Under the pieces are notes generated by a model. The model was not told the DNA's origin. It did not search any database and saw only the letters and a list, made by a program, of their open reading frames with translations. DNA of 41,856 nucleotides, taken from contig DYEX01000042.1 in NCBI GenBank assembly GCA_020725525.1, positions 1-41,856 of the forward strand, read 5' to 3'. Made by a program: the position numbers and the translations under genes. Positions 1 through 41,856 of the stretch are shown piece by piece. The DNA is from Desulfovirgula sp. (lineage in GTDB: Bacteria > Bacillota > Desulfotomaculia > Desulfotomaculales > Desulfovirgulaceae). Numbering within the stretch: the stretch's first letter is position 1; each line of letters begins with the position of its first letter.

Positions 1-2183
1 GTGACGGCCTGGCTGTTCGGGTCCCAATCCACGTTGGCACCCAGAGCCTGGGCAACCCAGCGGAAGGGCAGCATGGTCCGGCCGTTGGTCACTTCGGCCT
101 TAACGTCCATGTTGACGGCCACGCCGTTGATCAGCATGACGTTGCTGCCGATGGTGAACTGGACCACCTTGTCGCCCTTGAGCAGGGTCACCTTGCCGCC
201 GCTGAACAGGATGTTCTCAGCAGCCACACCCACGGCCTCGGCGGAGTAACGCACGGGGACGTAGGTCCGGCCGTTCTTCACGTACGGGGCCACATCCATG
301 GTCTGCTCCACGCCGTTAACGGTGAACTTGGTGTCGCCGACCTTGAAGACCACGGCAGCCTTCTGCTCGACAGGAGCAGGGGTGACGCAGTTGGCGAGCT
401 TAACCTTCACTGCAGTAGCGGTGTCAAACTCACCGGGCTCAATGGCATCCTTGTCGTCCCCATTGGCACGCGTATTCTCCACTACTGCGAAACCGCCGAC
501 CTTAACCATCAGATCTCCTTCGGGCACCGTACGGTCAAGCGACAGCTTGATGCCCGAGACTTTGATGGTACCTGCCTTGGTGCTCTCGGACTTGACGGGG
601 ATCCTTAACACCGTGTCGCTGTCAGTCAACCGGGCTTGATCCGCCTTGACCTCCAGATCACCAGCAGTCACTTCGACTTTCGGCGTTGCGGCAAACTTCA
701 CGCCGCTGGGCAGGGTCAACGTTATCTCGCCATCGCCAGAAAGCGTGGTAGTATCGTTAATCTTCTTTTCGACCTTCTGCTCAATTGCGCCCTTCTTGGC
801 CTCGGTGATTACCAGATCGGGTGCGGGCTGGTTCTGTACGCCGATCTTCACGTCCGCTACCTGAGCGCTGGCGCTCACGGGTACTACGGCCTTGGCGATC
901 ACGAGCTTCGTGTTGGCCGCCCCGGCGCTAGAAATAGTAGCCTCGATGTCGCCTGACTTATTGCCCTCAATGCTTAGCTTCAGCTTGAACTCGATCTTGC
1001 CGGTCGTGGTGGGAGTGCCGGTACCAGTACGAGAGATTGTAACATCAAAATCGTTGTCCTTGCCGTTCACAGTAGGCGCTGTCATATTCAGGTTGCCACC
1101 GCTAACGCTCCAGCTGTCGATACCGATGATCTTCACCCAGTCGGGAAGCTCCACCCGCAGCTTGCGGCCGGTGATTAGAGAGTTCGGCACGGTTTCTTCA
1201 ATGGTGATCTTTTCTGTCGTCTGATCGTCAAACTTACCGGCCAGGAGCTCCTTAACTTCCTTGACCTTGGCGGTCACGCCCCACTCAGCGTATTTCGCTA
1301 CCACGACGTCGGTCGAAGAGATGTCCTCGCTGGAAACCGTCACCGTGACGTCACCATAGGCGGCGCCGCTCAGGGCTTTGATCTTGGGTGTCACGTAGAT
1401 AGTGCCGCGCTGCGTCCGGGATGTCGACGCCGGAAGAGATATTGAAACGGTCAAGGTCCTTTCCTCTACGGTCGGAGTACTTACGGTACCTCCCTTGAAA
1501 CCGCCACCCAGAGTAATATTGCTGGAGGTCATGCTATCCCACTCGAAGTTGGCAGGTAACTTGAGCGTCAAGGTCTCACTACTGCCGAGCGCACCCAACG
1601 CCGCCTCGTCAATCCGGATGATGCCGCCTGTGCCCGACTCGCCGATCGTTTCCTTGCTCTCGGCTACAACGGTGGCCTTATCCCCGCTGACGCGGCCGAT
1701 TACCAGCGTGCCACCAGTTACCGCCGAATCACGCGGATCAATCGTAAGGGTGATATCACCAGTACCGCTGTTGACATCAATAGCCGGCTCAATTGTGATT
1801 TTATCCTGCGTTGATGAGTTTGTGCTATTTGTAGGTAGTGTAATTTCTAGCGTTTGATCGCTAACTTTACTTGGGGTAATGGTAATGGTATTGGGAGTAG
1901 TACCATAGGTGATTTTTACTACCGTATCACTCAGCAACCACTTCATGGGACTCGGCAGGCTGACCCTGAACGTGTCCCCGTCTTTAAAGTCGGCCTTAAA
2001 ATCACTGTCTTCCTGGATCGTAACGGTGTTACCTATCTTGCCTGAAAACGTATCACTGACACCAATCACCCTGTCGACACTGTTAAGACTTTTCGCCGCC
2101 GCCGGTCCGACCATCGGCACCAGCAGGGTTGCCAGCAGGGCCAGGGTGGCCAGGATGGCAATCAGTTTCCTGGATTTACGCAT
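1..2183 (-). CDS. Secreted S-layer-like protein with copper amine oxidase N-like domain (3' end missing)
   Basis: The minus frame is open from an ATG at 2183 to the window edge, giving 727 codons without a stop, so the C terminus lies outside. An AGGAGG ribosome site lies about 9 bases before the ATG. Residues 1-30 form a signal peptide (basic MRKSRK, a leucine/alanine core, then an AAA end). Residues 31 to about 605 are Thr/Ser/Val-rich, low in cysteine, and look like repeated beta-sandwich surface domains. From about 610 the sequence has the paired pattern of the copper amine oxidase N-terminal-like domain (NGRTYVPVRY, later NGRTMLPFRWV), common in Firmicute surface proteins and not itself an oxidase. 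It is probably a cell-surface or S-layer structural protein. An ECF-type promoter and a leader of about 260 bases lie upstream. The domain calls are by eye; the exact role is unknown. Confidence 0.85.
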   Translation of the reverse strand, partial: MRKSRKLIAILATLALLATLLVPMVGPAAAKSLNSVDRVIGVSDTFSGKIGNTVTIQEDSDFKADFKDGDTFRVSLPSPMKWLLSDTVVKITYGTTPNTITITPSKVSDQTLEITLPTNSTNSSTQDKITIEPAIDVNSGTGDITLTIDPRDSAVTGGTLVIGRVSGDKATVVAESKETIGESGTGGIIRIDEAALGALGSSETLTLKLPANFEWDSMTSSNITLGGGFKGGTVSTPTVEERTLTVSISLPASTSRTQRGTIYVTPKIKALSGAAYGDVTVTVSSEDISSTDVVVAKYAEWGVTAKVKEVKELLAGKFDDQTTEKITIEETVPNSLITGRKLRVELPDWVKIIGIDSWSVSGGNLNMTAPTVNGKDNDFDVTISRTGTGTPTTTGKIEFKLKLSIEGNKSGDIEATISSAGAANTKLVIAKAVVPVSASAQVADVKIGVQNQPAPDLVITEAKKGAIEQKVEKKINDTTTLSGDGEITLTLPSGVKFAATPKVEVTAGDLEVKADQARLTDSDTVLRIPVKSESTKAGTIKVSGIKLSLDRTVPEGDLMVKVGGFAVVENTRANGDDKDAIEPGEFDTATAVKVKLANCVTPAPVEQKAAVVFKVGDTKFTVNGVEQTMDVAPYVKNGRTYVPVRYSAEAVGVAAENILFSGGKVTLLKGDKVVQFTIGSNVMLINGVAVNMDVKAEVTNGRTMLPFRWVAQALGANVDWDPNSQAV

Positions 2184-2447
2184 CCAGTTTTAACCTCCTT
2201 TGAAATGTGTTTCTTGGTAAGCATCTTTTCCACGTCCTACCTGGCAAGGGCTTTTCCTGCCGTCCATCCCCCCTTTTCCGTTTTCCCGTTTCCTGGTTCG
2301 TCCGGGCTGTGATTGGTGCTGCCGTTTTGTTCCTCCGGGTGCAGTGGGCACCCTCATTAACCAGCGAGTCACCGGGGAAGGTACATTCTACATCGCCCGC
2401 CAGAATTCCTCCTCGCCTGGACGGGCCTTCCTCGGTTACCTGGTTAG
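2184..2447 (-). other. Long untranslated leader of the S-layer-like gene
   Basis: If the ECF-type promoter at 2448-2475 is used, transcription starts near 2442 and the mRNA carries about 260 untranslated bases before the ATG at 2183. The leader can form a hairpin with GGGTGC/GCACCC arms (around 2335-2352) and ends in AAAGGAGG. I compared it by eye with cobalamin, SAM, cyclic-di-GMP and cyclic-di-AMP riboswitch cores and found no match. Open frames here on either strand are not gene-like. Confidence 0.4.
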
Positions 2448-2475
2448 TTAGACAACCGGAAGGGCGAAAAAGTTC
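2448..2475 (-). promoter_or_regulatory. ECF sigma-type promoter for the S-layer-like gene
   Basis: On the minus strand GAACTT (2475-2470) is followed after exactly 17 bases by TCTAA (2452-2448). The flanks GGAACTTTT and TGTCTAAC are the same as in the promoter in front of the ECF sigma gene at 8861-8889, with the same spacing. ECF sigma factors typically recognise a GGAAC-like -35 box and a GTC/TCTRA-like -10 box. The match is seen directly; use by the sigma factor at 8934 is inferred. Confidence 0.7.
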
Positions 2476-2619
2476 CACCTGGGAGAAAAAAATTTTTTTG
2501 GGGGGTGCCGGCACTATGCAAACAGTGAATGCCGAATGGTCCGCGTCAAGGGATATGTTTTTAAAGTTCGTCGCAGCAACACCCTGTTTGATGTATAATC
2601 AGAGAAGGAGGTGGTTTTC

Positions 2620-2787
2620 ATGACCCGTGAAGTCCTTGTAGATGAGCTACTCAAGCTCCCGCCCGGTGAGCTGAAGCAGGTGCTGGATGTGCTTGTCGAA
2701 AAGCTTGTTGTCAGGCAGGATCTGGAACTGGCCAGGGAGATCATTGAGCAGTACAGGCCGGCTCTGGAGGAGCTGGCTTCCAGATGA
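2620..2787 (+). CDS. Small antitoxin of a Doc-type toxin-antitoxin pair
   Basis: A 55-residue protein (begins MTREVLVDELLK, ends LEELASR). Its ATG follows AAGGAGGTGG at a normal distance and its stop overlaps the start of the Doc-like toxin as ATGA, so the two are translationally coupled. It is acidic and predicted all-helical; the C-terminal half (LELAREIIEQYRPALEEL) could be the segment that wraps the toxin, as in Phd. I see no clear AbrB or Phd N-terminal DNA-binding fold. A TATAAT at 2594-2599 lies just upstream, but it is so close to the ribosome site that the leader would be almost absent. The antitoxin role rests on position and size. Confidence 0.75.
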   Translation: MTREVLVDELLKLPPGELKQVLDVLVEKLVVRQDLELAREIIEQYRPALEELASR

Positions 2788-3161
2788 AGTGGATAACCCC
2801 ACAGGCTGTGGAAATGATACACGAAGAGGTTATCAGGACTACTGGTGGTCTTGGTGGTATCCGCGACCGCAACCTGCTCCACAGTGCAGTTATGAACCCG
2901 CTGGCCACCTTTGGCGGCGAAGAGCTCTACCCGGGGCTTCTCACCAAGGTGGCCGTTTTTTTACACGGGTTAGTCAGGAACCACCCTTTCTTCGATGGTA
3001 ATAAGCGCACGGCCTTTGTAGCTGCGGCTGTTGTCCTCAGGAAGAATGGGTTGCGGTTGGTCGCCTCAAATCCCGAGGTGGTGGCATTTATGGAAGCATT
3101 GGCAGCGGGCCGCTTGACCATCAATGATGTTCTGCTTTGGCTTGAACAACATACTAAATAG
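2784..3161 (+). CDS. doc: Doc/Fic-family toxin (death-on-curing)
   Basis: A 125-residue protein of the usual Doc length. The catalytic loop HPFFDGNKRTAF (around residues 72-83) matches the Doc form of the Fic motif, which has Lys-Arg where AMPylating Fic enzymes have Gly-Arg. The N-terminal stretch GGIRDRNLLHSAV with L-P-L-A-TFGG following is also typical. Known Doc enzymes phosphorylate elongation factor Tu and stop translation; the same activity here is a family inference. The catalytic His, Asp, Asn, Lys and Arg are all present, so it looks intact. The start ATG overlaps the stop of the 55-residue antitoxin gene. Confidence 0.88.
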   Translation: MKWITPQAVEMIHEEVIRTTGGLGGIRDRNLLHSAVMNPLATFGGEELYPGLLTKVAVFLHGLVRNHPFFDGNKRTAFVAAAVVLRKNGLRLVASNPEVVAFMEALAAGRLTINDVLLWLEQHTK

Positions 3162-3171
3162 ACACTTCTCT

Positions 3172-3384
3172 ATCTACCGGGATGCGCATCAGCTTTACGC
3201 TCAGGTCGTCAAATTCCCCGGCGAGGCGTAAGTCCGCTATGTTTCCTACAATTATTTAACCCCCTACAGGAAAACCATAGAGGTCAATAACGGGGGAAGG
3301 GATAAAGAAGAACGGGAAAACGAAATACTGGTAGTAACGGTTTACCCTGGAAGGAGGACCCGCTATGAAAAGGATCAGGTATAG
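3172..3384 (+). pseudogene. Remnant of a DUF4258-like toxin with an internal stop
   Basis: One frame reads from 3172 to a TAG at 3382-3384, interrupted only by a TAA at 3229-3231, and has no usable start codon. The C-terminal part (RYVSYNYLTPYRKTIEV, then EILVVTVYPGRRTRYEK) resembles the last strands of DUF4258/RelE-like small toxins. It overlaps the DUF2283 gene start by 20 bases, the arrangement expected for a toxin followed by its partner. DUF4258 and DUF2283 genes are often neighbours. The family call is tentative because only part of the fold is left. Confidence 0.5.
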
Positions 3385-3574
3385 CAAAGACGTTGACGCG
3401 CTGTTGATCGAGCTTTCGGACAAAACCATCGACTATGCCGAGGACGCCGGTCAAATCATTGTCCATTTCACGAAGGATGGAGAACCGGTACTGATAGAGA
3501 TACTCGACGCAAAGGATTTTCTGCTGCGTTCCTTTTCCACCGTGGTTACTGAACAGGAAGCGGTTTTACGCTGA
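3365..3574 (+). CDS. DUF2283 family protein (putative antitoxin)
   Basis: A 69-residue protein. AAGGAGG lies 8 bases before the ATG. It shows the DUF2283 pattern: a start like MKRIRYSKDVDALLIEL, then an I-V-H-F strand with acidic turns, and the closing VLIEILDAKDFL. DUF2283 proteins are small beta-rich proteins often coded next to DUF4258 or RelE-like toxins and are usually read as antitoxins; no biochemical role is firmly set. Here the upstream partner is broken, so this would be an orphan antitoxin. The stop is directly followed by the remains of a VapBC pair. Confidence 0.72.
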   Translation: MKRIRYSKDVDALLIELSDKTIDYAEDAGQIIVHFTKDGEPVLIEILDAKDFLLRSFSTVVTEQEAVLR

Positions 3575-3731
3575 CGACGTACCCTATCGCTATTACGAAG
3601 AAATTCAACGATTCAGTGCGTTGCAAAAAATTCTTGCCGTCCGGCAACATTTTGCCGGAGGAACTACCGCTGAGGAAGCGTACCGGCGCTCCAGGGAGGA
3701 ACTGGAAAACAGTGCGGCAAATAGTTATTGA
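3573..3731 (+). pseudogene. Remnant of a VapB-type antitoxin
   Basis: A frame starting just inside the stop of the DUF2283 gene encodes YRYYEEIQRFSALQKILAV and, after a short gap, TTAEEAYRRSREELENS before a TGA at 3729. There is no standard start at the front; an internal TTG at 3621 would give only 36 residues. The C-terminal helix looks like the toxin-binding tail of a VapB antitoxin, and its end overlaps the VapC start by 20 bases, as in intact vapBC operons. The N-terminal DNA-binding part is gone. Confidence 0.45.
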
Positions 3732-4052
3732 CGCCAGCGTAGCGGCAAAATGGTGGAGGTTGCCAATGCCCTGCTGGTGGCCTCCCGGCGCGAGCGGATT
3801 TCAGAGGAGACGTACCGCCAGGCTGTAGGTTCGTTGTTTGAACTGGCCCTAACCATGCAGCCCCTCGAACAATACTGGGAACTGGCCTTGAAGATGGCGG
3901 TGGATTACCAGCGCAGTATTTATGACGCCGCTTACCTGGCCCTGGCCGCATCCAGAAACGTAAAGCCGGTCACGGGAGACCGCCGCCTGTTCAACGCAGC
4001 CGGTGCGCATCTTCCCTGGATCGTCTGGATTGAAGAATGGCAAAGGGAATAG
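3712..4052 (+). pseudogene. vapC-like PIN-domain toxin with an internal deletion
   Basis: A GTG at 3712 begins a classic PIN-domain start (RQIVIDASVAAKW, carrying the first catalytic Asp), but after residue 14 the frame no longer makes sense. In another frame from 3750 the protein resumes as VEVANALLVASRRE and runs to a stop at 4052, with YDAAYLALA and TGDRRLF holding the later acidic residues. An intact VapC has about 130-140 residues; about 25-30 between the first Asp and VEVANAL appear to be missing, and the join is out of frame. The 100-residue open frame (ATG 3750) lacks the first Asp. Probably a dead ribonuclease toxin; an independent short protein is unlikely. Confidence 0.75.
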
Positions 4053-4181
4053 AGAGGAACCAACGGGGAAGAAATATTCCGCCTGCCTGAAGGGCTGGTG
4101 CTGTAATCCCCGGGCTTTTTTCTTGACCTGATAAATAATGATGCGACTGACATGGATTAAAGCGTGGTGTTAAATGCCGCA

Positions 4182-4203
4182 GGCCGCCCACTCCCGGGCG
4201 GCC
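4182..4203 (-). terminator. GC-rich hairpin after the coiled-coil nuclease gene
   Basis: GGCCGCCC (4182-4189) pairs with GGGCGGCC (4196-4203) around a short loop, six bases beyond the stop codon at 4209. There is no T-run on the minus side, so it may act as an mRNA end stabiliser or weak terminator. Confidence 0.45.
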
Positions 4204-4208
4204 CTTTC

Positions 4209-4970
4209 CTACTGCACCGGCCTCAGCATATCGAAGTTAACTATTTCCAGAATGTCCCCCCGTACCATCATGGCGTATATGCCGTTTTTGGTAAGCAGGT
4301 CCACTGTGTTTCCAGCCATGTCCAGGGCGGCGTAAATGGGCACCACCCGGCGGCCTTTTATCTCCGGGATGAATTCGGGCAGTTCAGCCAGCTTTTCGAC
4401 AAAGTCGTATACGTACTCCACCCGGTTGGGCGAAGCCTTCACCTCCACCACAAAGGCCAGGTCCCCGGCCAGGGCCAGGATATCTACCTCAAAGGTGCGG
4501 CCATCCCGACGTATCTTCCGGCGGGGCATCACGTCTTTTACGACCACATGGAAGTATTTCTCTATGGCCAGGTCTATAGAAGGCACAAAAATATCTTCGA
4601 TGAGGGTACCCATTTTACGGGCCAGTTCCCCCCATTTCTTGTTCATTTCGTCTTTGAAGTCCTTCATTTCATCCTTAAAGTCTTTCATTTCGTCTTTGAA
4701 GTCCTTCATCTCATCCTTGAAAACTTTCATCTCGTCTTTGAAGGCTTTCATCTCGTCTTTGAAGTCCTTCATCTCGTCCTTGAAAGCCTTCATCTCGTCT
4801 TTGAAGTCCTTCATTTCGTCTTTGAAGGCCTTCATCTCCGCTTTAAATTCTTCCATACCCTCGGCCAACTGCTTCAACTTGATCTCCGTCAGCCTTGACT
4901 CGTAGGCCAGCTCCATCATGGCCTTTTCCAGCGCGCTGAGCTTTCTGGCCACCGTACTCAAAGGCAACAC
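4209..4970 (-). CDS. Heptad-repeat coiled-coil protein with PD-(D/E)XK nuclease-like C-terminal domain (DUF3782-like)
   Basis: 253 residues from a GTG at 4970 (TTG at 4967 or 4961 is also possible; the AAGGAT site is close). Residues 1-41 are helical. Residues 42-111 are ten consecutive heptads of the form FKDEMKD/A, a long straight coiled coil. Residues 112-253 look like a PD-(D/E)XK nuclease fold: Glu125 in GTLIEDI, Asp163 in RTFEVDILA, and Glu176-x-Lys178 in VVEVKA, followed by a helix and strands. Similar proteins (DUF3782 and relatives) occur in thermophiles and cyanobacteria with unknown function. All nuclease-motif residues are present. DNA cleavage is inferred from the motif only. It has no partner gene, lying between the toxin island and the first subtilase. 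Confidence 0.75.
   Translation of the reverse strand: MLPLSTVARKLSALEKAMMELAYESRLTEIKLKQLAEGMEEFKAEMKAFKDEMKDFKDEMKAFKDEMKDFKDEMKAFKDEMKVFKDEMKDFKDEMKDFKDEMKDFKDEMNKKWGELARKMGTLIEDIFVPSIDLAIEKYFHVVVKDVMPRRKIRRDGRTFEVDILALAGDLAFVVEVKASPNRVEYVYDFVEKLAELPEFIPEIKGRRVVPIYAALDMAGNTVDLLTKNGIYAMMVRGDILEIVNFDMLRPVQ
4638..4847 (-). repeat. Ten tandem 21-base units coding for coiled-coil heptads
   Basis: Within the gene at 4209-4970, ten 21-base units follow each other with few changes, each coding for FKDEMKD, FKDEMKA, FKDEMKV or a close variant. Third-base changes (TTC/TTT, GAC/GAT) between units show they are not all recent copies. Such an array can gain or lose units by slippage without leaving the frame. 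Confidence 0.9.
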
Positions 4971-5080
4971 ATCCTTTCAAGGGGAGTGCCTCCATTAAAT
5001 TAAAGTTGCCTCATCTGCTATAATTTAATCTTATCATGAGAGAACGCATGCAACAACCACCGGCACACATCAAAGAGAAA

Positions 5081-5105
5081 TTTTTGGGGGCGGATAATCC
5101 GCCCC
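5081..5105 (-). terminator. Hairpin after the first SLH subtilase gene
   Basis: GGGGCGGA (5087-5094) pairs with TCCGCCCC (5098-5105) around three bases, six bases past the TAA/TAG region of the gene ending at 5112. On the minus strand it is followed by C, five A and three T rather than a clean T-run, so it is only a moderate terminator. Confidence 0.6.
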
Positions 5106-5111
5106 TTTTCC

Positions 5112-8100
5112 TTACAGACTGGTTGATCCGGCATCGATCACACGCAGAACCGGACCGCGCATGTAGATGTTGGGTCCCGGGACGAGGTAACCCTTCACCC
5201 GTATATTCCGGCCCAGGTGGGCATCGAACCACAGGGAGAGGGCCTGATCCGAACGGTCTGCGAGTAAAACGTAGTTCCTGTCTCCCACGAGCAGCTCGTA
5301 GTGCGGCCGCTCGACGGTGCTCATCACGAGCCTGCCTTCCAGGGTGACGGCTTCCTCGAAGAGTCCCAGCCGGTCGCCCAGGCGGGCCAGAAGCGTTGCA
5401 CACTGCGCTCTGGTTACCATGGACCCGGGTGCAAACAGCCGGTCATCCACGCCCCGCATCAGGCCGCGGGAGCAGGCGGTGGCCACTGCCTGCCGCGCCC
5501 AGGGAGCGATTTCCCGTTCGTCGGCAAAGCTTACCGTTTGAGCACTGCCGGTCAGTCCGGCCAGGCGTACCGCCACGGCGGCCATTTCCTGCCGGGTGAG
5601 GGTGGCGTCCGGCCGGAAGTTGCGCCCGTCACCCGCAAGCAGCCCGGCCCGGGCCGCCGCTTCCACCGCCCCGTAGTACCAGGCGGACGGTTCAACGTCG
5701 GCAAAGGCAGGAGATTCCGGCCGCACTTCGGAGAGGCTCAGGAGTTTCACCAGCAGCGCGGCCAGCTCGGCCCGGGTTACCGGTTTCCCGGGCCGGAAAG
5801 TGCCGTCCTCATAGCCGCCAATGATCCCCCGGGCGGCCATAAGCTCGATGTCCCTCTGCGCCCAGTGAGTGCCAACGTCATTAAAGGTCTTTTTGAGAGC
5901 AAAGATGGCGTAGCTGGAGAAGTGGCTCAGTTCTACCACCACGGTGCCCTTTTCCCGGTTAAGCCTGCCGCCCACCGCCGCCCAGGTTCCGTCGTTGTTC
6001 TGCCGGAAAACCTGAAGCGTCCGCGGGTCCAGGCTTCCCAGCCTGGATGCATCGTATTTGATGCCGACCTTCACCGGTCTGGCCAGGGGCGCGGAAGTTT
6101 GGAAGCTCAGCACCGGGCTTGCCGCTATAGCTCCGGCAGGGGCACCGGTCGGAGTTTCCGCGGCCACCGCAACGGTCAGACTGGCATCTTTGGGCAAAGC
6201 ACCGGCGGGAATGTCGAGAGCCACCAGGCCGTTTAAAACTTCCGCCTTTTGGGCTTCACCCGTGGCCTTCAGTTTAGCGGTACCCGGAGCAGGTTCAACC
6301 TTCGGCTGCGGAACCGGAGCACCGCCGCCACCTACTCCACCGACGCTACCGCCACTGCTTCCGCCGCCGCTGCCGCCAGTGCCACCAGTGCTGCCGGTCT
6401 TTTGCAGGGAGTTGACGTGGTCCAGGGCCTGCTCCAGGTTCAGCATGCCGCCGGAAGCCACTTTATCCCTCAGATCGCCCAGGGAAGTAACACTTTGTTT
6501 CAATATACTGATTAACTGGCCGGGAGGAATTGCTACACCCAGGGCAAGGGCCCGCGAAAGGGCCAGCGCCGCCCCGCCGGAAACGAAAGACGCGGCCATG
6601 GAGGTGCCGCCGGCTGTGGCATACGGTTCGTAGGTCAGCACAACCTTCCCACTGTCGGAAGAGGGCTGGAGCATATCAATCCAAGCTGGCTCTACGCCGT
6701 CAAGCAACCAGCTCATAAACGGTTTTAAAGTGTAGTTCATCCCTTCAAAAGGCCCGTAGGCGCTACCGCTGACACTCTCCGGACCCGTCCATTCACCCTG
6801 GAAATTAGCCCCTAGATATTTCCTGTAAAAGTCGGTGGCCTCAATTCCCCAACCGGCATCCGAGCCAGTTAAAAAGAGTTTCCCACCTTGTTCCAGATAG
6901 TTAATTAAATTAGACTGGTCACCGGGTGTAAGGTTAGGCAGATCCCAGTTGTCGGGATTCCCCGGTTCGCTACTCCACGAATGCCCGGTGCACCAGATCA
7001 CCGCGCTATAGGCAGCGGCTGAAACAGACGGACCATCTTCGCCTCTTCCTACTTTAACCAGTCTGTAATTGTAGCAGGCGTCTTCTAAAACACCGGTATA
7101 GTAAAAACTCACATCCGGAAGGTTAAAGATAATTTCCCCTAACCCGTCAACGGAAATTTGATACTGGCCGTCCTGGTCATCATCAACAATCAGAACAGGA
7201 CGATTAACAGTATCATCGGGCGTGATATCGAAGAAATTATAGACAACCCGCATGACACTATCGTACACCGCATTGACGGTGCTTCCCGGCGGATTGTAAA
7301 TATCCTCCGCTCCCAGGCCCCAAAACATGACCCGGTATCCTTTTTCACTGTCGTAAACGGAGAGGGCTACCCCGGTATCATCATGACCCGGTACGGTGCT
7401 TATAATACCTTCCCCCGGTGCGGCCAGATCAACAGATTGAGCACCGCAGTTGGAAAAGTAGGCCAGGCTTCCGCCGGGAGCCAGAGCCGCAACGGAGACG
7501 ACATTTGTTAAAGCGGGCAGGTTCACCCATTTATTCTGGGTTTCGTCATAAACTGTGTTTGGTCGGTTGTAACAGGCCGGGTAAACCGGTAGTTCATCGT
7601 TATTATTACCTTCGTTGTTTCCAGCAGCGGCCACAAAAAGAGTTTGCGGATACCGGGCAATGGTATCGTAAAGCGCTCGATCGAAATATGCGGTAGGATT
7701 CTCACTATTCCCCGGCGGGTAAGCAAAACTCATATTCACCACCTTTGCCCCGTTATAAACTGCATAATCTATGGCCACCTTAATGGCAGCGGTGGTAAAA
7801 TTGCCGTTGCGGTCGGCCGCCTTGAGGGCCATAATTTTCACCCCCGGAGCCACTCCGGCAATTCCCTCGCCATTGCCGGCCACGGCAGCGATGATCCCGG
7901 CCACATGGGTGCCGTGGCCCAGTTCGTCCATGGGATCGTTATCCGGCTGGGAATTGAGAAAGTCATTGCCGATGAAATCATATCCAACAGTATCATCTTT
8001 ATATCCGTTACCGTCATCGTCTTGACTGTTACCAGCTACTTCCCTGGTGTTGCGCCAAATATTCTCCGCCAGATCGGGGTGGTTGTAGTCCACTCCAGTA

Positions 8101-8585
8101 TCAATGACGGCCACAATGATGCCCTCTCCTGTTGCATAATTCCACGCTTCGGGGGCCTTTGTCCCATATTGCCCACCGAGACCCCATTGCTGCCCGTAGA
8201 GAGGGTCATTTACGGTAACTGCACAGGGACGGTAGATGTAGTTCGGCTGCACATATTCCACCCGGGGGTCTTTTTTCAGGGCCTCTATGGCCTCTGGCAC
8301 GTCCTTATCCGTCTTAAAAAGTGAAGCTCCATTCGGGAGGGCCCTCTTTTCCGCCAGGCCCAGCCCCCGGTGGGCGGTAAACAGCCGGCCTTTAGCTTCG
8401 GCGGTCTTGACCCCCGGTTTGAACTTGACGATCACCTCGCCCGGCACATAGGGCGCCGGTGCCGCATTCTTCCCGCCCTTCGCGCCGGGCAGAAAGGGCA
8501 GAGGGCGCGCGGACGCCGGTCCGGCTGCAGTCATCAGCAGCAGCACGGCGGTCAAAATGGCGGCAATTGCCTTGCGAAAGTTCAA
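5112..8585 (-). CDS. SLH-anchored S8 subtilase with a large insertion in the catalytic domain
   Basis: 1157 residues from a TTG at 8585, chosen because AGGAAGGAG lies about 10 bases upstream and a signal peptide follows directly (cleavage near PASA-RP, residue 27). Residues 48-118 are an inhibitor-I9-like prodomain (PGEVIVKFKPG). The catalytic triad is Asp162 (VIDTGVD), His224 (GHGTHVAG) and Ser662 (GGTSMAAS), with oxyanion Asn323. Asn to Ser spans 339 residues against about 66 in subtilisin; residues about 403-653 are an insert starting with VLIVDDD and containing YLEQGGKLFLTGSD, like a Rossmann or amidotransferase-type fold. Then come a Gly/Ser linker (730-755), a ZU5-like domain (760-895), three SLH domains (900-945, 960-1010, 1020-1070) and a small beta domain. 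It would sit on the cell wall and cleave proteins outside the cell. All catalytic residues are present. Confidence 0.92.
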   Translation of the reverse strand: MNFRKAIAAILTAVLLLMTAAGPASARPLPFLPGAKGGKNAAPAPYVPGEVIVKFKPGVKTAEAKGRLFTAHRGLGLAEKRALPNGASLFKTDKDVPEAIEALKKDPRVEYVQPNYIYRPCAVTVNDPLYGQQWGLGGQYGTKAPEAWNYATGEGIIVAVIDTGVDYNHPDLAENIWRNTREVAGNSQDDDGNGYKDDTVGYDFIGNDFLNSQPDNDPMDELGHGTHVAGIIAAVAGNGEGIAGVAPGVKIMALKAADRNGNFTTAAIKVAIDYAVYNGAKVVNMSFAYPPGNSENPTAYFDRALYDTIARYPQTLFVAAAGNNEGNNNDELPVYPACYNRPNTVYDETQNKWVNLPALTNVVSVAALAPGGSLAYFSNCGAQSVDLAAPGEGIISTVPGHDDTGVALSVYDSEKGYRVMFWGLGAEDIYNPPGSTVNAVYDSVMRVVYNFFDITPDDTVNRPVLIVDDDQDGQYQISVDGLGEIIFNLPDVSFYYTGVLEDACYNYRLVKVGRGEDGPSVSAAAYSAVIWCTGHSWSSEPGNPDNWDLPNLTPGDQSNLINYLEQGGKLFLTGSDAGWGIEATDFYRKYLGANFQGEWTGPESVSGSAYGPFEGMNYTLKPFMSWLLDGVEPAWIDMLQPSSDSGKVVLTYEPYATAGGTSMAASFVSGGAALALSRALALGVAIPPGQLISILKQSVTSLGDLRDKVASGGMLNLEQALDHVNSLQKTGSTGGTGGSGGGSSGGSVGGVGGGGAPVPQPKVEPAPGTAKLKATGEAQKAEVLNGLVALDIPAGALPKDASLTVAVAAETPTGAPAGAIAASPVLSFQTSAPLARPVKVGIKYDASRLGSLDPRTLQVFRQNNDGTWAAVGGRLNREKGTVVVELSHFSSYAIFALKKTFNDVGTHWAQRDIELMAARGIIGGYEDGTFRPGKPVTRAELAALLVKLLSLSEVRPESPAFADVEPSAWYYGAVEAAARAGLLAGDGRNFRPDATLTRQEMAAVAVRLAGLTGSAQTVSFADEREIAPWARQAVATACSRGLMRGVDDRLFAPGSMVTRAQCATLLARLGDRLGLFEEAVTLEGRLVMSTVERPHYELLVGDRNYVLLADRSDQALSLWFDAHLGRNIRVKGYLVPGPNIYMRGPVLRVIDAGSTSL

Positions 8586-8860
8586 TACGATTCATCTCCT
8601 TCCTCAAAAATCGTTGCCGAAAGACATAATTTCGATGGTTTCTATAGATTTTCCTCCATACCACTTTCCATAGTTAACTAATTGCTCCAGCAGGCGGAAT
8701 ATGGTATTATGTAAGAAATGGAACCGTAAAACGCCCTGTTTGGAGGTAATTTTCCTGCGCGAAATTTTGGGAAGTAATGGTGGGGGAATTACCTCTAAAA
8801 TTGTGCGTGCCGGCGCGTATAATTAACATAAAATTTCTGCCCCAAAACCCTTTGCCGGCC
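8586..8860. other. Divergent intergenic region between the subtilase and ECF sigma genes
   Basis: AT-rich spacer holding the leader of the subtilase (minus) and the upstream part of the sigma promoter (plus). A TATAAT at about 8818-8823 has no -35 partner at normal distance on the plus strand. I found no GGAAC...GTC pattern pointing towards the subtilase and no clear SigA promoter for it. The only other structure is the inverted repeat at 8743-8795. Confidence 0.4.
8743..8795. repeat. 9-base inverted repeat GAGGTAATT / AATTACCTC
   Basis: GAGGTAATT (8743-8751) and AATTACCTC (8787-8795) are perfect inverted copies separated by 35 bases, in the intergenic region between two divergent genes. They could be paired regulator half-sites or chance. 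Confidence 0.4.
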
Positions 8861-8889
8861 GGAACTTTTGGCTGTGAAAAGGTGTCTAA
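8861..8889 (+). promoter_or_regulatory. ECF-type promoter of the sigma/anti-sigma operon
   Basis: GGAACTTTT starts at 8861 and GTCTAAC at 8884; GAACTT to TCTAA is separated by 17 bases. This is the form bound by many ECF sigma factors, which commonly drive their own genes. It places transcription start near 8896, about 38 bases before the TTG at 8934, and rules out the TTG at 8868, which lies between the two boxes. The same pattern recurs at 2448-2475 on the other strand. Confidence 0.75.
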
Positions 8890-8933
8890 CAGGTAAGACG
8901 TGGTTTGGGGCATCTTTTAGGAGTGGCTTCCCC

Positions 8934-9590
8934 TTGGATGCCGTCAAACACCTGATACAGCGTTCGCAAAAACAGGATCTGGTGGCTTTCGAGCAACTGG
9001 TGCAGATGTACCAGCAAAGGGTATACAGCTTGAGCTACCAGTTAACAGGCAACCACGCCGATGCCCAGGATCTGGCCCAGGAGGTTTTTATCCGGGCATT
9101 CCGCTCATTGGACGGCTTCCGTTTTGAGGCGGATTTCGGCACCTGGTTGCACCGCATTACCGTCAACCTGTGGTTGAACATGAAACGCCGGCGCGGTAAT
9201 GTGACCCTTATTTCACTGGACGAACCGGTACATACCGGTGACGGGGAAGTTACCCGGGAGGTGGCGGCTGCTGCCGGCGACCCGGAGGAGGAACTGGAGG
9301 AAAAGGAGTTCCGGGGCCTGGTGGGCAGAGCCCTGCAGGAACTTCCCGCCGAACAGCGGGCCGTGCTCATTCTGCGTGAAGTGGAAGGCTACAGCTATGA
9401 CGAAATAGCCCGGATGCTCGATCTTTCCCTGGGCACGGTAAAGTCCCGGCTGAACCGGGCGCGGGACGCCTTAAAGAAAAAGGTATCCGCCCTGACCGCC
9501 GAAGATGGAATGGCAGTATGCGGTGGAAAAAGCAGAACCGGGCCGGCGGTAGTCTTAAAGGAAGGGGCCGGCGCAGGCCGGACCAGGTGA
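8934..9590 (+). CDS. ECF (sigma-70 family group 4) RNA polymerase sigma factor, SigW-like
   Basis: 218 residues from a TTG at 8934, supported by TAGGAG 10 bases upstream and by the promoter position. Region 2 runs about residues 8-70 (AFEQLVQMYQQRVYSL, then the acidic DAQDLAQEVFIRAF and the -10-binding LHRITVNLWLNMKRR). Region 4 runs about 135-185 (LPAEQRAVLILREVEG, then the helix-turn-helix YDEIARMLDLSLGTVKSRL). There is no region 1 or 3, as usual for ECF factors. It would direct RNA polymerase to the GGAAC/GTC promoters when released from the anti-sigma factor coded next. About 30 residues after region 4 are basic and low in complexity. The operon with the zinc-finger anti-sigma gene supports the role. 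Confidence 0.93.
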   Translation: MDAVKHLIQRSQKQDLVAFEQLVQMYQQRVYSLSYQLTGNHADAQDLAQEVFIRAFRSLDGFRFEADFGTWLHRITVNLWLNMKRRRGNVTLISLDEPVHTGDGEVTREVAAAAGDPEEELEEKEFRGLVGRALQELPAEQRAVLILREVEGYSYDEIARMLDLSLGTVKSRLNRARDALKKKVSALTAEDGMAVCGGKSRTGPAVVLKEGAGAGRTR

Positions 9591-9633
9591 GTTACCTTTC
9601 CGGGACATGTGATGAAACAAGAAGGTGAACACC

Positions 9634-10980
9634 ATGAAATGCCGGGAAGCGCGACAACTTTTTTACCCCTGGCTGGACGGGGAACTGGGTAAAGAAGAGG
9701 CCCGCCGGCTCCAGGAACACCTGCAGGAGTGCCCGGCCTGTGCGGAGGAACTGGCAGGATGGCAGGTTATTGCTTCGGCGTTAAAGGGCATGTCCAGAGC
9801 GGCGGCGCCGCCGGAAGGGTTTAGCGCGCAGGTAATGTCCCGGCTGAAGGAATCCCTGTCCGATCAGAAGGCTTATAGCGCCGGGGGCGCCTCCACCGGT
9901 TCCAGGCTGCCGGCGGATGGTGGACATATGCCGGCCGGGGCGGCAGCCTCCGGCAAGCAGCGGAAGGCGGCAATTATCCCCGGCAGCCCGTTGCCCGGAG
10001 CCGGGCGGGGAAAGGACGCCACCCGGAGGGTATGGACGCCCGGAAGCTGGTGGGAGGGGCTTTCCGGCACCTGGCGCAAAGGCGTGGCGGCAGCGGCTGC
10101 CGCGGTCATACTGCTGGCAGGTTCCGCCGGCTTTGCCGCCCGCTACTGGTGGCCGGCGGGAGTGTTGAATAGTTCGCCCGTGGTGGTGGATAACTCCGCC
10201 GGCCATAGCGGGCAGGCCTCGGGGAAGGATGACACTATTGCAAATACGGGTAAGCCGGGGCAGGATGTGCCGGCAAATTTAAACAACGGGCCCCGGGGAA
10301 CCCAAACCCCCGGTAGACAGGAAAACGCGCCCGCCGGGCCCCGTGACAGGGGCGATAAGGCAAATAAGGAAGGCGACCGTTCCAATGAACCGGCTGCTCC
10401 CGGCCGGGCTGCAAACGGGGGAGTACAAAAGAGCCGGCCTGAACAGCCCCGGCAAAGTGACAACAAACAGGGCGTCGCCATCGCGGCAAACACCGGACAA
10501 TCTGTAAGCAGCAAGTCCGGCAGCGGTGGTGCCATTGAACCGCGGGTATTCCTGAACCAGACCCGCACTATTGAAAGCACCCTGTTGAAGGTCCAGGTCT
10601 CCGACCTGCAGGCGGCGAAAAAGACACTGCTGGCCGCAGCGGGAGGAAGCAGCTACCAGAGCTTCGGCCGGCAGCGGGTCGATGGGCATACGGTGGAAAT
10701 CCTGCGCTTTGTGGTTCCGGTGGAGCGGGCCACATCCTTCACCGCCACGGCCTCCGGACTGGGGCGGGTGATGGACCGGCAGCAGCAGAGCCAGGACATT
10801 TCCCAGCAGTTCGCCTCCACCCTGGACCGCTACCAGACCCTCATAGCCAAACGCAACCAGACCACTGACGGGGCCGAAGCGGACGCCCTGGATCAACAGA
10901 TCAAGTCCCTGGAACAGCAGCTGGCCGCGTGGGACCAGGAGGCGGGACAGCAGGTAGTGGTGGTGTGGCTGCAGGAGTAG
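9634..10980 (+). CDS. Membrane anti-sigma factor: zinc-finger (ZAS) domain fused to an external DUF4349 domain
   Basis: 448 residues from an ATG at 9634 (AAGGTGA six bases upstream; a GTG at 9625 would add three residues). Residues 1-50 are a ZAS anti-sigma domain with Cys3 and His29-x3-Cys33-x2-Cys36, the zinc ligands, and would hold the ECF sigma factor at the membrane. One membrane helix lies at about 150-170. A Pro/Gly/Asn/Gln-rich linker (about 175-300) leads to a DUF4349-like domain (about 302-448) with RTIESTLLKVQVSDL and a terminal coiled coil. Most DUF4349 proteins end in a second membrane helix; this one stops at VVVWLQE without it, so the domain would be free outside the cell and could be the sensor. 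It lies 43 bases after the sigma gene, in one operon. Confidence 0.88.
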   Translation: MKCREARQLFYPWLDGELGKEEARRLQEHLQECPACAEELAGWQVIASALKGMSRAAAPPEGFSAQVMSRLKESLSDQKAYSAGGASTGSRLPADGGHMPAGAAASGKQRKAAIIPGSPLPGAGRGKDATRRVWTPGSWWEGLSGTWRKGVAAAAAAVILLAGSAGFAARYWWPAGVLNSSPVVVDNSAGHSGQASGKDDTIANTGKPGQDVPANLNNGPRGTQTPGRQENAPAGPRDRGDKANKEGDRSNEPAAPGRAANGGVQKSRPEQPRQSDNKQGVAIAANTGQSVSSKSGSGGAIEPRVFLNQTRTIESTLLKVQVSDLQAAKKTLLAAAGGSSYQSFGRQRVDGHTVEILRFVVPVERATSFTATASGLGRVMDRQQQSQDISQQFASTLDRYQTLIAKRNQTTDGAEADALDQQIKSLEQQLAAWDQEAGQQVVVVWLQE

Positions 10981-11012
10981 CAAGGAAAGGCACAAGAAGG
11001 TCGGCTTAAAAG

Positions 11013-11044
11013 AAGTTCGGCTTAACCTCAGGCCGAACTTTTTT
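11013..11044 (+). terminator. Rho-independent terminator of the sigma/anti-sigma operon
   Basis: AAGTTCGGC (11013-11021) pairs perfectly with GCCGAACTT (11032-11040) and is followed by a T-run. It lies 33 bases after the anti-sigma stop codon. Confidence 0.9.
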
Positions 11045-11147
11045 ATAGATTTATGCTCGACAAGTTTAGCTACCAATGACAATTGATTTATTGTTACTTT
11101 TTTGTAGAAATCGGGTTAAACTTTATAAGGAGTTACATTAACTGTCT

Positions 11148-11408
11148 ATGCCTGTTATTTGTGAGTTTATGGGCGTCAAAATTTACATGTATTTTTTCGA
11201 CCACGCGCCGCCACATGTTCACCTTGTAGGCCCGGGCTTTAAGGCAGCATTGGCGGTGCCTGAGGGAAAAGTTCTAGCCGGAATCCTGCCCAGTCGTATC
11301 CAGTCAATAGCAGCCTCCTGGATCCGAAATGAATCCGCTGCTTTGCTGGAGAACTGGAGGCGGGCACAGGCCGGGGAACCGTTATTTCGAGTTAATCCAC
11401 CTGAATAA
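11148..11408 (+). CDS. DUF4160 family protein
   Basis: 86 residues from an ATG at 11148; AAGGAG lies about 14 bases upstream, which is rather far. The N-terminal half matches DUF4160 (GVKIYMYFFDHAPPHVH, where the family has IYMYYDDHNPPHFH). DUF4160 genes are very often followed by a DUF2442 gene, as here (12 bases later), and the pair is usually read as a toxin-antitoxin-like module. The conserved Asp-His-x-Pro-Pro-His cluster could bind metal or form an active site. No function is established. Confidence 0.8.
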   Translation: MPVICEFMGVKIYMYFFDHAPPHVHLVGPGFKAALAVPEGKVLAGILPSRIQSIAASWIRNESAALLENWRRAQAGEPLFRVNPPE

Positions 11409-11420
11409 GGAGTGACTACC

Positions 11421-11708
11421 GTGATTAAATTTATGTTACGCGAGGTCAAGAGCGTTTATCCTCTGAAAAATTACCACCTTATTCTTGAATTTGATAATGA
11501 CGAGTATCGCATTATAGATATCAAGCCGTTTATTAAAGGTTCTGTTTTTGAACCTTTAATGAACCCGGCATTTTTCAAAAAGGTCAAGGTTGACCCGGAT
11601 GCCGGGACCATAACCTGGCCCAACGGAGCTGATCTGGATCCCGCTGTATTGTATGAAAAGAGTGCCCCCTTCAAGTTGCCAGGGGAAGATGCGGCTAAAA
11701 GTTTTTAG
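11421..11708 (+). CDS. DUF2442 family protein
   Basis: 95 residues from a GTG at 11421, preferred over a GTG at 11412 because TAAGGAG lies 8 bases before it. It shows the DUF2442 layout: REVKSVYPLKNYHLILEF, IDIKPFIKGSVFEPL, FKKVKVDPDAGTITWPNGADL and a final VLYEKS. It follows the DUF4160 gene and would be its partner protein, perhaps a regulator or antitoxin. The two genes end 30 bases before the convergent Uma2 gene. Confidence 0.82.
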   Translation: MIKFMLREVKSVYPLKNYHLILEFDNDEYRIIDIKPFIKGSVFEPLMNPAFFKKVKVDPDAGTITWPNGADLDPAVLYEKSAPFKLPGEDAAKSF

Positions 11709-11737
11709 CCCCTATTAATTTTACGGCAAAACAAATA

Positions 11738-12292
11738 TTACTCCATGAAAATATTTTTCAGCTCAATTTCCAGGCCGGGCAAGAGGGGGGAAACCAGCGT
11801 CTCCCCTTCGTCGTAAATCCCGCTGCGGTTCCAATCCTTCTCCCCCCGCACAAACACTTCCACAAGCTGCAGGGACAGGTCCACCAGCCAGTATTCCTTC
11901 ACCCCGCCGGCGTAATAAAGCTGGCTTTTTTCCTTGCGGTCGTATTTGGCCGTGGAGGGCGAAAGAACTTCCACCACCAGATCCGGGGCGCCGCTGATAT
12001 TGGTTTCCTGGACAATGGAAAGCCGGTCTTTTAAAATAACCACCAGGTCGGGGGAAACCACCTGGTCACCGAAAAGCACGTCAACGTCTAAATACAGTTC
12101 CCCTGCACGATTTTGCCGCAAGTAACCCTCCAGGATGCTAACCAGGCGGGAGACAATTTTCTGGTGACGCGGTCTGGGCCTGGGTACCATAACCAGTTTC
12201 CCCCCGATAACTTCGTAATCACGGTCATCATCCAGTTTCAGGTAATCTTCATAGGTGTAACGGCGGTCCGTCAGGATGGTCAAGCCTTCCAC
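11738..12292 (-). CDS. Uma2 family (DUF820) PD-(D/E)XK nuclease-like protein, copy 1
   Basis: 184 residues from a GTG at 12292, with AAAGAGG 8 bases upstream; a longer frame from 12382 adds 30 basic residues that the second Uma2 copy lacks. Family features are TYEDYLKL, YEVIGGKLVMVP, the Pro-Asp of VSPDLVV, and PDLVVEVLSPSTAKYDRKEK with the acidic and lysine residues of the nuclease core, then VKEYWLVD and a PGLEIEL end. Uma2 proteins are widespread with unknown biological role; nuclease activity is predicted from the fold. It is about one third to one half identical by eye to the copy at 17257-17820. Confidence 0.85.
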   Translation of the reverse strand: MEGLTILTDRRYTYEDYLKLDDDRDYEVIGGKLVMVPRPRPRHQKIVSRLVSILEGYLRQNRAGELYLDVDVLFGDQVVSPDLVVILKDRLSIVQETNISGAPDLVVEVLSPSTAKYDRKEKSQLYYAGGVKEYWLVDLSLQLVEVFVRGEKDWNRSGIYDEGETLVSPLLPGLEIELKNIFME

Positions 12293-12387
12293 TCTCAACA
12301 CCTCTTTTAACCCGGTGTTTTTGCCGTTGCGCCCACGGCACACTCTTTTCGAGTGAACTTTCCCTTTTACGAATTTTAACATTGGAA

Positions 12388-12417
12388 CAAAAAAAAGAAA
12401 AGCCTCAGCTGGAGGCT
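12388..12417 (-). terminator. Rho-independent terminator overlapping the stop of the second subtilase
   Basis: On the minus strand AGCCTC (12417-12412) pairs with GAGGCT (12406-12401) around a five-base loop and is followed by TTTC and a run of T. The TGA stop of the gene (12407-12405) lies inside the hairpin. Confidence 0.85.
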
Positions 12418-15400
12418 GTTATCAGTGCACGCAAACGCCAGGCAATGACCGCCGCCTGGGCGCGGGTAAGGGGCTCTACCGGGGCGAAGCGCCCATCGGG
12501 ATACCCAACCATCAGCTGCGCTTCCGTCACCAGGGTTACGGAAGGACGCGCCCAGCCCGGGACGGCGTTCCAGTCCCGGTAAGGGGGTAAAGAGCCCGTC
12601 CCTCCCATGGCTGGATCACCCGAACCGCCTGCGGCAGCCGGCGGCCGGAGCCGAACACCTGAAGCTGCATCTCCCGTCCCTCCGGAAGCACCACCGTGGG
12701 CGGTGGAAGTACCTGTGTTTTGTATATGGCGCTCTACCCCGATGCTGCCGGCTTCCCCGCCCTCTCCCACCAGGCCGGTCACCTGCAGCACCCGGGCCAG
12801 GATGGTCGCCGCTTCCGCCCGGTTGACCGGCCGGTCCGGTTTAAAGGTTCCGTCCGGGTAGCCGGAAACGATGCCCCTGAGGATGGCTTCCCGGATTCCT
12901 TTTTCGGCCCAGGACGGCAGGTCGGAGGGCGCGGAATTTGCGGCCCGGCCGTCGTTGCCGTTACCCGGCCCATGTGCCGGAACATTTCCGGAAGAAGACG
13001 GCAGTTTACTCGCCGGCGGGGGCTCCGCCTCAATCGCTGACCCCTGGTTCACCGGGCCAACCGTATTACTGGCAACTGCCGGGCCCTTACCGTTGCCCAA
13101 AGAACCGGCAATACCCCCGTCCCATCCCAGCACCCGCACCAGCATCAGGGTGAACTCCGCCCGGGTGACCGCCTTTTCCGGGTGGAATTTCCCGCCGGGA
13201 TAGCCGCCGACCAGCCCCAGCTGAGCCAGTTCCCCGATTTCCTTTCTCGCCCAGTGGCCCTGCAGGTCGCTGAACAGGGCCTCCAGGGGTACGGTCAGGT
13301 ATTCACCGGCCACGCCCCCATTGCGCCGGTCCACGGCCACCAGCAGGATGGTGTCACCGGCATTCCGGGGCAACCGGGCTTCGAAGTAGCCCCGGCCGTC
13401 GGGTGCAGCCAGCACGGGTCTGCCCTCTCTGGGATAAATATAAATTTTGCCGGCTGAAGTTCTACCTTTCACCACAAAACCGTTGTCTTCAGGCCGGCAG
13501 GTGGCCTGCAGCGAGGGAGCCGGTACTCCGTCGCGGGAACGGGCCTTGATGGCCGCCACCACCCCCGTTTTCCCCTGGATGCCGGACAGAATGGTGAATT
13601 CCACCTCTTCCCCGGGCAGGAGGTCTTCCACGTCTACGGGATAGCCGTTTTTGGTGATCAGGGTGCGGGAGGAAAGGCGCCCTTCCTGGCCGCCGGAAAA
13701 GCTAACCACTCCCCCGCCGGGATCCAGCCCGGCCAGCCTGGCGCTGCCGCCGGCGGCCACTTCGGCCACGTCCACCCGCAGGACGCTCTTTGCGCCCCCG
13801 GACAGGGTTACCCGCACCCATTCTCCGGGCAGCAACGAGGAAGGTTCATTGGGCCGGCCCCAGCGGAAAAAGAGGGTGCTGGGGGTAATGGCCAGGGAGC
13901 GCATTTTATTCTGGCTGTCCACCAGAAGGATGGACTTGCTTTCTTCCTTATAAAACACCACCTGCCCGTAGATCACCTGCCGGTGGACGTCGATGGATAT
14001 GGCCTGGTCGCCCGCCAGAATCAGGCAAACATGGTCTCCCGGTGCAATACCGCCGGGGGAGGCGGCCCTCCCGTCCAGGGTTACCGGAAGGCCGGGCATG
14101 AGCCGGTAACGCCCCGCCCCCTGCAGCTTCAACCAGCTCCGCCCGGGATCCATCTCCTCCACAGTGCCTACGGCCAGGGTGCGCTGCACCGCCAGGTAGA
14201 CCACTTCGTCCTGGCCCGGGGAAAGCATCAGTCTCACTTTCATACCCGGTGCCAGCTGTGAGAGATCACCGTCTACAGGGTAGCCATAGGGCAAATCTTC
14301 CGGGCTGGCGGATGCCAGCCGGTCATCAAAGGCGCAGGCGGCGCCGGCAGCCAGCCGGTAGGGCTGCTGCCGCCCCAGCAGGTAAATCTGCCCGTGCTCT
14401 TCATCCACCCGGTCAATAATGCCTTCCTCTTCCCGGAACCAGGCCCAGGCCCGCCAGGCCATCTGGGTGGTGGGATTGATGGAAGCCCACAGCCGTACGC
14501 CCGGGGGAATATCCCGCATACCGGCCGGCCTGTCGTTAACCCACAGGGGGCTTTCCGCCCGCCGGTCCAGGTAAAAGCCCCCTTCCCGCGCCCGGGGACT
14601 GGCCTCCTGGAGCAGGGTTCCGGAGGCCAGGGGCAGCAGCTCCACCGCATTTTGCCGCCAGACACTGCCCACTATGTAAAGAATGCGGTTCCCCTCATCC
14701 ACGTAGGCCTCCGCCCCGGGCAGGGCGTGGTCTATGGTCCAGGGCGGGGTTTTGCTGCCCAGGACAATGCGTCCCTGCTCGGGGAATACCGCCGTGGTAC
14801 CGTCGGTAAAGCGCACCTGGCGGCTTTTTTCATCCGCAGCGGCAATAACCTTTTTGGCCAGGGGCTGGCCGTAAACCAGGGCGTAATCCTGACCGGGTGC
14901 TGTCCCCGGTTTTGCGCCCCGGCGCACGTCCGTGCCCCGCACTATAATCGTATATGTACCCCTGGCGGGGTGAGGTATTAACACCTGCTCCACATTGTTG
15001 CGGTCGTCCCGCCTGCCCCCGCCTTTATCGTTGCCCAAATATTCCCTGCCGTCCGGGCCGACCACCACCAGGTCCAGGTCGTTCACCAGCGCCCGGTCCG
15101 CTCCCGGCTCGGCGGGGGGGTCGGTCCAGGCCAGGGTGGCCTTGAAGGGGCGGGTGGTATCTTCCACCGCAAACCGGTAGGTCTTACTGTCCCCAGCGGC
15201 CAGGGGAGCGGATTCATCGGCGTAAAGGAAGGTCTTTTCCTGCAACCCCAATACCGTAGCGGTTAGATCCAGGCGGCCGAACCCCGCCCCTTCCCCGCCC
15301 ACGGGGGCGGCTCCGTTGATCAGGGCCGCCTTGAGCAGGGCCGCCGAGGGCGCTTTTAGCCCCTGCTGCTGGAAGTGCTGCCGCAAAAGGGCGGCCGCCC

Positions 15401-16922
15401 CGCCGGCTACCGCCGCGGCCATACTGGTTCCCTGAAGGCGGGTATACTGCGGGTTGGCGGAGAAATTTCCCTTCACCAGGGGGGAACGGGCCGAAACAAT
15501 ACCCGTCCCCGGTGCCACCAGGTCAGGGCGGATACGCCCGTCTTTGGCCGGCCCCCGGCTGGAAAAGGAGGCCACTTCCCCCGCATTGTCGCTGGCAGGG
15601 CCGAAGGAGGGGCGCACACTTTCGCTGGCCCCCACCACCAGGGCGTTCTTGCTGTTGGCCTCGGCGGTGATGGTCCCGGTCCCCGGCCCGGAGTTGCCCG
15701 CGCCGAAGATAACCAGAAAGTCCGGGTTTTGCCGCACAAAGCTGTCCGTCTGGGCGGCACTGCTCAGGTAGGCGTTCACGGGAATGCCCCAGCCGTCCAC
15801 GTGAATGCGGGCGGCCGCCGCGTAGGCCGGGCGGAACAGGGCCGCCAGGTCCGCCGGGGGATCGATCTTCCCCTCTTTATTGAGGATGCCCTGAAAATAA
15901 AGGCTGGCCCCCGGGGCCATCCCGGCAAACTGCCCCCCGGAAGCGGCACCGGTGCCTGCTATGGTGGCCGCCATGTGGGTGCCGTGCCCCACCGGGTCAT
16001 CGGCCCTGGCACGGCCGGACCAGGACTTGAGCATGATTACCTTTGGTTTTTGCCCCGGTGTATCTTTCAAGTCGGGGTGCAGGTTCTCCAGGTCCCCGCT
16101 TCCCAACCCGCTGTCGGCCATGGCCACCACCTGCCCGGTGCCGTTTAAACCGCCGGGGGCGACAAACCCCGGAGCCTGCAGGGGGCTTGCGCCCACTATG
16201 CCGGCCGCCCGGTCGTTTAAGAAGCACGGGGGAGTGTATGGTTCGATGTGCAGCACCAGGGGAGAGGAGGCCATCCCGGGCAGTTCGCCTTTGGGCAGGC
16301 GCGCCCGCAGCACGCTCCCCTCTTCATCCAGCCCCCGCAGCACCTCCCCCCCGCCGGCTATCACCAGTGCGGCCAGGCCATCCTTGTCCCGGGGGTGAAA
16401 GACCACCAGGTTGACGGTAATCCGGTCGTCCCCGGAAGCACCGGCGTCCGGTGCGGGAGCAGGTTTCGCCGCACCTTTAGCGGGGGTTTCTGCAGCTTCC
16501 TTTTCCTTAGCGTACAAGCCGGCCTGCACCAGGGTTTTCAACTTTTCCTCCGGCGCGTACGGCTTTACTTCCTTTATAAAAGGCAATGCCGCCAGGTCCT
16601 TCACCCGTTTTGCGGAACAGCGCACCAGAAGTGATCCGCCGCCGGTGAAATCGCCCACTTCGGCCAGCCGGCGCAGTTGCTCCAGTTCAGCCGGCTGCAG
16701 GTACCGGGAAAGGTATAGAGAATACAGGCCCCGGTCGTCCGGGCCGGCGTCGATGACCTGTTCATCCCTGCCGCCGCCGGGAAGGACACCCGGTGCGCCG
16801 GCATCGGCCCGGTTTTTTGCCTCCTGCCCGCCCGGCAGGATAAAAGCAAAGAGAAGGCCAATCCCCGCGGCCAGCAAAAGAAAAGCCGCCGGCAGACGGT
16901 AACGCTGAAACCATTTACGCAT
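12405..16922 (-). CDS. Giant SLH-anchored S8 subtilase with tandem beta-barrel repeats
   Basis: 1505 residues from an ATG at 16922 with GGAGA 7 bases upstream. Residues 10-30 are a signal or anchor helix. The triad is Asp270 (MADSGLG), His313 (GHGTHMAA) and Ser500 (QGTSMAAA), with Asn410 (FGAGN). Residues about 560-690 are a P-like beta sandwich (VNDLDLVVVGPDG). Residues about 800-1115 hold repeats of about 70 residues, each with a PG-x-x-V motif (IPPGVRLWA, LAPGMKVRLML, IAPGDHVCLIL, LLPGEWVRVTL, LLPGEEVEFTI). SLH domains lie at about 1217-1266, 1335-1383 and 1450-1500, split by long Gly/Ser/Pro linkers. A wall-bound extracellular protease. Unlike the first subtilase, its catalytic domain has no big insert. 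The N-terminal 30-250 region may be a prodomain. Confidence 0.92.
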   Translation of the reverse strand: MRKWFQRYRLPAAFLLLAAGIGLLFAFILPGGQEAKNRADAGAPGVLPGGGRDEQVIDAGPDDRGLYSLYLSRYLQPAELEQLRRLAEVGDFTGGGSLLVRCSAKRVKDLAALPFIKEVKPYAPEEKLKTLVQAGLYAKEKEAAETPAKGAAKPAPAPDAGASGDDRITVNLVVFHPRDKDGLAALVIAGGGEVLRGLDEEGSVLRARLPKGELPGMASSPLVLHIEPYTPPCFLNDRAAGIVGASPLQAPGFVAPGGLNGTGQVVAMADSGLGSGDLENLHPDLKDTPGQKPKVIMLKSWSGRARADDPVGHGTHMAATIAGTGAASGGQFAGMAPGASLYFQGILNKEGKIDPPADLAALFRPAYAAAARIHVDGWGIPVNAYLSSAAQTDSFVRQNPDFLVIFGAGNSGPGTGTITAEANSKNALVVGASESVRPSFGPASDNAGEVASFSSRGPAKDGRIRPDLVAPGTGIVSARSPLVKGNFSANPQYTRLQGTSMAAAVAGGAAALLRQHFQQQGLKAPSAALLKAALINGAAPVGGEGAGFGRLDLTATVLGLQEKTFLYADESAPLAAGDSKTYRFAVEDTTRPFKATLAWTDPPAEPGADRALVNDLDLVVVGPDGREYLGNDKGGGRRDDRNNVEQVLIPHPARGTYTIIVRGTDVRRGAKPGTAPGQDYALVYGQPLAKKVIAAADEKSRQVRFTDGTTAVFPEQGRIVLGSKTPPWTIDHALPGAEAYVDEGNRILYIVGSVWRQNAVELLPLASGTLLQEASPRAREGGFYLDRRAESPLWVNDRPAGMRDIPPGVRLWASINPTTQMAWRAWAWFREEEGIIDRVDEEHGQIYLLGRQQPYRLAAGAACAFDDRLASASPEDLPYGYPVDGDLSQLAPGMKVRLMLSPGQDEVVYLAVQRTLAVGTVEEMDPGRSWLKLQGAGRYRLMPGLPVTLDGRAASPGGIAPGDHVCLILAGDQAISIDVHRQVIYGQVVFYKEESKSILLVDSQNKMRSLAITPSTLFFRWGRPNEPSSLLPGEWVRVTLSGGAKSVLRVDVAEVAAGGSARLAGLDPGGGVVSFSGGQEGRLSSRTLITKNGYPVDVEDLLPGEEVEFTILSGIQGKTGVVAAIKARSRDGVPAPSLQATCRPEDNGFVVKGRTSAGKIYIYPREGRPVLAAPDGRGYFEARLPRNAGDTILLVAVDRRNGGVAGEYLTVPLEALFSDLQGHWARKEIGELAQLGLVGGYPGGKFHPEKAVTRAEFTLMLVRVLGWDGGIAGSLGNGKGPAVASNTVGPVNQGSAIEAEPPPASKLPSSSGNVPAHGPGNGNDGRAANSAPSDLPSWAEKGIREAILRGIVSGYPDGTFKPDRPVNRAEAATILARVLQVTGLVGEGGEAGSIGVERHIQNTGTSTAHGGASGGTGDAASGVRLRPPAAAGGSGDPAMGGTGSLPPYRDWNAVPGWARPSVTLVTEAQLMVGYPDGRFAPVEPLTRAQAAVIAWRLRALITASS

Positions 16923-17256
16923 AATCCGGTCTCCTTAAAAAGAGCAGGGCTCATTTCCTGTTCCTGACTGAAATGAAAGTTCTACAAGAAAATGGACTTT
17001 CCTGCCGGTACGGGTAAAAACTTAAATTTCTTAACTATCTCTTAATAACCGGTCCCCCCTCTCACCCTGACCTCCCAACATATAGACGTTTTTAACCGGC
17101 AAAAGGTTTCCATCCGGCACGGCTCTGGACAAAAAAATTTCATCCACATTTACTTCGACACAAATTGCCAATTGAAAGAGGGGCTGATGTCGTTTATAAT
17201 CCAGGGCGTCTGTTAACTTTTCAGGCCGCCATTTTCCGTGGAAAATGACGGCCTGT
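16923..17256 (-). other. Intergenic region upstream of the second subtilase
   Basis: 334 bases with no convincing gene. It starts (minus direction) with the hairpin at 17222-17255 and ends with the ribosome site GGAGA of the subtilase. One minus frame reads through into LFQLAICVEVNVDEIFLS and VKNVYMLGGQGERGD, but has no start of its own and no recognised family. I found no good SigA or ECF promoter. Confidence 0.35.
17222..17255 (-). terminator. Long perfect-stem hairpin after the second Uma2 gene
   Basis: A 15-base stem with one G-T pair and a four-base loop (CAGGCCG... pairs with ...CGGCCTG) lies one base after the TAA of the Uma2 gene. No T-run follows on the minus strand (AAAAG instead); on the plus side TTTAT follows. 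It probably ends or protects the Uma2 transcript. Confidence 0.6.
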
Positions 17257-17820
17257 TTATGCCCAAACCTTTTCCAGTTCCACCACCAGGCCGGGAAAGA
17301 GTTCCGGGGTAAATTGAGCGTTTTGCTCCCAGCGGCGCACCGGCATGTAAATACCCCGCTCCAGGCGAAATTCGTCCAGCGTCCTTCCCTCCGGGTCCAC
17401 CACCCAGTAGTAGGGTACGCCGTAGCGCGCGTAAACCTGGGCTTTCGTAACCTGATCAACGCCTGATGTGGATGGGGAGAGAATCTCCACTACCAGATCG
17501 GGGGCGCCGGCAATATTTTTTTCAGTGATCACATTTTGCCTTTCCCGGGAAACATAAAGGAGATCGGGTTGGGTGACGCTGATGTTGCTGAAAACCACGT
17601 CCAGCGGGGCGAAAAAAAACTCTCCCAGGTTATTTTCCGTAACATGGGCATGTAAAATGAAGTGCAGGTTGCGGGAGACCCGCTGGTGGCGGGTGGTGGG
17701 CGAGGGCGTCACATGCAGCACCCCTTCCAGGATCTCGTAGCGTTTCCCGTCGTCGGGCAACTGCAGGTAATCGTCGTAAGTAAGGATTATCTCCCCCGCC
17801 GGAGGTACGGGCAGGCTCAC
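17257..17820 (-). CDS. Uma2 family (DUF820) PD-(D/E)XK nuclease-like protein, copy 2
   Basis: 187 residues from a GTG at 17820, with AAGGAGAG about 8 bases upstream. It has the family pattern TYDDYLQLPDDGKRYEILEG, a Pro-Asp pair (VTQPDLLYV), PDLVVEILSPSTSGVDQVTK and PYYWVVDPEGRTLDEF, ending PGLVVELEKVW. All predicted nuclease-core residues are present. It has its own strong SigA promoter and a hairpin right after its stop, so it is a one-gene unit. Cellular role unknown. Confidence 0.88.
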   Translation of the reverse strand: MSLPVPPAGEIILTYDDYLQLPDDGKRYEILEGVLHVTPSPTTRHQRVSRNLHFILHAHVTENNLGEFFFAPLDVVFSNISVTQPDLLYVSRERQNVITEKNIAGAPDLVVEILSPSTSGVDQVTKAQVYARYGVPYYWVVDPEGRTLDEFRLERGIYMPVRRWEQNAQFTPELFPGLVVELEKVWA

Positions 17821-17862
17821 GGCGATCTCTCCTTCCGGCAGCCGTTTATTTTTATTTATGAT

Positions 17863-17891
17863 ATTTTACGATTATCCACCCAGCCTGTCAA
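17863..17891 (-). promoter_or_regulatory. SigA-type promoter of Uma2 copy 2
   Basis: On the minus strand TTGACA (17891-17886) is followed after exactly 17 bases by TAAAAT (17868-17863). This places the start of transcription near 17856, about 35 bases before the GTG at 17820. Confidence 0.82.
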
Positions 17892-18032
17892 ACCAACTCC
17901 CTTGCGGGTTCTATCAAGATACAGTTAGGTAACTCTTTACTCGCCTGCCGTTTTATCCGCTGTTAGTAGCGTTGAATGCACGGTCCCCCTCCGGCGGGAC
18001 GACCACCAGCTTCCCGGCCTGCGATTGCCCAC

Positions 18033-19076
18033 CTAACCTATCTTCTTCATGCTCAACAGCCGCTTTTTGCGTTGAGAGTTGGCGCTGAGGACGTTTAACA
18101 TGGAGAGCGCCCGGCCCGTTCCCAGGGCCACACAGGAGAGGGGGTCTTCGGCTATATGTACCGGCACGCCCGTCTCCCGGCTCAGCAGGGTGTCGATGCC
18201 GTGCAGCAGCGCCCCGCCTCCCGTCAGGACGATGCCCTTGTCCACTATGTCCGCGGCCAGTTCCGGGGGGGTGCGCTCCAGCACTTCTTTCACGGCACCC
18301 ACCACCGCATCCAGGCCCTCCGAAATGGCCTCGTGAACCTGGTGGGTGGTGATTGTTACCGCCCGGGGGAGGCCGGAAACCAGGTCCCGGCCGCGGATTT
18401 CCATTTCCCGCCGGGGTGCATTCCCGGGATCGGCACTGCCGATATTGATCTTGATCTCCTCACCGCTGCGCTCCCCGATGGCCAGGTTAAACACCCGGCG
18501 CACATAGCGCACAATGGCCTCATCAAACCTGTCTCCACCCATCCGCAGGGACTGGCTGCATACCACCCCGCCCAGGGATAGCACGGCCACATCGGTGGTA
18601 CCACCGCCGATATCCACCACCATGGTCCCGGTGGGTTCGGAAATATCCAGCCCTGCTCCTAAAGCCGCCGCCAGTGGCTCCTCGATAACGTAGGCCTGCC
18701 GGGCGCCGGCCTGGATGGCCGCCTGGCGCACAGCCCGCTCTTCCACACTGGTCACGCCGGAGGGGATGCAGACCATTACCCGGGGGCGGAAAAGGCCTCT
18801 TTTTCCGCCGGCCCGGCTGATAAAGTAGCGCAGCATTTTTTCCGTCACGTCATAGTCGGCAATAACGCCGTCGCGTAAAGGACGGGTGGCCACAATGTTG
18901 CCGGGGGTGCGGCCCAGCATGCGCCGGGCCTCGGAACCCACCGCAATGACCTGAGCGTTTTCTTTGTTTATAGCCACCACCGAGGGTTCCCGCAGGACAA
19001 TGCCTTTTCCCTTTACATAAACCAGTACGTTGGCCGTACCCAGATCGATGCCGATATCGTTGTTTAAGCCGAGCAT
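18033..19076 (-). CDS. mbl: MreB/Mbl family actin-like cell-shape protein
   Basis: 347 residues from an ATG at 19076, chosen over an in-frame start 10 codons upstream because AAGGAGAA lies 9 bases before it. It has the actin-fold ATP motifs: phosphate-1 [30 protein letters not shown], phosphate-2 [18 protein letters not shown], and the adenosine site [13 protein letters not shown]. MreB-type filaments line the membrane and guide side-wall synthesis. Mbl is chosen over MreB because it directly follows spoIIID, as in Bacillus, and no mreCD genes are near. It ends LLSMKKIG; the region beyond has no gene until the Uma2 gene. Confidence 0.93.
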
Positions 19077-19238
19077 GGGGCGGTTCTCCTTTCTTGCTTC
19101 AGCCACGTGATTGACTAAAAGGCCTGCCCGGCCTGTCCCCCTTATACAGGGCCGGGGGTGGAGTCTTTATTTCCCGGCAGGCATGTGTGGTAAGCTTCTA
19201 CATATTCAGCCAAATTCCTCTAGCCCGGCTTAAAAATT

Positions 19239-19487
19239 TTATGTTTCCCTGTATTTTTTCCGGGTTGCCTCCCCTCCCCGTATATGCCGCTCGGCCTTAT
19301 TTTGTTCCAGTACGGCCCTTACTTCTTGAGCCAGTTTTTTATTTAACGAGGGCAGCCTTTCGGTCATATCTTTATGCACGGTACTTTTACTCACTTGAAA
19401 TACCTGTGCAGCCCGGCGCACGGTGGCCCTGGTTTCCAGGATATAGGCGCAAATCTCCAGCACCCTTTTCTGGATGTATTCCTGCAT
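19239..19487 (-). CDS. spoIIID: SpoIIID, mother-cell sporulation transcription regulator
   Basis: 82 residues from an ATG at 19487, with GGGAGG 7 bases upstream; the longer open frame to 19586 would run through the promoter and repeat region. It matches SpoIIID along its full length: MQEYIQKRVLEICAYILE, the helix-turn-helix TVRRAAQVFQVSKSTVHKDM, ERLPSLNKKLAQEVRAVL and a basic tail HIRGGEATRKKY. SpoIIID acts after SigE in the mother cell, turning on and off many sporulation genes. It sits between the spoIIQ-like gene and mbl, the standard Firmicute order. Confidence 0.96.
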   Translation of the reverse strand: MQEYIQKRVLEICAYILETRATVRRAAQVFQVSKSTVHKDMTERLPSLNKKLAQEVRAVLEQNKAERHIRGGEATRKKYRET

Positions 19488-19520
19488 TGCCCTACCTCCC
19501 CGGCTTGGTACCTGATAGAA

Positions 19521-19549
19521 TATATATGCGCCGGGAGCAGGTAAATTGC
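19521..19549 (-). promoter_or_regulatory. Candidate SigE promoter of spoIIID
   Basis: On the minus strand GCAATTT (19549-19543) and CATATATA (19528-19521) are 14 bases apart, a partial match to the SigE boxes (GTATATT-like and CATACAAT-like). It would start transcription about 30 bases before the ATG at 19487. spoIIID is a known SigE target; this match is only fair. Confidence 0.4.
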
Positions 19550-19558
19550 CAAAAACCC

Positions 19559-19591
19559 CAGCACTCACCCAGCACTCACCCAGCACTCACC
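19559..19591. repeat. Three perfect tandem copies of an 11-base unit
   Basis: CAGCACTCACC occurs three times without change at 19559-19569, 19570-19580 and 19581-19591, one helical turn apart, just upstream of the candidate spoIIID promoter. Position suits a regulator-binding array. Confidence 0.9.
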
Positions 19592-19595
19592 GGTT

Positions 19596-19739
19596 CCAGG
19601 TACCTGCGCAGGGACTAAAGCCACATATGGTTAGCAGTTACTATAGAGAACCCGGTTGCTGTGAGTGCCGGGTACCTGTGCAGGGAATGAAACTACATAT
19701 CGGTAATCATTCCACCAGTGAGCGCCGGGTTGCTGCCTG
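19596..19739. repeat. Imperfect 72-base direct repeat, two copies
   Basis: 19596-19667 and 19668-19739 align end to end: each begins CC(A/G)GGTACCTG(C/T)GCAGGGA, then has ACATAT with GGTTA/GGTAA, and ends near CCGGTTGCTG or CCGGGTTGCTG. The GGTACC core also appears at about 19507 and 19765. The repeats fill the space between the spoIIQ-like gene and spoIIID. Confidence 0.75.
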
Positions 19740-19744
19740 GGGTG

Positions 19745-20473
19745 TTACCGGTGGATGTTTTCCACCAGGTACCCGGCCGGGTTCCGGGCGGCGCCGTCTT
19801 TGAGCAGGGTAAATTCCAGTACTTTCCCGGACCCGGGCAGGGTGCCCAGGGGAGCCCGGGCGCTCAGGTGCTGCCCGGCCTTAACCTGCACTTCTCCCAG
19901 GCCCCGGTAAACCGTCTGCCAGCCATGACCGTGGTCGATGGTCACGGTATAGCTCAGGGGCACCGGGTTGCTTGCTTCCGTGACGCCTGGCTCTTCCGGT
20001 CTGCCGACGGCCGCCCCCGGCTGCACTGCTTTAACCGTCCCCGGCGCTGCCGATTTGACCAGGGCGCCGGCAGACGCACCAAATTCCACTGATTCGTTAA
20101 ATCGATAATCACCGTAGACCTGCGAATAGCCCCTCCCGTAAGCCCGGACAATCTCACCATCAACCGGGGCGTAAATCTTAATGCGGCCGCTACCATCCTC
20201 CCCCATTTCTTTTCCGTCAGCTGGTTGAGAAAAATCCGCAGTCCGGGAGTGCATCAATTGCACTCCCCGGTCTGTTCCTGGAGCCGGGGCCGGAACCGGA
20301 CCTGCGGGCTGCCAGGTGCTCAACACGGCCCAGAGCAAAACCATAATCAGGGCCACAACCACGGTGCTTACCACCGCATAGCGCAGCCAGTTGCCCAATA
20401 GCCACCGGCGCAGCCACCGGCGGTATTTTTCCACCAGGTCTTGTTCGGAAAGACGTTTACCAAACGGCCACAA
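19745..20473 (-). CDS. spoIIQ: SpoIIQ-like M23-family (LytM) protein
   Basis: 242 residues from a TTG at 20473 with GGGAG 8 bases upstream; a TTG at 20491 would add six. A short basic cytoplasmic part (residues 1-35) is followed by one membrane helix (about 34-55), a Pro-rich linker, and a LytM-type beta domain (about 95-240; APVDGEIVRAYGRGYS, IDHGHGWQTVYRGL). In active M23 peptidases the zinc ligands are H-x(n)-D and HxH; here only fragments remain, as in SpoIIQ, so it is probably non-catalytic. In the forespore SpoIIQ binds SpoIIIAH across the septum in the channel to the mother cell. It lies after spoIID and before spoIIID. Confidence 0.82.
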   Translation of the reverse strand: MWPFGKRLSEQDLVEKYRRWLRRWLLGNWLRYAVVSTVVVALIMVLLWAVLSTWQPAGPVPAPAPGTDRGVQLMHSRTADFSQPADGKEMGEDGSGRIKIYAPVDGEIVRAYGRGYSQVYGDYRFNESVEFGASAGALVKSAAPGTVKAVQPGAAVGRPEEPGVTEASNPVPLSYTVTIDHGHGWQTVYRGLGEVQVKAGQHLSARAPLGTLPGSGKVLEFTLLKDGAARNPAGYLVENIHR

Positions 20474-20533
20474 TGTAATCACTCCCGGCAAAAGCTTTAC
20501 AAAGCTTTTAGAAGTATTGTGACCACCTGTTCA

Positions 20534-21511
20534 TTAATTTATTCGGGTGATTTCCACCCCGGTGTAGTAATGCTTCAGTATGCGGTCAAAGGTATAGCCG
20601 TGCTCGGCCAGACCCTTTGCCCCGTACTGACATAGTCCCACGGCATGACCGTAACCCCGGGTGGTGATCTCCACCCGGTTACCCTTTAAAGCCATGGTAA
20701 AATCGATGGAGCGCAGGCCCAGGCGGTCCCGCACCACCGTAGCCGCCACTTTTTTCTCCCCAATGCGCACCGTTTTGGGACGGCCGGCGGGAGTGCGTTC
20801 CAGTACCTCGACGAGATCTTTTTCTCCATTGCCGGGATGACCACTGGCGGCAACTGGCACGACTTCCAGGTTCACTCCCAGGGCCCGGTCCACCTGGGCC
20901 AGCGGAAGGCTCACCGTCCGCACGGGTTCCGGATCGGCGTCGTAGGGGCAGGGCACCCCCACCAGGTAGGGCAGATCCGCCGCCCACACTGCCGAGGCGC
21001 TTTCCGTTCCCCGCCCGCCGCAGGAAGCATGGTAGGCAGCTTCAATGAGCTGCCCCTCATAGGTCAGGACCAATCCCTTCGTTTCATCGACCGCTTTTTT
21101 GATCTTATAGTAGTATTCATAGTAACGGAGGGTCCCCCAGCGCCGGCGCATCTCCTCCCGGGAAATCCAGGCCTGGCCGTGGGTGTGGTCGTCACAGACG
21201 TCGGCCCCGGGATGCTCGCTATTTATTATCCCCCCGGCGGTCAGCCGGCGCACAATATAGGTGCGGGCGGCCACCGCCTGGGCCTTGAGGGCCTCCAGGG
21301 GAAAGGCTGCCGGCATCTCGGCGGCAACCACCCCGGTGATATATTCTTCCAGGGGGAGTTCCACTATCCGGCCGGTACTGTGGACATAAAGGCGCACCCG
21401 GGTTTCCCGTTCCTGGATCCGTACCGGGGAAAGGTAATTGACCAGCACGGGCAGCCCCAGGGTGAGGGACAGCACCACGCAGATCAAGCCCAGCAACAGC
21501 CTGCGCACCAT
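20534..21511 (-). CDS. spoIID: SpoIID, lytic transglycosylase of engulfment
   Basis: 325 residues from an ATG at 21511 preceded by GGGGAGGTGAA. A membrane helix (about residues 3-24) anchors a SpoIID domain: LPLEEYITGVVAAEMPAAF with the catalytic Glu at about residue 68, LKAQAVAARTYIV, THGQAW, YHASCGGRGTESASAVW and the closing GYGHAVGLCQYGAKGLA. SpoIID cuts peptidoglycan glycan strands in the mother cell so that it can engulf the forespore. The key Glu, the Cys-rich zinc-site region and the C-terminal GHAVGLCQYGA motif are all intact. It is followed by the spoIIQ-like gene. Confidence 0.95.
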   Translation of the reverse strand: MVRRLLLGLICVVLSLTLGLPVLVNYLSPVRIQERETRVRLYVHSTGRIVELPLEEYITGVVAAEMPAAFPLEALKAQAVAARTYIVRRLTAGGIINSEHPGADVCDDHTHGQAWISREEMRRRWGTLRYYEYYYKIKKAVDETKGLVLTYEGQLIEAAYHASCGGRGTESASAVWAADLPYLVGVPCPYDADPEPVRTVSLPLAQVDRALGVNLEVVPVAASGHPGNGEKDLVEVLERTPAGRPKTVRIGEKKVAATVVRDRLGLRSIDFTMALKGNRVEITTRGYGHAVGLCQYGAKGLAEHGYTFDRILKHYYTGVEITRIN

Positions 21512-21838
21512 TTCACCTCCCCTGTCCAATCAGTTCACCTGTTAATACGCGCCCCTGTAACGACCACCGCCTGGTTATCTACTTGAATTTATATGCTCCG
21601 GTTACAGCGGACATGCCTTCAGGATCCGGGCCGTACTTATCCCACATTGTTGCCCAAAAGTTTCCTGTTCATACCGGGCGGGCGTAATCATTCAGTAAAA
21701 CCGTTACCAACGGCACCATAGCAGGCCACTAAACATTTACAGGCGGGCAAAAAATAAAAGGTGGCAGAACTAACTGCCACCTATACCAAAGATGTTTATT
21801 CCTGTTCGCTCTGGGCAACGCCGTGCCTTTTGTAGTTC
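21512..21838 (-). other. Intergenic region between atpC and spoIID
   Basis: 327 bases. The part next to atpC holds the operon terminator at 21748-21781. The rest precedes spoIID and should hold its promoter, but I found no clear SigE or SigA boxes; GCATATA at about 21590 lacks a fitting -10. No gene-like frame is present. Confidence 0.45.
21748..21781 (-). terminator. Terminator of the ATP synthase operon
   Basis: On the minus strand GGTGGCAG pairs with CTGCCACC (arms 21774-21781 and 21760-21767, six-base loop) and is followed by TTTTATTTTTTG. It is 58 bases after the atpC stop. Confidence 0.9.
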
Positions 21839-22240
21839 TTAAGATATAGCCTTCAACCGGGCCATGGCGCGCTTTAAGGCCAGTTCGGCCCTGACCACGT
21901 CAATGTCGGGTGTTTTGGCTGCCAGCCGCTGTTCGGCCCTGGCTTTGGCCGCTTCGGCCCGCTCCCGGTCGATTTCGTCGTCCCGCTCTGCGGTACGGGC
22001 CAGGACGGTCACCCGGCTGTTCCGCACCTCCACAAATCCCCCGCTTATCGCCACTTTGAAGGTCCGGTTCTCCTCCTGAACCTTCATCACGCCGATCTTC
22101 AGGGCGCTAACCAGGGGAGCGTGCTCCGGCAGGAAGCCCAGTTCGCCTTCCACGCCCGGCACCACCACAAAGCGGACATCGCCGCTGTATACCTTGCGCT
22201 CGGGAGTGACAATTTCCAGGCGTTGGGTTTTTTCCGCCAT
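21839..22240 (-). CDS. atpC: ATP synthase epsilon subunit
   Basis: 133 residues from an ATG at 22240, 8 bases after AGGGAAG; a GTG at 22249 is a less likely start. N-terminal beta barrel (RLEIVTPERKVYSGDVRFVVVPGVEGELGFLPEHAPLVSAL, typical of F1 epsilon) and a C-terminal pair of helices (about 88-133; DEIDRERAEAAKARAEQRL). Epsilon sits on gamma at the foot of F1 and can block ATP hydrolysis. Last gene of the operon; begins one base after the atpD stop. Confidence 0.96.
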   Translation of the reverse strand: MAEKTQRLEIVTPERKVYSGDVRFVVVPGVEGELGFLPEHAPLVSALKIGVMKVQEENRTFKVAISGGFVEVRNSRVTVLARTAERDDEIDRERAEAAKARAEQRLAAKTPDIDVVRAELALKRAMARLKAIS

Positions 22241-22241
22241 T

Positions 22242-23648
<1,407 letters not shown>

Positions 23649-23702
23649 CTACTCCGTACCTCCTTCGCGCGAAGCTTAAGTTAGCCGGGGGAACGGTCAC
23701 AA

Positions 23703-24569
23703 TTATTCCAGGGCCGCCGCTCCGCCGACAATTTCGGATATTTCCTTGGTTATGGCGGCCTGGCGGGCCCGGTTCATGGACAGGGTCAGCCGGTCGATCA
23801 TATCCGCTGCGTTCTTGGTGGCGTTGTCCATGGCGGTCATGCGGGCGCTGTGCTCACTGGCCTTGGATTCCAGGAGACCGTGAAAGACCATATTTTCCAC
23901 GTACATGGGCAACAGCTCCGCCAGCACCGCTTCGGCGGAAGGCTCGAAGATATATTCCACCCTGCCGGGCTTTCCTTCCCCGTTTTCCTGTCCTTCGGGA
24001 GGCTCCACGGGCAGCAGTTTGACCACCCTGGGCCGCTGAACCAGCACGTTGACGAACTCGCTGTAGATCAGGTAAACGGCGTCAAATTCCCCCGCCGCGT
24101 ATTTATCCAGCAGGTAACGGGCAATTTCCTGGGCGTGGCTTAGTCTAATGGTTTCGCCCAGGCCGACGTACTGCTGAGCAATGTTATATCCCCGGCGGCG
24201 GAAATAGTCGCGGCCCTTGCGCCCCACACAAACCAGGCTCAGTTCGGCGTTAATGTTTTTTGTTTCCTGCACGGTCCTGCGGATCAGGTTGGCATTAAAA
24301 CCACCACACAGCCCCCGGTCGGCGGTAATGAGGACATAGGCCACCCTTTTAGGCTCCCGCACTTCCAGAAGGGGGTGTTTAACCCCGCCGGCGGCGGTAC
24401 CCACCCGGCCCAGGACATCCTTCATCCGGCGAGCGTAGGGCCTGGCTGACAGAACCTGCTCCTGGGCCCGGCGCATCTTGGCGGCGGAAACCGCCTTCAT
24501 GGCCTTGGTAATCTGCTGGGTGCTCTTGATACTCTTAATACGCCGCCGCAAATCCCGTAAACTTGGCAC
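23703..24569 (-). CDS. atpG: ATP synthase gamma subunit
   Basis: 288 residues from a GTG at 24569 with AGGTGGTG about 8 bases upstream. N-terminal helix [19 protein letters not shown] followed by [14 protein letters not shown], and C-terminal helix [18 protein letters not shown], together form the rotating coiled-coil shaft; the middle has the Rossmann-like core ([17 protein letters not shown]). It turns inside the alpha3beta3 ring and couples proton flow to ATP synthesis. Normal length and both conserved ends present. Confidence 0.97.
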
Positions 24570-24619
24570 TCTTTTTCACCACCTCGCGTCGCTACTACCG
24601 GAAGACCGGTAAGCGTTGA

Positions 24620-26179
<1,560 letters not shown>

Positions 26180-26722
26180 TTAACTTATTTGCCTGAGGTG
26201 CTCTCTCAAAGTTGCCAGACGGGTACGCAGGCTACCGTCGATAACCCGGTCACCAATGCGTACCACCACCCCGCCAATAAGCGCGGGGTCCACGCTGTAT
26301 GCAGTCTGCACCTTTTTGCCGGTGATCTTGTTCAACACTTCGCCCAGTTTTTTCTTTTCTTCCTTAGTCAGTTCAATGGCACTGGTCACTTCGGCCTGGA
26401 CGATATTGCGGGCCCGGTCGGCCAGGGCGGAAAACTGCGCCACAATATCGTTCAGGAAGGCCTCCCGGTGCCTGTCTACCAGTAAAAAGAGGAAATTCTC
26501 AGTCACCGGGGAGACTTTGCCGGCAAAAATGCTCTTCAGCACATTCTTTTTTTCCTGTGCCGTAATGCGGGGATGATAGAGCACCTTTTGGAATTCACGG
26601 GAATCGGCTATGACCTGATTTACCGCCATTAGTTCCTGCTCTACCTGATCCACCAGACCTTGCGCTTCGGCCAGATCATAAAGGGCCTGGGCATAACGTC
26701 CGGCTACGGCCCCCCTTAACAT
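26180..26722 (-). CDS. atpH: ATP synthase delta subunit
   Basis: 180 residues from an ATG at 26722, overlapping the end of atpF by seven bases. It has the OSCP/delta pattern: [17 protein letters not shown] near the start, [17 protein letters not shown] in the middle, and [20 protein letters not shown] at the end. Delta joins the top of alpha3beta3 to the b stalk. Length typical. Confidence 0.96.
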
Positions 26723-27210
26723 GGCAGATCCCCCGCTTCTTTAATAAACTCCTGCACCAGGCCGTGTTGAATTTCGGGGGTGATGGTCTGGTTGATGATC
26801 TTCTGCGCCACCAGAATGGACAGGGAAGCCACCTGGTCGCGCAATTCTGCAACCGCCTTCTCCTTCTCCCGGGCAATTTCCTCAAGGGCGCTCTCCTTGA
26901 TCCGCTGCGCCTCGGCCTTGGCCGCCTCAACAATTTCCTGGGCCTTGTCCTCACCGGCCTTGGTGGCCTGCTGGATGATGGCCTGGGCTTCTTCCCTCGC
27001 TTTTTGCATCTCGGCGAGGTACTGCTGGCGCAATGCTTCGGCCTGTTTTCGCTCCTCTTCGGCGGCGGCCACGTTATTGGCTATATATTGCTGGCGTTGT
27101 TCCAGAATATTGACGATGGGTTTGTAAACCACCAAACGAAGGAATATGAGCAAAATGACAAAGTTTATAATTTGGGCCACCAGAGTATAATTAATTCCCA
27201 GCGCTTCCAC
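26716..27210 (-). CDS. atpF: ATP synthase b subunit
   Basis: 164 residues from a GTG at 27210, chosen because GGAGG lies 7 bases before it and the 13 residues upstream are not conserved. One membrane helix (about residues 6-28; [17 protein letters not shown]) is followed by a long charged helix rich in Ala, Glu, Lys and Gln, which forms the outer stalk as a dimer. Two copies hold F1 still against the turning ring. The C-terminal end (GDLPC) overlaps atpH. Confidence 0.95.
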
Positions 27211-27318
27211 CGGTTCCCCTCCTTCCTTACTACCCGTTGCCGTGGACAAAAGGGAGGCGATAGCAGGTTTATGGATCTCTTAACCCGCTATGCCACCTTT
27301 TACCCACCTTTACCTGCA

Positions 27319-27606
<288 letters not shown>

Positions 27607-27628
27607 CTATAATTAGAGATGATAAACC

Positions 27629-28369
27629 TTAATGTTCGTGTTCCTTCACTACCTGCGAGATGTAGGCGATGGTAAGCATAGTAAAGATAAAGGCCTGAAT
27701 AAACCCGACAAAGATACTGAAGGCCAGCCAGACCACCGACGGGATAAACCCGCCGAAGATAAAGGTGTTCAGGCCTAAAAGCCCCAGTAAAACCGCAATG
27801 AGAACCTCGCCGCCATAGATGTTACCGTATAGACGGAAAGCCAGGGTTACCGGTTTGGCCAGTTCTTCGACAATGGTCAGTGGCAGGAAGAAGGGAAACG
27901 GTTCCAGGAAGTGCTTGAAATGCCCGGCCCCTTTGTAACGCATTCCCATGAATTGCACAAGGAAGAAGACCATTATGGCCATGCCGGCGGTGGTGTTCAC
28001 ATCGGCGGTGGGTGACATCATGGTGGGAACCAGGCCCCAGAGGTTGCTGAAGAGAAGGAAAATAAAGAGCGTAAAGATCAGGGACATCAGGCCTGCGCCC
28101 TTCTTCGGGTCCATATTTTCGTAAACCAGGCCCCGCAAAAACAGGAAAATTTCCTCCACCATCAATTGCAGCTTACCCGGCCGCTTCATGTTCATGTTGC
28201 GGGTGGCCGACACGGTGAAGAGGATCACCAGCAGCATGACGATCCAGGTCATCACCAGTGTCTTGGGATTCAGGGTAATATGGGTGTTGCCCAGGGTAAA
28301 CTCCCAGGGATGGTGAGGAAAACCCCACACGTTTAACTCCTCGTGGACTTCTTCCAGGCTTTTCACCAA
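27629..28369 (-). CDS. atpB: ATP synthase a subunit
   Basis: 246 residues from a TTG at 28369; a GTG three bases later is equally possible, both behind a near-perfect AGGAGGTGAT. About five or six membrane helices. The essential Arg is in VTLAFRLYGNIYGGEVL, with further conserved residues in the last helix (QAFIFTMLTIAYI). The a subunit holds the two half-channels through which protons reach the c ring. Follows atpI and precedes atpE, the usual order. Confidence 0.96.
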   Translation of the reverse strand: MVKSLEEVHEELNVWGFPHHPWEFTLGNTHITLNPKTLVMTWIVMLLVILFTVSATRNMNMKRPGKLQLMVEEIFLFLRGLVYENMDPKKGAGLMSLIFTLFIFLLFSNLWGLVPTMMSPTADVNTTAGMAIMVFFLVQFMGMRYKGAGHFKHFLEPFPFFLPLTIVEELAKPVTLAFRLYGNIYGGEVLIAVLLGLLGLNTFIFGGFIPSVVWLAFSIFVGFIQAFIFTMLTIAYISQVVKEHEH

Positions 28370-28386
28370 TTATCACCTCCCCCTTT

Positions 28387-28818
28387 TTAAATTTTTTCTT
28401 CTATCCTGGAAAACACTCCTCCCTCAGAGCGGCTCAGGCGCGCCGCTCTGATGGCCGCATCAACAGCGGTAATACAGGGAACGGCCAACAGACCCGCCCC
28501 CAGCCAGTACACATTAACACTGGCCGCCCGGCCGGCCAGCAAAACCACTACGGCCACCAGCGCCAGGCGCATGATCAGGCCCTGGCGCATGTAGCTCCGG
28601 GCACCGCTCCTGTCCAGCGAGCCCAGGCGCTTGATCCGGATGGCCAGGGAAACGGTATTGTACAGGCCGGTGGCAAGCCCCAGAAAAAGACCCCATGCCA
28701 GGGAATCCCGGGGGTTGGCCGCAATGGCCAGCAACACCAGCACCATCAACACTCCCGTGATGCAGGTGGTGCGTTTTAACTGGTTATCCAGTTCGGGTAC
28801 CCGTGGTAAGGAAGGCAC
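28387..28818 (-). CDS. atpI: ATP synthase subunit I
   Basis: 143 residues from a GTG at 28818; its ribosome site is weak. Four hydrophobic segments, with the family's GLFLGLATGLYNTVSLAIRI near the second helix. AtpI proteins help assemble the c ring and the enzyme and sit between atpZ and atpB. Membership rests on helix pattern, length and position, since the sequence is poorly conserved. Confidence 0.82.
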   Translation of the reverse strand: MPSLPRVPELDNQLKRTTCITGVLMVLVLLAIAANPRDSLAWGLFLGLATGLYNTVSLAIRIKRLGSLDRSGARSYMRQGLIMRLALVAVVVLLAGRAASVNVYWLGAGLLAVPCITAVDAAIRAARLSRSEGGVFSRIEEKI

Positions 28819-28824
28819 AGGGTT

Positions 28825-29055
28825 CTACCCCCAGTCTTTGAAAAAACGTGACACGGTCTGGACGACCCCCCAGATGCCCGCGGCAGTCCCCAGCAGGATG
28901 CCCGCCGTCATCAGCCAGGGATCCGTATGCAACTGGCGGTCCAGCCACCGGCCGCCGTAGAACCCGGCGGTAACCATGATGGCCATTTCCATGCCGATGG
29001 TGGTGGTAATGGCCAGGGCTGCCAGGATACGGCCTCCCACCCGGCGCTCACCCAT
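28825..29055 (-). CDS. atpZ: AtpZ/AtpI-family small membrane protein
   Basis: 76 residues from an ATG at 29055 with AAGGGG about 8 bases upstream. Two membrane helices with GFYGGRWLDRQLHTDPW between them and GILLGTAAGIWGVVQTV in the second, the AtpZ pattern. AtpZ with AtpI is thought to help assembly or form a small ion channel beside the ATP synthase. It is the first gene of the atp operon; the 217 bases before it (to wecB) hold no clear promoter that I could identify. Confidence 0.85.
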   Translation of the reverse strand: MGERRVGGRILAALAITTTIGMEMAIMVTAGFYGGRWLDRQLHTDPWLMTAGILLGTAAGIWGVVQTVSRFFKDWG

Positions 29056-29272
29056 GATGTATCCCCTTTCCCGGGGCGGGTGTGCAGCCTGTCACTTTTT
29101 GTCAGAAAAAATGTCGGCTGCGTTACACCCGTCACAAGTTATTGTTCTACACAAAGTCATTTATTCCTTCACACCGGGATGACTTTTTTTTGCAGGTAAC
29201 TACTTTTTGATATGCAACACAACTACCCGGCCAGCGGTCGTCCCTCGTTGCGCAGGACGATCCGGGCCGGAC

Positions 29273-30439
29273 TTAACACCGGCCGGCCTCAGGGGTGATA
29301 AAAGGCTCCGGCGGTTCATCGCTCAGGCCGAAGTGGTAGAGAATGGCCTGGCCAATGCGCCGGGAGGCCCGGCCGTCCCCATAGGGGTTCACCGCTTCGG
29401 CCATTTGCCGGTAATGAGCTGCGTCTTCCAGCAGGCGCCTGGTTTCGTTGAAAACCGCCTCCCGGGTTGTACCCACCAGGCGCACGGTACCGGCCCGTAT
29501 GGCCTCGGGACGTTCGGTGGTGTTGCGCAGCACCAGTACGGGCTTGCCCAGGGCCGGGGCCTCTTCCTGCAGCCCTCCCGAGTCGGTAAGCACCAGATAG
29601 CACCGGTTCATCAGATTGACGAAGGGCTGGTAAGAAAGGGGCTCGATGAGATGGATCCGGGGCAGTTCCCCCAGTACTTCCTGCACTACCTGCCGTACCG
29701 CCGGGTTTTTATGTACGGGAAAGACAATCTCCACGTCGGGATACCGGGTGACGATATCTCTTAAGGCCAGATAGATCTCCCGCATGGGTTCGCCCAGGTT
29801 CTCCCGGCGGTGGGTGGTCACCAATAGCACCCGCCGGCACCGGTAATCTATATCAGCCAGTGCGGGGTCGCTAAATTGATAATCGTTATCCACGGTGGCC
29901 AGGAGGGCATCGATGACCGTATTTCCCGTGACGAAGATCCGTTCCGGGACTACCCCTTCCCGCAGCAGGTTGTCCCGGGCGGTGGCGGTGGGGGCAAAGT
30001 GCAGGTCGGCCACCACCGCCGTGAGGTGGCGGTTGATTTCCTCGGGAAAGGGGGAGTATTTGTCTCCCGTGCGCAGGCCAGCCTCTACATGACCCACCGG
30101 TATTTGCAGATAGAAGGCAGCCAGGGCGGCCACAAACGTAGTGGTGGTGTCCCCGTGAACCAGCACCAGATCCGGCCTTTCTCTTGCCATGACCTGCTCC
30201 AGGCCGTCCAGTGCCCGGCGGGTGATGTCAAAAAGGCTCTGGCCGGGTCTCATGATGTCCAGATCGTGGTCGGGAGCAATTTGAAAAAGTTGCAGCACCT
30301 GATCCAGCATTTCCCGGTGCTGGGCGGTGACGGCCACCCGGCAGAGCACCCGGTCCGGGTGGCGCTGCAGTTCCTTAATGAGGGGGGCCATTTTGATGGC
30401 CTCCGGCCGGGTACCGAAAACAGTGAGAACCTTGAGCAT
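29273..30439 (-). CDS. wecB: UDP-N-acetylglucosamine 2-epimerase (non-hydrolysing)
   Basis: 388 residues from an ATG at 30439, GGGAG 7 bases upstream. Classic motifs: VFGTRPEAIKMAPLI at the start, QHREMLDQVL, VHGDTTTTFVAALAAF, HVEAGLRTGDKYSPFPEE, VTTHRRENLG, and TDSGGLQEEAPALGKPVLVLR. It turns UDP-GlcNAc into UDP-ManNAc for teichoic acid linkage or surface polysaccharide. All usual residues are intact. It often lies just upstream of the atp operon in this bacterial group, with no obvious link in function. Confidence 0.96.
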   Translation of the reverse strand: MLKVLTVFGTRPEAIKMAPLIKELQRHPDRVLCRVAVTAQHREMLDQVLQLFQIAPDHDLDIMRPGQSLFDITRRALDGLEQVMARERPDLVLVHGDTTTTFVAALAAFYLQIPVGHVEAGLRTGDKYSPFPEEINRHLTAVVADLHFAPTATARDNLLREGVVPERIFVTGNTVIDALLATVDNDYQFSDPALADIDYRCRRVLLVTTHRRENLGEPMREIYLALRDIVTRYPDVEIVFPVHKNPAVRQVVQEVLGELPRIHLIEPLSYQPFVNLMNRCYLVLTDSGGLQEEAPALGKPVLVLRNTTERPEAIRAGTVRLVGTTREAVFNETRRLLEDAAHYRQMAEAVNPYGDGRASRRIGQAILYHFGLSDEPPEPFITPEAGRC

Positions 30440-30601
30440 AGTTTGTCTCCCTGGACTGGTAATTAAACCTTTTCAATACGATTGAAGACCCGGGGAGCGG
30501 GGAACCGGAGGTAACCTGTCTTCATATACCTCCTGCAAAATCCCCGGGATTAACTATATGCAGCTTATCCCTGAATTATAAGGGGATAAATTACATCCCC
30601 A

Positions 30602-31210
30602 TCACCCTTTGCGGAAATGCCCCCGGGGTCCACCCACATTGAAAAAGGCTGAATTGAAGTTGCGATACAGGGACTTGTACCCGGCAATACGGTGCCATTT
30701 CTTGATAAATCCCGGCGGCAGGTCTTCCCGCAGAACCACCTGTGACCACCCTCCGGGCAGGGGATAGGCGTAATAGGGCTTGTCCTTCGGAATTCCGCGG
30801 ATAAAGATTACCTGGGGAATGATCCACTCCAGCCGGGCCAGGTAAACCCGGTGCATGCCGTCACAGATGATGTTGAATACCGAGCCGTCGGCCTCCAGCG
30901 ATTCCTCAATGACCGGCGGCAAAAGGTCTACCGGCTCATCGTAACCGGCCAGGTAAAGGGTGACATACCCGTCGAGGTGGAAGATATCGCACCCGTGACG
31001 GGCCAGTTCCCATTTTAATTCCCGCACCTTTTGCAGTTCCCCGGTGAGGACGTAAGATTGGGCCGGGGCCAGAAAATTGGTGTGGATTTTTTCCAGGGAG
31101 ATGTATACGTCCCGGTATATATAACAGTCCGGGTCGGTGAGCATGGTGACCCGGCGCAGTTTGTCCACAAGTTCCCCGGATGTATGGCGTACCACTCTGG
31201 TTATTTCCAT
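30602..31210 (-). CDS. Unknown protein with a ParB/Srx-like signature
   Basis: 202 residues from an ATG at 31210 with GAGGAGAGG about 10 bases upstream. I do not recognise a named family. Residues 95-140 (LPPVIEES, then FNIICDGMHRVYLARLEWIIPQVIFI) look like the ParB/sulfiredoxin fold: a strand with Pro-Pro-Val, then Gly118-Met-His120-Arg121 in place of the family's G-x-H-R, then a helix and strand. That fold binds nucleotides in ParB, sulfiredoxin and a free serine kinase. The C terminus is basic (GYKSLYRNFNSAF). The gene lies 3 bases after the HAD gene and upstream of wecB, so it may work with the HAD enzyme. Function inferred only weakly. Confidence 0.6.
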   Translation of the reverse strand: MEITRVVRHTSGELVDKLRRVTMLTDPDCYIYRDVYISLEKIHTNFLAPAQSYVLTGELQKVRELKWELARHGCDIFHLDGYVTLYLAGYDEPVDLLPPVIEESLEADGSVFNIICDGMHRVYLARLEWIIPQVIFIRGIPKDKPYYAYPLPGGWSQVVLREDLPPGFIKKWHRIAGYKSLYRNFNSAFFNVGGPRGHFRKG

Positions 31211-31213
31211 GAA

Positions 31214-31915
31214 TTAAGTACCTCTCCTCTTTTGCTCAAGTTCATCCAGGGCCCGGGCAAGCTGGCTCGTCTCCCGCACAATGATGTCCGGCCGGGGCCA
31301 TTCACCCCATAACACCCGGGCCATGGCCGGGTACTCCCGCTCGGGGCGAGAAAGGACCCAGATGGCGGCCAAACCCATGTTTATGGCCGGCAGGATGTCC
31401 TTTTCATAGGTGTCCCCGATCATGACGGAATGCCGGGGATCCGCATCCAGAGCCTCCAGGGCGGCCTGATAGAGCCGTTCTGCCGGTTTTTTTTGTCCCA
31501 GACGGAAACTTAAAGCGGCGTAATCCACCAGGGCGGCAATATCGGGACAGGCACGTAAAAAAGCCCGGTAGTAGGGAACCCAGATGTCCGAAACCAGGCC
31601 CACGGCAAAGCCCAGCTCCCGGGCTCGCATTACCGCCCTGGCCGCTCCCGGTATTTCCACGGCGGCCTTCTCCTGGTCGGCCCAGAGACACGTGAGGGCC
31701 TCCTCCCGCTGCCGATCCAGGAAAGCCACTTCAGACAGGGCGGCGCAGACCTCCCGGGGGCCGACAAACTCCCGGCACATAATTATATCCCCCACCAGCC
31801 GGTCCTGCCCCGGGGGCAGTCCCAGCAGCCGGGCAATTTGTTTTGTTGGAGACACTTCCGGTCCGGTGATCAGGGTGGCCCCGATATCGAAAAGGGCTGC
31901 CTTTCTTTTGGCGAT
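31214..31915 (-). CDS. HAD-superfamily hydrolase, apparent ATC start
   Basis: 233 residues if translation begins at ATC 31915. From there the protein starts IAKRKAALFDIGATLITG, which holds the essential HAD motif I (nucleophile Asp10). The first standard start in this frame (GTG 31855) comes after motif I and would give an inactive protein. GGGAG lies 9 bases before the ATC and the comEB stop 6 bases before it, as for coupled re-initiation. Motif II is GLVSDIW (Ser), motif III is LGQKKPAE (Lys), motif IV is IGDTYEKDI. A small cap lies between I and II. A phosphatase of unknown substrate. A sequencing error (ATG to ATC) is the other explanation. Confidence 0.8.
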   Translation of the reverse strand: MAKRKAALFDIGATLITGPEVSPTKQIARLLGLPPGQDRLVGDIIMCREFVGPREVCAALSEVAFLDRQREEALTCLWADQEKAAVEIPGAARAVMRARELGFAVGLVSDIWVPYYRAFLRACPDIAALVDYAALSFRLGQKKPAERLYQAALEALDADPRHSVMIGDTYEKDILPAINMGLAAIWVLSRPEREYPAMARVLWGEWPRPDIIVRETSQLARALDELEQKRRGT

Positions 31916-31921
31916 GGCCGG

Positions 31922-32368
31922 TCACTCCCACAGGTCCACCTGCACGCCGTGGCGGCGCAGGAATTCTATGCCCTCATCGGTGCCCCGGTAATCCCGCCGC
32001 ACTACCACCCGGGAAATGGCGCAGGAGACAATGAGCTTGGCGCAGGTCAGGCAGATGTCGGCGTTGACGTACATGGTGCCGCCGCCTACGGCCAGACCCC
32101 GCCTGGCACAAAGGCAGATGGCGTTTTGCTCGGCGTGGACGCAGGGCTTGTAGTCTTCCCGGCCGGCTAAATCCTTCAAGCAACGTCCCGTATCAATGCA
32201 GTGTTCCGCCCCGCTGACTACCCCGTTATAGCCGTGGGAAATAATCCGCCCCTCTACCACAATGACGGCCCCTACTTTTTTGCGCAGGCAGGTGGAACGG
32301 CGGGCAATAACGTCCACCACTTCCATATAAATTTCGTCGAAGGAAGGCCTCTTAACCAGGGCGCTCAC
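31922..32368 (-). CDS. comEB: dCMP deaminase-like (ComEB) protein
   Basis: 148 residues from a GTG at 32368, which lies almost in the GGAGG site; a CTG at 32359 is better spaced but rare. Zinc-binding cytidine/deoxycytidylate deaminase motifs: CVHAEQNAI (His and catalytic Glu) and ICLTCAKLI (two Cys). The N-terminal half (RPSFDEIYMEVVDVIARRSTC) is the ComEB pattern. dCMP deaminase makes dUMP for dTMP synthesis. It follows glyA in the same operon; glyA provides the methylene-tetrahydrofolate that thymidylate synthase uses, a sensible pairing. Confidence 0.92.
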   Translation of the reverse strand: MSALVKRPSFDEIYMEVVDVIARRSTCLRKKVGAVIVVEGRIISHGYNGVVSGAEHCIDTGRCLKDLAGREDYKPCVHAEQNAICLCARRGLAVGGGTMYVNADICLTCAKLIVSCAISRVVVRRDYRGTDEGIEFLRRHGVQVDLWE

Positions 32369-32380
32369 CTCCGGACTTCG

Positions 32381-32401
32381 GGAACGGCGGTGCGCCGTTC
32401 C
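32381..32401 (-). promoter_or_regulatory. Perfect 9-base hairpin between glyA and comEB
   Basis: GGAACGGCG (32381-32389) pairs with CGCCGTTCC (32393-32401) around a three-base loop. On the minus strand no T-run follows and the comEB ribosome site lies 6 bases on. It may be a processing or translation-control hairpin rather than a terminator; the plus side has TTTGTTCTCTT. Confidence 0.5.
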
Positions 32402-32410
32402 TTTGTTCTC

Positions 32411-33664
32411 TTAGTTCCCCGCCTGATACAGCGGGTACCGGCGGCACAGCCCGGTCACCATTTCACGAACCTGGTTCAAGCGGTCCGGGTCATTCCGGAA
32501 GCTTAGAGCCAGGTGGATGATTTCGGCCACCGCCTCCATATCCTCTTCTTTAAGGCCCCGGGTGGTCACCGCCGGCGTGCCGATGCGTATCCCGCTGGCC
32601 ACCGCCGGGGGCTGCGGGTCATAGGGAATGGCATTTTTGTTCACCGTCACGCCGACGGAATCCAGGACGGCTTCCGCCTCGCGGCCGGTAACCCCCTTGT
32701 TGCGTAAATCCACCAGCATCAGGTGGTTGTCGGTGCCGCCGCTGACCAGTTCAAAGCCCCGGTCCATCAGGGCCCGGGCCAGGGCACGGGCGTTTTTGAC
32801 GATCTGCCGCTGGTACTCCTTAAATTCCGGCTGCTGCGCCTCTTTGAGGGCCACGGCTTTGGCGGCAATGACGTGCATCAGGGGCCCCCCCTGGATGCCC
32901 GGAAAGACCGCCTTGTCAATGGCCGTCGCGTATTTAGCCCGGCACAAAATCATGCCTCCCCGGGGGCCGCGCAGGGTCTTATGGGTGGTGGTGGTCACCA
33001 CATCGGCATAGGGCACCGGGCTCATGTGCTCCCCGGCGGCCACCAGCCCGGCGATATGGGCCATATCCACCATCAGGTAGGCCCCCACTTCCCCGGCTAT
33101 TTCCTTAAACTTATAAAAGTCAATGGCCCGGGGGTAGGCACTGGCCCCGGCCACGATAATCCGCGGCTTATGCTCAAAGGCGGCAGCAAAAACCTTCTCG
33201 TAGTTGATCAGCCCCGTTTCCTTCTCCACCCCGTAAAAGGCTACCCGAAAATATTTTCCGGAGATATTCAACGGGCTGCCGTGGGTGAGGTGACCGCCGT
33301 GGGCCAGGTTCATGCCCAGGATGGTATCCCCCGGTTCCAGCAGGGCGAAGTAAACCGCCATATTGGCCTGGGCACCGGAGTGGGGCTGCACATTGACATG
33401 CTCGGCACCAAAGAGTTCTTTCGCCCGGTTAATGGCCAGCTCTTCCGCAATATCCACGAACTGGCAGCCGCCGTAATAACGCCGCCCGGGATAGCCCTCG
33501 GCGTACTTGTTGGTCAGCACCGAACCCTGGGCCTCCATGACCGCCCGGCTGGCGGCATTTTCCGAGGCGATCAGTTCCAGTGTATCGCGCTGGCGGCCCA
33601 GCTCCAGATCAATAGCCCTGGCAATTTCCGGATCAACTGCAGCTAGAGGTCTGTTCATGTGCAT
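32411..33664 (-). CDS. glyA: Serine hydroxymethyltransferase
   Basis: 417 residues from an ATG at 33664 with GGGGGAGG 9 bases upstream; an in-frame ATG two codons on is also possible. PLP-lysine in [16 protein letters not shown] (about residue 226), with [12 protein letters not shown] near the start, [48 protein letters not shown] and [13 protein letters not shown] near the end. It converts serine and tetrahydrofolate to glycine and methylene-tetrahydrofolate, linking amino acids to one-carbon metabolism. Follows rpiB by 35 bases. Confidence 0.98.
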
Positions 33665-33699
33665 TATGATTTTCCTCCCCCACGACATGGCTTTTGCGG

Positions 33700-34167
33700 C
33701 TAACGGCCACTGCAACCGCCGTATTTTTTTTCAATTTCGGTGATCTTGGTCACCCGCCGGGCGTGGCGCCCGCCGGCAAATTCAGAAGCCAGCCACACCC
33801 GCACAATCTCCCGGGCCAGCCCGGGGCCGATTACCCGCTGGCCCATGGTCAGAATGTTGGCGTCGTTGTGTTCCCGGGAAGCCCGGGCGGAAAAAGTATC
33901 GTGACAAAGGGCCGCCCGGATGCCCGGCACTTTGTTGGCCGCAATGGCCACCCCAATGCCCGTACCGCAGCAAAGGATGCCCAGCTGGTAATCCCCGCTG
34001 CGTACGGCCTCGGCTACCAGGAGGGCAAAATCGGGGTAATCCACGGCTTCTTCCGAATAGGTGCCGAAATCATGGTAGGCGATTCCGTTTTCCTGCAAAA
34101 AAGAAATAACCTCTTCCTTTAAACGAAAGCCACCGTGGTCGGCGGCCAGGGCAATCCGCACGGACAT
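33700..34167 (-). CDS. rpiB: Ribose-5-phosphate isomerase B
   Basis: 155 residues from an ATG at 34167 after GGGGTGAAGT. RpiB/LacAB motifs: [49 protein letters not shown] (catalytic Cys) and [18 protein letters not shown]. It interconverts ribose 5-phosphate and ribulose 5-phosphate in the pentose phosphate pathway. In Firmicutes it usually stands, as here, between the tyrosine phosphatase and glyA. The short tail (KKYGGCSGR) is ordinary. Confidence 0.97.
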
Positions 34168-34235
34168 ACTTCACCCCTATCTCCAAAAAAGAAATACAAC
34201 CAGTTGTCTTCTACAAAAAACGCTATTTTCCTGCT

Positions 34236-34790
34236 TTAATTTATGCTGGCCCCCGGTTCCCCGGGTTCTGCCTTTTGATCGCCGGAAGGCGGGGCCGCTT
34301 CCGGATCCGGGCTTGCCTGTGCCGGCCCGGCTTTTTCGGCAGCCAGCCTGTCCAGGGCCAGGGAGATCAGATAACGCAGCTCGCCGGCGCACTGGCGGTA
34401 GACATCTACTGGCCCCCCGAAGGGATCGGGGACATCACCGCCCCTGCCGGCGTATTCGGCGAGGGTAAAAATTTTTTCCGCCAGATCCGGCGCCATTTCC
34501 CGAACCATTTTTTTGTGCCCCCGGGTCATGGTCAGTACCAGGTCGGCCTCTTCCACATCCCGGCGGGTAAGCAGACTGGCCCGGTGTGACCGTAAATCCA
34601 GGCCCATCTCCTCCATCACCGCCACGGCCTGGGGCGATGCCTCGCTGCCGGGCAGGGCGGCTATCCCCGCGGAAACAACTTCAATCTCCCCCTGTAAACC
34701 CTTTCTGGCCACCATGTCCCTGGCCAGGGCCTCCGCCATACTGCTCCTGCAGGTGTTGCCGGTGCACACAAAGAGTATTTTTCTGGTCAT
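34236..34790 (-). CDS. Low-molecular-weight protein-tyrosine or arginine phosphatase (YwlE-like)
   Basis: 184 residues from an ATG at 34790, behind GGGAGG. The P-loop CTGNTCRSSMAEA (Cys-x5-Arg-Ser) and the acid Asp in VPDPFGGPVDVYRQ are intact. The Thr in the P-loop (CTGNTCR) is as in Bacillus YwlE, an arginine phosphatase of McsB substrates, so arginine phosphatase is possible; position in the sua5-mntP-ywlE-rpiB-glyA order supports that reading. The last 30 residues are a Pro/Ala/Glu-rich tail absent from typical members. Confidence 0.9.
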   Translation of the reverse strand: MTRKILFVCTGNTCRSSMAEALARDMVARKGLQGEIEVVSAGIAALPGSEASPQAVAVMEEMGLDLRSHRASLLTRRDVEEADLVLTMTRGHKKMVREMAPDLAEKIFTLAEYAGRGGDVPDPFGGPVDVYRQCAGELRYLISLALDRLAAEKAGPAQASPDPEAAPPSGDQKAEPGEPGASIN

Positions 34791-34817
34791 GATCACGCCT
34801 CCCGGTAATATCACCAC

Positions 34818-35351
34818 TCATAAGAACAGCTTAACCCCGATACCCACCAGGATCAGCCCGCCCAAAAGCCGCGCCCTTTCCCCCACCATATGTCCAAGGT
34901 AGCGGCCCAGCACCAGCCCGGAAAAGGTCATGAAACCGGCCACCAGCCCGAAGGTAAGCACGGTAAAAAGCAACTGCGTCCGCAGGGTACCCAGGGTAAA
35001 ACCTACGCTCAGGGCATCCATGCTTACGCTGGCCCCTAAAAGAAACAACCCCCAGTTGTTCAGCAAAACAATGCGCGGCTCTTCCTCGCTAAAGGCTTCC
35101 CTGATCATGCGCAGGCCCAGGTAAAGGAGCAGCACTGCTCCCGCTATGGTGGCCGCACGGCCCAAAAGCCCTCCCACCAGTTCCCCTGCTTGAAAGCCCA
35201 AAAGGGGCATGGCAATATGGAAAAGAAGCACGGTCAAAGTAATGAGCAATATTTGCAGGCGCCTGACCCCGGTCATCCCAATGCCCAGGCACAGGGAAAA
35301 GGCATCGGTGCCCAGGGCCACCGCCAGCAAAAGCAAGGTTGGAATACTCAC
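34818..35351 (-). CDS. mntP: MntP-family manganese efflux pump
   Basis: 177 residues from a GTG at 35351 with TGGAGG 9 bases upstream. Six membrane helices with the two Asp-containing repeats typical of MntP: LGTDAFSLCLGIGM in the first helix and GASVSMDALSVGFTLG in the fourth. It exports Mn2+. The usual neighbours (sua5, phosphatase, rpiB) are present. In many bacteria a Mn riboswitch controls mntP; none is seen here. Confidence 0.93.
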   Translation of the reverse strand: MSIPTLLLLAVALGTDAFSLCLGIGMTGVRRLQILLITLTVLLFHIAMPLLGFQAGELVGGLLGRAATIAGAVLLLYLGLRMIREAFSEEEPRIVLLNNWGLFLLGASVSMDALSVGFTLGTLRTQLLFTVLTFGLVAGFMTFSGLVLGRYLGHMVGERARLLGGLILVGIGVKLFL

Positions 35352-35401
35352 CGCTGTTGCCTCCAGAAAACTCCTTACTATACACCAAAACGGGGACGGA
35401 G

Positions 35402-36493
35402 TCACACCCGTTCAATGCGGTTGCCCGCGGCCCGCCGCAGGCGGTTCATCACGGCCAGTCCCATTCCCCGGGGCTCAATACCCTCGGCCAGAATGACGTC
35501 CACCCCCAGTTCATCAAGCCGGCGTAAAGCGCCAAAAAGCCTGGAAGCGATGGTGGCAGGATCTTTCCGCCGGCCGGCCACCACGACCTGGCCCTCTTTG
35601 TATTCTCCCGCTGTTTCCGCAGTGGCCAGAATACCCACCCGCCAGCCCCGGGACAGGTAGCTTTCGGCCAGTTCCTTAACCCGGGCCGAAACCCGTTCCG
35701 GCTCCCCCTCCACCAGCACCAGGGGGGCCCGGGGGGCGTAATGCCGGTACTTCATGCCCGGCGAACGGGGGCGGAATTCGCCGGCAGGAGAACCACGATC
35801 GGGTACGCCATCGATGCCCGGGTCTACCCGCACCTCACCAATAACCTTTTCCAGTGCCTCGCAAGTTATACCCCCGGGACGTAGAATCACGGGCACATCT
35901 CCGGTGAGATCCAGCACCGTAGACTCAAGCCCCACATCGGCAGGACCGGCGTCCAGGATAACCTCAATGCGACCGTCCAGATCCTCCCGAACGTGCTGTG
36001 CAGTAGTGGGACTGGGGCGGCCGGAAAGATTGGCACTGGGCGCGGCCACCGGCACCCCTGCGGCCGCAATCAGGGCCAGGGCCACGGGGTGAGCGGGCAT
36101 ACGTATACCCACGCTGTCCAGCCCTGCCGTCACCTGCCGGGGAACAACTGGTGCTGCGGGCATCACCAGGGTGAGGGGGCCAGGCCAGAAGGCGTCCATC
36201 AGCTTGCCGGCACTGGCAGGCACCCGGGCGGCCAGCCGGTACACCATTTCCCGGTCGGCCACATGGACAATCAAGGGGTTGTCCTGGGGGCGCCCTTTGG
36301 CTTCAAAGATGCGGGCCACGGCAGGGGCATCCAGGGCGTTGGCTCCCAGGCCGTAAACCGTTTCGGTGGGAAAGGCCACGAGCCCTCCCCGACGCAAAAT
36401 TAACCCGGCCCGGGCCATTATCCCGGGATCGGGCCTGGCGGGATGCACCCGCCAGTAGCGGGTGCGCCCCGCCGGATCCTTCCTTTGCTCCAT
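35402..36493 (-). CDS. ywlC: L-threonylcarbamoyladenylate synthase (YwlC/Sua5)
   Basis: 363 residues from an ATG at 36493; the frame is open 29 codons further, but this start fits the SD (GCAGGTG), promoter and family. N-terminal YrdC domain (about 20-215; GGLVAFPTETVYGLGANAL, AKGRPQDNPLIVHV, PSANLSGRPSPTT) and C-terminal Sua5 domain (about 250-363). It makes threonylcarbamoyl-AMP for the t6A base of tRNAs decoding ANN. The C-terminal part (RRLDELGVDVILAEGI) is full length. First gene of the minus-strand cluster. Confidence 0.95.
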   Translation of the reverse strand: MEQRKDPAGRTRYWRVHPARPDPGIMARAGLILRRGGLVAFPTETVYGLGANALDAPAVARIFEAKGRPQDNPLIVHVADREMVYRLAARVPASAGKLMDAFWPGPLTLVMPAAPVVPRQVTAGLDSVGIRMPAHPVALALIAAAGVPVAAPSANLSGRPSPTTAQHVREDLDGRIEVILDAGPADVGLESTVLDLTGDVPVILRPGGITCEALEKVIGEVRVDPGIDGVPDRGSPAGEFRPRSPGMKYRHYAPRAPLVLVEGEPERVSARVKELAESYLSRGWRVGILATAETAGEYKEGQVVVAGRRKDPATIASRLFGALRRLDELGVDVILAEGIEPRGMGLAVMNRLRRAAGNRIERV

Positions 36494-36526
36494 GGCTGGC
36501 ACCTGCACTTGTAAAACCTCACCGGT

Positions 36527-36535
36527 AGTATACCA
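36527..36535 (-). promoter_or_regulatory. Extended -10 promoter of the sua5 cluster
   Basis: On the minus strand TGGTATACT reads as an extended -10 (TG-n-TATACT). A good -35 is not visible. Transcription would begin near 36520, about 27 bases before the ATG at 36493. Confidence 0.55.
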
Positions 36536-36675
36536 CAAAATGGCGCCTAAAAGATACAGCTCCTGCAGGCGGAAAACCAATGGATGGGAAAGTTGTTTTG
36601 TAATACAATAGACACGGGGGAGAAAACGGACCGGATTGTTTAAGATTGATTCAGCAGGGGAGACATCCAGGTTTT

Positions 36676-37647
36676 ATGGATATGGATGTTATAGTGGCTG
36701 AAAAATTAACGAAGGAATATAACGGTAAATTAGCCGTGCGCGGCATCAACTTTCGCGTGCGTCCCCGGGAATGTTTCGGCTTTCTCGGCCCCAACGGGGC
36801 GGGTAAAACTACTACGGTAAATATGATCTACTGCCTGTCCCCGGTTACCGCCGGGCGGCTTACCGTCCTGGGCATGGATGTGCAGAAGCATCCCCGGGAA
36901 ATAAAAAGCCGCCTGGGAGTGGTACCCCAGGAAAATAACCTGGACCCGGATTTAAAGGTGCTGCAGAACCTGCTCGTTTATGCCAGCTATTTCCGCATTC
37001 CGGCAGCCACCGCCCGCACCCGTGCCATGGAACTGCTGGAGTTTTTCGACCTGGCCGACCGGGCTCAGGACCGGGTGGACCGCCTGTCCGGGGGCATGAA
37101 ACGCCGCCTCACCATCGCCCGGGCGCTCATCAACAACCCCGACCTGGTGATCCTGGACGAGCCCACCACGGGGCTCGACCCCCAGGCCCGCCACCTGGTC
37201 TGGCAGCGCCTGCGCCGACTGAAAGAGCGAGGGGTAACCCTGCTGCTGACCACCCATTACCTGGAAGAGGCCAGCCAGCTCTGCGACCGCCTGGTAATCA
37301 TGGACAAAGGGGAAATCCTGGAGGAAGGGAATCCCGGCGGGCTGGTAGTCAAACACATTGGCCGGGAAGTGGTGGAGGTGGGCCTGGGCAGAATGGATTG
37401 CGCCGGGCAGCTCAAGCCGGCGGCCAACTGCGATAATACGGTAAAAATGGTTGTGGACCGGACGAACCACCTGCTCCGCGACCACCTGACTGTGGGGGAC
37501 AACCTGTTTCTTTTCCCCAGGGATAACGGTCAGGCGCTGCTGCAGGTTTTGCAGTCCATGCCCGTGCGTTTTTCCCACCTGCTGCTGCGACCGGCCACCC
37601 TGGAAGACGTATTCCTGAAACTCACCGGAAGGGGGCTGCATTCTTGA
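36676..37647 (+). CDS. ABC transporter ATP-binding protein, NodI/DrrA-like
   Basis: 323 residues from an ATG at 36676 (a TTG at 36646 would add ten; ATG 36682 is also near; the ribosome site GGGGAG is 13 bases away). Walker A GPNGAGKTT, Q-loop VVPQENNLDPDLKV, signature LSGGMKRRL, Walker B LVILDEPTTGLD and the switch TTHYLEEA are all intact. The remainder (about 245-323) is the C-terminal domain of the DrrA/NodI exporter group. Its stop overlaps the permease start by three bases. It powers efflux of an unknown substrate, possibly a lipid, drug or polysaccharide-like molecule. Confidence 0.93.
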   Translation: MDMDVIVAEKLTKEYNGKLAVRGINFRVRPRECFGFLGPNGAGKTTTVNMIYCLSPVTAGRLTVLGMDVQKHPREIKSRLGVVPQENNLDPDLKVLQNLLVYASYFRIPAATARTRAMELLEFFDLADRAQDRVDRLSGGMKRRLTIARALINNPDLVILDEPTTGLDPQARHLVWQRLRRLKERGVTLLLTTHYLEEASQLCDRLVIMDKGEILEEGNPGGLVVKHIGREVVEVGLGRMDCAGQLKPAANCDNTVKMVVDRTNHLLRDHLTVGDNLFLFPRDNGQALLQVLQSMPVRFSHLLLRPATLEDVFLKLTGRGLHS

Positions 37648-38414
37648 GGCCGATTGACATTTCCCCCCTGGTATGGCAGGTGCTGCGCCGCCACCTGATC
37701 GTGTTCAGCCGCAACTGGAAAACAAACCTTTCTTTTAACTTTTTTGAGCCCCTCCTGTACATTGCAGCACTGGGGCTGGGCCTGGGCGCCTACGTAAAAC
37801 CCATGGAAGGGCTGCCTTACCTGCATTACCTGGCCCCCGGCCTGGTGGCTTCCTCGGCCATGTTCGCCGCCAGTTACGAGTGCACCTACGGCACCTTCGT
37901 GCGCATGGAATACCAGAAAACCTTCCACGCCATGGTGGCCACCCCGGTGAGCATAGACGACGTAATTGTGGCCGAAATACTGTACGGCACCTTTAAAAGT
38001 GTCCTCTACGGCTCAGTGATCCTGGTGGTCATTCTGGCCCTGGGCCTGGTGGCCTCGCCCTGGGCGTTGCTGGTGCCCCCGGTGCTGGCCGTGGCGGGGC
38101 TTTTGTTTGCCATTCTTTCCATGATCTGGACGGGGCTGGTGCCCAACATGGAAAATTTCAACTACTTCTTCTCCCTGATCATGACGCCCCTTTTTCTCTT
38201 TTCCGGCGTCTTTTTCCCCTTGAGCGGCCTGCCCCGGCTAATACAAACGCTGGCCTGGGCCAGCCCCCTTTACCACGTGGTCAACCTGGTACGCGGCCTG
38301 GTGCTGGGGCAGGTGCATGCCGAGTTGATCTGGGATTTTATATGGCTGGTGACATTAACCGCCGTGTTGTTTCCCCTGCCCCTCTACCTGATGCGCCGGC
38401 TGGTGATTAAATAG
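37644..38414 (+). CDS. ABC-2 type transporter permease, NodJ-like
   Basis: 256 residues from a TTG at 37644 overlapping the ATPase stop. Six membrane helices. The NodJ-like signature is seen: LHYLAPGLVASSAMFAAS, then ECTYGTFVRMEYQKTFHAM, then ATPVSIDDVIVAEIL, and later LFLFSGVFFPLSGLP. With the preceding ATPase it forms a two-gene exporter. In rhizobia NodIJ exports Nod factors; that cannot be the substrate here, so this is a family label only. Confidence 0.92.
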   Translation: MRPIDISPLVWQVLRRHLIVFSRNWKTNLSFNFFEPLLYIAALGLGLGAYVKPMEGLPYLHYLAPGLVASSAMFAASYECTYGTFVRMEYQKTFHAMVATPVSIDDVIVAEILYGTFKSVLYGSVILVVILALGLVASPWALLVPPVLAVAGLLFAILSMIWTGLVPNMENFNYFFSLIMTPLFLFSGVFFPLSGLPRLIQTLAWASPLYHVVNLVRGLVLGQVHAELIWDFIWLVTLTAVLFPLPLYLMRRLVIK

Positions 38415-38484
38415 TTGTCCGCCCTTTCTACCGCATGGAGGCGGAAGTGAAAAACACCCATCGCCTGAAAACACAATGATGAAT

Positions 38485-39369
38485 TCATGGTCCGGACGTC
38501 CGCCCTTCCAGCTTCACCAGGGGGAGTTTTTCTTCCGTTGCCGTGGCCAGGCGGCGGCGCTGCCGGGCACGCCAGACGGCCGTACCGCCCTGGGCCAGGA
38601 CGAATAACGCCGCCGTCAGCAGCACAATGGAACCCCCGGGCGCCGTGCCCAGGTGGTAGGAAAGAACCAGGCCCCAGAAACAAACCGTTACACCCAGGGC
38701 CAGGGAAAACCAGAACAGGCGCCGGAAACTGCCGGAGAGCAGCTGGGCGGTGAGTACCGGAATGACCATCAGGGCGCTCACCAGGAGGATTCCCACCACC
38801 CTGGCGGCTACGGATACGGTCAGGGCCACCAGCAGGATGAAGAGCACATTCAGGCGGTCCACCGGCAAACCGGTCACCCGGGCGCATTCTTCGTCAAAGG
38901 CGATAAAAAACAATTCTTTATAGAAAAAGGCCAGTAACCCCAGCACTACCGCCCCTACCACCAGGATAAGGAGTAAATCCCCGGGACCGACGGTCAGAAT
39001 GCTGCCGAAAAGATAACCCATAACGTCCACGTTAAAGCCCCGGGCCAGGCTGATCAGGACCACGGCCAGGGCCAGGCCGCTGCTCATCACCAGGGCCAGG
39101 ATGGCCTCACCGTGCAACCTCCCGGCTGCCCGCAGGCGCTCGATGCCCAGGGCGGCTGCCAGGGCCACGCCCAGGGTGGTCACGGACGGGGAAATGCCCA
39201 GGATCATGCCCAGGGCCACCCCGGCCAGGGAAACGTGGGCCAGGGTGTCGGCCATGAAAGCGTACCGGCGCATGACCAGAAACACGCCTACGGCCGGGCA
39301 GAGAACACCAACCGTCAGCCCGGCCAACAGCGCCCGGACCATAAAATCGTACGAGAAAATTTCCCCCAT
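38485..39369 (-). CDS. znuB: ABC metal transporter permease (ZnuB-like)
   Basis: 294 residues from an ATG at 39369 with AAGGAG 8 bases upstream. About eight or nine membrane helices of the ABC-3 family, with RRYAFMADTLAHVSLAGVALG near the start and the conserved Asp-Glu-x-Ala/Cys segment (FIAFDEECARVTGLPVDRLN) that meets the ATPase. It moves Zn2+ or Mn2+ into the cell. Third gene after znuA and znuC. Confidence 0.93.
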   Translation of the reverse strand: MGEIFSYDFMVRALLAGLTVGVLCPAVGVFLVMRRYAFMADTLAHVSLAGVALGMILGISPSVTTLGVALAAALGIERLRAAGRLHGEAILALVMSSGLALAVVLISLARGFNVDVMGYLFGSILTVGPGDLLLILVVGAVVLGLLAFFYKELFFIAFDEECARVTGLPVDRLNVLFILLVALTVSVAARVVGILLVSALMVIPVLTAQLLSGSFRRLFWFSLALGVTVCFWGLVLSYHLGTAPGGSIVLLTAALFVLAQGGTAVWRARQRRRLATATEEKLPLVKLEGRTSGP

Positions 39370-39406
39370 AATGTATCTCCTTCTTTTTTTGAGCCGGCTT
39401 CTTAAG

Positions 39407-40165
39407 TCACGGCGTTGTCTGGTGGCCGTGCACTACCCGCCGGACCGGTATCCCGTAAAGACGGGCCAGGTTGGCGGTGGTCAGTACCTGGGACGGTGCA
39501 CCGTGGCAGATCAAACGCCGGTTGATGCAGGCCACTTTGCCCACCCGGCGGGCCACGGTGCCGGTGTCGTGAGACACGGTGATCAGGGTAATGCCCATAT
39601 CCCGATTGAGCCGCTCCAGCAAGGCATAAAAGGATTCCAGCGCCCGGCTGTCCAGTCCAACCGCCGGTTCGTCCAGCACCAGCAATTCCGGCTGCCCCAC
39701 CAGCGCCCGGGCAATAAACACCCGCTGCTGCTGCCCGCCGGAAAGGTTGCCGACAGTCCGGTGTCCGGCACCGCCGAGCCCTACCAGTTCCAGGGCTTCC
39801 TCCACGGCCCGGCGGTCGTCCTTCCCCGGACGGCGCCCCGGGCCAAGGCGGCCATAGCGACCAGCTGACACCACTTCTTCCACTGTGGCCGGAAAACGGG
39901 TGTCAAAACTGGTGGCCTTCTGGGGTACGTAACCAACCCGGTACCACTGGCGAAAGCGGTCTACCGGACAGCCAAACAGCCTGACCTCCCCGGACAGGGG
40001 CTTTAACAAACCGAGGATCAGCTTCACCAGGGTGGTCTTACCCGAACCGTTGGGGCCCATCAGCGCCAGAAAATCCCCCCTGGCCACGGTAAGGTCAATT
40101 TGCTCCAGAACCATTTCCTCACCGTAGCTGAAGAAAAGATCCCTTACTTCCACTACAGGGTTCAT
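39407..40165 (-). CDS. znuC: ABC metal transporter ATP-binding protein (ZnuC-like)
   Basis: 252 residues from an ATG at 40165, overlapping the znuA stop as ATGA. Walker A GPNGSGKTT, Q-loop GYVPQKATSFD, signature LSGGQQQRVFIARAL, Walker B LLVLDEPAVGLD, switch VSHDTGTVARRV. The VPQKATSFD form is typical of zinc/manganese ABC ATPases. All motifs intact. The final third (ICHGAPSQVLTTANLARLYG) fits the metal family. Confidence 0.95.
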   Translation of the reverse strand: MNPVVEVRDLFFSYGEEMVLEQIDLTVARGDFLALMGPNGSGKTTLVKLILGLLKPLSGEVRLFGCPVDRFRQWYRVGYVPQKATSFDTRFPATVEEVVSAGRYGRLGPGRRPGKDDRRAVEEALELVGLGGAGHRTVGNLSGGQQQRVFIARALVGQPELLVLDEPAVGLDSRALESFYALLERLNRDMGITLITVSHDTGTVARRVGKVACINRRLICHGAPSQVLTTANLARLYGIPVRRVVHGHQTTP

Positions 40166-41118
40166 GATTTACCACCCAGGGCAATCTTCAAGTTGGCCAG
40201 GTTTTGCCTCATTACAGACAGGTAATCTTCACCCCGGGCCATTTCTTCCGGCGTAAGTCCGCCCAGGGGATTAAGCACAAGAGTGCGGGCACCCACCTCC
40301 CGGGCCAGGGTTTCCGATAATTTCGGGCTGACCAGGGTTTCAAAGAAAATGTACTTTACATTGTGTTCCCGGCAAAAGGCCGCCACCTCGCGCATATGGG
40401 CCGGATCGGGTTCGCTCTCGGGGGAAAGACCCATTACCGGCACCTGGCGCAGCCCGTACCGCCGGGCCAGGTACCCAAAGGCCGCATGGGAGGTAACTAT
40501 ATCCCGGCTCTTGAAGCTTTGCGCGGCTTCCCGGTACTCCCGGTCAAGGGCCTGGAGTTTGGCTATGTACTCTCCTGCCCGGGATTTGTAGTAGGATGCG
40601 TGGTCTGGATCCACGGCGATAAAAGCATCCCGTATATGCCGCACTATTTCCTGTGCCTGCACCGGGTCCAGCCAGACATGGGGATCCACACCGGCGGGCA
40701 CTGCCTTTTCCTCGCCCTTGTGGTGTTCATGACCGTGCCCGGAACTGCCGGTAATGAGATCCAGACCACGGCTGGCCTCAACCACCTTTACTCCCTTATC
40801 CGCAAGCATGCTCAGCTGCCGCTCCACCCAGGGTTCCATGCCTGCACCGTTAAAGATGAAAACCTTCGCTTGAGTCAGGCGTACCATGTCCCGGGACGTT
40901 GGTTCCCATCCATGGGGCTCCACTCCTGCCGGCACAAGATTGGTAACCTCAACCCGTTCTCCCCCCACCTGACGGGCAAAATCGTAAAGGGGATAGATGG
41001 TGGTCACCACCGCTATTTTCCCATCCGCCGGCGGGCCGGATGCAGTAGTGGTGCCGCATCCGGGCAAAATGAGCAACAGCAGGGCTGCAACAAGCAAAAA
41101 AAGCACCCTTTTTTTCAA
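40162..41118 (-). CDS. znuA: Metal-binding lipoprotein of ABC transporter (ZnuA-like)
   Basis: 318 residues from a TTG at 41118. Lipoprotein signal with the lipobox LPGC (Cys21). Metal ligands of cluster A-I proteins: His in VEPHGWEPTSRD, His in DPHVWLDPVQAQ, His in VTSHAAFGYLARRYGL and an acidic residue in FFETLVSPKLSE. A His-rich loop (GHGHEHH) between them is typical of zinc binders, so zinc is favoured over manganese. It hands metal to ZnuBC outside the membrane. First gene of the operon; 183 bases separate it from the Fur-family gene. Confidence 0.94.
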   Translation of the reverse strand: MKKRVLFLLVAALLLLILPGCGTTTASGPPADGKIAVVTTIYPLYDFARQVGGERVEVTNLVPAGVEPHGWEPTSRDMVRLTQAKVFIFNGAGMEPWVERQLSMLADKGVKVVEASRGLDLITGSSGHGHEHHKGEEKAVPAGVDPHVWLDPVQAQEIVRHIRDAFIAVDPDHASYYKSRAGEYIAKLQALDREYREAAQSFKSRDIVTSHAAFGYLARRYGLRQVPVMGLSPESEPDPAHMREVAAFCREHNVKYIFFETLVSPKLSETLAREVGARTLVLNPLGGLTPEEMARGEDYLSVMRQNLANLKIALGGKS

Positions 41119-41301
41119 GTTCTTGCACCCCCAAACACGTACTATGCCAAAGCCCTGAAGACAGGCAAGGGCGGAAGTCGTCCCTGAGAAACGACTGAAA
41201 CCACAAAAACCGGATGCAAAACGCCCGGCATCATAGCTGGGTACCTTGTTACTTGTTTTTAAAGCAGTATTAGAGCGGCTTCTTTAATGTTCTGCCTGTA
41301 T

Positions 41302-41727
41302 TTACTGACATCTCTGGCAATATCCGTAGATTTCAAACGCATGGCCGGTAACTTTAAACCCGGGTCTTTCTGCCTGCACCCGGGCCAGGCATTCCTCCGG
41401 GCACAGGGGCAGTTCCTCAGCCCGGCCGCACTTCAGGCAAACCAGGTGGTGATGGTGCCCATTGCCGGCAAACTCGAAACGCCGGCAGCCGCCGGAGAAA
41501 TCCAGTTCGCTGGCCAAACCGCAGCGGGTTAAAAGGCGCAGGGTGCGGTAAATGGTGTCAAAGCTGACACTGGCGTAGCGCCTCTGAACCCGGCGCCAGA
41601 TTTCCTCGGCGCTGAAGTGTTCCTCCTTATCTGCATCCTCAATTAAAACGCGCAACACCTCCTGACGCTGGGGTGTCAGGCGCACACCCTGTTCCTTGAG
41701 CTTGAGCAGCGCATCATCCAGTTTCAT
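41302..41727 (-). CDS. Fur-family metal-sensing regulator (Zur/PerR type)
   Basis: 141 residues from an ATG at 41727 with GGGAGG upstream; the in-frame extension to 41769 crosses the promoter and is not used. N-terminal winged helix (RLTPQRQEVLRVL, FSAEEIWRRVQRRY, SFDTIYRTLRLLTRCG), then a metal domain with HHHHLVCLKC and CQRC, giving two Cys-x2-Cys pairs for structural zinc, and GHAFEIYGYC. It represses metal genes when bound to its metal. Beside znuACB, so Zur is the likeliest type, but PerR or Fur cannot be told from the sequence alone. Confidence 0.93.
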   Translation of the reverse strand: MKLDDALLKLKEQGVRLTPQRQEVLRVLIEDADKEEHFSAEEIWRRVQRRYASVSFDTIYRTLRLLTRCGLASELDFSGGCRRFEFAGNGHHHHLVCLKCGRAEELPLCPEECLARVQAERPGFKVTGHAFEIYGYCQRCQ

Positions 41728-41772
41728 AGGTATGCCTCCCAGATCAGAATTATTCCAATGTACTAACATTTA

Positions 41773-41803
41773 TTATTTAATCAAATAACCCATCTTTTGT
41801 CAA
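41773..41803 (-). promoter_or_regulatory. SigA promoter and overlapping dyad of the Fur-family gene
   Basis: On the minus strand TTGACA (41803-41798) and TAAATA (41779-41774) are 18 bases apart. A perfect dyad TTATTT-AATC-AAATAA (plus strand, 41773-41788) covers the -10 box, placed where a Fur-family repressor would block its own gene. PerR/Fur/Zur boxes have this AT-rich inverted form. Confidence 0.65.
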
Positions 41804-41856
41804 GAACCGCTGTTCTAAAAGTCCGTGTCAAGATCTAGTAGGTATCTCTACAAAAA

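Follow-up and report, generated by a model that had tools for sequence, protein, structure and literature searches.

The window analysed here, a 41,856-nucleotide contig of Desulfovirgula sp. (DYEX01000042.1), encodes an S8 protease whose catalytic domain is interrupted, shortly before the catalytic Ser, by a second domain of some 250 residues. The locus raises the question of what this domain is, how it came to lie inside a protease, and what it does beside the active site. An earlier note, made from the letters alone, had recorded the order Asp162, His224, Asn323 and Ser662, with 339 residues between the last two, and had placed an extra domain at about residues 403-653 (window 6600-7380). 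The motif positions bear out both the order and the spacing, and the domain, now delimited at residues 401-654, lies at window 7385..6624 on the (-) strand.

By its profile the ORF is an S8 protease, and proteolytic activity is predicted (PF00082 at 163.8 bits against a cut-off of 21.8). The protein consists of a likely signal peptide (judged by eye), a prodomain, an S8 catalytic domain that the insert divides in two, a linker and SLH repeats (Table 1). The protease motifs are DTGVD (162-166), HGTHVA (224-229), AAGNN (320-324), EGIISTVPG (392-400) and GGTSMA (659-664), while the insert carries VLIVDDD (464-470) and YLEQGGKLFLTGSD (563-576). The Asp/His/Ser triad (D162, H224, S662) is in order, and all 27 proteins aligned share it. 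The oxyanion-hole Asn is N323 in AAGN; a G-N pair is found in all 27 printed alignment rows, with a one-residue gap ambiguity against the GNN of the window protein. The Ser motif itself, GGTSMAAS (window 6588-6611, residues 659-666), has a Ser four residues past the active Ser where 24 of the 27 aligned proteins have Pro and two others have Ala. In subtilisin, the equivalent Pro affects acyl-enzyme behaviour.

Table 1. Features of the protease gene, its insert and its divergent segment in the window.
Feature	Window position	Strand	Basis
S8 protease gene, 1157 aa	5112..8585	(-)	ORF, start TTG
Fervidolysin-type N-terminal prodomain, residues 39-115	8241..8471	(-)	Pfam PF22148, E 5e-11
S8 domain front part, residues 121-400	7386..8225	(-)	Pfam PF00082, best stretch 153-398 (of two)
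D162; H224; N323	8100-8102; 7914-7916; 7617-7619	(-)	within S8 front part
S8 domain rear part, residues 655-722 (S662 at 6600-6602)	6420..6623	(-)	motif positions
SLH repeats, residues about 900-1066	5388..5888	(-)	Pfam PF00395, 3 stretches, best 900-942; end from a stretch 901-1066
Insert, predicted circularly permuted amidotransferase-like domain, residues 401-654	6624..7385	(-)	profile alignment, structure model, ortholog comparison
Insert first piece, residues 401-455 (..GVALSVY..YRVMFWGLGAED..VVYNFFDIT), C-terminal unit of unpermuted relatives	7221..7385	(-)	hhalign columns 7-55 to template 163-204 of 204
Insert second piece, residues 462-654 (RPVLIVDDD..GKVVLTYEP), N-terminal part of unpermuted relatives	6624..7202	(-)	hhalign columns 61-226 to template 1-155 of 204
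VDDD cluster, residues 467-470	7176..7187	(-)	conservation over 26 inserts
FLTGSDAG, residues 571-578, presumed nucleophile elbow	6852..6875	(-)	conservation over 26 inserts
Divergent (recombinant) segment, about residues 257-661	6603..7817	(-)	56% nucleotide identity to L005 vs 89% outside

Three neighbouring regions can be described briefly. Upstream, at 8868-10980 (+) and divergent from the protease gene, lie genes for an ECF sigma factor and a zinc-finger anti-sigma-like protein that matches DUF4349 below the threshold; the two are possibly a regulator pair. At 12405-16922 (-) is a second protein with S8 and SLH domains (1505 aa), in which the Pfam S8 stretch is unbroken (261-539), the insert is absent, and 187 residues separate H313 from S500. 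A protein made of many near-identical FKDEMK-type seven-residue repeats is encoded at 4209-4970 (-), and all Pfam matches listed for it are below the cut-offs.

Sequence families give little purchase on the insert. At E values up to 1, Pfam lists only S8, SLH and the prodomain for the whole protein, so that no family is listed for residues 401-654. A Pfam search over 17 inserts gave nothing at the cut-off; the best weak matches were GLMA_2nd (E 0.0089) and ThuA (E 0.03), and single members matched DUF4350 (E 0.021) and ABC_transp_aux (E 0.19) weakly. The last two are families that we take to be linked to GIFT, a domain whose name reportedly comes from Beatson and Ponting in 2004. No PA family appeared at E up to 1, either for the protein or for the 17 inserts. 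A receiver-like domain, which VLIVDDD might suggest, was likewise not among the Pfam matches listed.

The structural evidence is more informative. Modelled alone from ten sequences, the insert gives a confident, ordered domain (pLDDT 81.4, pTM 0.86), the one exception being a loop of low confidence (model residues 140-151). Neither of the outcomes that the earlier note had set against its own reading, a disordered insert or a PA domain, was thus found. Foldseek returned one match at E <=0.001, 3soz, with aminotransferases and phosphoribosyltransferases, which are unrelated folds, lower in the list. With VIA-align, the Z values were 8.5 for 2gk3, 8.3 for 3soz, 6.8-7.8 for beta-mannosidase and beta-galactosidase domains, 6.7-7.1 for the IMPa metallopeptidase, 7.0 for a ThuA-like protein, 6.4 for PurQ and 5.8-6.3 for amidotransferase subunits; values below 8 may reflect a common arrangement. 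Both 2gk3 and 3soz presumably belong to the class I amidotransferase-like fold, and the model matches therefore point to this fold for the insert. The fold search proposed earlier supports the suggested amidotransferase-like or Rossmann-type reading (2gk3, 3soz, ThuA-like protein, beta-galactosidase and beta-mannosidase domains, PurQ and GMP-synthase subunits), at modest Z values (8.5 at best) and with unrelated folds lower in the same lists. A joint model of the S8 domain and the insert was poor (pLDDT 64.8), and for this reason no interdomain geometry is claimed.

Conservation within the insert is concentrated at a few positions, including VDDD, W531 and G574. In an alignment of 26 inserts, D469 is present in all, D468 in 23 and D470 in 24, and the cluster could hold a putative metal. 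FLTGSDAG is taken here as the presumed nucleophile elbow. The Cys that an amidotransferase would have at this place (residue 575) is missing from the window protein and is found in only one of the 26 inserts, that of L052 (L052:1447-2103, (-) strand), which reads SGCDAG. The window insert also has, directly after VDDDQD, an additional stretch, GQYQISVDGLGEIIFNL (window 7119-7169, residues 473-489), which is modelled as two strands and is longer than in nine compared relatives.

The order of the parts of the domain differs from that in its unnested relatives. Relatives that are not nested, in other S8 proteins and in M6 proteins, have the order VDDD...SG.D...YRVVFLAF..E; they start with L.VDDD and finish with ..YRVVFLAF..E......R..YL, and it is this final unit that stands first in the S8 insert. 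When a profile of 17 inserts was compared with a profile of 12 unnested domains (hhalign), the native insert gave two alignments in swapped order, with scores of 179.8 for the second piece and 32.8 for the first (columns in Table 1). Rotation at the predicted junction merged these into a single alignment of 1-225 to 1-204 over 197 columns, and the score rose from 179.8 to 205.9. When the rotation point was moved along the profile ten columns at a time, the score was highest at the predicted junction. In 200 shuffles of the first-piece columns, the maximum was 192.2 for the rotated profile and 16.2 for the piece alone, against 205.9 and 32.3 for the real columns; these shuffles, together with the 20 controls on 90 sequences described below, exclude a chance gain from rotation. 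Both pieces are homologous to the unnested domain and their order is swapped, and at the level of profiles the insert is best described as a circular permutant of it. The structural alignments of amidotransferase-like proteins begin only at model residue 58-66 and leave the first piece unmatched, as expected for a permutant. Two unpermuted copies of the domain are found per chain in L047, L051 and L062, a duplication of the kind that could yield a permutant by trimming.

The relation between domain order and nesting was examined across a wider sample. Both the native and the rotated profile were run against all ORFs of at least 120 aa in 179 loci; once duplicates had been dropped by a 60-residue signature, 118 sequences were left. 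The sample was collected with the nested domain as the query, so that distant unnested forms are under-sampled, and many loci extend only some 1,500 bases to each side. Scores above 140 bits with the native profile were reached by 28 of the 118 sequences (lowest 146.7; best of the rest 109.3); 17 of these 28, and none of the other 90, had gone into the profile. The 28 have the nested, permuted order and are all S8 proteins by motif. An HGT pattern lies upstream in 27 of them, and L163 has HGTG and a Pfam S8 match. GTS[MIL][AS] follows within 16 residues of the match end in 27, and the remaining sequence, L044, is cut off there and has a Pfam S8 match. Not one of the 28 prefers the rotated profile.

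Most of the other 90 sequences behave in the opposite way. The rotated profile scores higher in 74 of them, and where its score is equal or lower (16 of 90) the difference is at most 3.2 bits. It reaches the moved piece in 70, which therefore show the unpermuted order, and fails to reach it in 20; with the native profile, not one of the 90 matches extends to that piece. In 20 controls with shuffled first-piece columns, at most 39 of the 90 scored higher and at most 14 were reached. The S8 Ser motif is visible in 24 of the 90 ORFs (18 of the 70 and six of the 20), and the domain comes after the motif in every one. Nesting before the Ser motif was seen in none of the 70 unpermuted copies and in none of the 20 copies of undecided order, while the permuted copies are nested in S8 proteins in 28 of 28 cases. 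Domain order and nesting go together in this sample, and whether permutation allows a domain to be inserted thereby becomes a question open to direct test. This link between permutation and nesting is the real novelty of the locus; among titles and abstract openings in the open-licence literature, searched with narrow terms, no description of a nested permuted domain was found.

The earlier note had also called for other S8 proteins with the same insert. The whole protein was used as query against 100 related genomes and the insert against 398 genomes of the phylum; both sets yielded relatives that have the domain at the same place, and 27 further sequences of S8 proteins carry a homologous domain in the same order. 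Because these 27 share the domain order, and because an ortholog discussed below has a plain loop at this point, the insert is not a sequencing oddity. The insert profile matches in 35 of the 398 genomes of the window's phylum. In 15 of these the match starts at or before model position 6, which indicates the nested order; one of the 15, G426, is cut by a contig end. Within the window's class, 19 of 113 genomes match, 17 of them with a match start at position 11 or earlier. Two other phyla were searched in the same way: 26 of 251 genomes match in the phylum to which the Anaerolineae genome G496 belongs, and 35 of 194 in that of the archaeal genome G498. Among the matches listed for these two phyla, none starts before model position 37 except that of G937 (8-55), where the pieces 60-226 and then 8-55 follow each other downstream in one ORF, so that the unpermuted order is seen directly. 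Within these samples, the nested form is therefore confined to the S8 proteins of a single phylum, that of the window. One contig that carries the nested form, L059 (JAGUVT010000113.1), comes from a record titled Deltaproteobacteria, a title that may be mislabelled; the genome of another locus, L012 (G020), is placed in the window's order.

Outside the peptidase, the domain follows the protease in the S8 proteins L042, L062, L064, L166, L167, L169, L171, L173 and L175, and it is also present, unpermuted, in the M6 peptidases L040, L049 and L063 (M6 and S8 assignments confirmed by Pfam). In the S8 tree, seven of these proteins with an unpermuted domain after the protease (L042, L166, L167, L169, L171, L173 and L175) lie beside the insert-bearing L020, L039 and L050 (98/95), and both arrangements thus occur in one S8 lineage. 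On this tree, some rows of which are long-branched, three changes would be needed, a provisional count of gains and losses.

One ortholog, L017, has a loop of eight residues between STVPQ and PYAAWDGTSMA in place of the insert, and its S8 domain is one unbroken Pfam stretch. Its identity to the insert-bearing L013 is 79% in the S8 front, 73% in the S8 rear and 94% in the C-terminal part. In the S8 tree, L017 pairs with L013 (100/98), L052 joins the two (100/100), and all three lie among insert-bearing sequences. The simplest reading is a clean loss of the insert. As the protease motifs are retained in L017, which has no insert, the fold does not depend on this domain.

The insert is also exchanged between alleles. 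Compared with four alleles of the same genus (L003-L006), the window gene has 93% nucleotide identity in residues 760-1157, a value that falls to 52-53% within the insert. The segment fit places the divergence best at 257-661 against L005 and 269-661 against L003, with log-likelihood gains of 215.4 and 225.6; the maximum in 20 shuffles each was 16.2. The C-terminal part groups the window protein with its genus group at 100/100. L006 (G004) is the mirror case: its divergent segment runs to residue 388-396, its insert is 94% identical to that of L005, and its S8 rear is only 68-76% identical to the others, this second breakpoint being taken from a table of identities by region, not from a segment fit. 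One allele thus has a breakpoint close to the right border of the insert and the other has breakpoints close to both, and the region is a mosaic within this genus. In a tree test, the window insert not being sister to the inserts of the genus group fell short of significance (AU p 0.064), and the same test gave no rejection for residues 121-265 (p 0.406) or 266-399 (p 0.274). In L006, a divergent S8 front (residues aligned to 85-396) stands before a genus-type insert, and its residues 266-397 resemble the window allele (74%) more closely than they do the other sisters (61-62%).

How such a domain might be accommodated is suggested by its ends. According to the alignments, the strands that begin and end the insert follow each other in the unpermuted domain, with a short turn between them, and the insert takes the tip of the protease loop between STVPG and Y....GTSMA. 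In subtilisin, the corresponding loop before the Ser is a hairpin beside the S1' site. The cut would fall at the turn of the domain that links two adjacent strands (..VVLTYE / GVALSVY..), whose pairing would be retained, so that both chains would leave the insert side by side and enter the two arms of the protease hairpin. Each of the two proteins would in this way have been opened at a hairpin turn and joined to the other, giving a hairpin-to-hairpin graft beside the active site. Since such a graft would fix the insert by the Ser, the most likely role is that of a gate or exosite; the earlier suggestion of a substrate gate or binding domain is plausible in this light. At the mouth of the active site, probably on the primed side, the domain would limit and orient substrates and perhaps steady the active-site loops of an enzyme that the SLH repeats would hold at the cell surface. 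The main reading is thus of a catalytically dead, permuted amidotransferase-like (GIFT-like) alpha/beta domain in the loop before the catalytic Ser, most likely acting as a gate or exosite, to which we assign a probability of roughly 0.6.

Other explanations have to be weighed against it. The insert might be a passive addition to a thermophilic surface protease, stabilising it or protecting it from autolysis and having no part in substrate choice. Some of the hosts, Ammonifex thiophilus and Desulfofundulus thermosubterraneus, are thermophiles, and the existence of L017 is compatible with a dispensable addition. However, all 27 complete cases have the domain ending no more than 16 residues before the Ser motif, conserved positions (VDDD, W531, G574) run through it, and alleles exchange it; a passive role is therefore rather unlikely.

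A ligand- or sugar-binding module, tethering the protease to glycosylated surface proteins or to a wall polymer, would fit the beta-galactosidase and beta-mannosidase domains in the structural list, although a list of PDB sequences has them only at E 0.19. Sugar binding has been proposed for GIFT domains (PMC7226087). The SLH repeats already anchor the protein, the similarity is at the level of the fold, and any binding residues are putative, all of which makes tethering a more doubtful role still.

A third explanation concerns history and not function: the order in the insert could be the original one, as in folds of the peptidase E type, and the unnested domain the rearranged one. Alignments of peptidase E, dipeptidase E and cyanophycinase begin at model residue 14-20, whereas those of amidotransferases begin only at about 60, and a similar strand order may therefore exist elsewhere. 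Against this, bacterial and archaeal proteins of several types have the unnested order, and every nested copy found belongs to an S8 protein from the phylum of the window, so an original nested order appears improbable. Finally, the fold would allow a working class I amidotransferase or hydrolase, but with the elbow Cys confined to L052 and no Cys or His column reaching 60% conservation among the 26 inserts, such an activity is hardly credible.

The reading as a catalytically dead gate or exosite can be compared with several known systems. Class I glutamine amidotransferases and ThuA-like proteins resemble the insert in fold, with the weak ThuA matches in addition; the insert differs in lacking the catalytic Cys in 25 of 26 cases and in its swapped strand order. 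S8 proteases with a PA domain also have a domain inserted in the catalytic domain with a proposed substrate role. However, PA is another domain, with no match in the window protein, and its site precedes the APG..STVP segment of S8 proteases, whereas the insert lies after this segment. The unnested S8 and M6 proteins carry a domain that is homologous by profile, and seven of their S8 parts fall among the insert-bearing ones; their domain is, in contrast, unpermuted and past the protease.

The closest understood parallel is human site-1 protease (MBTPS1). Its GIFT subdomain packs against loops of the S8 domain, is likely to stabilise the oxyanion-hole residue N338 and may control access, and a putative calcium lies in an acidic pocket near the interface (PMC11231238). 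Like the window protein, site-1 protease combines an S8 protease with an alpha/beta domain, and the insert model matches residues 617-809 of its chain (Z 5.5, 151 aligned, rmsd 3.6), a weak match among unrelated folds of similar Z such as phosphoribosyltransferases and aminotransferases. It was not found by sequence with either profile, and its absence from those lists is not counter-evidence. Unlike the insert, which is permuted and nested before the Ser, the GIFT domain of site-1 protease follows the protease and a P-like domain. With a Z of only 5.5 and no link by sequence, the parallel is one of analogy and not of membership. We put forward, tentatively and as a possibility short of an even chance, that permutation was the route from a stand-alone domain to an active-site lid, by shifting the domain's ends into a hairpin turn and so allowing the graft beside the catalytic Ser, and that the insert is a bacterial counterpart of the GIFT control domain of site-1 protease, exchanged between alleles as a cassette and cleanly lost in L017. 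The natural pair with and without the insert (L013 and L017), together with the natural swaps, makes the role of a second domain at the mouth of a protease testable with ordinary enzymes, and the same question has been raised for human site-1 protease.
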